From: Prorocentrum cordatum
Taxonomy: Eukaryota > Sar > Dinophyceae > Prorocentrales > Prorocentraceae
Length of the DNA stretch: 64,000 bases
NCBI GenBank assembly: GCA_963575745.1
Contig: CAUYUJ010018316.1
Span: 629,494 to 693,493 of the forward strand
Direction of reading: 5' to 3'
The position numbers and the translations under genes were made by a program. Below are positions 1 through 64,000 of this stretch, in pieces. Each line of letters starts with the position of its first letter. Positions within the stretch are counted from its first letter, which is position 1. A model generated the notes under the pieces. It was not told where the DNA came from. It searched no databases and saw nothing but the letters and a program-made list of their open reading frames with translations.

Positions 1-60
1 GTTCCCCCACGCCCCGCTTCGAATATAAAATGTGCTGGTGAAAACTGGCCGACAGGGCGC

Positions 61-545
61 TCCAGCGCCGGACAACGACGACGATAACGACGACGAGGAC
101 AAGGACGGGGACGGGATCAGGGGGACGGGGAAGGGGACGACGACGACGACGACGACGACGAGGACGACGACGACAGGGACGAGACGAGGACGGGGACGAG
201 GATAACGGCGAGGACGAGGACGAGGACAAGGACGAGCAGGAAGATAACGACGACGACAACGCCGACGACGACGACAGCGCTTTTGAAGGTCTCCGGAGAC
301 CTAAGGAGGTCTCCGAAGACCTCTGGAGGCGCATGGAGGCCCTTCGACGCCCTCGGCTATCGACGACGACGACGATGACGACGACCGCCACGAGGACGAG
401 GAGGACGAGGACGACGACGTCGACAGGGAAAAGGACGAGGACGGGGACGGGGACGGAGACGACGATGACGACGACTAATGCGACGACGACGACAACGACG
501 ACGGCAACAACGACGAGGGCAACATTGACGACAAACACCACAGTG
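61..545. repeat. GAC-rich trinucleotide array
   Basis: Interrupted GAC/ACG triplets with GAG and GGG variants fill this stretch. The array is broken at about 281–345 by two inverted GGTCTC motifs: a perfect palindrome GGTCTCCGGAGACC at 289–302 and an imperfect one at 307–322. Open frames here exist only because the triplets lack stops. Confidence 0.9.
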
Positions 546-777
546 GCCTGCGAGCATCATGATGGCAGTGCCGGAGGCGCACAACGGGGGGTCAGGGGGA
601 ACGTGCCACGTTATGGGGTGGGAGGGGGAGGCATAAGGCGGGTTATGGCCCAGAGGGTTTAAAAACACGCTCCTGGCGAATACAAAGGAAGGACACAGCG
701 GCGCAGCAGCCGACGGAACCGAGCCGACCGAACGCACCCGACTGCGACGCAACCGAAATGACCGTACCGTGGACCCA

Positions 778-935
778 AGAGGCCTCCTAGATAGCGTCCT
801 GGCAGGGTAGATGCGGTCGGAGGACCGCGCCGCATCGCCGATGCGGCAACACATCGGCGATGCGTCGGCGATGCATCGACGATGCGGCGCCATCCTCCGG
901 CCCCATCTGCTCGGACCCGACCTGGGAGGCCTAGA
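778..935 (+). mobile_element. Family A inverted-repeat element, copy 1
   Basis: The ends are imperfect inverted repeats of about 46 bp (left GAGGCCTCCTAGAT..., right ...GACCTGGGAGGCCTAGA). The core is made of degenerate GATGCATCGRCG words, so the element looks like a short non-autonomous transposon with a tandem-repeat interior. A second copy lies at 3669–3890. No target duplication was resolved. Confidence 0.7.
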
Positions 936-975
936 AGACCCCCGCCTGCACGCCGCCGGCTGGCCACGAGCAGAC

Positions 976-1203
976 TGAGCAGGGACCGACCGTCCCAGCA
1001 CTTCTATAGGCCTACCACGGAATGGTCTTAGAACCCAAAAATATTCTAATAACACAAACAATGTTCTTAGAACATAACCCCATGTGCTAAAGCACGACAG
1101 TATCAGCCAGAAATGTTCTAAGAACATTTCGTGCAAACCACAAAGCGATCTGAGAACATTCTTTGGTAGGCCTATAGGCAAGCTCGGACGCTTCGCCACT
1201 GCG
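976..1203 (+). mobile_element. Family B element, copy 1
   Basis: Dispersed element of about 228 bp with copies at 43297–43528 and 58407–58628. It starts TGAGCAGGGACCGACCGTCC, ends near CGCTTCGCCACTGC, and holds several GTTCTTAGAAC / GTTCTAAGAACAT palindromes. Its outer ends are short inverted repeats (TTGAGCAG against TCAAGCA in better copies). ACGAGCA flanks this copy on both sides and may be a target duplication. Confidence 0.75.
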
Positions 1204-1353
1204 TGACGAGCATGCCCGCGCCCTCACGCCGGCGCGGGGTCGGCTCCGGCGCTGCCGGCGCCGGCGCCTCACTTGCGCGTGGCGGCCGCGGCCGTGCGGG
1301 CACGCTGGGCCAGGCCCTTGCCGCGGGCCTCGCCAGGGGCGCGCGGGGGGGTT

Positions 1354-1568
1354 TGGAGTCCCGAAACGGTGCGGTGACAAACCGTGCGGTGACTTCGAAA
1401 TCCCCCAAGACCTCACCGCACGGTCCGTCAACGCACGGTTTTGGGACCTCGGATGCCCCAGTCGCCCGAGACGTCCTCGGAGAACGACCCGAGTCCCAAA
1501 ACCGTGCGGAGCCCCTGAATCCCCACCGACTCACCGCACGCTGTGGTCACCAGCCCATTTGAGGACCC
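1354..1568 (+). mobile_element. Family C element, copy 1
   Basis: Repeat of about 210 bp in which CCGTGCGGTGA and its complement TCACCGCACGG recur several times. It opens GGAGTCCCGAAACGGTGCGG and ends near GTGGTCACC plus a degraded CCCGTTTGGGG-like tail. Copies: 46208–46436 (minus) and 61513–61731. The alternating orientations of the 11-mer predict a multi-stem fold. Confidence 0.75.
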
Positions 1569-2150
1569 TTGAGGAAGGGAGGGCGGAGGGTTTTCCGGAA
1601 GTTTCGGGCTGAAGTGTCGTGTCGGCGTGCCTCGTGCTGCCTCCCTCTCTTCTCTCCGCCCCCCTCTCTAACTAACTCCTCCTCCTTCTCCCTCTCGCTG
1701 TCGTCGTCGGTCTTCATTCCCGCCTGTCGTCTCGTCTGCCGTCGTTCGTATCTGCCGACTCCGTCTCGCTCCTGCCCCTCCGCATGCCATCTACTCGCTC
1801 CGCTCTCGCAAGTTCGACTGCCCGCGTGTGAAGGACACGAGCGCCTGGGCTTGGGGCCGCCCAGGACGACCCCTTAGCAGGCTGCGCTCGATGCCCAGCA
1901 CGCAGTAGCTCGCAATGAGGCTTGCTTGATCGGCTGGATTGCCATGTGAGAAGCGAAAACAAATCAGTCGTACCGACCTTAGGCCGCGGTGTACGCGGGC
2001 CGCCCGCATGGCACACCGCGTAGCGAAGAGGGCGCTTACGCGCGACCTAGTGCGGGAAGCTCATGCGCGAATACCGGCGCAGTCGACCCCGTTCTTAACC
2101 CCCTCGTGCCAGCTGTGGCCTGTACAACACGTCCTACGCATCATCGACCC
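1569..2150. other. Unassigned spacer
   Basis: Contains a pyrimidine-rich tract (about 1635–1800) and then mixed sequence. Positions 2018–2105 resemble 53590–53680; both read ...RALTRDL... in a plus frame, so this could be a shared repeat or a decayed exon. No gene recognised. Confidence 0.4.
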
Positions 2151-2167
2151 ATCTACAGTCGACCTGT

Positions 2168-2610
2168 ACAAGAAGGATACGCAACAGGGATGCAAGGGCC
2201 GTGGAATCCCATCTCGGAGCTCTGCGAGCGGGGCGCGGCCAGCGAAAGTGGCCAAGGATGGACCGAGGAGGCAAGGATGCAAGGGCACCCTTGGAATGTT
2301 GCCCATCCTTACTAGTAGTTATTTTGGCTGACCCAAACGGGGGTCCAGCTGAAAGGGGGTGGTGCAACAGATTCGGGGCAATTGCATTGCACATGTACTG
2401 CGCCTGTACTGCGCCGGAGAATTGTATCGCATTGTATTGCAACTAGTGCATTGCACGCGAGAACCCAGCCCGATGTATTGCACGCCCCAGATGTACTGCA
2501 ACCCCACAGATCTATTGCACCAAATCTATTGCACCACCCCCGTGTTGCTGGACCCCCTTTTGGGCCAACCCGAAGCATGCTGGCACCATGCGGGTTGACT
2601 GCACGCGGCC
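2168..2610 (+). repeat. Older dispersed repeat, interrupted (filled site)
   Basis: 2168–2312 and 2589–2610 together match 60570–60740, which is continuous (shared words: GGATGCAAGGGCC, GGGCCGAGGAGGCAAGGATG or close, TTGCCCAT, ATGCGGGTTGACTG). The extra 2313–2588 is therefore an insertion. Confidence 0.75.
2313..2588. mobile_element. Inverted-repeat element with ATTGCA-rich core
   Basis: Ends are inverted repeats of about 48 bp (left TTGGCTGACCCAAACGGGGG at 2324, right ...CCCCCTTTTGGGCCAA to 2568), each followed inward by GGGGTGGTGCAA-type sequence. The core repeats ATTGCA/TATTGCA. The matching uninterrupted site at 60570–60740 shows it is an insertion. No ORF; non-autonomous. The target duplication is unclear. 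Confidence 0.75.
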
Positions 2611-2742
2611 TGGACCTCCTTCGGGGTTCTCTCGACCGGCGCCCTTTCTTCGGCGGCCTCTGTATCCCGAGCCGGTGTCCGGCGGCCCCTGCGCCCGGCG
2701 AGGAAGCCCTGCAGTGTCTCACGAATACCCCTCGTGGCTTTT

Positions 2743-2912
2743 TGTGAAGGGGCCCAGGGACGCACAGATAACTAGACACGAATCCCAGGATCCCTACATC
2801 TTCCCATCTTTTCTGGGTTTTCGCCTTCCCCCCCAATCCCAACATTGCTGCATATTTTCCGGGGGATCAACGATCCGTTTTGTCCGTGTTTTTCCCCTCC
2901 GGATTTTTCCAG
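2743..2912 (+). repeat. Family D dispersed repeat, copy 1
   Basis: About 170 bp starting TGAAGGGGCCCAGGGACRCAC and ending TTTTTCCCCTCC. Other copies: 42400–42567, 44279–44441, 55341–55464 (5' truncated) and 58843–59041, all plus strand. One-sided truncation and a T-rich 3' end suggest a SINE-like retroposon, but no tRNA-type A/B boxes were recognised. Confidence 0.7.
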
Positions 2913-3080
2913 GACGCGAGGGGAACCAATTCGGGTGTTGGCAGACGTGACCCTGGCCCGGCTTGGCAAGGGAGGCCCAGCGGGGGTGGCCTCCAGAGCA
3001 CCCCCCGCAAGGCCCAGAAAGACAGGAGCCAAAGAGTGGCGCGAAACGCCAGGATCACCCCTGGCAACCTCCGACTGGGG

Positions 3081-3235
3081 TTAGGTCGGGCATGTCCCCT
3101 ACAGCGGATTTTGAAAGAAAAATTGAAAATACGCAGTATACCAAAATCGTCAAAAATAATCTTAAAAAATCGTCCCCGGATTACTTCTGAACTGTTTTTG
3201 AAGATTCCTCCTGTAGAGGGACAGGCCCGACTTAA
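3081..3235 (+). mobile_element. TA-type MITE, copy 1
   Basis: Left end TTAGGTCGGGCATGTCCC with CTACAG; right end CTGTAGAGGGACAGGCCC then GACTTAA. Terminal inverted repeats of about 26 bp, AT-rich interior, TA at both borders. Copies at 14214–14369 (+), 44501–44654 (−), 45817–45969 (+), a right-end fragment at 9851–9885, and split ends at 10832 and 12013. TA borders would suit a Tc1/mariner-type source; that is inference. Confidence 0.85.
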
Positions 3236-3668
3236 GACTAAGGCCTCTTCCCCTCCGCTGATCGCTGGCGTCTGTCACCGCGCTGATCGTTCTATCATGA
3301 ACAGATGCGGAACGACTGATCCTGGGCCACCGCCCGCGCCCCACCTCGGACGCCCGCGCCAGCATCGCCGCCGCGGCGCGAACCTGCTGCACTCCGGCCC
3401 CTCCCCCCCCCTGTCCTCCTCTCCCGACCTTCTGGGACGCTGCAGACAATACCCCCCAGCCTTGGGACCTATCAGGACGACCTGAACATTCGACCAGGAT
3501 TCCGACGAGGAGCAGAAGAGACGTCAGGTCAGCGCTGAACTCGAGGAATTTGCTTGAATGCCACCCGGAGCCACCCGAACAATGACCTGCCTGACGAACC
3601 GTGGAACTGCCGCCTCAGGAATACACATAATGAGGGCAGTGCTCCAGCCTCCCCGGCAGCACCTTAAT
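3236..3668. other. Unassigned spacer
   Basis: GC-rich mixed sequence with no repeat shared elsewhere in the window and no convincing coding frame. Confidence 0.4.
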
Positions 3669-3890
3669 GGAGGCCTCCTAGATGGGGTCGGATCAGATGG
3701 GGTCGGAGGATCGCGCCGCATCGCAGATACGTCGAGGATGCATCGACGATGCATCGGCGACGTCGGCAACGCATCGGCGACGCCGGCGTGGACAACATCG
3801 GGCTCCACATCGAGCCGCATCCCCGATGCATCGGCGATGCAGCGCGATCCTCGGACCCCATCTGCTCCGACCCCAAATGGGAGGCCTAGA
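3669..3890 (+). mobile_element. Family A inverted-repeat element, copy 2
   Basis: Left GGAGGCCTCCTAGATGGGGT and right ...ACCCCAAATGGGAGGCCTA are inverted repeats of about 46 bp, followed inward by GGTCGGAGGATCGCGC and its complement. The core is GATGCATCGACG/GCATCGGCGA words. It is longer than copy 1 because the tandem core is longer. Confidence 0.8.
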
Positions 3891-4507
3891 CTGAAGGGAC
3901 TCGACCGACCCAAACGCTGACCGGGTATGTGGTGATCCCGGATCAGACTTAGAAGCCCTGGTGCTACTTTTAGGCTCCACCGGGCTCCAGAGCGAGAGCT
4001 CAGGGATCTACCGACCCAGGTCAATCCAAAGCTGGGTCAGTCAGGCCTTGCAGGATCCTGCGCCCAAGCCTAGGTCAATGCGACCCTCGCCCTGCAGGAT
4101 CCTGCAAGATCCGGCGCTCTGACTGACCCCCATTTCCATTGACCCCCGTCCCCAGACCCCTGACGTCATGATTTTGTCATGACGCGACCCCAGAGGTCCC
4201 GACCTATTCCCCAGGACTGGTTTTTCATCCTGAATCTTTTTTGATGGCCCCGAGGGCCGGGAAGGGACCCCGGAGGCCGAATATCGCGAAACAAAAATCC
4301 GTCGTGATTGTGTCACCACGCGAGGAGGTCTGAGTCTCACGGCCCCCGAACTTTTTGGCTCTGGGCGGGAGCGCGCGGTGCCTTGCCGCCGGGGCCGTAC
4401 ACGCCGCGTCCAGCGCCGCGGCCCTCCCCTATACCCCCTCGGGAGCACTGGCCAAAGCAGGAGGAAGAGGAGGAACGCACGCGCCCCGGGAGAAGGAGGT
4501 AGATGAA
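3891..4507. other. Unassigned spacer
   Basis: Contains a small cluster of CAGGATCCTGC words (4045–4115). No gene recognised. Confidence 0.4.
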
Positions 4508-4646
4508 GGGAGGAGGAGGAGGAGGAGGAGGAGGAGGAGGAGGAGGAAGAGGAGGAGCAGAGAGCAAACACATATGTATGTATATATGTTTGTATGTATG
4601 TCTGTCTGTCTGTCTGTCCGTCTGTCTGTCTGTCTGTCTGTCTGTG

Positions 4647-4697
<51 letters not shown>

Positions 4698-4698
4698 G

Positions 4699-4769
<71 letters not shown>

Positions 4770-4790
4770 GTGTCTGTGTGTCTGTGTGTG

Positions 4791-4841
<51 letters not shown>

Positions 4842-5020
4842 ATGTACGTACGTACGTACGTAGGTAGGTAGGTAGGTAGGTAGGTAGGTAGGTAGGTAGG
4901 TATGTATGTATGTATGTATGTATGTATGTATGTATGTATGTATGTATGTATGTATGCATGTATGTATGCATGTATGTATGCATGCATGTATGTATGTATG
5001 TATGTATGTATGTATATATA
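4508..5020 (+). repeat. GGA tract and compound tetranucleotide array
   Basis: GGA repeats (4508–4558) are followed at 4573–5020 by TATG, then (TGTC)n with scattered TGTG, then TACG (about 4842–4860), TAGG (about 4860–4901) and TATG/CATG to 5018. Each block differs from the next by one base of the four-base unit. All frames through it are repeat artefacts. Confidence 0.97.
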
Positions 5021-5480
5021 GCGCGTTTCACGGGCGCTTGCTTCGGCGTATTTCGAACTGTGGGGTGGGCCCCCCCCCCCAACACTCGGCACCGTCGATC
5101 AGAACACGGGGGACTCCCTCTCCCCTCTACCCCCCCTCTCCCGATCCCCCCCCCCCTGGCGCCAGCGCCGGCGCCAGGGACGCAGCGACGATGACCAGAG
5201 GCAGCCCACGGGGGGGGGGTCCAGCGACGGCCAGAAGCGCCGACGGCGGGGACGCAGCGACGATTACCCGAGAGGGCCCAGAGGCCGCAGAGGGAACACA
5301 CACATCGCCATATCGAGACCTCGCCCCCCAGAAGCCACCGAGAGGCCCTTAACAAAAAGGTCCACGAGGCTTCACACATGCTCCTAAGACGCCCCCGAGA
5401 CCCTTCTGACGCGACCTCAAAACGCACCCAGGTGAACTCTGACCCAACGCCAAAACACGGTGGCGGGAAGAGCCGAAGGC
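5021..5480. other. Unassigned spacer with G/C homopolymer runs
   Basis: Several runs of 8–10 C or G and GCCAGCGCCGGCGCCAG-type palindromic sequence. No gene recognised. Confidence 0.4.
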
Positions 5481-6804
5481 CACGCCAGCACCACCATTAC
5501 CATAAATCATCACAGTATCACCACCACAACCACCAGCACCATCACCATCACAACCGCAACCCACCACCACCACAACCACAACCATCACACCATCACAACA
5601 AACCACTACACAACCTCCACCAAAAACGCCACCACCACCAGCACCACCACAACCCACCACAACCCACCACAACCACCACCACCACCAAACACCACCACAC
5701 AATTATCAGCACCATCACCACCAGCGCCACCACCAAGCATTATCACAACCCACCACCACCACCACAAACCACCACACCACCACCACCACAACCACCACCA
5801 CAACCACCACCCACCACCCACCACCCACCACCACCACCAGCACCGCTACCAGCAGCACCACCACCAACACAAACCACCACGCCACCACCACCGCCACCAC
5901 CCAATACCACCACAACCACCACCCCAACCCACCACCACCACCACCAAACCACCACACAACCACCACCACCACAGCCACCACCACAGCCACCACCACCACA
6001 ACAACAACTCACCACCACCACCACCACAACAACCCACCACCACCACCACAACCTACCACCCCACCACGCCACCACCGCCACAACCACCACGACCACAACC
6101 CACCAGACCACCACCACCACCACGAACCACCACACCACCACCACCTCCACCGCCACCACCACCACAACCACCAGCCACCACCAGCACCACCTCCACAAAC
6201 CACCACCACCACCGCCACCGCCACCAACACCACCACACCACAACCACGACCACCACCGCCACCACCACCACAACAAAACCACCACCACCACCAACCACCA
6301 CCACAACCACCACCTCAACAAACCACCACAGCAATACCACCACAAACCACAAGCAAAAACGCCACCAGCACCACAACCCAACACCACCACCACCACAAGC
6401 CACCACACCACCACCACCACGACCACCACCACCACCAGCAAACCACCACAACCACCACAACCACCACCACCGCCACCACCACCACGACAACCCACCATTA
6501 TTACCATCATAATTACTATTATCACAACCACCATCACCACGACAAGCCACCACACCACCACCGCCACCACCACCAACACCACCCACCACCACCACCACAA
6601 CAACCATCACCACCACCAGAAACCACCGCACCACAACCACAACCACCACCACCACAACGTGCTACCACAACCACCACAACAACCCACCACCGCCACCACC
6701 ACCAACCGCCACGCCACCACCACCACCACCACCGCCACCACCACCACCGCCACAACCACCACCACCACCACAGCCACCACCACCACCACCACCACCACCA
6801 CCAC
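5481..6804 (+). repeat. 1.3-kb CCA/CAA trinucleotide array
   Basis: Nearly pure C and A on the plus strand (CCA, with CAA, ACC and occasional CAT, CGC). The near absence of T and G removes stop codons, so His/Pro/Thr-rich frames of several hundred codons appear on the plus strand and Val/Trp/Gly-rich ones on the minus. There is no support that any is translated. Confidence 0.97.
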
Positions 6805-7102
6805 TTCAGAGAGGCCCAAAGAGACTCCCAAGAGGCGCCAAGGAGGCTTTACAAATGCCCTCCGACGAGACCCCAAGAGGCATCCACTAGGACTCCGACC
6901 CAAAACCGAGGCACGGTGGCGGAGCGTCGTCATCGTCGTCATCGTCGTCGCCGTCGTCCTCGTCGACGCTCCCCACCGCTGCCGCCCGCCGCCGCAGGCG
7001 GCGGCGCCGGCCCAGAAAAGGAAGTCGTCGCCCCCGCCGCCGCCGCCAACCGCCGCCGGCGCCGGCGCGGGCGCCGACCCGAGGAAAGGGAGAGAGGAAA
7101 AC
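6805..7102. other. Unassigned GC-rich spacer
   Basis: Contains GTCGTCATCGTCGTC triplets (6920–6965) and GCC/GGC-rich sequence. No gene recognised. Confidence 0.4.
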
Positions 7103-7210
7103 TGGGGGAGGGGGGGGGGTTTGAAACCCCCCCCTTCCTCCGTCACGGGAGGGGGGGGGAAGGGTTCGAACCCCCCCTCCCCCCCTCCATCCAAGGGGGG
7201 GGGGGGGGGT
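7103..7210. repeat. Alternating poly-G / poly-C runs
   Basis: Three G runs (up to about 15 G) alternate with C runs. Runs 1–2 (G10, TTTGAAA, C8) and 3–4 (G9, AAGGGTTCGAA, C7) are near-perfect hairpins. The G runs could also form G-quadruplexes. Confidence 0.85.
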
Positions 7211-7304
7211 CTCGGTTCTAACACCCCGCCCCTCCAAGCGACCACAGAACTCGCTCTTTCATACATAAATATATGATACCGGAGAAAAGCTCCAATCATA
7301 ATCT

Positions 7305-7663
7305 TTTTAGGGCTCAGGGCTGTGGGGCTACAAGGCTATAGGGCTGGAAGGCTATGGGGCTATCGGGCTACAGGGCCATAGGGCTGTTGGGCTATAGGGT
7401 TATGGGGCTGTATGGCTATAGCGCTATAGGGCTATAGGGTTTTAGGGCTATAAGGCTATAGGGCCATTAGAGCTATAGGGCTATAGGGCTGTGTAGAGCT
7501 GCTGGGCACATGGGCACCCGGGCACCTGGGCACCCAGGCACCCGGGCACACGGGCACACGGGCACCCGGGCGCCCAAGCACCCGGGCACCCGGGCACCCA
7601 GGCACCCGGGCACCCGGGCACCCGGGCACCCCCGGGCACCCGGGCACCCGGGCACCCGGGCGT
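7305..7663 (+). repeat. GGCTATAGGG array, then CCCGGGCACC array
   Basis: Degenerate 8–10-bp GGGCTATA units (7305–7497) change at about 7500 to 10-bp CCCGGGCACC units (7502–7663). The shared GGGC word suggests one array drifted or was replaced by the other. Confidence 0.9.
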
Positions 7664-8038
7664 GCGGCGAAAATCGGCGGCAAATCTAAGCTAACCATAT
7701 GAATCCGCTAGGACCCTTACAGAGGCAAGCTCTGATTGGGGAACTAGCACCATCGCGCGCGCTTCGCGCGCGCTCAGCTTCTAGCAGGCCCCAGGCCTTG
7801 ACGAGTTCACAGCTCCACTGAAGTAATGGGCCACAATCCACGTATGTCAATCCGCATTCCTGAAGGCTTTCGGGGAAGATGGTTGCGTAGGGGGGAGGAG
7901 GCCGGATGAATCGGGTTCCCAGAAGGCCTTCTGGGATCATGTTGGGGCCTGTTGAGCAGATGAGTCGTCTTGGGGACCCTGTTGGGGCGTGCCGTCGTCA
8001 TCGTCGTCGTCGTATTGTCGTCGTCGCCTCCTGGGGCG

Positions 8039-8093
<55 letters not shown>

Positions 8094-8261
8094 CTCGTCT
8101 TCGGCGTTTCGTCGTCTTTGTTGTCGTCGTCGTGGTCGTCGGTTCAAGAAGGCACTTGGGGCAACTTTGTGCGAAACGCTCTGCGGGAGGCCGCGAGAAG
8201 GCGATCAGTAACGTTCCCATTGAACTTCCCAGATAACTCTCTGGTTGCGTGATGGTACTTC
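7664..8261. other. Unassigned spacer with GTC array
   Basis: A GCGCGCG-CTTCG-CGCGCGC hairpin lies at 7755–7773. A (GTC)n array lies at about 7988–8145, purest at 8045–8092. No gene recognised. Confidence 0.5.
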
Positions 8262-8960
8262 GGAGCCTCCGGAGACTCTCGGGCCCATGGTGAACCATGT
8301 CCCTGGAAGGCTTTCTGGGGACCTGATGTGTTGGGGTGTGTTGAGGGGCCTCTTGGGCGTTTCCTGGGGGCCCCTTGGGGGCCTCGGGGAGCTCTCTGGC
8401 CCATGATGAACCATGTCCCCGGAAGGCTTCCTGGGGACATGATTCTTGAGGTGTGTTGGGGGGCCTCTTGAGCGTTCCCTGGGAGCCCCTTGGGGGTCTC
8501 TTGGGGCTTCCTGGGGGGCTCTTGGGCCCCTCACGGGGCTTCGTGGGAGACTCTTGGCAGCCTCCGGGGCCCACTGGGGGCCTCTAGGGCCAGAGACCTG
8601 GAAATATCGGTTGGCTGTCCCCCTCTGGGCCCCCTCTTGGGGAGCTCTTGGGGCACACTTGGGTTGTCTGGGGAGCCTCCTGGGCCGTCTCGGGGCCCTC
8701 TTCGGGGCCTCGTGGGCCGTCTTGGAGCGCTCTGAAGGCCCTCCGAGGGATCGAGGGCGCGCTGGGAAGCGGGAAAAGCGAGAACGCCCAAATCCTTCAG
8801 GAACCCTGGGAAATTGAATGAATTCTTTCTCCCAAGGTTCTCTCTTGGGGAGCCTCTCAAGTCCGTCCTGGAGCGTGTTGGAGTCCTCGTCGGCTGTCTT
8901 GAGGGCATCTTGGGCGCTCTTCGGGGCCTCTTGGGACCGTCTTGCGTCCTCTCGGGTCTT
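8262..8960 (+). repeat. GGCCTCTTGGG-type degenerate array
   Basis: Words such as GGGGCCTCTTGGGG recur every 10–15 bp. A longer unit of about 117 bp (ATGAACCATGTCCC...GGAAGGCTTCTGGGG) is seen at about 8282 and 8400, with a decayed third near 7900. The same word family fills 62430–63985, and its complement fills 34420–34985 and 55925–57965. Confidence 0.85.
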
Positions 8961-9220
8961 CCTTAGCCTGTCGTGGCCTGTTCCAGGGAGGGCCTGGGCC
9001 GCCTCTGGAGCTCTGGAACACCTCCACAAGCCCTGGCGGGCACCCATGGGGGGAACAAGCAGCGGCCCGCCCCCCTGGCCTACTCCGATCTGCAGATCCA
9101 TACATATATACATACACACACATCGACATATGTCTCTATATATATACATACATATCTATAGTATTATAATCCATCGGACGCACTACGCCCCACTGCTAAG
9201 ATAATAACACGAGTCTGGGT
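8961..9220. other. Spacer with AT-rich island
   Basis: 9095–9175 is rich in TATATA/CATACATA words, unusual in this GC-rich window. No repeat partner was found in the window. Confidence 0.4.
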
Positions 9221-9538
9221 ATGAGTAACTTCAAACGCAGACTATTTACAGGAAGAGACCTGCTGGCGAGGAACGCTCTTGCCAGGAAACGGTCCCTATG
9301 GAGGGATATCCAGTGTGCGTCTCATGCCACAACCCCTCTTCCTACTTATAGACTTGGACACTCGGAACACACTCATGGACCCACACCCTTCGCTAAAAAA
9401 ACTCGCGGGCTTCGCTCGAGCCGGAAGAGGAGGAGGGTGAGAAAAACGAAGAATATTACAACACTAGATACTCGAACGGTACCTCAACCCACCTTTAACG
9501 ATGAGCTGGCCATCAGAAACATTCTGGAGACTGTGTAA
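9221..9538 (+). other. Unrecognised 105-codon frame
   Basis: ATG-initiated open frame in non-repetitive sequence of balanced composition, ending in a stop at 9536–9538. The product would be basic (RSSRKRRRVRKTKN near residues 68–81) and matches no family I recognise. It has no leader relic, paralogue in the window or visible splice context; it may be chance or a piece of an exon. Confidence 0.2.
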
Positions 9539-10227
9539 GACGGGCAGAACCCAGATGTCGGAAAGCAGCATGCTGCTACATGCCTAATCTCTTACGAATG
9601 ACAGAACAACGATCGCCCACAAGCTGACACCATGGGCAGGCCTGGTGCCCATAGAACTCATATCAATACCAGCGGCCGTGAAGGTACTAGCCAATAGGAT
9701 GGTCTGTACACTGCGATCCCGCTCATAGGACTTGCCACCCCTCGGCGGGATAGGATTCCGAATCCTTCGGTGCGGATTGGGAATCATCCCAGCTCTGATC
9801 GAGCGGTCTGCCTCGTTAATCGTCCCCAAACTATTGTAAACTATTTTTGAACCTATTCCTCCTGTAGAAAGACAGGCCCGACTTACGAATAACGCACCCA
9901 TTCCAAAGAGGCGGGGCCAGGGCCAGAGGGCCGAGAGGCACGCCCAGTGGCCCCGTCGTCGAGCAAAGCTGGCGAGAAGGCGCCCTTTCCGACCTCATTG
10001 TGTGTGAAGAAGCAAAGACGCAAAACATATCCGCCGGCCCCCTTGCGGGGCCACCAGGCTGTAGGCCGGGAGTGTGCTGCTCCGTGTGCCAGTTGCAGCT
10101 TTCAGTTTCCACTGTCACAGTTCTGCTTCTTGCTGCTTACTGTTCCTTGTTGATGAACGCGCAAGGGGGGGAGTCCAAACCAGCAAAACTGCCACGCCCT
10201 GGGAGGGTTCTCAGAACTGCTGGGGGG
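9539..10227. other. Unassigned spacer with MITE end fragment
   Basis: 9851–9885 is a lone right end of the TA-type MITE (CCTGTAGAAAGACAGGCCCG then ACTTA). A hairpin-prone GGATTCCGAATCCTTCGG lies near 9751. Nothing else recognised. Confidence 0.55.
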
Positions 10228-10712
10228 GTAAAAATTGACACCCCTCACGTAGATCCGCAGGGTCAGGGTCCAAAAACATCAGGGATTTGCCACATGTTTG
10301 AACTTCAGTGGCACCCCTCACGCAGATCGGCGGGGTCAGGGTCCAAAAACACATTGGATTTGCCACATTTCTGAAATTCGGTTGCACCCCTCATGCACAT
10401 CGGCGGGGTCAGGGTCCAAACACACAAGGGATGTGCCACATTTCTGAAATTCGGCGGCACCCCTCACGCAAATCGGCGGGGTAAGGGTCCAAAACAAGAA
10501 GGATTTGCAACATTTCTGAAATTCGGTAGCACTCCGCACATGATCGGCGGGGTCAGGGTCCAAAAACACAATGGATGTGTAACATTTCTGAAATTCGGCG
10601 GCACCCCTCACGCAGATCGGCGGGGTCAGGGTCCAAAAACACAAGGGGAGGTGTCACATTTCTGAAATCCGGTGGCACCCCTCACGCAGATCGGCGGGGT
10701 CAGGGTCGAAAA
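10228..10712 (+). repeat. 73-bp minisatellite, about 6.7 copies
   Basis: Units contain TTTCTGAAATTCGG, GCACCCCTCACGCAGATCGG and CGGGGTCAGGGTCCAAAAAC. TTTCTGAAAT recurs at 10368, 10441, 10513, 10585 and 10659, giving a spacing of 72–74 bp. Confidence 0.95.
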
Positions 10713-10831
10713 ACAAACAGGTCCCGACACTGCTTCACGACGGCGACCAGACCTAATGATTTAGCTTTTGCATCTCCCATTATCCGAGACAGGGGGCCGG
10801 CGGCATGGGGCGAAGCCCTTACGGATAAACT

Positions 10832-12013
10832 CTAAGTCGAGCACGTCCCCCTACAGGAGGAACATTCAACAATAGTCACATCGTCAGGGGATGTTTTTTT
10901 CGAGTATTTTTGTTTTTTGATTACTTTTGAATCGTATTCTTTATTCCCAACCCTGCTATGGTTGGGTAATCGTTTTTGAATAGAGCAGTGTGGTCGCCCC
11001 GTCCTCCTCCTCCTCCTCCCCTCTCCTCCCCTCCTCCTTCTCTCAAGTTTCCTGTGTTCCCTTCTCCTCTTCTCTCGTGCCGTCTGCGATCTGCGCAACT
11101 GTCGCCACTTTCGTGGGCTCCTGGGAGGCCAAGCGGGGGTACGTCCCACGCGGACCACCTCGGGACCTCGCCGCCCCATGGGGGGCTTGCGATCTGCGCA
11201 ACTGTCGCCACTTTCGTGGGCTCCTGGGAGGCCCAGCCGAGGCACGTCCCACGCGGACCACCTCGGGACCTCGCCGCTCCCTGGGGGGCTTGCGATCTGC
11301 GCAACTGTCGCCACTTTCGTGGGCTCCTGGGAGGCCCAGCCGAGGCACGTCCCACGCGGACCACCTCGGGACCTCGCCGCCCCCTGGAAGGCTTGCGATC
11401 TGCGCAACTATCGCCACTTTCGTGGGCTCCTGGGAGGTCCAGCCGAGGCACGTCCCACGCGGACCACCTCGGGACCTCGCCGCTCCCTGGGGAGCTTGCG
11501 ATCTGCGCAACTGTCGCCACTTTCGTGGGCTCCTGGGAGACCCAGCGGAAGTACGTCCCACGCGGACCACCTCGGGACCTCGCCGCCCCCTGGAAGGCTT
11601 GCGATCTGCGCAACTGTCGCCACTTTCGTCTGGGAGGCAGGCACGTCCCACGCGGACCACCTCGGGACCTCGCCGCTCCCTGGGGGGCTTGCGATCTGCG
11701 CAACTGTCGCCACTTTCGTGGGCTCCTGGGAGGCCCAGCGGAGGTACGTCCAACGTGGATCACTCGGAGGTATGTCATACGCGTTTCTTTCAACGCCCCT
11801 GTGTTTCCATTTTGTCTAGTTGCCGTTTCTCTTCTTGCTGCGCTCTTCTGAAATCACTGTTGGGTGCTCTTCTTGCGCACTGCGGGTCCTTCAGAATGCC
11901 AGTCAGCATTGAGTGGCCCTGAGTATAATCGCCACATCTATAGAAAGGGTTGGGTACGTCACTGGGTAATTTTTGGTCCAAAATCCGCCTGTATGGGGAC
12001 ATGCCCGACCTAA
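10832..12013 (-). mobile_element. Split TA-type MITE bracketing a minisatellite
   Basis: The left border TAAGTCGAGCACGTCCCCCT (10833) is the MITE right end in reverse. The right border (11975–12013) is the MITE left end in reverse (...GGACATGCCCGACCTAA). The two ends are correctly convergent but 1.18 kb apart. Near-repeated CTAT..GTTGGGTA sequences at about 10955–10968 and 11940–11955 flank the extra DNA, as if it was inserted in the element. Confidence 0.6.
11083..11757 (+). repeat. 103-bp minisatellite, about 6.5 copies
   Basis: TGCGATCTGCGCAACTGTCG recurs at about 11083, 11188, 11291, 11394, 11497, 11600 and 11690; the last complete unit carries a short deletion. Because 103 is not a multiple of three, the same peptide (DLRNCRHFRGLLGG-like) appears in turn in all three plus frames. 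Confidence 0.95.
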
Positions 12014-12180
12014 CATAAACGTTTTGGCGCTCCGCGCGGATTCCTTGGAACTGCGCTGAAGCCCCCTCCCTGGCGCGCGGAGCGCGCCAAGGGGCGGCGC
12101 CAGAGGCGCCGCCGGGGGGCCCAGCGCGGATCCGAAAAATCCGCGCGGAGCGCACAATTTTATGCTTATGGCGTTTTTCA
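12014..12180. mobile_element. Family E palindromic element, copy a
   Basis: A near-perfect palindrome: CATAAACGTTTTGGCGCTCC, GCGCGGATTCC, ... central GCGCGCGGAGCGCGCC, ... GGATCCGAAAAATCCGCGCG, ...TTATGCTTATGGCG. Copies at 40646–40784, 42553–42722, 45020–45180 and a left half at 52590–52680. It directly abuts the split MITE end. Confidence 0.8.
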
Positions 12181-12279
12181 TTCTTCGATGAATCGCAATG
12201 ATGTTTCCACCCCCTCCCCTCATCGTCTTGACCGCCGCTCACGTGCTGCTGGCCATGCTCGGGCCCGGCTCCGGCCGGC

Positions 12280-12431
12280 CCTCCTCCTCTCCTCCTCCTG
12301 CTCCTGCTCCTGCTCCTGCTCCTCCTCCTCCTCCTCCTCCTCCTCCTCCTCCTCCTCCTCCTGCTCCTCCTGCTCCTCCTGCTGCTCCTCCTGCTCCTCC
12401 TGCTCCTGCTGCTCCTCCTGCGCCTCCTGCG

Positions 12432-12503
<72 letters not shown>

Positions 12504-12660
12504 CCTCCTCCTCCTCCTCCTCCTCCTCCTCCTCCTCCTCCCCTCCTCCCCCCGTCCTCCTCGTCTCCTCCTGCCCTGCCCCCTCCTCCTCCTCCTCCTC
12601 CTCCTCCTCCTCCTCCTCCACCTCCTCCTCCTCCTCCTCCTCCTCCTCCTCCACCTCCCT
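12280..12660 (+). repeat. CTC/CTG trinucleotide array
   Basis: (CTCCTG)n and (CTC)n blocks with an almost purine-free plus strand. Proline, serine, leucine and glutamate homopolymer frames here are artefacts. Confidence 0.97.
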
Positions 12661-13024
12661 GACCGAGGCGAGAGCAGGGCAAAGACGACATCTGACTGGC
12701 ACACATCGGGGATGTGTAGAGAGCCAGCGGCGCAGTGGCAGATCTGGCGTCCGGAAGATATGTCAGGGCGAGGTGTCATTACCTCCTCCCTCCTGTCCGT
12801 GTCCATGTTTACCTCACGAGCCACCCTTCATCCACGGCTCCAAAGCTGGGGAGCCTCCGCTCGATGTGCGATGACCCCTCCAGAGCCTGCAAGAGGGGAG
12901 GTCCAACCAGTCGGGCGGCCACGACGGACATCGGGCTGGCGCGCGCTGCGGACTTATTCCGGCGCTCGCAAGCTGCCCAGGGGACTACACACCCGACCTA
13001 GAAATTGGGAGATGGGCATCGAGG
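12661..13024. other. Unassigned spacer
   Basis: Mixed composition with no repeat partner in the window. A plus frame of about 106 codons spans most of it but has no recognisable domain. Confidence 0.35.
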
Positions 13025-13330
13025 ACCAATGAAGAGGGTGAAGAGAAGGATGGAGAACGGTGGACGAGGAGAAGGAGGAGGGCGAAGAGGACAAAGTGGA
13101 TGAGGAGCGGAGCCAGGATGGCGAGCGCGATGAGCAAGATAAACTTGAGGAGCAAGACGAGGAGATGCAGAGGATAACGAGAAGCAAGGAAACGAGCAAG
13201 GAGAGGCGATGAAGAACTGAAAGGAGAAACGATCACAAAGGAGGGAAGAGGGGGAGGAGGGAGAAGCTGGGAGGAAGAAGAGAGGGAAATAGCAGAGGTG
13301 AGGGACGGGAAGGGGAAGAGGAGGAGCGAT
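13025..13330 (+). repeat. Purine-rich GGA/GAA tract
   Basis: A degenerate polypurine strand (GAGGAGAAGG, GGAGGGAAG) with few pyrimidines; a decayed GGA array. Confidence 0.85.
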
Positions 13331-14213
13331 GGGAAGGGGCATATGCAGCAGCCGGCTCTCTCCGAAACCGAGGCGACCTGGAACAGCCAGCCTCCATAGC
13401 ACCGCGACTCCAATCCACGACGGCGTCGTCGGCTTCGAAGACTTCGGGCGTGCCTTGCGATGCCAGCGTTTACACACATCAACTGCGGTTTTCGGGGGCG
13501 GCCAAGAGGGGGGCGTCCAAGAGCGGGGGCGCAAATCATGCATGGCTGGCGGCATGTGCGCGGCCCAGGGAGGTGGCCAGGGAAGTAATGAAATTCGCTG
13601 GCCCAACGGGCCAGAGGCGTGCTAAGATCTCCGGTAACTGGCTAACAATATTTCTGGTTCGCGCGCGCGGAGCGGCCCCTGGGGGCCCCGGGACGAAAAG
13701 TACCCCAGCAAGGTCCCGGGAGAAGCCACCAGAGCACTCCAGGGGAGGGCAATTTTTCGACACCCCTCACGAGGATCGTGTGCTCCGAGGGGGGAGCCGC
13801 AATCGACTACCCCCCCTCCCGCCCCAAGAGGCCCCGAAAGCCCCCCATGGGGGCCCCAAAGACGCCGCCAAGGAGCCCCGAGAGACTCCCAAAAGTTCCC
13901 CAAAAGGCCCTAAAGAGGGCTCCAGGGCCGGCGGAATGAGCGAAGCGTCTTGAATAAGAAGAGGCGCCATGAAATCTGAGAAAATATCATGACCCACGCC
14001 ATGACATCCACCCCTCCCTGGTCATCACCCCCCTCTTGGCCGCCCGCGAGGTTTGGCAACCGATTCCCCAAGACCCCGAGAGGCCGTGGATCTGTGCTTG
14101 CACTCGGGGGCCCCCGCGGGCCGGAAAAGACATCCGCATCCGCTGCCTCCCGAAGATCCGAGGCATCGGCTCCGGCTCTGAGCGTTCTGTTATGTGGCGT
14201 TTCGACAGCGGGA
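13331..14213. other. Unassigned spacer
   Basis: 13840–13925 carries CCCCGAGAGACTCCC/CCCCAAAAGGCC words of the GGCCTCTTGGG family. TTTTTCGACACCCCTCACGA at 13755 resembles a block repeated at 55690 and 57230. No gene recognised. Confidence 0.45.
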
Positions 14214-14369
14214 TTAGGTCGGGCATGTCCCCCTACAGGGGGATTTTGGATGAAACAAATACTAAAAGAATACTCCCAAATAGTCAAACATACTATCAAA
14301 AATCGTTCCCAGGCTTTTTGTTCTCAATATTTTTGGAATTGCCTCCTGTAGAGGGACAGGCCCGACTTG
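14214..14369 (+). mobile_element. TA-type MITE, copy 2
   Basis: Left TTAGGTCGGGCATGTCCCCC then TACAGGGGGATTTTGG; right CCTCCTGTAGAGGGACAGGC then CCGACTT. AT-rich interior. The right border TA has become TG. Otherwise complete. Confidence 0.85.
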
Positions 14370-14900
14370 ACATTGGGAGGAGGGGGGGGTCTGGCTCTGG
14401 ACCTCTGCTTAGTACGACTGTTTGTAAGAGTCCTGTCTCTGGGAGAGGGACCCCGGGACCCCACCTGCTCGAAACAGGCGCCCAAAACAGCCAAGATCTA
14501 CTCCACGGGGGGGGAGGCGCGAGGGCCCGCGCCGATCGGCAAAATAACGAACAACAACACGACCACATGTGGAAAGATCGGTCTCAGATGTCTGGAGGTC
14601 GCTTTGCCCACGCCCGGACGCAGCTCGACAGGCTGGCCTGGACGTGCGCCAGGAGGGCCAGGGAAACCGACCCTGGGCGGACATGTTTCGCTGTGAATCG
14701 ATGTCACGCGTGCTCTTGAACCCTTCGCCGTCGCCTTAGTTAGCCCTTCACACAATCCCTACGGAGACCGAGCACTCCGTACGCACTTCCCCCCTGCGGA
14801 CTTCCATCCCCCGATGTCCTCACAGGAGTGGCTCCCTCCAATCACATGGGCTCCAGGTGCCCCTGTCGGCCTTTTTCTGATGGACCTCTCCCAAAACTAA
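14370..14900. other. Unassigned spacer
   Basis: Mixed sequence with no repeat partner found. No gene recognised. Confidence 0.4.
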
Positions 14901-15057
14901 GGAACCAAAAGGTACCGATGCCGCTACTCCCAGGACCTCTCCCAGGGCGTGCTCTGACTAGAATTTCGAAGCGAATCCAGTGGCAACGACGAGGGCCTCC
15001 GAAGAAACCCCAAAAGGCGAACACGAGGCAAGGGTAGCGGTATTGGTAGCTTTGCCT
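14901..15057. mobile_element. Family G inverted-repeat element, copy 1
   Basis: Ends CCAAAAGGTACCGATGCCGC and GGGTAGCGGTATTGGTAGCT are imperfect inverted repeats. The interior includes CGAATCCAGTGGCAACGACG. A second copy lies at 37317–37470. Non-coding. Confidence 0.65.
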
Positions 15058-15159
15058 CCTGTGAACCTACCGCAACCCGCACCCAAATCGTCCCGTGACC
15101 GACTCGCCCCTTCCGACGCCGAGACTCGGCGGCGAGCCCGGGGGGAAAGTGGGAAGGGG

Positions 15160-15300
15160 CGGGCGTTCTCAGAAGGCTCGGACGTCCCCCAGCCTTCTGA
15201 GAAGTTCTAAGCCTTCCCCGAAGACACAGGAAAACCTCTCAGAAGACGCGATGGCTTCTGAGAAGTCCCGCCGCCTTCAGAGAAAACCTTCTCCTTCTCA
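15160..15300. repeat. Cluster of CTTCTGAGAAG palindromes
   Basis: At least five copies of CTTCTGAGAAG-type words in both phases (TTCTCAGAAGG, CCTTCTGAGAAG, CTCAGAAGAC). Similar words recur at 31718–31765 and 39555–39625. Confidence 0.7.
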
Positions 15301-15657
15301 CTTCCTTGGGCGCCTGAATTTTCCTGGATAGGTGCGGTACGGAGTGACTCCGATTTGGGCCTCCGAAGCACGAGCCCGCAACTACCGCTGATTGCCCCCA
15401 GCCAAGATAGTTCGGGATAGTTCGGCATCCGGTCCAGGCTAACTCCGGCTTGGGCTCCCGAAGCGCGAATGTGTAGCTACCCTTGACTGTCCCCAGCCCT
15501 GCTGACTCGGGGCTCTGATTTCCCCCCCTCGCGCGCCGCCGAGACACTGTAGGAGTCTGTCACTGGCCCACCCAGGCTCCTCCCCGCACCGGCGGCGCCC
15601 CCTAAGGGGGTGCGGAGGGCGCGACGGGCGCCGCCTTCTGAGAGTGAGGGGTGGGCT
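15301..15657. other. Unassigned spacer
   Basis: Contains two related phrases, GGGCCTCCGAAGCACGAG and GGGCTCCCGAAGCGCGAA (15358, 15448), spaced about 90 bp apart: a possible two-unit tandem. No gene recognised. Confidence 0.4.
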
Positions 15658-15721
15658 GCACGGTTTCCCCCGGGGCCGTAGGTGACCCGAGGAGGAGGAG
15701 GAAGAGGAGGAGGAGGAGGAG

Positions 15722-15740
15722 GAGGAGGACGCGGAGGAGA
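15722..15740 (+). repeat. LINE target-site duplication, 3' side
   Basis: GAGGAGGACGCGGAGGAGA, matching 21844–21862 with one difference (C/T). The GGA background makes the outer limits uncertain, but the GACGYGG interruption is shared and specific. Confidence 0.75.
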
Positions 15741-16020
15741 AGCTGGGAGTAGCTGAAGGCGGACCACTGTTCTCAGCGCCTTCGGGGCCGGGGAGAAAAC
15801 GAAGGGGGTGAAACCTCCCCGTCCTGATCGTCAACCTTTTCCTCTCCCACCCACGCGGGCCGTCCGAGCCCTTGCCCACGCGCTGGTGGGTCTCGCCTGG
15901 GGGCGGCAGCACCACCGCCTGGGCCTCCGCTTCTGGGAGGCCGGGAGGGCAGGGAGGGGGCTAACGGCGGGCGTGACCTGCCACACTCCGACGAGACGAC
16001 CTCGACAGCCTCGACGACTC

Positions 16021-16881
16021 TCAACTGGTCCCGCTCTGCCACGGCCAAGGGCGAGGGGGCCCCTCTCTTCGTGGAAAGAGCCCCTTCTCCAAGCACCGTA
16101 AATTTTCAGCTCCCTTTGGGGACTGGCCACTGCATCGGGGCTTCAAGGCCCTGGAGTCAACCGTAGCATAACGGCCACAAGCCGTGCAAACCATCAAAAA
16201 CATCTCGGGAAGAACGTGCACTTGTGCGATGGGCGGATGTCGAGAGCCGCCGCCCGCGCGGCCTGCGGGGCTACGGGACAAGCCTCCATTCCCAGGGCGG
16301 GACGCACTCTCGCGCGGGCTAACAACAGCAAAAACATCGATGCTGGCGTCGGCAACCACCATGTCACAGACGAAGCAAAGCCACTTAGCCCCGCACTTCT
16401 TAAGGTGGTGTGCCGGCGACCTAAGCATTCTCTCTACCTTTGACAGGCGGGCGGCCCTCTCTCGGCGAGTGGCTCTCTGCGCAGGTTCAGCGGCAGCCGC
16501 ATCAATCAAGGCTCGCCTCGCGCGTCGGCGGATCAGCGCCGCGGTGGCGTCGACCCGATCCACATCAGGCCACGACCCAGTCAGGGCAGATTCCCCAGCC
16601 AACTCCGCCGCCCTCCCCGCCCACGTATCAGCCGTTAAATTACCTAAGGCTACGGACACCTCCCACTCTGTTAGCAGGAGCTCGGGGGATTCATCTAGGT
16701 GCGAGAGGGTCCAGATGTCCGATAGCTGCTCGCGATCAGCTCTGAACCTCCAAGCCTGGCGCACCTCGGTCCACAAACCCCTGTCTGGCCCACAAGGCCT
16801 GGGGTCGCTCGGCCGAGAACTCCACGTCCGAAACAAAGGCAGGTGGTAAGTCGCAAAGGTGAACGGGCCCTGGACCTCCAA
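16021..16881 (-). pseudogene. LINE RNase H-like domain and Cys-rich C terminus
   Basis: Open 286-codon frame forming the 3' end of the LINE polyprotein; the stop is at 16021–16023. Around residues 54–95 it reads LSDIWTLSHLDE...GNLTADTWAGRAAEL, the pattern of the last part of RNase H (W.SH followed by a GNxxAD aspartate). Further on are KKCGAKWLCFVC (about 158–169) and VCTACGRYA (about 231–239), CxxC pairs like the zinc-binding tail that ends dinoflagellate LINE proteins, then a final GLFPRREG near the G-HP motif usual there. RNase H would remove RNA from the cDNA hybrid; the Cys-rich tail probably binds nucleic acid. Upstream RNase H strands are not in this frame. The assignment rests on pattern recall, not alignment. 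Confidence 0.75.
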
Positions 16882-17335
16882 GAACGCCAGACCTGGAGAC
16901 CGTCTGTTTGTCCCCGGGGAGAGGCTCGGCGAGCGCAGCCCCTAGAACAATCTGGCCAGTATTACTCTGGATCGCCGCGGTAGCTGTTCTATAACAGCGA
17001 CGGCAGGGGTCATCACTGGCCTCCCGATCCATCGCCAGCAACAAACGGCCTTCCCTCAAACCTGCAGCTCAGAAATCCTCGGGCCCCCCAAACCTCCCCT
17101 CAAGCCCTCGAATCACCTCGTCGAAAACGGGGTGGGTGAAGCGCAAGGGAGGGGGGGCCCGAAACCACGGAGAGGTCTCCGATTCGTGAGACGATGTGGC
17201 CAACGTGAGGAAACAATCCGTTTTCTCAAAGTCATCATGCTTGCATTTTTCTCGCAACTCCAGATGCCATGGAAGAGAGTCTCCGGGGCTCCGGGTGCCC
17301 GTTCTCGACGGCCCTCTGCTTGGTCCACTGGCCAC
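16736..17335 (-). pseudogene. LINE linker between RT and RNase H, frame-broken
   Basis: Two short frames (17069–17335 and 16736–17059) lie where the LINE linker should be. The second has DPCRRCYRTA, a CxxC-like remnant that in related proteins falls between thumb and RNase H. Frame changes separate it from both neighbours. No catalytic residues can be placed with confidence, so only position supports the assignment. Confidence 0.5.
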
Positions 17336-17385
17336 CGCTGATCACCGCGACGTTGGTCGCAGCCAAATCTCTCGCCCCTTGCCGT

Positions 17386-18609
17386 TCAAAACCGTTTCTG
17401 CCCCCTCGCAACATGCATCGCATCGGCGCCGCCCGACAGGTCGCGGCCCGCAACGTGTTGAGCGGCGGCGCGCCGCAAGAAACCGCAACTCTCAGCCTCC
17501 GCATTCTCGAACAAAGCTTGAAAGAGCGCCGTCTGAGAGAAGCCATCGTCGCGTCTAGAAGGTAGCTCCCATTGGTCAGCTAACTCCTCATCGTTCTCTG
17601 CGGGGCTCAATCGCGACGTCGCAGATGCTGGGTCCCAGCCAATGTCCATCAACGTAGCCTTCAGCGCCGCTATCGGCCCCATGACCTGTGTCCATCTTCT
17701 GGCGCCCGCTGTCCTCAACCTGTTGCGAATGGAGCACAACGCGCGTATAACTCTGTCATGTACCTCAGGATGCCGTTGCCGCAACGCTACCCACCCACGC
17801 ATGACCTGCATGGGCACCTCCAGCGCTTGGTCTGGCACAGTGGGATCGCAGGCAAGCGTCGACGTTAGGCAGCGTCCACTACTGCGCCCTCCGGCCATGT
17901 GCCCAGCCTGTCTCCTCAACAATACCAGACCGCGCCTGCTCATGCCAAACGCTCGATGACCATGCAGCGCCTGCGGCACCGCGCCCGCATTCCCAAGGCC
18001 ACGGGAAATCCTCGACAACGCTCCAATCCTCCGTGACCTCCTGATTCTGCTCGCTCGTCGCAGGGCACCTTGTAAACGCTTCGTCGCGTTCCTGACTGCG
18101 CGTTTCCCCTCTGCAGAAGTACCCAGTCCCAAGTCTACCGCGTCCGTGGCCGCCTTCGCTGGCAGCCGTCGTGCCCCGAGTAGCTCGGCAATCCGTTGCG
18201 TGATCCGTGGGGTCGAGCCAGTAAGAACCGCCTTGGGCGAAATCACCAGTCGCTGATCCTCCAAACCTGCCGTCAGGTCCAGTGCAGTAGCTAACGTGGC
18301 TCCCCCAACTGAGGCGCGACTACCTTCGCGCCTCGCCGCGGCGTCATCCACAGACGCCCGGAGCCCCGAAGCGGGGGGGCGCCCATGGACATTGCCCAGT
18401 ATCGGACGCAGAAACAGCTTCGCCAGCCCCACCCCGCGCGGGGGGCCCGCGACCAAGGGGCGCGAATGATAGATGACCCTGCTCAATCCCGAACGCTCCT
18501 GCAGATACCCTGGCGCCAAAAAACAATTGGACCTCAAAGGGGAGAGGAGAAGCTGGGCACCCCGCTCTCCTGAAAAGTCGCAACCACATGAGAAGAGACG
18601 CAGAATCAC
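17386..18609 (-). pseudogene. LINE reverse transcriptase, catalytic DD and thumb
   Basis: 407-codon frame, the longest coding-like frame in the window outside simple repeats. Residues 55–73 (GPPRGVGLAKLFLRPILGN) fit RT motif B (PxxGxxxG), and residues 84–89 (RASVDD) replace the usual F/Y-x-DD of motif C while keeping both aspartates. ISPKAVLTGS (about 122–131) fits the following motif D/E lysine. Then comes an Arg-rich thumb with DLGLGTSAEGKRAVRNATKR and ASRIRRSRR, as in dinoflagellate LINEs. The first 50 or so residues are probably out of frame: the true frame upstream is 18344–18640. The enzyme would copy LINE RNA by target-primed synthesis; this copy cannot be functional. Confidence 0.8.
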
Positions 18610-18822
18610 ATAATTTCTCAGTGTCCAGCAGCAGAGTCAACGCAGTGGCACCGATCTCCAGAAAGTTTCACCCAAGCATGCTCTCAATAGACCTGCTCTC
18701 AACGCTGAAGATCCCCGAGTCGCAGCGCCCCAAAGACCTGCGGCGCCCTGCGACCAAGCTTCGCTGAGGACGGCGCGGCATTTACTCCACAACTTCGGCG
18801 TGAACGCGATCGCCCCCAACAC
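18344..18822 (-). pseudogene. LINE reverse transcriptase, fingers and motif A
   Basis: Two overlapping frames hold the RT start. In 18637–18822, LGAIAFTPKLWSKCRAVLSE then ALRAGLLRACLGE fits the fingers region (LWSRCR..., SALRAGL..A..E). In 18344–18640, TLLLDTEKLCDSASLLMW is motif A (consensus LLDLEKFYDS), with the catalytic aspartate after LLL. A frameshift lies between them near 18640 and another between motif A and motif C. Together with the next frame the three RT aspartates are accounted for, which makes the reverse transcriptase call firm. Confidence 0.8.
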
Positions 18823-18903
18823 TCCATCACCTCCGCTAGGTTTCGCTGCAAGGGCACATCGCGTAACAGTGCGCTGTCTCGGCCACGCGCATGCTTACTC
18901 ACA

Positions 18904-19824
18904 TCAGGAAATCACCTGGAGTAGTTGCTCACGACCTGGAGCAGGGAGCCGGCGAATGTTACCGGACCCAACGACATCGAACCCCATCGTCTTCGCGTCG
19001 CTCATATTGCTGATAATGGTGTCCACCTGGCCCAGGGTGATCTGCTCGAGCAACTCCTCTTGCGCCTGGGCTGCCAGCTCCTCCAAGTACTGTGTCAACT
19101 GCTCCCTCGTGTTCACTGGGTCCGTCCAGATGGCCTCCCACCAAGCGGCCTTATGCTCCGTCACCGTGTCTGGGTCCGCCACCCGCTTGCACGCGCTGGT
19201 CGCCAGCGCGTATACAGGGGGCGCCTTATCCTTCGCGTGGCGATGTAGTGCTCCTGGGTTACAAGCCCACGTACGCTTAGCCCACGTTGTAAAATTCAGG
19301 CGCTGGGCAGTGAATCCCTTCGCCCGAGCTAACGCCTGGCTCTTCTCAAACTTGCCCAGCAGCTGCTTGAGATCCTCTGGGTTGCACTTGTCCACCCTCG
19401 TCGCCGCCGAGCGCGCCTCCTTGCGCTCGTCCTCCGAGACCTTCCTGCCACGCAAGGTCTCCTGGTCCATCGCCTTCATGCAATGCAGCTGCTCGTCCAA
19501 GCCCTTCCCGCGCTGGCGCTGATGTCGAAAATCGTTGTGGCGAGCACGCGGCGCAGCGTGGTGCAGATGCAGATGCTCCGCAGGCGCGCACCTCATGTGC
19601 GCGCGCCCTGGCGTGGGCCTCGCCTTGCTCGAACGGGCGCCCATGCCCGCAGCTCGCCCCATATACATCTTGCGTTGGTGTTCCACCAGACCACTCGCCA
19701 CCGACGTCGAGCGCTCAACCTCTGCGACCCAACTGCCGCATGGCCGCGTGGCCTCCTGCGCCGCCGCCCACTGGTCGACGCCGTGCGTGAGGTGGTGGGA
19801 GGTACTCTGCAACTCCTCCGACAC
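18904..19824 (-). pseudogene. LINE region between endonuclease and RT
   Basis: 306-codon frame, mostly charged and alanine-rich with no enzyme motif in its first two thirds. The last 50 residues (QVDTIISNMSDAKTMGFDVV...RRLPAPGREQLLQVIS) match the conserved entry to LINE RT domains, where a K..G.D. motif precedes a leucine/proline helix. The central region has AWWEAIWTDPVN, similar to the W...W segment before this in related proteins. The frame ends at a stop at 18904–18906, just before the RT fingers, so at least one frameshift or nonsense change broke the polyprotein here. Confidence 0.7.
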
Positions 19825-19999
19825 CTCGCAGTTGTCCTGCCGCGTCCTCTCGAACTCCTGAGCCTGCTGCCACGCTGCCAGCTCCGCCGGCTAAGGGGCC
19901 CCCTCATCCTGAATGTCTCCATCCAGCCTCATCTTCTCCAGGGCCTCGCTTAGGTGTGGCTCCAACCTCGCCGCGCGCTCCTCCTCCATTTCCTTCCTC

Positions 20000-20785
20000 T
20001 TAGAGCGCGCGCGCTGTTGGGGTCAGCCCCCTTCTGAGGCCGCGCAGAAGAGGAGGCGGGCGTGGCGAGGAAACCGACTGATGACGCCACGGCTGCGCCA
20101 ATCCTTCCTCGTGAAGACGCAACCCACAATGAGTCTTCCACGGGACTCGGGAAACCGCTTCAAGTCGAAGACGGGAAACAATGTCGCCCCTCGCAGCACC
20201 ATAATCAAAGAGGCGACCCTTACGTTTGTCACAGGTAACCGTTGTGTCGGGCTTGAGATGGGCGCCCCCGACCTTGCTCGCGAACTCAGCCTTCTCCATG
20301 GGACTGTAACAAATGCCCCAGTCTGCCAATATGACCCAGGGGTCCGTGACCGACTGCACGAACGCCGCCGAGGCGCAGATCTTCTTGAAATTGACCACAC
20401 TGGAACCAAACTTAAGAACCAAGTAGGCTTATATGGTGACCAAGCCACCTCCTCGCAGGTGAATCGTGGCCGCCGGGGATCCCGAGAACGGGTCACGGCA
20501 GCCCTCCTTTCAAAGCATAGCACGTATCTCATGTTTGCCCGTGGCCGCCACATGCGACCGAATCGAGATGAACTCGCCTCCTGAGTTGCCCTTCTCAGAC
20601 CTACGGGTCCGCGTAGCAGGTGTCGCCAAACGTCGCCAACCATCCGACGCCAGAGTAGACTTCAGCTGCTGTCACTCCTTCACGCCCACGTGCGTCTCGC
20701 ACATCTTGCCTGGCTCATTGAGGTACTTGCGGGTCATCTGACCCCACGTAGTGATATTGGCGAACATGATGTTAAGTATGGCAAG
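20000..20785 (-). pseudogene. LINE endonuclease (EEP family), broken
   Basis: The domain starts in one frame with ILNIMFANITTWGQMT...CETHVGVKE (about 20785–20675), the ANxTxW...ETH opening of AP-endonuclease-like LINE nucleases. It continues in another (20422–20000) with NFKKICASAAF...DPWVILADWG, the PWVxxGDxN segment in which the catalytic Asp is kept but the following Asn is Gly and the preceding Gly is Ala. GRLFDYG (about 20222–20200) fits the later rxxDY motif. An in-frame TAA at 20429–20431 interrupts the GGLV..AYL strand. The enzyme would nick target DNA to prime reverse transcription; lost residues, a stop and shifts show this copy is inactive. Confidence 0.75.
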
Positions 20786-21173
20786 CATCGCCACCAACGT
20801 GTGTGCCCATGTCCGCGTCGCCGTCAGCCTCGACCTTGCTCGCTGCCGCTGCTGGGGCTGAAGAACAGGCCGAGGAAGTTTTGCGCGCCTGCTGCCGGCG
20901 TGCCTTGGACTGCTCCCTGATGCGTGCCACCGCCACCCTCTTCTGATCATCCACTTCTTCAGGTTGGCCAACTTCGGCCGCAGGGCGGCCCTTTGCCTTG
21001 GACCTGGGGGCTACCTCCTCTGCCATGCCAGACGGGGCTGGTGTACCAGGGACCGACACCGCAGCCGCCTCCTCCTCACCAACCTTCCTCCGCATGCGCC
21101 TCCACATGCGCCTTCTGCGTCTCCCTCGCCTGCTTCGCCAGTTCATCAAACTACTTGCACTGGGCGTACGCAT
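20772..21173 (-). pseudogene. LINE basic/alanine-rich linker before endonuclease
   Basis: 134-codon frame. The first 30 residues are Arg-rich and probably out of frame. From about residue 33 (GEEEAAAVSVPG) it is acidic and alanine-rich, then KRVAVARIREQSKARRQQAR forms a basic helix just upstream of the endonuclease, the usual place for such a helix in dinoflagellate LINE proteins. No catalytic motif. A nuclear or RNA-binding role is only a guess from charge. Confidence 0.55.
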
Positions 21174-21783
21174 TGCTGACCTGCACCGCCAAGGACTGCG
21201 TATCCGCCTTGAACTTGAGCAGCTTCTCTCGGTCCTGGGGGTCGTAGTTGTCTACGTCCTCGAAGATCGACTCATCAACCTCTGGGGCCTGCCAGCCCTG
21301 ACCAGGCGTGGTAGGCTGCGGGACCACCGCCTTGGACTGCTCATAGTAGTCGTCAAAGACCTGAAGGTGGGCCGACTCCGCCTCCTCCATCTTGGTAGCC
21401 GCCTCATGCTGGATCTGCTTCGCCTCCTCCAAGCGCTTCTGGGCTGCAAGCAGGGCCGCGGTCGCCGCGTTCAGGTCCTTTTGTGCCTGCTCCTTGCGAT
21501 TGACCGCCTGCTTGAACGCCAGCGACTGCGGCATCTCCCTCTTCGCCTTCTTTGGCGCCGCCTCCTGGACCTGGTCCTTGAAATTGCGCAGCACCTGCAG
21601 GTCGACGTCTACCTTGAATCCTCCTTTCTTCGTTTCGAAGTTCTTAATGAACGCCTCCATCTCCTGCTCAGGCGTGAGGAGCGGAGAACGCGTGGACCAC
21701 CATGGTGGCCGCTCACTGCGAGACTCCTGGGGTTCGTGAACCACTTCGGCGACCCAATAACGTCGTTGCACCTGTCGCACCAT
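21151..21783 (-). pseudogene. LINE N-terminal coiled-coil region
   Basis: 210-codon open frame. Residues about 40–160 are charged and heptad-like (EQEMEAFIKNFETKKGG, then NRKEQAQKDLNAATAALLA and AQKRLEEAKQIQHEAATKME), predicting a long coiled coil. Dinoflagellate LINE proteins commonly begin with a CxxC module and then such a coil, probably for multimerisation on RNA; this is family knowledge. The first 30 or so residues may belong to a different frame (see 21609–21830). Confidence 0.65.
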
Positions 21784-21830
21784 CCGCCCGAACGCTGCGC
21801 TCCCCTGTGGAACAGAGCATCTTGAGCCAA
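21609..21830 (-). pseudogene. LINE N-terminal CxxC segment next to the leader
   Basis: Starting within the DinoSL, this frame reads AQDALFHRGAQRSGGWCDRC then NDVIGSPKWF. GGWCDRC resembles the W-C-x2-C start of the N-terminal zinc module of dinoflagellate LINE proteins. After about 35 residues the likely frame passes to 21151–21783, implying a frameshift near 21720. No second cysteine pair was seen, so the module is incomplete. Confidence 0.45.
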
Positions 21831-21842
21831 AATGGCTACGGA
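21821..21842 (-). other. DinoSL spliced-leader relic (exact match)
   Basis: The minus strand reads T then CCGTAGCCATTTTGGCTCAA then G, identical to the 22-nt dinoflagellate spliced leader (D = T). The leader is normally added to the 5' end of nuclear mRNAs by trans-splicing; its presence in genomic DNA marks a reverse-transcribed, trans-spliced RNA. Here it is the exact 5' end of the LINE and abuts the target duplication. Confidence 0.97.
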
Positions 21843-21843
21843 C

Positions 21844-21862
21844 GAGGAGGACGTGGAGGAGA
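21844..21862 (+). repeat. LINE target-site duplication, 5' side
   Basis: GAGGAGGACGTGGAGGAGA directly follows the leader (one base, 21843, between). It matches 15722–15740 with one substitution. Confidence 0.75.
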
Positions 21863-21960
21863 GGGAGGAGGAGGAGGTGGAGGAGGGGGAGGAGGAGATG
21901 GAGGAGGAGGAGGAGGAGGAGGAGGAGGAGGAGGAGGAGGAGGATAAAGAGTAGGAGGAG
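21863..21960 (+). repeat. GGA array (right half of family K core)
   Basis: Near-pure GGA with GGGGGA interruptions; the continuation of the array at 15694–15740 before the LINE arrived. Confidence 0.95.
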
Positions 21961-22069
21961 GAAGGAGGAGGTCGGGTCGCCGAAGCCCTTCGGAGAAACC
22001 CTTCAGGGTGGGCTTGTCATAAGCCCCGCCCCACATCCTGTCGGGCACGCGCTAACACGCTAACGCTGA

Positions 22070-22210
22070 AACGAAGCCAGGACGAGGGTAAAATTGGATA
22101 GAGGTACATCGAGAAGCTTTGATATCTGGCTGCTCTGGAGGAAATCTCGGGCGCCGCGGCCTTCTCAGAGCGTTCTGGAACGCGCTAGCGAGAACGCCAA
22201 TACGGATCCT
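22070..22210 (+). mobile_element. Family F element, copy 1
   Basis: Starts ACGAAGCCAGGACGAGGG and carries the family core GGCGCCGCGGCCTTCTCAGA then GCGTTCTGGAACGC. The right inverted end is degraded. Copies at 25231–25361, 37151–37312 and a partial one at 39003–39115. Confidence 0.6.
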
Positions 22211-23130
22211 ACGGCAATTCTCTTCGCGCCTGGCGCTCCGCGAAGCGCGGTGATCTTCGCGCCTCCGCGCCGTCTCCCCCCCCATGGAACCCACTGGAAC
22301 AGGATGCGGCATCGATCTGAAATCGCCCAGACCACGAAGCGTGACCAACTTCGCAACCTCGCGGTGGCCCTCTAAGGATCACGGATCCGCGGATCTGGCG
22401 AGTGGGCGCGAGACCCACGGATCGGAGAAAGTACCCCCCGAACCATGAAACCCATGCCCCCCCGTTTGGCGGCGGAGCGCGTTAAATTTGGCACTGAAGC
22501 GCGACCCGCTGCTGTTCCACGCAGTCTGAACCACGTTTGCGTTTCGTCGGTTCTGGAGGGCCTCCCGCCTTCTGGAGAGGCCACCTCCCCCGCAGCAGCC
22601 CCTCGTGTGAGCCGCCGGCTGCAGCCACGGAGCGGGCAGATCTGGGAGCGAATCGCTCCTCGACTGGTCCTGCCCAACCCTTACCTAGGAACAAGGAAAA
22701 GCGACACCGACACCACCAGGGCGAGGAGATGTGAGGAGGCAAGGGGGTCCCCCTGGTGGTGTGGCCCCCCCCCCCCTCTCGCTCGAGACGTCGGGGAGAC
22801 ATCGTGGACCTCCTCGCTGGAGGTAGGCCTCCTGGTGGTGCTGGTGTCGCCTCTCCTCCCTCCGACCCCTGCAGCCCCGGCCCCCCCGTCCTTCTTCTTG
22901 AACATCGGCGCATGCCGCAGCATGTCGGGCAGGATGAAATAGCGGATCTGGGAGCCGCGGAGGTAGACCTGCACCGAGGCCCGGCCGCCCTCGCCAAGAG
23001 AGTTGCGCCTCCGCACCGGCCGTCCTCCTGCGCGCCGTGGCGAAAGAGCTCGCTCGCTGTGCGGCGAACGCACGCAGCGGCATACACGTCGCCTCGCACG
23101 AGCAAGACTGGGGGGCCACATGCGAACCTT
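22211..23130. other. Unassigned GC-rich spacer
   Basis: Non-repetitive within the window. Overlapping open frames on both strands are explained by GC richness; none shows a domain. Confidence 0.4.
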
Positions 23131-23213
23131 AACCCACCACCCCACGATGTCTATGAGGTCTCGAACGAAGTGAACCCCACCACCCCCCTCAGAAGTCGTG
23201 GGGTGGTGGGGTA
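23131..23213. repeat. 15-bp inverted repeat with 48-bp loop
   Basis: CCCACCACCCCACGA (23133–23147) and TCGTGGGGTGGTGGG (23196–23210) are perfect complements. A related CCCCACCACCCCC lies in the loop. Confidence 0.7.
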
Positions 23214-24260
23214 GGGTCCGCACCTGGCTATACCGAAAGACGGTGCACGGCCGCAAGAGAAATGTGTGTACATCTACTTCGGGGACGACACGTCTACAGC
23301 CCACCTCGCACGAACGATTCATCCGTGTCCACACTCGTCTACCACAAGCAAACGTACTCGATCGCACGGCGAAGCGGGCCCTCTGTTGCCGTCGATCTCC
23401 ACAGTTATTCTCTGCCTCGAGCTCCTCTCACACACTCAACTCACCCAACCCCGCCTACTCGTTCTTCTCCTGCAACTGCTCCCTCCAACTCGTCCCTCCA
23501 CCTCGCCCTTCCTTTTCTTTTTGTTCGTTTCCTCTCTGCCCTCCTTCACCCTTTGATCCCGTTATGGAAGGCACGTTGCCCTCCCCTCCCTCGCTCGTGT
23601 CTCCTCCTGCGCCTCCCAGACAATCGCACCGCACAGAACCTGCTCCAAGTTCGTGACCTTGCCGTCCCTGCCTGTCACTGTGACACCCTCGAGCATGGCG
23701 TTCATGTTGTCCTCGCAATTCATTAGATGCCTCGGCGCAGAACAGACCCTGGCTTCGATCCCCAGGATGTGCACCAGGGCGAAAGGGGAGGAGGGAACAG
23801 AAGGGAGACGTTAGGAAGGCAGCGATGATAAGGAACACGATCCTCCAACAACGTGTTTTAACACCCTGGGGGCGCAGAGGCTGTTCGCCCGCCAGAGCTC
23901 ATTCCAGCAGGCCCCCTTGAATGGCCACCGCCCCTCGGGAGGGACCCCGGAAGGGGGTGCTTGCGAAACCACAACCCGATGAGTCATGTAGAGACGATTC
24001 TGCCCAACCAGGGGGTGCAGTCTCACCAACCCAGCGCCGCGAAGCGGTGCGAGTGGATCCGGAATTGACGAAATCGGACCCCATAGTACTACTCCAGAAC
24101 CCCGCGCACCCCGACATCGGATGGGGACTACTGTTTGAGCTCGTGTGGGGCAGCTGCTGCCCGTTACCCTAAACTTTACTGCGACGATGCGCACGCAACG
24201 GTTTTCTTCTGCAAGATGCGAATACACAAAAGCGGCACACAGCGGGGGTGTAGCAGCGTG
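23214..24260. other. Unassigned spacer
   Basis: Pyrimidine-rich at 23400–23620, mixed after. No repeat partner and no recognisable protein. Confidence 0.4.
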
Positions 24261-24345
24261 GGATGATGATGAGGGTGGATGAGGATGAGGTTGAGGATGA
24301 GAATAAGGATGCTGATGCTGATGATGATGATGATGATGATGATAC

Positions 24346-24401
<56 letters not shown>

Positions 24402-24515
24402 CTGACGATGATGCTGATGCTGATGCTGATGATGATAATGAAGATGATGATGAAGATGATGATGCTGATGATGATAATGATGATGATGCTGCTGATGATG
24501 ATGGTACTGGTGGCG
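24261..24515 (+). repeat. GAT trinucleotide array
   Basis: (GAT)n with GAG, GCT and AAT variants. Asp-, Met- and Ile/Ser-rich frames are artefacts. Confidence 0.97.
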
Positions 24516-25230
24516 ATGATGACGATGGTGGCGACGCGCCACCGAAGATGCGGTTGATGCTGGTACAGTCCAGATCCATGGTAGAAAAGCTCGGTTCGCC
24601 AGACTTCTGTATGCATCGCCTCCTCCCGAGGCCCCGATCCCATGTAAAACAAATTGATGGGTCTGTATTCACCAAGCGACGATCCCTCGATGATCCATCA
24701 CGCACAAAAAAACGCGATCCCGAAATTACAAACTGAACAACAAATTAGTCCGCGCTCCCGAAACCACGATCCGTCAAAAATCAATGGATCCGCGCTCCCG
24801 AGCTCCCAAGACGGCCGATGCAGGCCCCTACGGCCTCCAAGATGGCCCGAACTGGCTCCAAGGCGGCCCAAGATAGCCTCAATACGACCCAATAAGCCTC
24901 CAAGAAGACAGAAGGAGGGGGAAGAGGAGGAGGAGGGGAATGAGGAGGAGGAGGAGGAGGAAGAGCTGCGGGAGGAAATGGAAGACTGATGGACCTGATG
25001 ATAGCGAGACTGCGCAGAAGAGGGGGATGTTCAAGACCCGCGACAATTCAGACAGGGTGCCAGAATGAAGCGGGCACCAGACACGCGCAGCCTCCTCCCC
25101 GCCGCGCTGCTGCACTGGCACGGTAGCGGGGCGCGCTGCAGGCAGCTGGAACATGGACCCGAAGCCCAACACGCACACGAATAACAAACAAAAAACACCA
25201 ACACTCTGATCCTTGACCGGGGCTCCAGTT
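24516..25230. other. Unassigned spacer with GGCCCAAGA words and GGA tract
   Basis: 24800–24900 has CTCCAAGATGGCCCGA-type words also seen at 34430–34560. A GGA tract lies at about 24912–24980. 24640–24800 repeats GATCCATCA/GATCCGTC words. No gene recognised. Confidence 0.5.
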
Positions 25231-25361
25231 AAGACGAGGCCAGGACGAAGATCGAGCTCTGGAGGATGTTCCGGCGCCGCGGCCTTCTCCAAGCGTTCCC
25301 GAACGCTCTCAAAGCGTTCCAGAATGCCCTGTAACGGAATTATCCTCGTCCTAGCCTCGTC
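25231..25361. mobile_element. Family F element, copy 2 (both ends)
   Basis: Left AAGACGAGGCCAGGACGA and right TCGTCCTAGCCTCGTCT are inverted repeats of about 16 bp. The core has GGCGCCGCGGCCTTCTCCAA and repeated GCGTTCC/GAACGC inverted words that would fold further. Non-coding. Confidence 0.75.
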
Positions 25362-25580
25362 TGGCCAGTGGCCTGTAATCCCAAAACACCCGAAATGCCT
25401 GGAGGCCACTCGAGATGTCCCTGGAGGGATGCAGAGGCTTCTGGCTTCTGGAGGGCCTCACGGGCCCGCACAAAGACACCAGAACGTCCAGAGATCTCGG
25501 CTGGTCGCCTCTTGCTCCTCGACCCTCGCCGCTCCTTCCTCGCACTCTCGTCCTCCCGCCCAGCGACGGACGTCGATCCG

Positions 25581-25923
25581 CCCTTCTCCTCCTTCTCCTC
25601 CTCCTCCTCCTCCTCCTCCCCCTCCCGACATCCGACATCATCATTATACTCGTCATCAACATCACCCCCAACAACATAACCACCATCATCATCACCACCA
25701 TCACCATCACCATCACCGTCATCATCATCATCGTCATCATCATCACCACCATCATTATCATCATCATAATCATCATCAGCATCATCACCATCATCATCAG
25801 CAGCAACAGCATCAACATCAGGATCATCAACATCATCATCAACATCCTCACCGTCACCGTCGCCACCATCATCATCGTCGTCAGCATCATCAGCAGTATT
25901 AGCATCATCACCATCAGCATCAG

Positions 25924-25968
<45 letters not shown>

Positions 25969-25971
25969 GTT
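25581..25971 (+). repeat. TCC then ATC trinucleotide array
   Basis: (CTC)n to 25625, then (ATC)n with ACC, GTC and AGC variants. The same TCC-to-ATC order occurs at 35076–35735. All frames are artefacts. Confidence 0.97.
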
Positions 25972-27890
25972 TTTGCGTTAAGCGGACATTCAATGCTATG
26001 TTTGCTGCGTCCTGACGGTGCGAACGGCCTCACAGTAAAAGAAAAACGCGGATGCTGGACCGCCAACACAAACTAAGGCAACTGATTGTGCGGAGGCAAG
26101 AACTGCAACAGAAACCGTCAGAGTAACTAAGCATGCTGCCATTGGGAGCAGGCAGAGATACACCAACTCGAATGAACAGAACACCATGAACAACACAAGG
26201 CAAGGACAACGATAGGAATCGAAATGCAAGCGCACAGTAACGTAGGGCAGTGGCGGAACCCAATGGGTGTTGCCGCACTCGAAAGCAACGCAGCACTGTA
26301 CCTCCCTACCGCCTGCATAATACCCTCTGCCAGAACCGCCGCCTTTAGTATACCAGGCCAAGCAGTAAGGGTAAGTATGCAGTATGGGATAAAGAAACAT
26401 AGAGCAAGCTACGGCGTTGGCGGTAAACAGTTGGGTGAACCCGTATATACAACATGCGTGTGCTGTTGTTGGGAGTACATCATGGGACAGGTCCTAGGGC
26501 CTAGTCCCTTACCGATGTGCCAGAAATGGCACTGCACAGAAAACTCAATATCACACTAGTTGGTACGGAATTGACAGAACAAGAATGCGGTCAAAACGTG
26601 TGTACAGGCTGACCCGTGCGTATTGGCTGGCCAACGATGTGTACTCTTGCTGGGGCTGGTGCAGGCGGTACTGGCTGGCCTTTCTAGGTAGACACTGGGC
26701 GTGACGCGTGCAATTACAATGGCAACAGCTGCAAGGAGAGGTGAAGGGCATACCAGAGGATGAGAAGTGAGGGGGGGTTAAGTTCCGATGTAGCGGGCGC
26801 AACACCGTGTCGAATGTTGCATTATCTCCGCCTCGTGGTGGTGGTGCGGCGGGCGATGCGCCCTGGTCTGCACCTGCTGACAACGCAATGCGTTGCCATC
26901 CCATCCCCAATCAGCCCCCACCACCCCCGCCGACGTAGAACGTCGAGGCAAATAATTGGCAACTGCGAAATGTGCAACCACAGGTGGCAAGAGGTGCTCG
27001 GGGCACGAGGAGGGGTCTTGCACACCGGCCAGACGTGGCAAACGTACAGAAAGTAAAGGCTGCTGCCAATTTCGGGTCACCACCATCACGTAATCCATTA
27101 ACAATCCCAAACCCCAGCTTCACAGAGCATGGGCAAGCTAACGAACAAGGCGACGGCTTGAAGCTGGTAGAGGTTGGTCGTCAGTGTCTTCTTGCAGGGC
27201 TGTGCTGAACCACGCTGAGCAGAATCCTGGGGCTGGCTCATTCAAAGCTGGCCTAGTTTGTGGCGGTACTGTGCTCGAGTTTAATGTATCAACTGGTAGA
27301 GTGCGGCTGCCAATGAGCTGCTTTGCTCTCCCCCACCGCCCCCAATACCCCCCCCCCCATTCTCAACAAGACGAGGTGCAACAATTCAAATCACAGAGAT
27401 GAGCGGGAAGTCAAATGAATAGGCTGGTACACCTCGTACTGACTGGCATATGAGTGCCACCGTAAAGATAGAGCAGACATTTGATGGTATGTTCGGCACT
27501 CGTAGCAACTCTTGGGCTGCTACCTGGGGTTGTATCGGTTCACCCCTAACCCCCGTGGTGACGGGACCCCATGTGTTCTTGCAATATTATGACGGGCGAA
27601 ATATGCAGAACACATAAGGCGTGAAGCTGGCGCAAAGCAGTTCATAGGGTAGGGGTGACGACTTATGTGGACCCCATACCGAAAATAGGACGTCGAGTGC
27701 ACACACTTGTGAGTTGAGGTAAGAGGAGGTTGGTCAGAAGTCGAAGTCCATGTAAGACTTGACACAAACCAATAACCTAGCCCCTGTACGGTCCTTCTCC
27801 ACTGTGCGTCGGAAACCTGGGCTTCGGAGAAGGTGGCGAATTGTACTCTGCTGTCGGAAATTGGGGTTGGGGCATCTCTGAGGCTTTGAG
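25972..27890. other. Long non-repetitive region, no gene recognised
   Basis: About 1.9 kb without microsatellites or any family found elsewhere in the window, and with lower GC than its surroundings. Short open frames occur on both strands (26224–26559 plus, 26551–26910 minus) but none has a recognisable domain. It could be unique intergenic or intron DNA, or an old element whose relatives lie outside the window. Confidence 0.5.
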
Positions 27891-27892
27891 CG

Positions 27893-28238
27893 CCATCCTC
27901 CTCCTCTTCCTTCTCCTCCTTAGCCTCCTCGGCACTGCGGCACGGGACCCTCCCTCCCCGCACGCTCGATCCTCTCACCTCCTTCTCCTCCTTCTCCTCC
28001 TCCTCCTCCTCCTCCTCCTCCTCCTCCTCCCCGCACCCTCGATCCTCTCACCCCGCACCCGCGAGCGACTCCTCCTCCTCTTCCTCATCCTCCTCCTTGG
28101 CCATGAACCCTCCCTCCCTGCACCCGCGATCAAATTCGCCCCCGCGGCAAACCTCGATCCGTTTCCTCCTCCTCCTCCTCCTCCTCCTCCTCCCACTCCT
28201 CCTCCTCCCCCCCCCTCCTCCCCCTCCAACCTCTTTCC
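27893..28238 (+). repeat. TCC-rich arrays
   Basis: Two (CTC)n blocks separated by CCCGCACCCTCGATCCTCTC-type duplicated text (27958 and 28030), showing block duplication within the array. Confidence 0.9.
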
Positions 28239-28352
28239 TTATAGATATCTTTTCCCTGTCGCACCCACAGACTTGTCGGCAGGGCGGGCCGGACGTGTCG
28301 CCCAAGTTCTCTCGCCATTTATGGTCCTGGAGCTGGAAGTGTGCCACAGGTT

Positions 28353-28720
28353 CACGGGTGGAGGGCGGGTCTTTCCGAAACATGCTGCTCTCGCCACAGC
28401 GCCGCGCACATCCGGCTTTAAAAGCCTGCATTAATTTCAAGGACGGAGGGCGGTTCGTTTTCAAAGTGTGGCCCTCGCCTGAGTGCCACGCGCATTCGTC
28501 TAGAAAGTCTGTATGGTTTTCGTATTAACTCCGCGCGCACTGGTCCCAAAAGCTTGGCACCGCTGGAAAGACGGAGGGCAGGTCGTTTTCAAATGTGGTT
28601 CTCGCCTGACCGCCGCGCGCCTTTGTCTTCAAAGTTCGCAGCAGCTTCAAAGACGGAAGGCGGTTCCATTGTAACATGTGGCTCTCGCCTGAACGCCGCG
28701 CACATCCGTCAGAGAAAATA
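28353..28720 (+). repeat. About 85-bp minisatellite, four diverged units
   Basis: Units share GACGGAGGGCGGTTCGTTTT and CTCTCGCCTGAACGCCGCGC then ACATCCGTC. GACGGAGG-type starts lie at about 28357, 28442, 28570 and 28652; the second unit carries an extra segment of about 45 bp. Confidence 0.8.
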
Positions 28721-29215
28721 CAACAATTTACGGGACTCGTGTAAACGAAGACGGTCCCAAGAGAAAGGCGTTCTGGCGCGATAGAGGACCGTCAGGAAGC
28801 AATAGTAACCTTCATTCGCGATGTTATGGTCGCGGAAATGATGTTCTGGCACGGATCCAGGTCGCCAGGACGCGACAGTCACGTTGACCTGCGGCGTTGA
28901 AGTCCCAGGACCAGCTTTTTCGCGATTGAAGATTCTAGGACGCCTGTCTTCTAATGGGCCACTCCCGGGAACGATAAGCAATTCTTGTATGTCAAGGACT
29001 TGCGAAGAAATACCTTGAACGAAAATATGGTCTGTTTTGCCTTCGTTGATGAGTCTTGGTTTTATCAACGCTGGTCCTCTTTTTCCTCCTCATCCTCGAC
29101 CCGCCCTGCCGCGTTCGCGATGGCGGCGGCGACCCGCAGAGCTCACCTCGAGGGCGGCGAACCTGGGAGCGCGGCCCGCGGTACATCTCGCCCGTTTTCA
29201 ACTCGCACGTGACGG
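28721..29215. other. Unassigned spacer
   Basis: Mixed sequence, no repeats of note, no recognised gene. Confidence 0.4.
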
Positions 29216-29530
29216 TGTGCCCGATGCCCTGCTCCCGGCGGCGGCCACAAAAACGGCTGAGAGGCCGACGGCAATGACGGCGGCAACGAGCACGATGATG
29301 GGCGACGAGGCGATGACGACGACGAAATGACGACGGCGGGCGGCAATTACGGAGGACGACGGGGACAACAAACACGACGACGGCGACGACAGGCGACAAA
29401 AGGCGAACGGACGATCAGGATGACGAGTATAAGCGCGGAAATGACAAGAATGACGGGGACGAGGGCAACGACGAACAGCGAGGACCATGGCGGTGAGGAC
29501 GACGGCGGTGACGACGACTCGTGGTCGACT
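29216..29530 (+). repeat. Degenerate GAC/GGC array
   Basis: ACGACGACG, GCGACGAGG and GACGGCGG words, similar in type to 61–545 and 31791–32010. Confidence 0.75.
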
Positions 29531-30175
29531 CGTGGTCGCCGTCGTCGTCTCCGTCTCCTCCTGCTTTTTCTCCTCCACATTCTAAATACATCGTTTTTCC
29601 GCAGCGCATCCTCCTTCCCCTTTCCCCCTCCTCCTTGCAAGCCGCAGAGACCAAAGCTCGGGGCGTGATGTTTACTCCTCTCCTCCCGCGGTTCATCCTG
29701 GTCCTTCCTCCTCGTCCTCTTCCTCCTCCTCATCCTCTTCCTGTTCCTCTTCGGATTCTTCATCTTCCCCAGGGACTGCCGCGGGGCAGGAGGGGAAACA
29801 GACAAGCGGCGGTGCCGCGATGCCATATTCAACCTTTCTCTTCCCTGATCTAGCAATAGAAGCTCTTTGTGTTGCAGAGGCCGTGTTTCCCGGACCTCCA
29901 CCTTTTCCACACGTTCGTCGCCCCCGCAGTATTCCCGTCCGCCTTGACCCAAGGCGGATTGTAGCCCGGGCAAATTGCAAGCACAACGAAGCATAGTGAT
30001 GCGTCCCCCTGGCGGGGCAGCATCTAAACTACCTCCCCCGGTCCCCGCCGACCTTCCAGTTTTTGTTGCTGTTCCTCCTCGTCCTCCTCCTCATCATCTT
30101 CCTCCCCCTCCTCCTCCTCCTCATCATCCTCATCCTCCTCTTCCTTCCCCCCCCCCTTCCCCTCTCTCCCTCATC
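29531..30175 (+). repeat. TCC-rich tracts and short spacer
   Basis: TCC/CTC tracts at 29540–29640, 29690–29760 and 30070–30170 around a unique piece (29770–30060). No gene recognised. Confidence 0.7.
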
Positions 30176-30202
30176 ACTGCCGCCATTATCCACCTCTTTA
30201 CC

Positions 30203-31124
30203 CCCGCCCCCACACACACACACACGCACACGCACACGCACACGCACACGCACACGCACAAGCACACGCACACGCACACGCACACGCACACGCACACGCA
30301 CACACGCACACGCACACACGCACACGCACACGCACACGCACACGCACACGCACACGCACATACACACGCACAAACACAAACACAAACACACGCACACGCA
30401 CACGCACACGCACACGCACACGCACACGCACACGCACACGCACACACACACACAAACACACAAACACACAAACACACAAACACAAAAACAAACAAACACA
30501 AACACACAATCACACAAACACAGACACAAACACACAAACACACAAACACACAAACACACAAACAAACACAAACACACAAACAAACACAAACACAAACACA
30601 CACACAAACACAAACACACAAACAAACACAAACACACAAACACACGAACGAACAAACACAAACACACAAGCACAAGCACAAGCACAAACACAAACACATC
30701 CACAAACACAAACACACACAAACACAACACACATCCACAAACACATCCACACATGCATCCACAAACACAAACACAAACACACACACACAAACACACAAAC
30801 GCACACGCAAAAACACAAACACAAACACAAACACACACACACAAACACAAACACAAACACAAACACACACACAAACACACACACGCACAAACACACACAC
30901 ACACAAACAGACACACAAACACGCACAAGCACACACAAACACACACATACACACAAACACACACACAAACACACACACACACACACACGAACACACACAC
31001 ACACAGACAAACACGCACAAACACACACGAACACACAAACACACACACAAACACACACACAAACACACACAAACACAAACACACAAACACAAACACAAAC
31101 ACACACACAAACACACACACACAA

Positions 31125-31155
<31 letters not shown>

Positions 31156-31174
31156 AACACACACACACACACGC
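30203..31174 (+). repeat. About 970-bp CA-based array
   Basis: Dinucleotide CA with higher-order variants: ACACGC in the first third, then ACACAAAC and ACAAAC units. The plus strand lacks T almost entirely, so Thr/His and Val/Cys frames run through it as artefacts. Confidence 0.97.
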
Positions 31175-31790
31175 ATTTTCCAGCCCCGCCAGCCCCCTTT
31201 CCCCCCCCTGTTCCCCCACTCGTGGTACGAAAAGTTCGACCCTCACAAGGGATGTGTCGACCCCTATCCCAAGCCTCGCGGGATTTTCAACTGGACCAAC
31301 AATTCGGGGCCCAACCCTGGGATGTACGAGGGGGGGGGGGGGGAGCCATTCTCAACGCGGGTGCATCCGAATCGCCCCCTGCGGGTGTATCCCAGGGCCC
31401 CCTCCTTTCCTCAGCCGCCCCATTTTCTGTCGAAAAGTCGGGGGGTGGGATAGAAAAGTCGCCTGCGACGTTCCAGCGCCCTCCAAAACCGCAGAACAAA
31501 AACCCGAACATCACCTTGAACAAACAAGAAAGAAACGCGCGCGGGCTCCGGAATGAAGACCCGTTTTCTGCTCGAGCGGGTTTCATAAGGGGCGGGGGCG
31601 GGGGGGGTGGGGGGACGCGGGCCCCGAGGGAAAGGAGGGGGGACAGCAACGGGATGTGTCGGCGGTGCCCCGGCGAGGGCCCGGCGAAGGCGGTGGGCGT
31701 CCTTTGGCAGGAGGGCTTCTTAGAAAAAAGGAGGCTTCTTAGAAGGCTAAAAGGAGGGCTTCTGAGAAGCCTGCCTGCTCGCACATGACC
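31175..31790. other. Unassigned spacer
   Basis: 31718–31765 carries CTTCTTAGAA/AAGGAGGCTTCT palindromic words as in 15160–15300 and 39555–39625. G runs at 31330 and 31590. No gene recognised. Confidence 0.45.
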
Positions 31791-32515
31791 ATGCGCCCGA
31801 AGACCTGGTGCCCAGGCGGCGGGGCGACCGCAACGACTGCGACGACGATGGTGGGGACGACGGCGACGACGAGAACGACGACGCGGGCGACGATGACGAC
31901 AGCGAGGACAACGATGGCGAGGCCAAAGACAACGCGGACGAGAACGTCGACGACGACGACGGCAAAGAGAAGGATGACGATGAGGAGGGCGACCGGGGGA
32001 TGAAGACCCACCGTCCTTGCCGCCGTCCTCCCCCTCCACCTTCCTCTTCCGCCTTTGTCGTCGTTCTCGTCACCCTCCTCCTCCATCCGACTCTCCCACC
32101 CCCAGCATTTGTCATACCGTTGGACGTCAACTTTCCTCCTCCTGCCTACCTAGTTCTCAGCTGGCCAACCATCGCAATCCAAGAAATTCCCAGGAAATCA
32201 GGGTGAAGACAGGTCCTCTCTTTAAACTACGCGTATTGTGCAAATCGGTCTGGCCTCTCTTCGGCCTGTTCAACCGCACCTGCAACGTCACGGTCGCAAC
32301 CCAGAAATGTTCACCCTCTGCCTCCAAGGCGTCATCGCTGCATTCTCTCTCCTGCTTCTGTCTCCTTTTCATCCTGCCTCCTCCCTCCTCCTCCTCCTCC
32401 TCCTCCTCCTCCTCCTCCTCCGCATCCTCCTCCTCCGCATCCTCTCTTCTCTTTCTCCCCCATCCCTCCTGCTCTCTGTTCTCCTCCCCCCTCCTCCTGC
32501 TCCCCCTCCCGTCCA
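31791..32515 (+). repeat. GAC array and TCC arrays with spacer
   Basis: Degenerate GACGACG (31835–32000) is followed by TCC tracts at 32020–32115 and 32375–32510, with unique sequence between (32116–32370). No gene recognised. Confidence 0.8.
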
Positions 32516-33655
32516 CTTAAGCAACAACTCAATCTTCCCGCCTATCCCATCCGGGCTCATCTCATCAGAGGCAACGGTAGAAGGCGAAAGGCCCAGTGGA
32601 GAACAATACATGTATCCGGTATCCAGTGGCCACGATGAACCATGTCTTCGGCCAAGCTCCCTGGCGAACACGTGGAATGCCCGTCCCTGGGTTGCACGCC
32701 CCCACAGACGCCTATGATCTGATCGTGCAAAGCCGGGTAGACCTACCGTACCCGCAACGACGTGACAGACACTGGGACGATCAGCGTGTCTGACTTCGCC
32801 CAGGGCCTGAGGGCGAGTCGTGACTGACTTTCCTCAATCAGGGCATATAATGTCTCGGTAATTGTGTAGAGATGTGCTGCAGTTCGGGTTCCAGGGCCGT
32901 GCCAGTTGCGTCGCGAGGGACGCTGCCCAATCGTGGCATCTGGTGCGTACTGGTGGTTGTGTGCTCCCCTTTTGTATATGTTACATTTCTGGTTGTGCCC
33001 AAGGATGCTACTTCTCTACGCTCATGGACCTGGGGTGTCGCATGAATCCACATTCGTGCCGTTGGAACTCCTCGTGTAAACTATGGTGTTCGCTTTCGCT
33101 CTGCATCTTCCACATGGCCACGACAACTTTCTCCATACTTATCAAGAATCAAGACGTCGTATGCTCATGACGCGCGTGGGATATGTATTCCCTGCTTGTA
33201 CGCCTAGACCGTCGTTGTCATGTTGTGATGCGGTCGTTGTGGTCGATCTACTGGCCAACTCCTGCTCCACATCTTTTCTCTCTGAGCGTGCGCAACCGCG
33301 CTGTGCTCGAATCCGTTGTCTTCGGCCACGAAGGCACTTCGTGCATGACGTTCTCATGTTGCCATAGCCGTACTCATACTGAAACCTCCGATGCCAGTCT
33401 CGATCTCTTCCCGAAGATATGTTATTCGTACCTGATCGTGTTCTAGTCGTCATTGGCACGTAGGCCCGAATACTATTCCGAGACTCGGGTGTGCAAGCTT
33501 ATGTATATATGCACGTGTATATATACATGTAGATAAACAGTGTATTATTGAATGGATCGGTGTGCATATATATATGTACTTATCAGAATGAGGGTGCCAA
33601 ACGATCATTCAGTCCCTGGGTGCGTGGCTGAAAAGGGATTCCGCGATGCGGATTA
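32516..33655. other. Non-repetitive region, no gene recognised
   Basis: About 1.1 kb of mixed, lower-GC sequence. 33496–33530 has TATATGCACGTGTATATATA, a near-palindrome. Short frames only. Confidence 0.45.
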
Positions 33656-33868
33656 TGGTTGGTGCCGTTGTTGCTGTTGTTGTTGTTGCTGGACTTGTTG
33701 CTGTGAATGTGGTTGTGAAGGTTGTTGTGTTTTGTTTATTGTTGTTGCTTATGCCGCTGTCGCTGTAACTGTTGGTGGTGTTGCTCTTGATGACGATGAT
33801 GTTGTCGTCGTCGCTGTTGTTGTTGCTGTTAATGTTATTGTTGATGTTGTTGGTGTTGTTGATGTTCG
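33656..33868 (+). repeat. GTT/GTC trinucleotide array
   Basis: Degenerate GTTGTTGCT units, the complement in composition of the CAA-type arrays. Confidence 0.9.
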
Positions 33869-33892
33869 GCGTCGTCCCCCCAGCGAGCCGGC

Positions 33893-34098
33893 ACGCGACC
33901 CACCCGCGACCCACACCGCGACCCACCCCTCGACCCACCCACGACCCACCCGCGACCCACCCGCGACCCACCCGCGACCCGCCCCACGACCCGCCCCGCG
34001 ACCCGCCCGCGACCCACCCGCGACCCACCCAGCGACCCACCCGCGACCCACCCGCGACCCACCCGCGACCCGCGACCCACCCCGCGACCCACCCACAT
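33893..34098 (+). repeat. 11-bp minisatellite CCCGCGACCCA
   Basis: About 18 units of (CCCGCGACCCA) with small variants. Gly/Val/Arg-rich minus frames here are artefacts. Confidence 0.95.
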
Positions 34099-34419
34099 CG
34101 CTTTCACGAAACATCGGCGCTTGCGGTGGGCTTCTTCATAGCCTCGCAGACTGCAAACGTCCCCGCCGCCCCCCCACTCTTATCCGCGACTGCGGGGTGC
34201 TACGTATATGTGCCTAGATCTGTGTATCGGCCACCGTGCCTGCACGTTGCGGGCCAATAAGAACGCCAGGTGCTGCTCTACAGGGATTTTGTATTCTAAG
34301 CAGGGCCGCACCCCCTGCTCACGACGCCACGAACCCTAGTACAAAAAATGGGTCCGCGCTCCCGAGGACAGGACCCCTCGTACAAAACTATGTGTCCGCG
34401 CCCCGGGCTTCTAAGACGG
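34099..34419. other. Unassigned spacer
   Basis: No repeat partner found and no gene recognised. Confidence 0.4.
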
Positions 34420-34985
34420 CCCAGGCAGACATCTAGGGCAACCAAGATGGCCAACGTTACCTTGAAGACGGACCAAGATGTCCCTACGGTGGCCGAATAT
34501 GGTGTCAAGATGGCTCCAAGAGGATGGTCCCACGGCCGCCAAATATGGCGTCAAGACGGCTCCAAGAGAGCCCAAAAGGGCACCAGACCTCCAACAGGGC
34601 CCGAAGAAGCCAACAAGGTTGAGTGCTCCAATGTGTTTGAATGAATTTCGCATTCTCGCCTTTTCCGGCCTCCATTAGCCCAAGACAGCCCAAAAAGCCT
34701 CCACGTTGGCCCGAAGACGGCCCCAGAGGCCCTCACGACAGTCCAAAGATGACCCAAGAGGACCCCACGAGGGCCCAAGAGGCATCCAAGACGGCCCAAG
34801 AGGGCCCCGTGGGACCCAAGAAGGCCTTAAAGGCCCTTCGATAGCCCAAGATGGCGCCAAGACGGCCTGGAGGCACCCGCCATACTGCCAAAAAAGCCCC
34901 AAGAGGGCCCAAGAGAGCCCAAACACGGCCTAAGAGGCCTCTAAGACGGCCCAAGAGGGCCGCAAGGAACCCGCAGCACTGCCTC
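34420..34985 (-). repeat. GGCCTCTTGGG-type array (minus)
   Basis: GGCCCAAGAGG, GACGGCCCAAGA and GGCTCCAAGAGG words. 34620–34680 (GTGTTTGAATGAATTTCGCA then TTCTCGCC) resembles the complement of 8770–8830, so the array is part of a longer dispersed unit. Confidence 0.8.
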
Positions 34986-35075
34986 ACAGAAGGCCGAGGC
35001 AGCCACAAGACGGCCCAACCGAGTTCCATGAGAGCTCCTCGAATAGTGAAGTCGAATGGTACCACGTCTGACGGC

Positions 35076-35114
35076 CTTCCTCCTCCTCCTCCTCCTCCTC
35101 CTCCTCCTCCTGAA

Positions 35115-35167
<53 letters not shown>

Positions 35168-35171
35168 ACAA

Positions 35172-35218
<47 letters not shown>

Positions 35219-35525
35219 CCCTCATCATCATCATCCTCCTCCTCCTCATCATCATCATCATCATCACCATCACCATCACTATCACCATCATCATCATCAT
35301 CATCATCAGCATCATCGTCATCACCACCATCATCATCATCAGCATCAACATCAGCAGCATCAGCAGCATCAGTACCAGCATCTTAAACATCGCCATCCTC
35401 ATCATCATCATCAACATCAACATCAACATCATAATCTTCCTCCTCCTTCTCCTCCTCCTCATCATCACCACCAGCATCACCATCACCATCATCATCATCA
35501 CCATCACCATCACCATCACTATCGC

Positions 35526-35563
<38 letters not shown>

Positions 35564-35735
35564 ACATCAGCATCAGCATCAGCATCATCATCATCATCCT
35601 AATCAGCATCATCATCAACATCATCATCGTCATGATCAACATCGCCACTATCATCACGGCCACAACCATCACTATCACCAGCATCGGAATCATCATCGTT
35701 ATAGTTGTCATCAGTATCATCATCATCCTCGTCCA
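35076..35735 (+). repeat. TCC then ATC trinucleotide array
   Basis: (CCT)n to 35112, then about 620 bp of (ATC)n with ACC, AGC, AAC and CTC blocks. His-, Ile- and Met-rich frames are artefacts. Confidence 0.97.
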
Positions 35736-36665
35736 TCATCACGGCTCTCCCAAGCCTGGAGACACGACCTTTCACACTTGACGGCCTCCCGTGCCCCCTC
35801 GAACGGTCGCCACACATAATGCTGGGCTGGCACGGTGGCGGGACTTGCAGCACGCAGCTAGACATGTAGAACATCCTACGCGATGTGTCATCGATTCTTT
35901 GGCATGGGGGAAACGGGCCCGAGCGCAGGAAATGGGTCCTGCCCCGAAACTGTCGTCCTGAGTCGCTTGTTGGTCAAAATGTCTTTCCTCCAGAGAGGCC
36001 CTCTACGTCATGCTGTACCTGGGCGGACGGTAGCTGTGATTGAAAAGAGGGATCGGCTATGCAGCTGCATGCAGCTGTTGAGCCAAGGTTCGCATGGAAA
36101 GCTAAGTGACAGCTGGGCTGGACTCAGCTGCGCGCAGCAAGTTTCGTACTCCCCCTGTCCCCGATCCCCCCCCTGAGATCCGACGTAACGAACACATTGC
36201 AACATCGTGAGAAATCACGACTGGTGCGCTAAACCCTGTCTTTTTGGCATGCCGCATCGATACGTAAGGGGCCCCGAGAGCCAAAAACTGAACGCAACAG
36301 CAAGATATGGAACACTTGTAATGCCATGATCTCACAAAGGGCGTGCAGCCACGTATCGAAGAAGAGCGCGTGGCGGCGGGGCCTGAGCCAGTCGCACGCA
36401 GCAGATATCGCACGCCCCTTTCCCGAATCTCCCCTGTCGCATGGCGTCAAGAAGACGCCGTGTCCTGCGGGAAACGGGTCCTGAACCTCGGGACCTCCCC
36501 CCAAAACCGGCTCTCCATCCCCAAACGTTGTCTGACGGCCCCTCGGCCCCGAACACGGCTCCCACCCGAGAAACGGGGAACAGCCTCAGGACCCGTGTCC
36601 CACAGGACCCGTTTCCCCCAGGGCGAGGGGAACCATCCCGCGCGTCCGAGGACCGCGCCGTCCAG
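35736..36665. other. Unassigned spacer
   Basis: Contains related phrases about 260 bp apart (AGCTGCGCGCAGCAAGTTTC at 36128, AGTCGCACGCAGCAGATATC at 36389; CCCTGTCCCCGATCCCCC against CCCTTTCCCGAATCTCCC), implying an old tandem duplication. No gene recognised. Confidence 0.5.
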
Positions 36666-36790
36666 GAGGATGGAGGAGGCGAAGCAGGAGGGAGATGGAC
36701 AAGAAGAAGCCTAGGAGGAAGAGAAGGAGAATAGAGGAGGAGGGAGGAGGATAGGAGGAGGAGGAGGAGGAGGAGAAGAGAGGAGGGACG
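36666..36790 (+). repeat. GGA-rich tract
   Basis: Degenerate GGAGGA purine tract. Confidence 0.9.
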
Positions 36791-37150
36791 ATCGTCCAGC
36801 CTCCTCCTCGGTCCTCGATCCTCGCGCGAGGATCGAAGATCCACGGCGATGAAGCTCCGCGCCCCCCCGAGCGGCTCCTCGTGCAGCAGCTTCACCGGTA
36901 TGCCGAGCGCATTGGTCCCCATGGCGGCGGACAAGCTCGGGGGCGTCCGAGGAGGGGCATCCGCCAAGAGGGGGCTTCGCAAATCATGGCCCGAGGCACC
37001 TGCGCGGTCCAGGGGGTGCCAGGGCACCTGCTGAGGTAACCTCTGAAATTTCATGGCCCCGGCCACGATACCTCCGGCCTGGGCCCGAGGAACGGCCCGA
37101 AAGCCACAGCCCCTCCCGAGCCCAGCGTCTCGACTGTGCCCCACCCCCTC
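36791..37150. other. Unassigned GC-rich spacer
   Basis: CTCGGTCCTCGATCCTCGCG then CGAGGATCGA (36805–36835) is a local palindrome. No gene recognised. Confidence 0.45.
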
Positions 37151-37312
37151 AAGACGAAGCCAGGACGAGAACAACATCAAGTGGGGGTAAATCAAAACTT
37201 CTCCAAGATCCGGCGGCTCTGGAGGATGCACCAGGCGCCGAGGCCTTCTCAGAGCGCTCTCGAACGCTCTGGAACGGACTTATCCTCGTCCCAAGTCCCG
37301 TCCAACCCGCCT
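37151..37312. mobile_element. Family F element, copy 3
   Basis: Left AAGACGAAGCCAGGACGAGA, right TTATCCTCGTCCCAAGTCCC; core CAGGCGCCGAGGCCTTCTCA then GAGCGCTCTCGAACGCTCTG. Same layout as 25231–25361. Confidence 0.75.
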
Positions 37313-37316
37313 TGTG

Positions 37317-37470
37317 GGGAAACCAAAGCGTACCGATACCGCTACTTCCCAAACCTCTCCCGGGGGGGCGTTCTGACCAGGATTTCGGGGCGAACCCAGC
37401 GGTGGCGACGAGGGCCCCCCAGGAGGCCCAAAAGTGGGAAAAAGAGCGAAAGATAGAGGTACAGTAGGGG
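37317..37470. mobile_element. Family G element, copy 2
   Basis: Matches 14901–15057 (ACCAAAGCGTACCGATACCG left; CGAACCCAGCGGTGGCGACG inside). The right inverted end is more decayed than in copy 1. Confidence 0.65.
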
Positions 37471-37642
37471 CCCGACCATGAGAAACCTTCCACAAGAAAC
37501 CTAACCCTGAGACCCAAGGACATCCATGGATTCTTTGGCGTGGGGACGTCGCGCTCTCCACAGCAAAACCATCGAAACCCTAGAAACCCGGAGCACCTTG
37601 GAGGCAAGCCAGGTGTTTCTTGGCATGGGTCTCCACTGTATG
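37470..37642 (+). repeat. Families I and J joined (empty site)
   Basis: 37470–37571 (GAGAAACCTTCCACAAGAAA...GGCGTGGGGACGTCGCGC) matches 40972–41071. 37572–37642 (ATCGAAACCCTAGAAACCCG...GTTTCTTGGCATGGGTCTCC) matches 41763–41834. Here the two are contiguous; at 41 kb they are separated by about 690 bp. Confidence 0.75.
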
Positions 37643-37714
37643 GATACTCATTCTGGGGACCTTCCTGGAGCCACTCGCTTCACTCGTGCGTCGAAGCTGC
37701 GTCGAACGTCCGTC

Positions 37715-37812
37715 GATTCGGGTCGACCCTGAGTCGACCCTGAGTCGACCCTGAGTCGAACCTGAGTCGAACCTGAGTCGAACTTGAATTGAACTTGAGT
37801 CGAACTGAGGTC
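37715..37812 (+). repeat. 12-bp minisatellite GTCGAACCTGA
   Basis: About eight units of GTCGAMCCTGA with one-base variants. Confidence 0.95.
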
Positions 37813-38393
37813 GGACAGATCCGTTAGGTGAGCTCCAGGGAGGTCCCCCAAACGAGCATCTAACCACTGTATGGATACCTTCTCCTACTCTGATGCGTCC
37901 CAAGCCCCGCCCGACCCCCCCCCCCTTGGACGCCCTCGAGGCGGGCGGTCCCCCCCCGGCTCGCCGAGCGAGCTGGGCCGGGTAAGGGGGCGGGCCGCCG
38001 CTCCGCCCTCCCCCCCAGGCTCGCGAGCACGCCGCTGCTGCAGTTGGCCGTGCGCACCAGGGGGGCAGAAAAATCCACCCCGATGACAAAACCACCCCGG
38101 CACGCGAAGCCGTATGGTAAGCGCGCCCAAAGAAGGAATCAAACAGGGCAGGGCTGTTGAGTAAACGCCCAAAGCCGTCTAGTAAACGCCAATTGTCCGG
38201 TCTGGGTGTTTTTTCCTCCGGGGACGCAGGCCGTGGAGATTTCTCCGACGCCGCGAAAAAACTCGCCATCGCTCGGACATTCACTCCTCGTGCACTGTTC
38301 GGCTTAGTGCGTGCTTTTTGGCTAGATTCACCGCGAAACACTTCCACGTCGGAGCGCCCACCCCCTCCTCCCTTCGCGCGGCCTCCCTCGTCT

Positions 38394-38396
<3 letters not shown>
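37813..38396. other. Unassigned spacer
   Basis: C/G runs at 37915–37960 and mixed sequence. No gene recognised. Confidence 0.4.

Positions 38397-38427
<31 letters not shown>
38397..38427 (+). repeat. (TC)n dinucleotide array
   Basis: About 15 perfect CT units. Confidence 0.97.
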
Positions 38428-38428
<1 letters not shown>

Positions 38429-38435
38429 GCGCGCC

Positions 38436-38521
38436 AGACAAGTTGCCCATCGGTTGCCCCGAATAGCCCCACGTTGGTGCGGACTGCCTCTGCCTTGCCG
38501 CTAACGAAAAAAGTTGTTTGG
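38436..38521 (+). repeat. Family L dispersed repeat, copy 1
   Basis: GCGCCAGACAAGTTGCCCAT...CTGCCTTGCCGCTAACGAAA then AAAGTTGTTT. Copies at 51221–51312 and 51560–51655. Confidence 0.65.
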
Positions 38522-38597
38522 CTAGATGATCCAGGATGCTCCTCGATGGTCCTCGCCGAGAAATTATAGCACAAGTGCGATCGATGCCCAGAAAAAG
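38522..38597 (+). repeat. Family H dispersed repeat, copy 1
   Basis: GATGATCCAGGATGCTCCTC then GATGGTCCTCGCCGAG. Other copies: 45745–45816, 45970–46038, 48477–48545 and 59378–59452, which continue with AATGCACACGTCC and CGATGCC. Confidence 0.8.
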
Positions 38598-38627
38598 AGA
38601 GAGTGCGGCATCGTCGGCCATCACGCC

Positions 38628-39512
38628 CAGGGCCTAGAGGTTGACACCAACACCAATATCGGCGGTGTGCCTCCACCGAGGGAAGGGGCTCCCGATCTCA
38701 GTGATGGTGATAATACTTGTGCGTCCGAAATGGCCGAATTCTAAGATCATCTTCCCCCGGTTGAGGCATGTGTCCGTGTGTTGGCGTCGGTGCCCATCTC
38801 CAGGCCTCCAAGACGAGGATGAATCGGGGATCTCTGAGATCCGCCTGGCCTGGAAAGCGCCGCGGCCGCTACAGAGCGTGCCGCAACGCTCTTCCAGTAC
38901 GCTCTGCGGGGCGCTGCTATATTCCGATCCTAGGACCTGCCTGATATCGACGCCGTTGAGACGAAGGCAGCGTCGAGACAACATCGGACCGATAGAAGTC
39001 GGGAATCTCTGAATCGGCGGGTTTGGGGGATGTCTCGGGCGCCGCGGCCGTTTCAGAGCGTCCCTGGAATGCCCTGAGAGCGTCCCGGAACGCTCTGGAA
39101 CGGATTCTCTCTCGGCTCGAAGCCTGCCCGATGACGGTTGTCTCCAGCCGGGTCGGGTCCCTGAGGCTCGAGGGACGAACGCACCAGGGTGTCGGGCGCG
39201 TTGGGAGGCAGCTCGCCGGAGGGCCTCCGCGAACGCCGTATGGAGCGCCCGCGCCGGGGGCCGCCGGCCCAGGCGTCTGGACCCCGACCTTTTCTTGCCA
39301 GGACCCGCTCATCTTCGGAGGCCTGGCAATGGGCACCAACACCAACACAGGGTGTTGCCTCCACAGAGGGGGGATGATCCTGGATTTCGGTGTCGGTGGC
39401 AATATTTCAATCGCCGTGGAAGCCAGAATATAACCGCCATCACCGAGATCGGGATCGTCTTCCCTAGGTGGAGGCACGCCGCCGATCTTGGTGTTGGTGT
39501 CAACCTCTAGGC
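38628..39512. mobile_element. Foldback element with about 200-bp inverted arms
   Basis: Left arm 38628 to about 38830 (GGGCCTAGAGGTTGACACCA then ACACCAATATCGGCGG...) pairs with right arm about 39297–39512 (...CCGATCTTGGTGTTGGTGTC then AACCTCTAGGCCTG). The inner arms also pair (GTTGGCGTCGGTGCCCATCT then CCAGGCCTCC against GGAGGCCTGGCAATGGGCAC). The centre (38831–39296) includes a partial family F copy (39003–39115). No ORF of note. Size and long arms fit a foldback transposon. Confidence 0.75.
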
Positions 39513-39554
39513 CTGCGACATCTGGCCACTTGCAGAGGGGGCCAGGGGGAGGGG

Positions 39555-39625
39555 GGAAGGCTTCTTAGAAGGAAGCAGCCTTTTAGAAGGCGCGGTCCTT
39601 ACATCTACAGACAAGGCCCGCGCTT
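39555..39625. repeat. CTTCTTAGAAG palindrome cluster
   Basis: GGCTTCTTAGAAGG, GCCTTTTAGAAGGC and CTTTCTGAGAAGC, the same word class as 15160–15300. Confidence 0.65.
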
Positions 39626-39806
39626 TCTGAGAAGCAACATCTTCCCAAGAACCTTCCCCCCTCGACAACACGATACGAATACTACTCTCCTCTTTCCTCT
39701 GATGACGTCCAGAAGATGTCCGGCCCCCTCCGCGTACTGTTTTTTACGCACAGAATTCCAGGGACTTGTTTTTTCGCTTGGGTTTGTCTTCAAAATGTTG
39801 CTCACG

Positions 39807-39990
39807 CTGCAGCGCTGGCCTCATCTCCGCGCATTCGCTCGATCCGAATCGTGCTCCCGCTGCAGCGCCGGCCTCATTTTCGCGCTTGCGCTCGTTCCGA
39901 ATCGTGCTCCCGCTGCAGCGCTGGCCTTATTTTCGCGCTTCCGCTCGTTCCGAATCGTGCTCCCGCTGCAGCGCTGGCGTCATGATTTCC
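39807..39990 (+). repeat. 53-bp minisatellite, about 3.5 copies
   Basis: CTGCAGCGCTGGCCTCAT recurs at 39807, 39860, 39913 and 39966, followed by CGCGCTTGCGCTCGTTCCGA. Confidence 0.95.
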
Positions 39991-40290
39991 AGTGCCTGCC
40001 ACTGCATGCATTGCAATGCTAGGTGGTGTTCCGCTGTGCAATGGCATGCCTTCAGCTACGATGCTATATTATGCAGCGCTAGACTACGCAATGCATGCTA
40101 CGCTTTGATCTTCAACGCAATGCTATGCCATCTTCTGCTCTGTGCCGCTGTGCGATGCCATTATTTGCGTTCCAATGCTTTGTGATGCAATTCTTCAACT
40201 CGCAACGCCACACCATGCTATGACATACTACGCTCTGCCGTGCTCTTCTACGCCCTGCTCTGCCGTGCTCTACGATGCATCGCGCACCCT
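39991..40290 (+). repeat. Degenerate ATGCT/ATGCA word region
   Basis: Scattered GCAATGCTATGC, CGCTATGCT and CAATGCT words, a decayed relative of the pentanucleotide satellite at 41127–41640. Confidence 0.7.
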
Positions 40291-40573
40291 CTCGGGATCA
40301 TTGCCCTGCTCGACATCCGACTGTGCGAATAGAGAGAGGAGATATAGGCCATGGTAAGGGGCGGGAAGGATGGGTAGGACGTCAAATATGACGCGAGCGC
40401 ACCTAGCTTCCCCTACCCCCCTCTGCGCGTGGCAACCATGACCACCCCCCATGCATCCGGCAACGTGTTTGTGCAGCCGCGCGGGCTACATGGGGTCCCA
40501 GCCACTTCTCTGGGGGGGGGGCTGTTTTCCATCCCAGGACCATATCTTATGGCCGGCTACATCTCCGAGAGTG

Positions 40574-40645
40574 ATCCTGGAGAAGGAGAAGAAGAAAGAA
40601 GAAGAAGAAGAAGAAGAAGAAGAAAAAGAAGAAGAAGAACAAGCA
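40574..40645 (+). repeat. GAA trinucleotide tract
   Basis: Near-pure GAA/AGA, next to palindrome copy b, whose far side carries the complement CTTCTTCTTC (40780–40798). The pair acts as an outer inverted repeat. Confidence 0.9.
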
Positions 40646-40784
40646 TCGCCATAAACATAAACTCCGCGCGGATTCTTGGATCTGCGCTTGACCCCCCTCC
40701 CTGGCGCGCGGAGCGCGCCAGGCCAGCACGGACCCAAGAAATTCGCGCGGAGCGCCTCAAGTTATGTTTATGGCGTTTTCTCTT
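40646..40784. mobile_element. Family E palindromic element, copy b
   Basis: CGCCATAAACATAAACTCCG then CGCGGATTCTTGGATC...GCGCGCGGAGCGCGCC...AAGAAATTCGCGCGGAGCGC ...GTTATGTTTATGGCG. With the GAA/CTT flanks the arms extend to about 40574 and 40798. Confidence 0.85.
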
Positions 40785-41071
40785 CTTCTTCTTCTTCGAT
40801 GTATGCAGAGGTGGCCTTTGGTGCGCGGCTTCAGGGGGCCGCGAAGGGTCCCAGGACCGAGCACGCAGGCCGGTGCTGGGGGGGGTCCTCAGGGCCCCCA
40901 CGGCCCGCACCGGAGATCCATCTGGAGAGTAGTCACTCTTGCGCGCACAGTCGGAGAGGGGATACAGTGAAAGGCCGACCAAGAGAAACCTTCCACAAGG
41001 AACCCAACCCTGAGACCCTAGGACGTCCATGGATTTTTGGCGTGGGGACGTCGCGCCTTCCATAGCAAAAT

Positions 41072-41760
41072 TACCCCAGTGCGACCCTACCTAGAAGTTG
41101 GAGCCCCTAGGAAAGCAGCATTAGTTGCTATGCTATGCTATGCTATGCTATGTCATGCTATTCTGCGCTATGCTATGCTATGCTGCGCTATGCTATGTTA
41201 GGCTATGCTATGATATGCTATGCTAAGCTATGCTAAGCTATGTTATGATAAGCAATGCTATGTCATGCTGCGCAATGCTATGCTAAGCTATGCTATGCTA
41301 TACTATGCTGCGCTATGCTACGCTATGCTGCGCTATGCTATGCTTGGCTATGCTCTGCTATGCTATGCTATGCTGCGCTGTGCTATGCTGTGCTGTGCTG
41401 TGTTGCGCTATGCTATGCTATGATATGCTATGCTATGCTGTGCTATGCTGGGCTATGCTATGATATGCGATGCTGCACTATGCTATGATGTGCTATGCTA
41501 TGCTGTGCTCTGCTATGCTAAAGCTCAGCGAAGCTAAGATGAAGGTAAGCTAGCTAAGATAAACCTGAGCTAAGATGAGCCTAAGCTAAGCTAAGATGAA
41601 CTAAGCTAAATTAAGATGAGATAAGCAACGCTAAGCTAAGGGGACGTAACTGGGGGAACCGCGAGGCGGATACTGGGGAAACCGCCCAGGGCGCGTTCCA
41701 CTGCCCGGCTCTTTAAACACACCGAGTAAGAACCCTTCTAGGCAGAGCCTAGGTAGGGAA
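41072..41760. mobile_element. Inverted-repeat element carrying an ATGCT satellite
   Basis: Left CCCTACCTAGAAGTTGGAGC (about 41082) and right GCAGAGCCTAGGTAGGG (about 41741–41757) are short inverted ends. The interior is mostly the ATGCT array (41127–41640). Comparison with the empty site at 37571 shows the whole unit is an insertion. Confidence 0.65.
41127..41640 (+). repeat. ATGCT pentanucleotide satellite
   Basis: (ATGCT)n with GCGCT, AAGCT and ATGAT variants, drifting at about 41520 to AAGCT/AAGATGA units. Tyr/Met/Cys-rich frames are artefacts. Confidence 0.97.
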
Positions 41761-41834
41761 CTATCGAAACACTGGAAGCCCAGATCACCCTGGAGGCAAG
41801 GAGGGTGTTTCTTGGCATGGGTCTCCTCTGTACG

Positions 41835-42214
41835 ACAAGATCCCCAAAAAACATGAGCCCCTCCGCCGGCCAAAAGGCCCAAAAAACGTAAGCCGCCCAC
41901 ACTGAAGTGCCAGCAGAAGCTTCGGTGGCAACCCATGAGAGCCTCGCATGCCAGCCTGTTTGCGTTTGTGCATCTACGCTAATCGACGCTTTTATCATCG
42001 ATTGCCACACGCTAGCGCACGCTAGTGCACTCTGAGAACGAAATCGCGATGACATACGTATGGAGCCCCCAGGGGGGCGTAGGCGCCCAACCACGCACAT
42101 GAACACGGCCCCCGAGTCCGCGAGACCAGCCTCGTGATACGAGCATTCGCGCAATTCGTACTCTCGAATACAGCTTGGTTTCGTTTCGTGTACGTGACGT
42201 TCTTCTTGCGCTCG
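41835..42214. other. Unassigned spacer
   Basis: Mixed sequence with no repeat partner. No gene recognised. Confidence 0.4.
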
Positions 42215-42345
42215 TTTCGATCATGGCCACCCTCCATCTTGGTCAGCGTACTTTCACGGAAAATCCTCGCGAATTGGCGAAGGGCGACATGGAACACAGC
42301 CAAGATCGCATCGAACAGATCCCGCGACATCTTTGTCATGGCCCT
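42215..42345 (+). repeat. Family M dispersed repeat, copy 1
   Basis: CATCTTGGTCAGCGTACTTT...AAATCCTCGCGAATTGGCGA...CAGATCCCGCGACATCTTTG then TCATGG. Copies at 43160–43555 (interrupted) and 44730–44895. Confidence 0.7.
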
Positions 42346-42399
42346 CGTGCTCCTTCCTTCGATAAATAAAATAAAGAGGAACGCACTGAATAAGCATAA

Positions 42400-42567
42400 G
42401 TGAAGGAGCCCAGGGACACACAAAGAAATACACACAAGTCCAAGGACTCCCCATTTACATTTGTTCGATGTTCGTCTTCCCCCCCACTCGCAATATTTTC
42501 GCATATTTTCCTGGGAATCGACGATCAATTGTATCTGTCTTTTTTCCCTCCTGAATAAACTCTGGGA
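42400..42567 (+). repeat. Family D dispersed repeat, copy 2
   Basis: Starts GTGAAGGAGCCCAGGGACAC; ends TTTTTTCCCTCCTGA, running straight into palindrome copy c. Confidence 0.75.
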
Positions 42568-42722
42568 AGTCCGCGCGGATTTCTTGGATCGGCGCTGGAA
42601 CCCCCTCCCCGGCGCACGGAGCGCGCACGGGGCGGCGCTGGAAGCGCAGCCAGGGCTGCCTTACGCCGATCCGAGAAATCCATGCGGACCGCCGAAAGCT
42701 GATGTTTACGCCGTTTTCTCTT
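42553..42722. mobile_element. Family E palindromic element, copy c
   Basis: AATAAACTCTGGGAAGTCCG then CGCGGATTTCTTGGATCGGC...central GGCGCACGGAGCGCGC...CCGATCCGAGAAATCCATGC ...GATGTTTACGCCG. Same plan as 12014–12180. Confidence 0.8.
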
Positions 42723-43159
42723 CCTCGAATGCAGTCGGACCTAGGACAGAAGAACACTCTTCAAGAACATGAGACACTCCGCCGGCCCGAACTGAAGAAC
42801 ATTCGAAGGTGCCCCCCCCAGGATGCACAAGCAACTCCAACAAACAAGAGGAACCTTAGGGTCCCCTCCCCGAGCCGACATCAATCTTGTGCCTGGGTCC
42901 GACCGCACAAGGCTCCCACGCCATGCCACCGACAGAAGTGCCCGCCGAAGCCGACATCGAGGACATGCCCGCCCGGATCGCAGGCTCCCGCCGAAGAGCC
43001 GCCAGACGCCCGGGCACTCCCCGCGGCGCCTGCGAAGGCCTCTGGCGGCGGGCGCGGGGACCGCGCCCCTGCAGCTGTTGCAGGCCCAGGCCCCCTCGGG
43101 CCATGAAGAAATCACGACGGGGGATTTCTGGTCAACATGGCAGCAGACGAGAACGGAGA
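42723..43159. other. Unassigned spacer
   Basis: GC-rich with overlapping open frames on both strands; none has a recognised domain. Confidence 0.4.
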
Positions 43160-43555
43160 CCATGACCAAGGCTGAATGCAGAAATGGCGTGTCGATCTTG
43201 GTCACCGCCGATCTTGGTCAGCGCCACTTCCTGGATCGTCCTCGCGCATTGGCGACGGCCGACGTGGACCATGACCAAGTTTGGCATCAACAAAATTTGA
43301 GCAGGGACCGACCGTCCCGGCCTTCCTACATGCCTACCACGACATGTTCTTAGAACCCGAAAATGTTCTAATAACAAAAGCAATGTGCTTAGAACATATG
43401 TCCTGGGCATTGAAACAAGACAGTCTCAGCCAGAAATGCTCTAAGAACATTTTGTGCAGACTGCAAAGGTTCCTAGAACATTCGTTGGTGGGCCTATAGG
43501 CTAGCCAGGACGCTTCGCCATTGCTTGAAAAATCCCGCGACGCGTTGGTCATGAT
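43160..43555 (+). repeat. Family M copy 2, interrupted by family B
   Basis: 43160–43296 and 43529–43555 join into one family M copy (...GGCATCAACAAAAT then CCCGCGACGCGTTGGTCATG). The break holds the whole family B element. Confidence 0.8.
43297..43528 (+). mobile_element. Family B element, copy 2, with AAAAT target duplication
   Basis: Starts TTGAGCAGGGACCGACCGTC, ends CGCCATTGCTTGA. AAAAT lies directly on both sides (43292–43296 and 43529–43533). Comparison with uninterrupted family M copies fixes both borders. Interior has TGTTCTTAGAACCC, ATGTTCTAATAAC and TCTAAGAACATTTT. Confidence 0.85.
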
Positions 43556-43635
43556 CCCTGTAGCTCTGCCCTCGCCCACGCCTGGCCCCGGCGACGGCAA
43601 CAGAACGACGCAGGACGAAAAACTGGCCCCGGGTG

Positions 43636-43886
43636 CACGGTTTCCCCCGGTGCCGTAGGCGACCCGAGGAAGAGGAAGAGGAGGAGGAGTAGGAGAAGGA
43701 GGAGGAAATGGAGGAGGAGGCGGAGGAGGCGGAGGAGGGAGGAGTAGGAGGGAGGAGGAGGGGGAGGAGGGAGGAGGAAGGAGGAGGAGGAGGAGGAGGA
43801 GGAGGAGGAAGAGGGGGAGGAGGAAGAGGAGGAGGAGGAGGAGGAGGAGGAGGACGGGTCGCCCAAGCCCTTCGGAGAAACCCTGC
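43636..43886. mobile_element. Family K element, intact, with GGA array core
   Basis: Left CACGGTTTCCCCCGGTGCCG then TAGGCGACCCG; right CGGGTCGCCCAAGCCCTTCG then GAGAAACCCTG. These are imperfect 31-bp inverted repeats with a GGA array (43672–43856) as the whole interior. This is the reference for the LINE-interrupted copy at 15658–21997. Confidence 0.8.
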
Positions 43887-44278
43887 AACTGGGGGTCCAA
43901 ACCATTAGAAAAAACATGGCCCTGGGGGCCTGGGGTTATGTTGCTCCCATCGTACTTGACCACATCCCAGAAATAATTCCGAGCACCCGGAAAAGTATCG
44001 AAACAATGTCGGACGAGTCTCCCAGGGCCCGACACGTGAAAACCTTGAGTCTAGGTATTTTGTTGATGCTCGAAATGATGGTGATCAGGGCTGAAGTAGG
44101 CTGGAACATCATAAGCCCGAGGGCGCCGCGCGAGGGACGCCCGGCCGTCAGTCTCGACCGGCCCCCGCGCGCCCTCACTCCTGCGACAGGGGGGCGGGCA
44201 AAGGCACGACGAAGCGGCCACACGCAGGAGCGACCCCAGGCAAGAGTGACCTTGGTGCGCGGCCTGGCGCTGGTTGCT
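43887..44278. other. Unassigned spacer
   Basis: Mixed sequence, no gene recognised. Confidence 0.4.
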
Positions 44279-44441
44279 GCAGGGGCCCAGGGACACACAA
44301 ATAAATACACACCACAAGTCCAATGATTTTTTCCAACTATTTTTTGGATGTTCGGCTTCCCCCACTTCCAATATGTTCGTACACTTTCCTCGGAATCGGC
44401 GATGCATTGTGTCTGTGTGTTTTTTTCCCCTCCTGACCTTT
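44279..44441 (+). repeat. Family D dispersed repeat, copy 3
   Basis: GCAGGGGCCCAGGGACACAC then AAATAAATACACACC...; ends TGTTTTTTTCCCCTCCTGAC. Confidence 0.75.
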
Positions 44442-44500
44442 GGCGCGCGGCCTGCCGATCGTTGCATTCGGTTCCGCAGAAGCGGCCTGCGTGGTTGAAC

Positions 44501-44654
44501 TTAAGTTGGGACTCTACAGGAGGAATATTCAAGAATAATATTAAAAATAGCCTGGGGACGATATTTGAAGGATTTTGAACTGTTTTGGAATATTTGTTGA
44601 CTGTTTCTAATTTTCATTCCAGAATCCGCCTGTAGGGGGACATGCCTGAACTAA
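44501..44654 (-). mobile_element. TA-type MITE, copy 3
   Basis: Left TTAAGTTGGGACTCTACAGG then AGGAA; right CCGCCTGTAGGGGGACATGC then CTGAACTAA. Complete, opposite orientation to copies 1, 2 and 4. Confidence 0.85.
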
Positions 44655-44729
44655 GCTTGCCGCGCCCCCCGAAAGACGCGCACTAAAGGTCACTCCGGCG
44701 AAAGGTCACTCTCACGAGTAGCCGAACGA

Positions 44730-44895
44730 TGGCTATGACCAAGACTGGGCGTGGAACCGTAGGTGCCGATCTAGGTCGTCGTCCGTCTTGGTCATTATCA
44801 ACTCGTGGGTCATCCTCGCGAGGGGGCGACGACTGGCATGGACCACGACCAAGATCAGCGCCGACAAGATCCCGCGCCATGTTGGTCATGGTCAT
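44730..44895 (+). repeat. Family M dispersed repeat, copy 3
   Basis: TATGACCAAGACTGGGCGTG...CGTCTTGGTCATTATCAACT...AAGATCCCGCGCCATGTTGG. Uninterrupted. Confidence 0.7.
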
Positions 44896-44985
44896 CGAGC
44901 CTCAGCGCTAAACCTCGCTCCTGCGACGTGGTGGGTGGAGGGTATGGCAATCATGTGTGAACTGCAACGCTGGAGCCCCAGTGTT

Positions 44986-45230
44986 GAGGGGTAAGGATCG
45001 CACCTGGTCGCAGATCGATGAACACACAATCACCGAAACATGCACTTTCGCATGTCCGCACGGATTCTCTAGATCGGCGCGGAACGCGCAAGGGGGCGGC
45101 AACGGAGGTGCCGCCGGGGGCTCAGCGCCGATCCGAGAAATCCACGCCGAGCTCCAATAGTTCATGTGTGTGCGCATTCTTGTCTTCGGTGTTGGCTGGG
45201 CCCGTAGGGGTAGGGATCGCACCTGGTCTA
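44986..45230. mobile_element. Family E palindrome, copy d, between direct repeats
   Basis: 45020–45180 is a palindromic copy (CCGCACGGATTCTCTAGATC...GCCGATCCGAGAAATCCACG). GGGGTARGGATCGCACCTGG then TC occurs just outside on both sides (about 44988–45009 and 45207–45228). Confidence 0.7.
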
Positions 45231-45500
45231 GGGGGAAAACAAACCTACCTCGCTTTTGACCACCCTCGCTTCCAAGAGATACCAAGCGATGCCAAACTAC
45301 GGCCTGTACTGGTCAGGCCGCTTGACGAGGGGGCGCATGGTATGACTTGGTTTTGCCTGGAAGCGAAAGCGGGGTAGGTAATTCACGCTACGATGGTCGC
45401 AGAAAGGGGGTCACCGACGGCCTGTGCCCCAGCGGCTGCACCTCGCGGGCGCCCGCCCGGGCTGCCACCGCCCGGGTCGTCCCTTCCGCGTGCGTGTGTT
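45231..45500. other. Unassigned spacer
   Basis: Mixed sequence (<300 bp) before the family H cluster. No gene recognised. Confidence 0.4.
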
Positions 45501-45533
45501 TTCCGATGTCGTGCGCGGGTCTTCCTCCAAGAT

Positions 45534-45739
45534 TCGGGGAGACGTAAGACCCGGGTACGGGGGACTCGGAAATTCCCGACGAGGTCGTCAAAAAAATGAC
45601 GAGGCCGAGCCTGCATTTTGACGAGGCCTCCCGCTGCAGACATCCCACGAAACTCCTCCTCGTCAAAATCCGAGGCGCGGTCGTCAAAAAACGATGGCGA
45701 ACCCGAGTCCTTTCAAACCCAGGTCTTACGCTCCCCCGA
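45534..45739. mobile_element. Short inverted-repeat element inside family H
   Basis: Left TCGGGGAGACGTAAGACCCG, right CAGGTCTTACGCTCCCCCGA, imperfect inverted repeats continuing inward to GACTCGG and complement. AAGAT (45529–45533) and AAAAT (45740–45744) flank it. The interior has GTCGTCAAAAAA and TTTTGACGAGG words in both orientations. Confidence 0.7.
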
Positions 45740-45744
45740 AAAAT

Positions 45745-46038
45745 GATCCAAGATCCTCCTCGATGGTCCTGGCCAAGAAAGAATGCACACGTCCACGCGT
45801 CCGAACGATGCCAAGTTTAGGTCGGGCATGTCTCCCCTACAGGCGGATTTTGGAGGAAAAATAAAAAATACCAAACAAATATTCCCAAATGCTCAGAAAT
45901 AATCAATCCTCAGGCTCTTTTTTGACTATTGTTGAATACTCCTCCAGTCGAGGGACAGGCCCGACCTAAATCCAAGATCCTCCTCGATGGGCCTGGGCAA
46001 GAAAAAATGCACACGTCCACGCGTCCGAGTGATGCCAA
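45745..46038 (+). repeat. Duplicated family H segment around a MITE
   Basis: 45747–45816 and 45970–46038 are direct copies of about 70 bp (ATCCAAGATCCTCCTCGATG ... AATGCACACGTCCACGCGTC then CGA..GATGCCAAG) with few differences. The MITE at 45817–45969 fills exactly the gap. Confidence 0.85.
45817..45969 (+). mobile_element. TA-type MITE, copy 4
   Basis: Left TTAGGTCGGGCATGTCTCCC then CTACAGGCGGATTTTGG; right CTCCAGTCGAGGGACAGGCC then CGACCTAA. AT-rich interior. TA borders kept on both sides. Confidence 0.85.
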
Positions 46039-46207
46039 GCCAGCCGCGGGGAGCCCAGTCGCGTGGGCCCGGGGGCGCCGGTGCGCCCAGGCAAGCCGCG
46101 GCTGCGGGCCGAGGCGCTCGCCGATCGGGGGCGCCCAGGGGGAGCGGGGGGGTCGCAAATCCTGGCCCGAAGCACGTGCGCGGCCCAGGGCGGCGCCACG
46201 GGACGCA

Positions 46208-46436
46208 TTGATCGGGGGTCGGTCCCCGAACGGGGTGGTGACCGCACCGTGCGGTGAGTCGGTGGGGATTCGGGGTCACCGCACGGATTTGGGACTCGGG
46301 TCGTTCTCCGAAGACGTCTCGGGCGACTGGGGCATCCGAGGTCCCAAAACCGCGCGTCGACGGACAGCGCGGTAAAGTCTTGGGGGATTTCGATGTCACC
46401 GCACGGTCTGTCACCGCACCGCTTCGGGACTCCAAA
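46208..46436 (-). mobile_element. Family C element, copy 2
   Basis: Reverse-orientation copy: GGTGGTGACCGCACCGTGCG then GTGAGTCGG ... GTCACCGCACCGCTTCGGGA then CTCC. The GGGGAACGGGG-type tail shows where the family ends (about 46208). Confidence 0.8.
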
Positions 46437-47459
46437 ATTGAAATATGAGGGGGAGGCCATGACATCCGGGGAGATGCCATGACCCAAATCAGGATGCCCC
46501 CACTTCGTCATCTCCTCACGCCTGGCCGCCCCCGAGCCGACCTCCGGCTCGATCTGTTCCACTTGCCGGTCCGCAGACCTCCAGAGCTCTTTCCCGGGAC
46601 CAGCTTGCCGTCCTGGTCGAGGCATCTTGACGGGAAGCGGCCCGCAGCTGGGGACTGGGAGTGGCGAGAGGCTTTTGTGCCCTCGCTCGGGCGCCCATTG
46701 AAAGTCGGAAGTGCGGGGGGTGTCGGGCCCCCCGGCAAAACCATATGGGCTGCTGGCGACGATTTTGCGCCAACACGGCGAATATTAACTTGTGCTGCAT
46801 TCCAAAATTTTGTATTTAACCTGGCTTCATACTTTCGATTCTGGCGCGGGGCTAGTTGTCATTGGGTTACCTTTTAAAAAGTTTAACGTCGGCGCAAGGC
46901 CCAAAACGACAAATTATCGGAGCAACGCGCGCGAAACCGTCCAAATCCATGGGGGCAAAGCCGCGGCGGGCGAGGCGCCAGCGAAGGCACAGCCACAGAC
47001 GGCTACTGGAGAATGCACTCTGCCATGGGGGTGGGGGCCAACAACAACGAGCGACCTGGGCGCCCGAGGCCAGCGGGGCGGGAGGCCATTGGAGGCCATG
47101 GGAGGACACATGGGAAGCCATTGTAGCCATAGGACGCCCGAAATCAACGGCGAAACCACGCACCCAGGCGAGGCGGTAGCGCGCGGGCGCTCTCGGGCGT
47201 GCGAGTGCGCTCAGAAGCATTGCCAGGAAGGCGCTCGCAGGAGCGCAACAGCGCTCGCAGGCGCGGAGGCACCGACTGGCATCGCCAGGCGGCCACAAGC
47301 GATCGCATGTACCTGGTGGAACGACAGTAGGCATTGCCCGGCGCCCACAGGCGGACACAATAGCCTACAGAAACGCGCGGGTGGTCACGGTCATCGCCGC
47401 CCGCTGCTCTCGCGGCCTCCATGCGCGCGCGCGGCCCGAGAGCGGCGCGCGACAGAGCC
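46437..47459. other. Unassigned spacer
   Basis: 46785–46930 is a lower-GC island. 47200–47330 repeats GCGCTCGCAGG/GCATTGCC words. Long open frames on both strands have no recognised domain. Confidence 0.45.
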
Positions 47460-47640
47460 GAGCCCGCGAGAATCCGCGAGAATCCGTGGGAATCCGCAAG
47501 AATTTGCGGCGATCCCATGCTAGAAACGCAGCATAATCCATGGGAGCCAGCGAGAATCCGCCAGGTTCCGCCAAGAACCTTTTGGAAACCCAGCAAAATC
47601 CGTGAGAATCGCAGCGAATCCGCAAGAATCAGCGGGCTAG
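47460..47640 (+). repeat. Degenerate 10-bp GCGAGAATCC array
   Basis: GAATCCGCGA, GAATCCGTGG and GAATCCGCAA words at about 10–12 bp spacing. Confidence 0.8.
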
Positions 47641-48476
47641 TTCTTGAGCCTCCACGGGGACCCCGGGGACCTCGAAGACGTCCAAAATGACGACAGGGGG
47701 ACCTCCGGGAGGGACGAGGGCCTTGGGGGTCTCTGGACGGCGTCGTCGCTGTCGCCGTCGCCGTCGTCGTCGGTGGCCCCCAGAGAAGCCCCCGGAATAT
47801 CCCGGAAACCTCCGTGGACTCCCATGGACCTCCGACGCTTTCAAACAGCATGCCAGGGAAACCTCGACATGAACCTCGGGAGGCCTGGGCGTCATCGTCG
47901 CCGTCGTCGTCGCCGACGTCATCATCGTCGTCGTCGTCGTCGTCGTCGTCGGCAGCGCCGCCATCGTCGTCGCTCTGGCGCCGCGAACGGCTGAGCCGCC
48001 AGCGCGGGCGCAATCGTGGAGGGAGCGCGCGGGCTCCTGTCCGAAAGGGCGCAGGGCGCCCTTTGCGACGCGGGGCGTGTTCGGATGCACGCCTCTGTCT
48101 GGCAGGGCATGCAAACGTAGGCACGCGCGCGAACTCGCCCCATGAGCGGGCAACTACACAAATATGTTAGTTGTGGCGATGATCATGATGGCAATGATGA
48201 CGATGACGCCCGAATGGTACAACGGTTCGGTTCTACGTTCCACGCGCGGAATCACATGCTGGCACGGCGCGCGAGCTCGCGTCCGAGGCGCGCCATCGCG
48301 ACCGAAACGCGCCAGGAAGTAAAGCAGCTGAGCTTCAATGCCCGATTGTCAGGCCTGGTTCCGAAGGCGCGCCCGCGGAACTGCGTCTGCGAAGCGTAAA
48401 TTCTGAAGGCCCGCCACCCCTTGCATCTCCGACTTTCCCCGTGCATGTTGTCGATATCGTGCGTGCGTGTGTTTTG
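47641..48476. other. GTC/CGC arrays and unassigned spacer
   Basis: CGTCGTC/GCCGTCG triplets at 47735–47775 and 47893–47960, mixed sequence otherwise. No gene recognised. Confidence 0.6.
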
Positions 48477-48545
48477 CAAGATGAGCCATGATGCTCGTCG
48501 ATGGTCCTCGCCGAGGAAAAAATGCACGCGTCCAAGCGATGCGGG
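48477..48545 (+). repeat. Family H dispersed repeat, copy 4
   Basis: CAAGATGAGCCATGATGCTC then GTCGATGGTCCTCGCCGAGG...AATGCACGCGTCCAAGCGAT. Preceded by GTGCGTGTGTTTTG as in the 59.4-kb copy. Confidence 0.75.
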
Positions 48546-49060
48546 GCCAGGGGCCCGGGGGCGGCCCCCGCGAGAATCGCGCGCGGGGCCGCCCTGGGCT
48601 GGCCCAAGGGCCGCGCGCTGACCAGAGGCCTCCGGTAAGGGACCGCCCAGAGGCAGACTCCGAAAACGGAACAAAAAACGTTTGCGCTGGCGCTGGGCGG
48701 CACCAAGGCGCAGGCGGCGCGCGCCCCGCGAGGGCGCCGACGCGGCGGCGGCGGCCGCCGCGGCCGCCAGGGCGCGGCAGCGGCGGGGGCAGCCGCCGCC
48801 AGCGGCCTCTTCGCCGTTAGTGCGTGGCGGGCCCACGCGGCATCGCAGGGGCCCGCCCGGGCTGGTTGCTTGCGCCGCCGCTGCCGGGCGCCGACCTGGC
48901 AGCGGCTGGCGAACAAGCCTTTTCAGCGACTGGGCCCCGGCGCTGCCGCCGCGCGCCGCTGCCCCGCTGCTGGCGCCGCCGGCCCGGGCGGGCGGCGCGG
49001 AAGCCGCGCGGCGCGAGGCGCAGCCCGCGGCGCCCGGATTAATGAATTGCGCGTTCCCCT
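48546..49060. other. Extremely GC-rich spacer
   Basis: GGCGGC/GCCGCC-rich; Ala- and Arg-rich frames are open on several strands at once, expected from composition. No gene recognised. Confidence 0.5.
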
Positions 49061-50239
49061 CCCCTCCTTCCCCCCCCCCTATCTGCCGCGGGGCGCTCCG
49101 AGGACGGCGGTGCAAACGTGCCTCTCTCGCGCCTCCCGCTGGCGGCGCGCGCCAAGGGTAGCTCGAAGGAGATCAGGACTTCTCAACTGGCGGAGGGCGG
49201 GTTTTAGGAGACAAGGGTCTTCTTGACAGGGCACGGAAGTTTCAGGAAAGGGTTTTCATGATAGGGCCCAGACGCTTCCAGAAAGGCCCCTTAAGGGCCA
49301 GGAGTGCTTCTCCCTAAGAATCCACTCGCCCTCCCATAGCATGCCACCCCCATCGACCCGCCCCCAGCGTAAATCCACTTGAATCTGGTCTTTGGACCAA
49401 TCCCGGGCTCAATCACCCTGGCTAAGTTCTGTCTGTGCTCAGCCGCGGCTACGGGGGCTCCCCGAGAGAGCCCGAAATGTCCAAACACCTTCCTTAGAAC
49501 TCTGCCAGAGGAGCATCACAAAGTGGAGATATTCTCACTGCGCACAGGGGTGTGCGCCCATGGTTGTTCATCTTGGGTCGGCTTTGGTCTGTCCCGGGCC
49601 TGCGAAACTGTCTACGGGAGAAAACACATCGAGAAACCATCGGCTACTATTTGTTGCTACGCGAGAATCTTAAGCATAACCTCAATTCTTCCCATCTTGG
49701 TACGCAAGTAGAAGAAATCGAGAGGATGCCCAAGAGAGAACGGTGTCGCAAACCGACAATGGCCGTTGTTTGGCGGGCTATGACCGTTTCCGACGGACAA
49801 CTGACGTCTGCGGCGCGCCCGACAGCGAGTCAATGAACAGGAGCTAATGCCACTATTATTCCCCATGCTTCCCGCCCCCATTTCGATCCTCCCTGCTCGA
49901 TTCTGGGACATCCGCCGCCTGCGACCGTTGAGTTCGCGCCCCAATTTTCGAATGTTGAACGGGGTGAATCCACCGGCGCGGACCATAAAGGTCGAGGCTG
50001 CCGACACTTCTCTTTGCGAGCTTGGCTAGCAGGGCGGGCAGCAGTAGTAGCAGTCCACCCTGCGACGTCGTCCCACGGGCCCGTGTGCATGACCCTGCGG
50101 ACAGGGAAGAACTGTTTTTAGGTATAAGGATGGGTATGGACCTGTGGGACGAACAGACATCAGTGCCACAAACGCCACCTCCACGGCGCCCGAAATTGAA
50201 GAAATACATCCCGCCAGTGAAAGAATCTCGAGCGCGAAA
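49061..50239. other. Unassigned spacer
   Basis: Non-repetitive within the window. 49379–49711 (plus) is an open frame without recognisable domain. Confidence 0.4.
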
Positions 50240-50498
50240 GATACCCGTACCCTTACCCAGACGGGGTGGCAAGGGGCCCTCGGGGCATCACCCCCCCTGG
50301 GTCCGGGTCGGCTCCCGAAACCACCATACATACCCGTACCTAGACGGGGTGACCCAACCACCACCCCAGCTAGGTCCGGGTATGTATGGTTGTTTCGGGC
50401 ACCGACCCGTACCCAGACGAGGTGGCGGCAAGGCCGAAAACGCTCTAGCGGGCGGCCCTTTTCACCCCAGCTGACCCCGGGTCCGGGTATGTTTTGGG
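50240..50498 (-). repeat. 3' region of LINE fragment: hairpin and tandem words
   Basis: Left arm 50314–50340 and right arm 50373–50399 are a 27-bp inverted repeat with two mismatches (CCCGAAACCACCATACATAC / GTATGTATGGTTGTTTCGGG) and a 32-nt loop. Around it, CCCGTACCCAGACGGGGTG and GGTCCGGGT words repeat three times. It lies about 100–185 nt 3' of the stop of the LINE ORF at 50499. Confidence 0.75.
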
Positions 50499-51140
50499 CT
50501 AGTGAAAGAAGGCACGTCGTACAAGTTGAGACAATACATCAAACCACGCTTCCCAGCTGTTGCTGTGCAGCGCCGCCGTCCTGTAACCGTGACGCGCCAC
50601 TCGATCAAGCTGAACGCGGTCTCGTTCTTCATGGTGCGCCCAATAGGCGTGGCATGCTCGAACTATCAACTGATCAATCTTCCTCTCCTCGAAACCAAGA
50701 AGCTCAATCAGCGAATGGACCGACTCAGGCACGCCAGCTCTAGCTTCGAAGACCCGCCAATGGTAGCCGCACGCAGCGTAGTGCTCGATGGGGTCTTCGC
50801 CGGAGAAATGTTGGCACAGCTGGCGATGCCCTTCAGTATCCTGAAGGCGGCGTTGGGTACACCGGCCATTGCACCACGTACTGATCAAGCAGAATACGAC
50901 ACAAAGAGGAACGTGATTCCTGAATGTCGACAACGTGTCCACGACACAGGAGGTCACTCTCTTCGCCTCGCCCTCTGAAAACCACCGGCTCAAATTCCGA
51001 GCTAACTCACGACTAGGGTCGAACGGGTGCAGGATAGGTAATAGAAACTGATCTATCATCTTCTGTAAATGATCGACATCCGCATAAGGGCTGCCCGTAT
51101 TGATGCCGCGCACGACTTTGAACCCATACGTTTCTGGCAT
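50499..51140 (-). pseudogene. Second LINE: 3' ORF fragment, Cys-His motif
   Basis: About 213 codons end at a stop at 50499–50501. The key segment is STWCNGRCTQRRLQ...HRQLCQHFSGEDPIEHYAAC, which fits the C-terminal motif of a different dinoflagellate LINE group (NGWCTxxRFQ...CxFGC...DSxEHYxxC), a probable zinc-binding site with Cys, Cys, His and Cys spaced C-x10-H-x3-C at its end. Residues before it (LHPFDPSRELARNLSRWF) fit the preceding helix. The open frame continues further 5' to 51626, but that part translates a family L copy and a TCC tract, so the LINE is 5' truncated near 51140. RT and endonuclease are absent, so the fragment is dead. Confidence 0.75.
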
Positions 51141-51220
51141 TCCGCGTCTGATGCGCTGATGCCCTTCTCCTCCTCTGGTCCTCCGCGCGGCCGCCCTTAT
51201 CCTTTTTGTTCCCCTCTTGC

Positions 51221-51312
51221 ACGCCGGCCAATTCGCCTTTCGGTCGCCCAGAGTCGCCACCCGCTGGAGCAGCTTCTCTGCCTCGCCGCTGACGAAAAAA
51301 GTGTTTTCCCAT
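51221..51312 (+). repeat. Family L dispersed repeat, copy 2
   Basis: GCCGGCCAATTCGCCTTTCG...GCAGCTTCTCTGCCTCGCCG then CTGACGAAAAAAGTG. Confidence 0.65.
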
Positions 51313-51714
51313 ATGCCCCCCCCAAGTCCCGACCATTTCCTCGGGACCAGCTGCTCCACCCCCAAAGCCCGAGGGCGGCGTTCGGAAGTACAGACGTCCA
51401 GACGCTGTGTTGAGACGTTGTGCGTCCAGGCCAGTCGGCCTGGCTTGGCTGGCTTGGCTGCCGGCAGCTCTGAGTGGCCCAGTTTCCTCTCTTCCCGTCG
51501 CTCCATGGCTCCTCCTCCTCCTCCTCCTCCTCCTCCTTCCATGCATTGCGGCCTTAATTTGCATACAGCGTGTCCCCTGTTGCCAATCCGCCGGAGCAGT
51601 GGCCTTCTGCCCAGCCGCCGACGCAAAAAGGTTGTCGAGACGCCGTGGCCGGGCCACTCGGTTTGGCTGAGGTGGAACGATACGGGGGAATTGGCTCAAG
51701 GGAGGAAGCATCGA
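51313..51714. other. Spacer with TCC tract and family L copy 3
   Basis: Short (CTC)n at 51508–51536. Family L copy 3 at 51560–51655 (CGGAGCAGTGGCCTTCTGCC then CAGCCGCCGACGCAAAAAGG). No gene recognised. Confidence 0.6.
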
Positions 51715-51830
51715 CATGGAATCGGCGATGCATCGCCGATAGATCGGCGACAAAACCCCGATTGCGAGCCCGCTCGCTCCTGGGCGGGGTGGTCTACCAG
51801 GTCCCTGACGGCGACCAGTGAGGGACTGGG
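51715..51830 (+). repeat. Family N dispersed repeat, copy 1
   Basis: ATCGGCGATGCATCGCCGAT then AGATCGGCGAC ... TCCTGGGCGGGGTGG ... ACGGCGACCA. A second copy at 61247–61360 starts next to the second leader relic. Confidence 0.7.
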
Positions 51831-52204
51831 GGATGTCTTGCGCATGCTAAAACTTGTCGGAACCCCGAAACCAACTTCATACTGGTTGTGGTCGATGTGA
51901 CGTCCCATGACAACCAGACCGACCACAAACACAAGCAGAGTGCTCACGCCGAGATGGGCGGGTTCTCCCCCGAGGGACCCTCCAGAAATATCCACTCAGT
52001 TGTCGTTGTGATTCTTTACTGCGCCCAGAGTTTGGTCCCCCAAGCGATCCTCCCCCGTGAGGAGGCCCGCCACGTGCACCATCCCGGCCTGCATGTGGCT
52101 CCAGCGGCGGCCCCCCGGCGGGATCGGCAGCGGCCGCGGCCGGAGCATCCTCTTGCAGGGCCTGTGGCACCAGGAGGGAGGAGGGGCCTCTCCCTCCAGG
52201 AATG
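51831..52204. other. Unassigned spacer
   Basis: GC-rich mixed sequence, no gene recognised. Confidence 0.4.
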
Positions 52205-52376
52205 ATATTCGTCCTCCACCTCCTCCTGCTGCTCCTCGTGCTCCTCCTGCCCCTCCTCCTCCTCCTCCTCCTCCTCCTCCTCCTCCTCCTCCTCCTCCTC
52301 CTCCTCACTCTCCTCCTCCTCCTCCTGCTCCTGCTCCTGCTCCTGCTCCTCCTCCTCCTCCTCTTCCTCCTCCCCC
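52205..52376 (+). repeat. TCC/CTG array
   Basis: (CTC)n with CTGCTC blocks. Pro/Leu/Glu frames are artefacts. Confidence 0.97.
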
Positions 52377-52589
52377 CCTACCCCCAATCGATAACCGCCT
52401 GGCTCTCAAACTCAGAGACGCAAGCGCCTCGGGCTCGGTCCGTGGGCGCGCCGCCGCTGAGATGATGCCAGGCACGCTGCACGAGAGCCGCGCCGCCTTG
52501 GAGGCGGCGCGCGGCGCCCTCGTGGCGGTCAATGCTGCAAGCGGCCTCGCCGCACCGCACTCTCGTGATCGGCTTCTATAGACAAACAA

Positions 52590-52680
52590 CGGCATAACCA
52601 TAAATTAACGTTTGGCGCTCCGCGTTGATTTTTTGAATCTGCGCTAGGCCCCGCCTGGCGGCGCATGCGGCGCCGCCCCA
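52590..52680. mobile_element. Family E palindrome, copy e (left half)
   Basis: GGCATAACCATAAATTAACG then TTTGGCGCTCCGCGTTGATT...GGCGGCGCATGCGGCGCCGC. The matching right half is missing; sequence passes into the coding-like stretch that follows. Confidence 0.65.
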
Positions 52681-52950
52681 GAGGCGCTTGCAGATGGCGG
52701 CGGCGACAACTCGCAGACAGATGCGGTCAAGGTGGTGGCGGATGACGGCGAGGCCGTTGCCGACACGCCGAGTGGGAGGCTTGGCGAGGCGGCGGCTGCA
52801 GGCGCGGGCGCGGTTGCGGGCGAGCAGCGCGACGCTAACACGCTCGACGACTCTTGGGCCGACGGCCTGAGAGAGGCGCCTGCCTTGAGCAACCGCGTGT
52901 GCATAGCGTGTGCATCGCGATGGCCGCACCAGCTGGCCGCCCCGGCCGCT
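52681..52950 (+). other. Coding-like stretch, unknown product
   Basis: The plus frame from 52681 gives about 90 residues of mixed, acidic composition (EALADGGGDNSQTDAVKVVA then DDGEAVADTPSGRLGEAAAA), with G/C in most third positions as expected for dinoflagellate exons. No start, stop or splice limit is clear and no domain is recognised. It could be a piece of an Ala/Asp-rich host exon or chance in GC-rich DNA. Confidence 0.25.
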
Positions 52951-53078
52951 GGTGAGCGCTCTCCCTCCCGCCGCCCCGCGGCCGTTCCCTCCTTCCCCTT
53001 GTCCCGCTCTGGCCGCCGGACAATTGGCGATGCCGTCCCTCGGCTTGCCCGAGCACGCGTGCGGCGTGAGAAGTACGG

Positions 53079-53262
53079 AGGAGGAGGAGAAGGGGGAGGA
53101 GGAGGAGGAGGAGGAGGAGGAGGAGGAGGAGGAGGAGGAGGAGGAGGAGGAGGAGGAGGAGGAGGAGGAGGAGGAGGAGGAGGAGGAGGAGGGAGGAGGA
53201 GGGGGAGGAGAAGGAGGAGGACGAGGAGGAGGAGGAGGGGAGAGAGAGGAGGAGCAGGAGGA
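53079..53262 (+). repeat. GGA array
   Basis: Near-pure (GGA)n. Gly-, Glu- and Pro-rich frames are artefacts. Confidence 0.97.
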
Positions 53263-54039
53263 GGATGAGGCATCGCGACGGGCCAGAACGCTGGGCGCGC
53301 TGGCGGCGTCATTAGTGCAACCGCTGCGATCGCCCGCGTTCGTCCCGCCAGCGCTTGGCGGCTCGGCTCAGCCAACGGGTCCTGCGGCAGCGTTGGGAGG
53401 GAGGCCGAGGAGCCACGGCGCGCGGGTGCGGCCGCCAGGGCAGCGGGGGCGGCAGGTCGTCGCGGTCCTCCTTGGCCTCCTCGCTGAGCTCCTCTGAGCT
53501 CCTCGGGCTTGCTTGCCCAGATCAGGAACGGGTCTTGCGCGAGATGACGTAGCGACCTGGCGCCGTGGCTTGCGCGGGCCGCCAGCGCAGCACGAGACAT
53601 GGGAGACGAGAGCGCTCACACGCGACCTTACGTGGGCAGCTTACGCGCCAATGGCGGCGAAGACGACCCCGCTTCTGGCGTTGCCCATCTGGTTCTGCCC
53701 TCAGTGGCCCGATGATAACCCAAATCCGCTTCGTCGGTCCTCTTCTTTCTCTCGATCCTCGGACCTCCCCGGACCTCCTGCATCCTCCTGCATCCTCCTC
53801 CACCTCCTCCCGCGGGCGCACTCCCGCGCGCGTGGGAGGGGAGAGAAGGAAGGCTCCAAGAGGGTGGAGGAGAAGGATGATCCTGACTACGGTCGAAGCG
53901 CGATGCTCCCAATAGGCCCAAATACCTCCCGCAACCTAAAGAAAGCAACTGACCTTGACCTTCTAACCGCTTCGCTTGCAGAAAGTTTCTCGAACCTCAA
54001 AAGAGCCACAAACATTTTTTTGTTGGTTGGGGGAGGGCA
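53263..54039. other. Unassigned spacer
   Basis: 53590–53680 resembles 2018–2105 (GAGAGCGCTCACACGCGACC...CGACCCCGCTTCTGG). No gene recognised. Confidence 0.45.
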
Positions 54040-55170
54040 TCCGGGCGGCTCTCGGGGGATGGGAGCGGCCGCGACGCGGAGGGGAGCGGCCGCGACACTG
54101 GGGGAAGCCAATCTGAGCAACGTCGTAGCTTACTCGAAAGGAAGCCCCTTCCCTTTTATCTCTACCCCCCGCGACAGGGGGGGGTCCCACCCGGATGCCG
54201 GGGGGGGGAGCGGCACCCAGGCGGCTCCCTTCGGGGGAAGGGAGCGGCCGCGACGCGGAGGGGAACGGCCGCGACCCGGGGGGGAAGCCAATTTGCCCCC
54301 CTGGGCACGGGGGGAAAGCCAATCTGAGCAACGTCGTAGCTTACTCGAAGGGAAGCCCTTTCCCTTTTTTCCCTTCCCCCGAGGGGGTTGGGGGGGGTTG
54401 GGGGGGGTCACATCCGGATACCCGGGGTGCGGGGGGAGCACCCGGGCGGCTCCGTTCGGGGAAGGGGAGCGGCCGCGACACGGAGGGGAAGCCCCCCTCG
54501 GGGGAGGGGGGCTGCCCACGACACCGCCGCGTCGGCTCTAAGAGGGTGAGTGGACCGACCCTCCCCGGGCGAGGGGAGCGGCCGCGACCCGGGGGGGAAG
54601 CCAATCTGCTCCCCCCCGCACACTGGGGGGAAGCCAATCTCAGCAACGTCGTGGCTTACTCGAAGAGAAGCCCCTTCCCTTTTATCCCTCCCCCCCGAGG
54701 GAGGGGGGGGGGTCCACCCGGATGCCCGGGGAGGGGGGGGGGGGCACCCGGGCGGCTCCCTTCGGGGGAGGGGAGCGACCGCGGCCGCGACACGGAGGAA
54801 AAACCAATCTCAGCAACGTCGTGGCTTACTCGAAGGGAAGCCCCTTCCCTTTTATATCCCTTCCCCCCGCGAGGGGGGGGTCCCACCGGGATACCCGGGG
54901 GTATGGGGGCAAACGGGCGGCTCCGTTCGGGGGAAGGGAGCGGCCGCGACGCGGAGGGGAGCGGCCGCGACACGGGGGGGAAGCCAATCTGAGCAACGTC
55001 GTAACTTAGTCGAAGGGAAGCCCCTTCCTTTTTTATCTCTTCCCCCCGAGGGGGGGGGAGGGGGGGGGTCCACCCGGATAACCGGGGGGGGGGGGCACCC
55101 GGGCGGCTCCCTTCGGGAGAGGGGAGCGGCCGCGACGCGGAGGGGAAGCCAATCTGAGCAACGTCGGTGT
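54040..55170 (+). repeat. GCGGCCGC-rich satellite, six units
   Basis: AAGCCAATCTGAGCAACGTC then GTAGCTTACTCGAAGGGAAG recurs at about 54110, 54321, 54635, 54805, 54985 and 55151 (166–314 bp apart). Each unit carries GGGAGCGGCCGCGAC once or twice, CACCCGGGCGGCTCC and long G runs. Length varies mostly by G runs and GCGGCCGC repeats. Confidence 0.9.
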
Positions 55171-55340
55171 TTACTCGAAGGGGGAGTGTCCCGGAAAGGG
55201 GTCCCAGGGGGTCCCGGGTCAGAATACCACCTTCCCGGGGTCCATGCATGACCCGCCCTCTCCCTCCCATTCCCATCGAAGGCCGAGGCCTCCAGGGTCG
55301 GCGGCACCGGCCGTAAGGCCTTAGCAATAGAAACAACCCC
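55171..55340. other. Unassigned spacer
   Basis: Short mixed sequence, no gene recognised. Confidence 0.4.
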
Positions 55341-55464
55341 CAAGATTCTCCTATATTCCATGATAGTTTCTGGACGCTCGCCTTCTCCGCCACTTCTCAT
55401 CGTGTCCCATTTTCTCCTGGGGATCGATGATTACTTGTGTCTGTGTGCTTCTCTTCCTCCCGGC
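55341..55464 (+). repeat. Family D dispersed repeat, 5'-truncated copy
   Basis: Starts at AAGATTCTCCTATATTCC and lacks the GGGGCCCAGGGACAC start; keeps CTCCTGGGGATCGATGATTA then CTTGTGTCTGTGTGC. Confidence 0.65.
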
Positions 55465-55524
55465 ACGAAGCGTTCGTGGCGGGGGGGCAGGGAGGCTCGG
55501 GCACCCCAGGGGTAATTCACGGTA

Positions 55525-57970
55525 GTCCCACCAGCCCTTTGGGCGTGAGTGGTTTAGCGAGCTTTCTCTGTTCTCAACCCCCCAACCCCCTTCTTCCCCT
55601 TCGGGGAGGGGTTTACCCCTCCCCCTACCCCCTCCCCCTGGGTCTGGAGAGGGCGTCCCGCGGGTCGTTGGAGGGGTCTTTTCCGATTCCTGGGAGGGCC
55701 AAAAAACGACGACCCTCACGAGGATTCTGGCCCCGTCGGGGGGACCGAGAAAAAATGCTTTCCTCTTCTCTGAAGCCAAAATCCTTGATTTTACTACGGT
55801 GTTGGCCCCATTTTGGCCGTCTGAGGGGCCAGCGCTGCTGCTCCTTGTTCTCAAAATTATTGATTTTACAAAGGTTTTGGGCTCATTTTGTCTTTCTGAG
55901 GGGGTAGCGCTCATTTGCGCTTCTCAGGAGGTCGCAAGAAGCCCCCAAGAGGCCCCAAGATGCCCCCTGGAGGCTCCCAAGAGGCCTCCAAGAGGCTCCC
56001 CAGCCGCCCCCAAGAGGCCTCCAGAGGCTCCCAAGAGGCACCCCAGAGGCGTCCACGAGGCCCCCAGAGCCCCCAAGAGGCTCCCAAGAGGCCCCCAAGA
56101 GTCTCCCAAGAGGCGCCCAAGAGGCCCCAAGAGGCCCCCAAGAGGCTCCCAAGAGGCCCCACCAGGAGCCCGAACGACTCACACCAGGACGAGGGGCCCG
56201 AACGACTCACACCACGAAGAGCCCGAACGACTCACACCACAACGAGGGGCCCGAACGACTCATACCAGGACGAGGCGCCCGACCGACTCGCACCACGAGG
56301 AGCCCGAACGACTCACACCACGACGCGGGCCTCGAACGACTCACACCACGTGGAGCCCGATCGAGTCACACCAGGAGGAGGGGCAGCGCTCATACAAGCC
56401 CCCCAAGAGGGCCCCCAGAGGTCCACCAGATGGCCCCAAGAGGTCCCCAGATGGCCCACAGTCTCAAAAGTATTGATTCTACGAAGGTTTTGGGCTCATT
56501 TTGTCCTTCTCAGGGGGTAGCGCTCATTTGCGCTTCTGAGGAGGTCGCAAGAAGCCCCCAAGAGGCCCCAAGATGCCCCCAGGAGGCTCCCAAGAGGCCT
56601 CCAAGAGGCTCCCAAGCCGCCCCCAAGAGGCCTCCAGAGGCTCCCAAGAGGCCCCCCAGAGGCTCCCACGAGGCCCCCAGAGCCCCCAAGAGGCTCCCAA
56701 GAGGCCCCCAAGAGTCTCCCAAGAGGCGCCCAAGAGGCCCCAAGAGGCCCCCAAGAGGCTCCCAAGAGGCCCCACGAGGAGCCCGAACGACTCACACCAG
56801 GACGAGGGGCCCGAACGACTCACACCACGAAGAGCCCGAACGACTCACACCACAACGAGGGGCCCGAACGACTCATACCAGGACGAGGCGCCCGACCGAC
56901 TCACACCACGAGGAGCCCGAAGGACTCACACCACGACGCGGGCCTCGAACGACGTACACCACGTGGAGCCCGAACGAGTCACAGCAGGACGAGGGGCAGC
57001 GCTTATACAAGCCCCCCAAGAGGGCCCCCAGAGGTCCACCAGATGGCCCCAAGAGGCCCCCAGATGGCCCACAGTCTCAAAATCCCACCAGCCCTTTGGG
57101 CGTGAGTGGTTTAGAGAGCCCGCTCTGTCCTCAACCCCCCTTCTTCCCCTTCGGGGAGGGGTTTACCCCTCCCCCTACCCCCTCCCCCTGGACCTGGAGA
57201 GGGCGCCCCGCGGGTCGTTGGAGGGGTCTTTTTCGACTCCTGGGAGGGCCAAAAAACGACTACCCTCACGAGGATTCTGGCCCCGAGGGGGGGGAGGGAG
57301 TTTGGTCCCTGAACTCGTCGTTGAAGTAAAAAACATTGATTTTACTACGGTTTTGGCCCCATGTTGGCCTTCAGAGGGGGCCGCGCTCCTCGTCCTTCTT
57401 AGCAAAATCATTGATTTTACGAAGGTTTTGGGCTGATTTTGTCCTTCTCAGGGGTCAGCGCTTCTTAGCGCTTCTGAGGAGATCGCCAGAGACCCCAAGA
57501 TAGCCCCAAGAGGCCCCCAGGAGGCTCCCAAGAGGCCTCCTGGAGGCCCCCAAGAGGCCCCCCAGAGGCCCCAAGAGGCCCCCAAGAGGCCCCCAAGAGG
57601 CCCCCAAGAGGCCCCAAGAGGCCCCAAGAGGCCCCCAAGAGGCCCCCAAGACGCCCCCAAGAGGCCCCCAAGAGGCCCCAAGAGGCTCCAAGAGGCCCCC
57701 AAGAGGCCCCACGAGGAGCCCGAACGACTCACACCAGGACGAGGGGCCCGAACGACTCACACCACGAAGAGCCCGAACGACTCACACCACAAGGAGGGGC
57801 CCGAACGACTCACACCAGGACGAGCCGCCCGAACGACTCACACCATGAGGAGCCCGAACGACTCACACCACGACGCGGGCCTCGAACGACTCACACCACG
57901 AGGAGCCCGAACGAGTCACACCAGGATGACGGGCAGCGCTCATACAAGCCCCCCACGATGGCCCCCAGAG
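55525..57970 (+). repeat. Triplicated about 0.6–1-kb composite block
   Basis: Sub-blocks recur in order. (1) CCCACCAGCCCTTTGGGCGT...GAGGATTCTGGCCCC at 55529 and 57087. (2) TTGATTTTACTACGGT / GAAGGTTTTGGGCTCATTTT at 55790, 56470 and 57330. (3) AAGAGGCCCC-rich tract at 55930, 56540 and 57490. (4) GCCCGAACGACTCACACCAC units of about 30 bp at 56165, 56775 and 57715. (5) CATACAAGCCCCCCAAGAGG at 56390, 57003 and 57940. Long Arg/Pro/Ser frames are repeat artefacts. Confidence 0.9.
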
Positions 57971-58371
57971 GTCCACCAGATGGCCCCTAGAGTTCCCCAG
58001 ATGGCCCACAAGAGGTCCCCAGGAGGCACCACGAGGCCTCATGTTTCGCAAGAGTTGCTGTTTTGAGATGGGCTGGTGGGGATACGCGAAGCGTGAAGAA
58101 TTTTCACGGGGGCGGCGCGGGAACTGTACCGGCCGCAGAAGAAGCCATAGCAGCAGTAGCAGGCCGTCGGCGAACGGCGACGACGTCGAGGATTAATGAG
58201 ACGCCAACGGCGACGACGACCAGCGGCGACCACGACGACGAGGACGACGACGGCCGGTGGCGGCGACGGCCGGCGGCGGCGACCACGGCGACAACCAGAG
58301 AAGGCGGCGGCGACGACGACCTCCTCTCCTTCCCCCTCCCCGTGCGTGAAACGCGCGCAGGAAGGGGGGCG
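57971..58371. repeat. Spacer and degenerate GGC/GAC array
   Basis: 58185–58320 has CGGCGACGACGA and GGCGGCGGC words. No gene recognised. Confidence 0.6.
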
Positions 58372-58657
58372 GGGGGGAAGGCTCTTCGCTGAATCTCGCC
58401 GCCAAGCTTGAGCAGGGACCGACCGTCCCAGCAATCCTGTAGGCCTACCACGAAAATTTTCTGAGAACCAAAATGATCAACGAAAAAACATAGGTTCCCC
58501 GACGTGTTAAAACAAGACGGTCTCGGCCAACAGCGTTCCAAGAACATTCCGTGCAGACCACAATAGGTTCTTAGAACATCCTCTGGTGGGCCTACAGGCA
58601 AGCCAAGACGCTTCGCCACTGCTTGAATGGGGGGGAAGGCTGTTCGCTGAATCTGGG
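58372..58657 (+). mobile_element. Family B copy 3 between about 29-bp direct repeats
   Basis: The element 58407–58628 (CTTGAGCAGGGACCGACCGT...CGCTTCGCCACTGCTTGA) is flanked by GGGGGGAAGGCTSTTCGCTG then AATCT at 58372–58400 and 58629–58657, near-identical direct repeats. A 6-nt gap separates the left repeat from the element. Confidence 0.75.
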
Positions 58658-58842
58658 CACCGTCGCGAAGGTATGCCGTCCCGTTGACTCCATGCGCGTC
58701 CCGGGGCGCAAAAGCCGTTACTCGAGCTCTCGGCCAACATCCCCGGGACATTGCATGCCACCCGGGCCGCTCTCCTGAGAACGGCCCTGGGCCCGGAGGA
58801 GATCCGGGAGGCCCACGCTTCGAAAGCCGGCCGCCGAGATTC
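58658..58842. other. Unassigned spacer
   Basis: Short mixed sequence, no gene recognised. Confidence 0.35.
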
Positions 58843-59041
58843 TTGAAGGGGCCGAGGGACACGCAAATAAATAGTCACAAACCCTACGATTCTCCACATC
58901 GTTCAAAATATATTCTGGCCTCTCGTCGTACCCCCCACTTCATATGTGTTCCATATTTTCCGGGGAATCGACATCTTTATAATCTACATATATATACATG
59001 TGTTGTATACATCTCTCTTGTTATCCCCTCTGAATTCTGGA
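58843..59041 (+). repeat. Family D dispersed repeat, copy 4
   Basis: TTGAAGGGGCCGAGGGACAC then GCAAATAAATAGTCAC...; has an extra TATATATACATG tract near its 3' end. Confidence 0.7.
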
Positions 59042-59377
59042 GGTCGGGCTCGGCGGCCTGACACAATCCAAGCTAAATTACCGAAGAGGCATCACCATCC
59101 CCTCCTACTCCTCTTCCTGCTTCACCTCCCTCCCTCTTCCTCTTCCTCCCTCCTTTGCCCCTCCCCTCTCCTTCGGAGGAGCGCGAGGAGGAGGGAAAGG
59201 GTGGGGGGAGAGCATGGAGGACGAGAGGGGAAGGGAGAGAGGGAGGGGCAGGAGGGGTAGGAGGGAGGGCGGCTGCTTCACCCCTCCTGACGTTGGCCAA
59301 CACGCAGAATCCTCTTCTTGCCATCGCTCGGTCGTCCATTCCCCGTGTTTGTCGGTGTCGTGCGTGTTTTGTTTTGC
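59042..59377. repeat. TCC/CTC and GGA tracts
   Basis: Pyrimidine tract 59095–59170, then purine tract 59170–59270: arms of a loose inverted repeat (CTCCTCTTCC / GGGAGAGAGGGAGG). No gene recognised. Confidence 0.6.
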
Positions 59378-59452
59378 AAGATGATCCAGGATGCTCTTCG
59401 ATGACCCTCGCCGAGACAATGCACACAGCCGAGCGATGCCAAAGCTTCGAAC
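59378..59452 (+). repeat. Family H dispersed repeat, copy 5
   Basis: CAAGATGATCCAGGATGCTC then TTCGATGACCCTCGCCGAGA...CGAGCGATGCC. Confidence 0.75.
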
Positions 59453-60569
59453 ACCACAGCCGATCCCGGCACAGGGCGGTGGTGAAGGACGAGGGCGAGA
59501 TGAGAGGTGAGAGGGGATCTCCCCACGGCGACAGAGCCTTGAAAGTCTGGGGCGCTCCTGGGTCACCCAAAGTCGAGCATCGCGCCCCGCGATGCGCGAT
59601 GATCGTCGCACCCGCGCGCACTCACGCCGACCCCATGGAGGGCAACCGCTCTGGCCCAGACCGCGACGCGCGATGCGCGATCACCTTTCGTGCCCCCGCG
59701 GGTGGCCTAGGCGCTCCAGGAATCACCGGGGAATCCGAGCTCTCGTGCCACTTCCCGACCGAGCGTGGGAGGACGAGGCGGCGAGGGAGGAGGAGCGAGG
59801 TGCGGAGGGAGGAGAAGAGGGAGGAGTGAGGGAGGAGGAGGGAGGATGGAGGAAGTCTACCTGCTTCGATGCGGGGTGGGGGAGGAATGCGGCGGGAAGG
59901 AGCAAGGGAGGCAGGGAAGGACACGGATCTGGAGCGATCCGGGCGGCTGGGTGGCGGGCTGGCCGAAGCCCAGGCAGCCCTCCTTGCCCCAGCCGCAGGC
60001 GTAGAAGCGCGGCGGGTCGCCTAACGTGCGCAGGAGCGGCACCGCCCCGGGAGGATGGGGGGAGGGAGGAGTGAGGTAAGGGGAGGAGAGGGTAGGGAAT
60101 GAATGATGAGGATGAGGATGAGGATGAGGATGAGGAGGAGGAGTTGGAGTGGGAGGGGGAGGGGGGGAGGGAGGAGGGAGGAGAAGGGGGGGCGAGGCTG
60201 GAAAAGAGGGGGAGGGATCAGGAAGAGTATGTGGAAGAAGAAGAGATCCTCCTCCTCCTCCTCCTCCTTCTCATCCTCCTCCTCTTCCTTTACATCCGTC
60301 TCCTTCTCCTTCCTTGGCGTCTTTCTCTACCTCACCCTACTCTTTCGAATCATTATCGTCCTTCTTCTGCTCTCCTCTTGCTACGTCCTCCTCCGTCCTT
60401 CCCTGTCATCCTCCTCCTCCCCCACGAGCTTTCCGTTTAAGCCAGGGACCCCTCAGAAGAGGATCCACCCCCAGCCTTACAGATATACGAAATGCGGAGG
60501 GGGGACATGCAACTCAAAAGGTAGCGAGAGTCGTATTTCCACAAAGAACAGCCTCCCATACAATCAACC
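59453..60569. other. Spacer with GGA and TCC tracts
   Basis: 59453–59770 is mixed (GCGATGCGCGATGATCGTC and GCGACGCGCGATGCGCGATC repeat 65 bp apart). GGA tracts at 59770–59850 and 60055–60240, (ATGAGG)n at 60100–60135, TCC at 60245–60300. No gene recognised. Confidence 0.55.
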
Positions 60570-60740
60570 CGTATGGTAAGGATGCACGGTAAGGATGCAA
60601 GGGCCTTGGAAGGCCATGTGAATGTTATTCGAACGAGATTGGCCAGCTAACGTCGCCAGAGATGGGCCGAGGAGGCAAGGATGCAAAGGTACCCTGAAGA
60701 TGGTTGCCCATACTTCCTATGCGGGTTGACTGTACGCGTA
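60570..60740 (+). repeat. Empty-site copy of the 2.2-kb repeat
   Basis: GGTAAGGATGCAAGGGCCTT...GAGGCAAGGATGCAAAGGTA...TTGCCCATACTTCC then TATGCGGGTTGACTG. Continuous where 2168–2610 is interrupted by an element. Confidence 0.75.
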
Positions 60741-61220
60741 ATTGATATAAGTCCCGTAAGGCTATCTTAGCCGATAGCCACATGACAAGAACCGCCCACC
60801 ATACGTCTAACCGTTGACAACGTTTGAGGCGAACGTGCGTGGAACTACGCAAACAACTACACTCTGATAACAAACCACCATCCATGATCGTGATGTTCTC
60901 GCGATAGCCGCCATTACCGGCCCCGGCCGCCCCCTCAAGGTAATGACACGATTCGTGCTGACCTCCAAACTGTGTTAGTTTTTCAGAGAGCTCTACTCTT
61001 TGACATAATGGTCAACATTCAACTCTTAAAACAACCGCTGTGCCCGCTTGCGCTGGCCGCAGCTGGCGTCAATGCCGGGGTGGGGGCTCTGTCGAGGGAG
61101 GCAAGCCGGCACCATCGTCCGCCATGGAAAGACAGGTGCTCTGTTGTATGTGTATATGACACTGTGTCGGTAATTATGTGTGATGCTGCTACATGGGCGG
61201 GTGTACCCTGAGCCAGCGAT
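60741..61220 (-). other. Candidate retro-inserted sequence behind a leader relic
   Basis: Read on the minus strand from the leader at 61221, this sequence should be the body of a reverse-transcribed RNA. It is lower in GC than its surroundings. The first ATG in good context (at about 61123, CCATGGCGGACGATGG) opens only 18 codons before TGA. No protein, poly(A) or target duplication was recognised, so its 3' limit is unknown. Confidence 0.4.
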
Positions 61221-61242
61221 CTTGAGCCAAAATGGTTACGGA
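61221..61242 (-). other. Second DinoSL relic (one mismatch)
   Basis: The minus strand reads CCGTAACCATTTTGGCTCAA then G, 21 of 22 positions identical to the leader with D = T (G to A at the seventh of 22). Chance is very unlikely. Downstream, 8 nt on, CTGGCTCAGG may be a remnant of an older leader; this is weak. Confidence 0.85.
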
Positions 61243-61246
61243 TGAC

Positions 61247-61360
61247 CTTCGGCGATACATCGCTGATAGATCGGCGATAGGCCTCCGATACGAAATCCGC
61301 ACGTTCCTGGGCGGGGTGGGGCTATCGGCCATCGGGCCCCTACCGGCGACGAATGGACGC
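61247..61360 (+). repeat. Family N dispersed repeat, copy 2
   Basis: CCTTCGGCGATACATCGCTG then ATAGATCGGCGATA ... TCCTGGGCGGGGTGG ... ACCGGCGACGA. Matches 51715–51830. Confidence 0.65.
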
Positions 61361-61512
61361 TTGGGGGTCGACGTGCTATCCCCTCACATCGCGGCCCTTG
61401 GTCCTTCCTAGATCCGCCCCCTGTGCCGCTGGGCACAGAGCGAGCGTGTCCTCAAGTCTTTGGGCCCAATCCTCTAAGCCTCAGTCCTCACTCCTGAGGA
61501 GTCTTCAAGGTG

Positions 61513-61731
61513 TGGAGTCCCGAAACGGTGCGGTGACAAACTGTGCGGTGACCTCGAAGCCCCCAGGACCTCACCGCACGGTCCGTCAGCGCACGGTCTT
61601 GGGACCGTGGAGGCCCCTGTCGCCCGAGACGTCCTCGGAGAACGACCCGAGTCCCAAAACCGCGCGGTGACCCCGAATCCCCATCGACTCACCGCACGGT
61701 GTGGCCATCACCCCGTTTGGGGGCCCCCGAT
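61513..61731 (+). mobile_element. Family C element, copy 3
   Basis: GGAGTCCCGAAACGGTGCGG ... ACTCACCGCACGGTGTGGCC then ATCACCCCGTTTGGGGGCCC. Closest to copy 2 at its tail. Confidence 0.8.
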
Positions 61732-62184
61732 TCAAAGGGCCTGGCCCCCTCGCTCCCAAATCTCCCGGGCTTTTGGCGCCGTTCCGCTGGGGTTTCCCGC
61801 TGCCCGTCGCGGCTGGTCGCAGGACTGTCTCGGGCCCAAGAGGGCCCGAACCCATATGGGACGCACAGAGACATACTAATACTATACGTCCTCCTTGGGG
61901 GCGCGCGTCCGACCGGAACATATGATATGCCCATCTTGTAGTAGATCGTTGCGCGAGCGGTGCGGCCAGAAAACGCCCGCCACGACGCATAAACTATGAG
62001 ATGTGTCGGTGCGCGCGTCGCCCCTGGGGGGGGCAACGCACATATAGTAAAGTATGTTGGGGCGACGCCGACCATACCCCCGGCACGGTGGCGGGATTGG
62101 CCGAAAGCCACTAGACCTGGCCTGGCACAGTAACGGAAAGAGCTGTCAGAAACAGAAGCCGAAGTTACTCACACCACCGTTCGT
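61732..62184. other. Unassigned spacer
   Basis: Mixed sequence with no repeat partner found. No gene recognised. Confidence 0.4.
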
Positions 62185-62420
62185 ACCGGGAGCCTTGGCG
62201 TTGAGAGCTTGTTACGTCACCCCTCGCTCTTGGGAGCCTTGGTGTTCAGAGATTGTTGCGTTGCCGCCCGTTCCTGAGCCTTGGCTGGGCTTTGGTGTCA
62301 GGAGCTTGTTACGTCACCGCTTTCTGCTGGGAGCCTTGGTCTTATCAGCTTGTTTACGTCACCGTTCGCTCTTCGGAGCCTTGGTGTGAAGAGCTTTTTG
62401 CGGTACCGATCGCTCCTTGT
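62185..62420 (+). repeat. About 50-bp degenerate minisatellite
   Basis: GGGAGCCTTGGTGTT..GAGCTTGTTACGTCACC units start near 62189, 62238, 62276, 62331 and 62377. Confidence 0.8.
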
Positions 62421-62429
62421 TTGGCGTCT

Positions 62430-63985
62430 CTGGGCCTTCTTGGGGGTCCTATTGGAGCCCTTGGCAGGCCCTTTTGGAGGCCTCTTGGGAACCTCTTGGG
62501 GGCCTCTTGGGGCTTCTTGGGGGTCTGTGGGGGCCTCCTCGGAGCGTCTTGGGGCGAAAGGCTAGACTTTTCGGTTCGTGGTCCCCCTCTCTTGGGCCGT
62601 CTTGGGCGCCTCTTGGGCCGTCTTGGCGCCCTCTTGGGCCATTTTGGGGGCCTCTTGTGAGCCTGTTGGGCCGTCTTGGGGCGGTCTTTGGAGCTCTTGG
62701 ACCGTCTTCAACGCCGTGAAAGCCGAAAAGCCTTGCATGCTAAAAATGTGCGTTTTCCATTCGACAATCCATGATTTTGGCCTCTGGCCTCGTGGGGCGC
62801 CTCTTGGTGGCCTTTTGGGGCTGCTTGGGGGGCTCCGGGGGCCTCCCGGGAGCGTTTAGGTGCGATAGGCTAGACTTGTCGGTTCGTGGTCCCCCTCTTG
62901 GGGCCCTCTTGGGCCGTCTTGGGCGCCTCTTGGGCCGTCTGGGGGCCCCCTCGGGCAGCTTTTGGAGCCTCTTGGGAGCCTCTTGGGCCGTCTTGGGGCG
63001 GTTTTGGGGGCCTCGTGGGCCGTCGTTAACGCCGCGAAAGGCGCAAAGCCGTACATCCTGAAAATTAAGATGTTCCTCTTGGAAAAATGTTTGGCCTCTT
63101 GAGGCCCTCTTTGGGGCGCCCCTTTGGCGCCTCTTGGAAGCCTTTTGGGTCGTCTTGGGCGGTTTCGGGCTCTCTTGGAGTGCTCGTGGGCCGCCTTGAG
63201 GAATAATCCGGAAAACGTGCCAAAACCCTAGGGACAACCACCAAAAACGGCCATTTGAACTGAAACGCTCGCGCTATGCCCCCCTGAACCCCCCCTTTAA
63301 GGAGCTTCGCCCAACACACAACGTCATCGTTCGTACCTCGTTTTTCCGTTACTGGCTAGGCATGGGGACGGAAAGCGCATTCATCTTGTGAGGGCGCGAT
63401 GTGGCTGGCTTGGTGTCTCGTGGAGCCCTGTTGGTGGTAAGGCTTCGGCACGACATCACAAACATCGAACAACCAAACTTGCGAAAATCAATATGATTAT
63501 TGCATTTTCAAGCCTTCCTGGCGGTCCTTTTGGAGCTCATTTGGCCCGTCTTGGGACCCTTTTTGGGCTGTCCCGGGACCCTGTTGGGCTGTCCCGGGGC
63601 CCTCTGGGGGCCTTCCTGGGTCCCCTGGGGATCTCTTGTGGCCCTCTTGGAGCCCTCCTTGGAACCTCTTGGGGCCCTAATGGGTCTCTCTCGGGCCGTC
63701 TTGGGGCTCTTTGGGCCGTATTGACGCCCACTTTGGCCGTCTTGGGGGCACCGGGGCCGTCTTGGGGCGGTCTCGGGGGCTCCCCGGGCTATTTTGGATG
63801 GCGCGGGCTAAAAATGCATGTCTTCCGAAGGGAATGGGGCAATGTCTGCCTCTTGGGAGTCCGTTTTGGGGCCTCTTGGGGCGTCTTGGGGGCCTCTTGG
63901 GCTGTCTGGAAGCCATACTGGGCCCTCGTTGAGCGCTTTTGGGCCATCTTCGGGCTCTTTGGGGCCTCTCCGACGCCGTCTTGAA
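62430..63985 (+). repeat. GGCCTCTTGGG-type array with longer unit
   Basis: Degenerate GGGCCGTCTTGGGGCCTCTT words fill the region. A longer unit of about 300 bp repeats at 62565–62780 and 62865–63095 (GGCTAGACTTTTCGGTTCGT ... CGTGAAAGCCGAAAAGCC...TGCTAAAAATGTGCGTTTTC). Gly/Leu-rich frames are artefacts. Confidence 0.9.
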
Positions 63986-64000
63986 ATATCTTGGGGGCTC

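Follow-up and report, generated by a model that had tools for sequence, protein, structure and literature searches.

LINEs that target microsatellites or other repeats are represented by Kibi and Koshi, and retrogenes of dinoflagellates tagged with the spliced leader (DinoSL) are already known, reportedly from Slamovits and Keeling in 2008. In the cited portions of PMC6050394 and PMC12014239, the retroposed copy of such retrogenes has the leader at its 5' end, and their relict leaders start at CCATTTTGG, the first 7 nt being lost. According to the same portion of the first source, a 2018 review, the element type behind dinoflagellate retroposition is unknown and LTR elements of the Ty1/copia type are favoured (PMC6050394). 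LINEs that insert into simple repeats are described in the cited part of PMC4640811 with a restriction-like endonuclease, while the trypanosomatid L1Tc/ingi elements with Pr77, which are LINEs in organisms with SL trans-splicing, are presented in the cited part of PMC8190864 with a 5' promoter sequence and unspliced transcripts. For flatworms, the passage cited from PMC12582326 ties 597 discarded SL-like loci to mobile elements, chiefly of the LTR and LINE kinds, and suggests that trans-spliced retrotransposon RNA may have been integrated. In a search of the dinoflagellate literature, no paper was found that describes LINEs with the leader at their head within (CTC)n, the brief hint being the flatworm one.

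The locus considered here lies in Prorocentrum cordatum (assembly GCA_963575745.1, contig CAUYUJ010018316.1, positions 629,494-693,493 of the forward strand), and this whole stretch of 64,000 nt is termed the window. It contains a dead LINE copy, which probably belongs to a family propagated as trans-spliced RNA, like several LINE families of this genome. The leader at the 5' end is shared with the DinoSL-tagged retrogenes; the cargo, however, is a retrotransposon, of which many copies are embedded in (CTC)n or (GAG)n. The likeness to APE-type LINEs is seen in locus L074, which carries both RVT_1 (E 1.2e-15) and Exo_endo_phos (E 1.4e-8), each above the cut-off, and matches the solved R2 and L1 ORF2p (E 6e-14 and 1.5e-13, respectively); the present elements differ from that class in having a spliced leader as the 5' end, no poly(A) at the 3' ends inspected and a microsatellite bias. 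In contrast to the repeat-targeting elements with a restriction-like enzyme, the endonuclease is of the EEP type, with some families on the CTC strand and others on the GAG strand. Similarly, where L1Tc/ingi has a promoter sequence, the leader itself is the 5' end here, and where the flatworm passage remarks in passing on partial leaders, the leader in P. cordatum is the 5' end of a family, with a target bias and signs of repeated rounds. The features of the window copy are as follows.

21843-21970, minus strand: pyrimidine-rich (CTC)n tract adjoining the leader, 5' flank and putative target microsatellite (from sequence and the contexts of leader loci)
21821-21842, minus strand: DinoSL, TCCGTAGCCATTTTGGCTCAAG, 22/22 match with 0 mismatches, exact 5' end of the LINE
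21801-21820, minus strand: first 20 nt of the LINE, common to L010 (one mismatch) and L120
21798-21801, minus strand: deletion junction, about 160 bp missing relative to L010 (lengths from alignments of relatives)
21100-21797, minus strand: ORF1 remnant, with the end of a Cys-rich motif (zinc-ribbon-like, by eye) and a coiled-coil-like part (tblastn of P0001)
20120-20779, minus strand: endonuclease (EEP-like) remnant, motifs ADWG and PWKTHCGL by eye, homology to the L120 frame and P0003
17245-19758, minus strand: linker and RT remnant, homologous to the L120 frame of 1224 aa (E 5.6e-142)
18433-18444, minus strand: RT motif PPRG, by eye
18343-18354, minus strand: RT motif SVDD, by eye
16603-17239, minus strand: RNase H-like remnant, homology to the C-terminal part of the L120 frame
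15741-15780, minus strand: conserved LINE 3' end, ...CAGCTACTCCCAGCT, the same in 5 of 6 copies inspected
15688-15740, minus strand: (CTC)n tract flanking the insertion on its 3' side (from sequence)

The LINE remnant runs from 21820 to 15741 and adjoins the leader directly, so that the earlier note, which took the leader to be the first sequence of this LINE, was right on that point; 100 shuffles gave a chance expectation of 0.00 for DinoSL. The remnant, about 6.1 kb in length, is homologous with the near-complete copies L023 and L024, and the copy itself bears no relict leader from nt 8. The 6.1-kb LINE of the earlier note is confirmed as a remnant. Its division into coiled coil, endonuclease, RT and RNase H-like parts is carried by homology to the L120 frame and by motifs seen by eye; a Pfam scan with ten open frames from this copy gave no match to an endonuclease, an RT or an RNase H. 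Matches of P0001 to the ORF1 remnant reach 80% over 15 aa and 59% over 206 aa; P0003 matches Exo_endo_phos at a sub-threshold E of 0.00097, and residues 1066-1223 of the L120 frame match RNase_H at E 0.0013, below the cut-off. The tie of the window family to RVT_1 is weak and passes through L121 (E 4e-4) and L079 (E 1.6e-4), neither of which reaches the cut-off. No PDB match was returned for a window frame, alignment A1, the L120 frame or the L121 frame, tblastx of the relatives against the window gave low-complexity matches that are not interpretable, and an AlphaFold model of the relative P0001 was set aside at a mean pLDDT of 41 (4-row alignment). Between 14500 and 23000, no long terminal repeats were found; the repeats in that interval are the CTC/GAG tract and some short, weak ones.

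Twelve genomic relatives besides the window copy were obtained with a leader-free query, and eight of them begin with a leader of at most 3 mismatches, with decayed traces in two and none in two (L011 and L015); the trace in L021, with 6 mismatches, was placed by context. At the level of the family, the proposal of a trans-spliced LINE RNA that was copied over its full length is therefore supported. The relatives appear at first sight to extend farther upstream than the window copy, as in a refuting case named by the earlier note, but only because the latter is deleted just inside its leader: their matches all begin at query nt 23 (window 21798) or later, and most of those longer copies likewise start with the leader. 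The missing sequence, which the earlier note had overlooked, comprises, by comparison with L010, the remainder of the 5' region and the ORF1 start, with the 5' hairpin among them. Cis-splicing was considered for this 160-bp gap and rejected, as no clear donor is present and a plain deletion with a short GGA identity at its ends (by eye) is simpler.

The leader start is common to distinct LINE families and to host-like genes. For instance, L074 has a frame of 1869 codons with the leader at its start and CTC repeats at both ends; it is 91% identical to L075, the identity ending in the tracts, and homologous (E 9e-49) to L077, a leader locus in GAG context. Homologue searches with the RT frame of L033 and with L074 gave none at E ≤0.001 among the candidates scored.

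Genome-wide, DinoSL with at most 2 mismatches occurs at 33,832 places, against 9 for a reversed-pattern control, and 88 exact-leader loci were read from 100 of these places listed. Among the 88, 42 adjoin (CTC)n, 17 adjoin (GAG)n and 29 neither, compared with an expectation for (CTC)n or (GAG)n of 2.9% each at random window positions and 4.3% when twelve LINE loci are taken together with the window stretch. T precedes CCGTAG in 79 of the 88 loci, and in 40 of the 46 outside CTC contexts. By the criterion set for the class, 21 loci are LINE-type (including L005 and L042, themselves references), and L099 and L117 are probably two more; 18 of the 21 lie in CTC contexts, none in GAG and three elsewhere, which is a strong bias towards (CTC)n and not a restriction to it.

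In 20 of the 88 loci the first leader is immediately followed by another (at most 30% mismatch), which starts from nt 8 in 15, from nt 9 in three and from nt 1 in two, compared with 6 of 1760 control places, none of them at nt 8. The nt-9 starts read CCAT and probably represent nt 8 with one base lost. A second leader from nt 8 is read as the mark of re-trans-splicing at CCGTAG/CC, and it occurs in LINEs as well, at least three LINE-type loci having a relict leader. An exact-match test had suggested that second leaders start from nt 8 only; this was dropped when the looser test revealed other starts. Because the second leaders of L043 and L082 start at nt 1 (L046, L085, L098 and L114 look similar by eye), another acceptor or mechanism also exists. 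Relicts are found in 10 of 42 CTC loci vs. 2 of 17 GAG loci, which is not a significant difference (p 0.48). The single leader in 18 of the 21 LINE-type loci is unexplained by re-splicing at nt 8 alone.

Leader-headed LINEs in CTC sites suggest that the RNA was handled as an ordinary mRNA before reverse transcription returned it to the genome. In the scheme proposed from these sequences, LINE RNAs would, round after round, receive the leader by trans-splicing, be copied as far as its first nucleotide and be inserted into trinucleotide microsatellites. A genomic LINE copy would be transcribed and the 22-nt DinoSL spliced onto the transcript, which would thereby gain its cap; the element's reverse transcriptase would copy this RNA up to nt 1 of the leader, and the cDNA would enter the genome in fixed orientation, in most cases at a (CTC)n microsatellite, a choice of target that the endonuclease may determine. 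The relict leader, together with the preceding pyrimidine tract, could then act as a new trans-splice acceptor (CCGTAG/CC, possibly the terminal AAG) for the next round. What is read from the DNA itself in this scheme is the leader as 5' end, the copying of its first nucleotide, the target bias, leader-on-leader from nt 8 in LINEs and the existence of long-frame LINEs with such a layout. More tentatively, and with somewhat less than even confidence, a LINE landing behind (CTC)n may rebuild a trans-splice acceptor, so that host read-through yields capped LINE mRNA, and the same machinery acting on leader-bearing host mRNAs may be the source of dinoflagellate retrogenes; L008, which has a KOW-domain frame with a leader and a relict-like repeat, likewise stands behind (CTC)n.

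A leader captured once by an ancestral LINE and now largely inherited as element DNA, perhaps as promoter or start site, would make trans-splicing in each round unneeded. This account is a serious if rather doubtful competitor: most LINE-type loci have a single leader, and of the 12 leader changes in the eight leader-bearing relatives, six are private and the other six occur as pairs, at two positions of L030/L031 (74% identity) and one of L025/L029, which looks like inheritance as DNA or the use of variant SL RNAs. DinoSL relicts have also been proposed as promoters (PMC6050394, in the portion cited). Second leaders from nt 8, LINEs included, argue against it, as does the same start in distinct LINE families and host-like genes. 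Trans-splicing in repeated rounds is preferred. The CTC tracts, which flank the window copy, L074, L075 and L120 on both sides, might belong to the element or be added at insertion instead of being its target, but this is unlikely, because their length and irregularities differ between copies, L107/L121, which has the same 5' type, lies behind (CA)n, and the GAG-context families are on the opposite strand.

Duplication or gene conversion of SL RNA genes, of which tandem DinoSL arrays are reported in Symbiodinium genomes (PMC8045281, in the part cited), is a very improbable origin of the 5' leader: the leader of the window copy ends in AAG and is followed by ATG instead of the GT splice donor expected of an SL RNA gene, an ATG occupies the same position in 15 of the 88 loci, and upstream of the leader lie chiefly simple repeats, which vary from locus to locus. 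The leader might, finally, belong to a separate retrogene beside the LINE, which the earlier note had named as a finding that would overturn its reading; adjacency in the window copy is all that speaks for this, and its probability is close to nil, as the leader-LINE junction recurs in L010, L120 and L121 and the open frame of L120 and L121 is continuous from the leader into the element.

The leader and relict pattern in LINEs, together with at least one retrogene-like locus in a similar microsatellite, points to LINEs rather than Ty1/copia behind dinoflagellate retroposition, a role testable through insertion-site comparison. A LINE might in this way be expressed with no promoter of its own in a genome of long co-directional transcription, and microsatellites, the leader and genome growth may be linked.

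A 19-bp duplication had been claimed at 15722-15740 and 21844-21862. The repeat is present with one mismatch, but it is not evidence of duplication, because both flanks are (CTC)n and mismatched CTC flanks score equally or higher; when compared with 32 five-prime flanks, the true pair ranks 24th for the window copy, 31st for L024 and 1st for L029.

The following minus-strand features of the window are needed here:
15741–21842, minus strand: dead LINE
21821–21842, minus strand: 22-nt spliced leader (DinoSL) heading that LINE
61221–61242, minus strand: further leader with one mismatch (TCCGTAACCATTTTGGCTCAAG), without a CTC tract before it

The leader claimed in the earlier note is present with 0 mismatches over 22 nt, and behind it lies a degenerate LINE whose 3' end, conserved as CAGCTACTCCCAGCT or close in 5 of 6 copies inspected, meets a CTC tract at 15741; the CTC tract adjoining the leader on the other side is the longer of the two. 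All three protein homologues recovered come from Prorocentrum cordatum. To place this copy within its family, the genome (4.13 Gb, 21,875 contigs) was searched with the 300 nt adjoining the leader, the leader itself being excluded, which returned at least 13 matches, the window among them, and so at least 12 relatives. Matches in 12 relatives start at query nucleotide 23 (seven), 26 (one) or 137 to 145 (four), and none starts upstream of nucleotide 23; upstream of the match the relatives continue as other LINE sequence, for approximately 180 to 260 nt where a leader was found. At face value, such continuation is what the earlier note had named as refuting a leader at the 5' end, but in most of these relatives (8 of 12) a leader with at most 3 mismatches then forms the start. 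Two others carry a decayed leader, namely L020 (one base lost) and L021 (6 mismatches, assigned from its context alone, since matches with that many mismatches also arise elsewhere), while no leader was found in the remaining two relatives inspected, L011 and L015. The first 20 nt 3' of the leader differ between the window and the relative L010 by one mismatch, and relative to L010 the window copy lacks approximately 160 bp just inside the leader. On this comparison the leader forms the 5' end of the family, and the window copy is a dead, internally deleted member.

The endonuclease, reverse transcriptase and RNase H parts attributed to the element were not recovered as Pfam domains in ten window frames or in nine pieces of relatives, and its identity as a LINE is supported by homology. 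This is provided by L120, a leader locus of the window's 5' type (leader and next 20 nt 97.6% identical), whose uninterrupted 1224-aa frame matches the window at E 5.6e-142 and RNase H at E 0.0013, below the cut-off. In L121, of the same 5' type, a frame is open for 2268 codons up to the edge of the retrieved sequence and matches RVT_1 at E 4e-4, again below the cut-off; in such G+C-rich DNA the length of an open frame counts for little by itself. Despite nearly identical first ~40 nt, the bodies of L120 and L121 show little and no nucleotide similarity, respectively, to the window element. The layout of leader, ATG, frame with reverse transcriptase and endonuclease, and CTC ends is settled by L074, from another family, in which the leader (62–83) is followed directly by the ATG of a single 1869-codon frame with RVT_1 (1.2e-15) and Exo_endo_phos (1.4e-8), both above the cut-off. 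Its protein is similar to solved R2 and LINE-1 proteins, CTC tracts lie at both ends, and its 91% identity to L075 stops inside CTC tracts. An ATG directly follows the leader in 15 of 88 leader loci, and in L074, L120 and L121 an open frame passes through the leader into the ATG-started frame. Beside the L026 copy of the window's family, at ~4.6 to 7.5 kb, L074-related frames lie antisense on the opposite strand.

LINE-type copies also share a conserved hairpin approximately 30 nt past the leader, with a stem of 4 bp enclosing T(A/G)GTCC; the window copy has lost it. Three pair types occur at one position (GC 8, UA 4, CG 2; 14 distinct rows, picked by motif and hence possibly biased towards pairing), and the covariation score is 0.374 against 0.092 in shuffles, with 0 of 500 as high; pairs changed on both sides are mildly unusual (28 of 500 shuffles as high), but the count of further pair types is ordinary (294 of 500).

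Leaders with at most 2 mismatches occur at 33,832 genomic places, compared with 9 for a reversed-pattern control. Context was read at 88 of 100 places listed, all exact leaders from the first contigs, and is (CTC)n in 42, (GAG)n in 17 and other in 29, several of the last being other simple repeats. Background for each repeat is 2.9% at random window positions and 4.3% at positions in twelve LINE loci and the window stretch, giving binomial p of ~3e-40 (CTC) and 7e-10 (GAG) against the former, and 1e-33 and 2e-7 against the latter, with loci taken as independent, which is not strict since L087–L089 form one tandem array. In that array (contig C39), three exact leaders lie 3 to 5 kb apart in flanking sequence nearly identical up- and downstream, neither CTC-linked nor followed by GT. 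By 5' hairpin or similarity to LINE references, 21 of the 88 loci are LINE-type (two being references themselves), and their contexts are CTC in 18, GAG in 0 and elsewhere in 3.

T precedes CCGTAG in 79 of 88 loci. Leaving out CTC contexts, where this T could come from the repeat, the figure is 40 of 46; therefore, the cDNAs extend to the first leader nucleotide. In 20 of 88 loci the first leader is immediately followed by another (30% mismatch allowed), which starts at nucleotide 8 in 15, at nucleotide 9 in 3 (these read CCAT, probably through loss of one base) and at nucleotide 1 in 2, whereas 1760 random places gave 6 positives, 0 of them at nucleotide 8 or 1; exact 12-nt starts numbered 11 at nucleotide 8 and 0 at eleven other cuts. 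A start at nucleotide 8 matches the relicts described for retrogenes in the available text of PMC12014239, and means that an older genomic copy underwent splicing at CCGTAG/CC. Relict-bearing loci include the LINE-type L034, L108 and L109; probable further relict-bearing LINEs are L099, which past its relict is identical at 53 of 60 positions to the single-leader LINE-type locus L057, and L117, which has two relicts. Such nucleotide-8 relicts are the strongest evidence for the earlier proposal that LINE RNA is trans-spliced. Several features count against a simple version of re-splicing. A single leader is present in 18 of 21 LINE-type loci, which requires either that splicing used the terminal AG of the leader itself or that the leader was inherited. 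Of 12 leader changes among 8 leader-bearing relatives, half are common to two copies, including the diverged pairs L030/L031 and L025/L029, through inheritance of the leader as DNA or through variant SL RNAs. In L043 and L082, resembled by eye by L046, L085, L098 and L114, a decayed second leader from nucleotide 1 directly follows the first, and this needs another acceptor.

Leader-tagged retrogenes are established in dinoflagellates. Among 20 other leader loci scanned for frames, 18 gave no domain match at E 0.01, and two look like host genes from their predicted domains: L008, in a CTC context and with a leader and a relict-like repeat (KOW, E 5.2e-5, just above the cut-off), and L110, in an "other" context (cytochrome b5, E 1.9e-16). 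A single CTC-linked host gene gives no more than a hint that LINEs make retrogenes. The mediating element was called unknown in 2018 in the accessible part of PMC6050394. A leader-headed LINE is not described in the available portions of the P. cordatum genome paper (PMC10666404), a 2024 review (PMC11453091), a 15-genome comparison (PMC8045281) or a paper on viral elements (PMC10235124), and no dinoflagellate paper on such LINEs appeared among titles and abstract openings, subscription journals lying mostly outside this coverage; flatworm leader-like loci have been linked to LTR and LINE elements (PMC12582326, in its accessible part).

Insertion orientation goes with family: the family starting G(C/T)TAAACG or close (L040, L059, L061, L111) lies in GAG contexts in 4 of 4 cases, and homology links a further copy, L077, to L074 (E 9e-49). 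Such a tie between orientation and family would be expected if the element's endonuclease picks the site. As a putative target duplication, the 19-bp repeat of the window takes rank 24 of 32 when compared with other flanks, and that of L024 rank 31 of 32, both flanks being CTC repeats in each case; the 17-nt repeat of L029 ranks 1 of 32. The 5' start GCAATGAACCGTCCCGACG or close occurs on L029, a CTC-inserted LINE, and, in different contexts, on L036, L056, L065 and L092, as though LINE families had swapped 5' modules.
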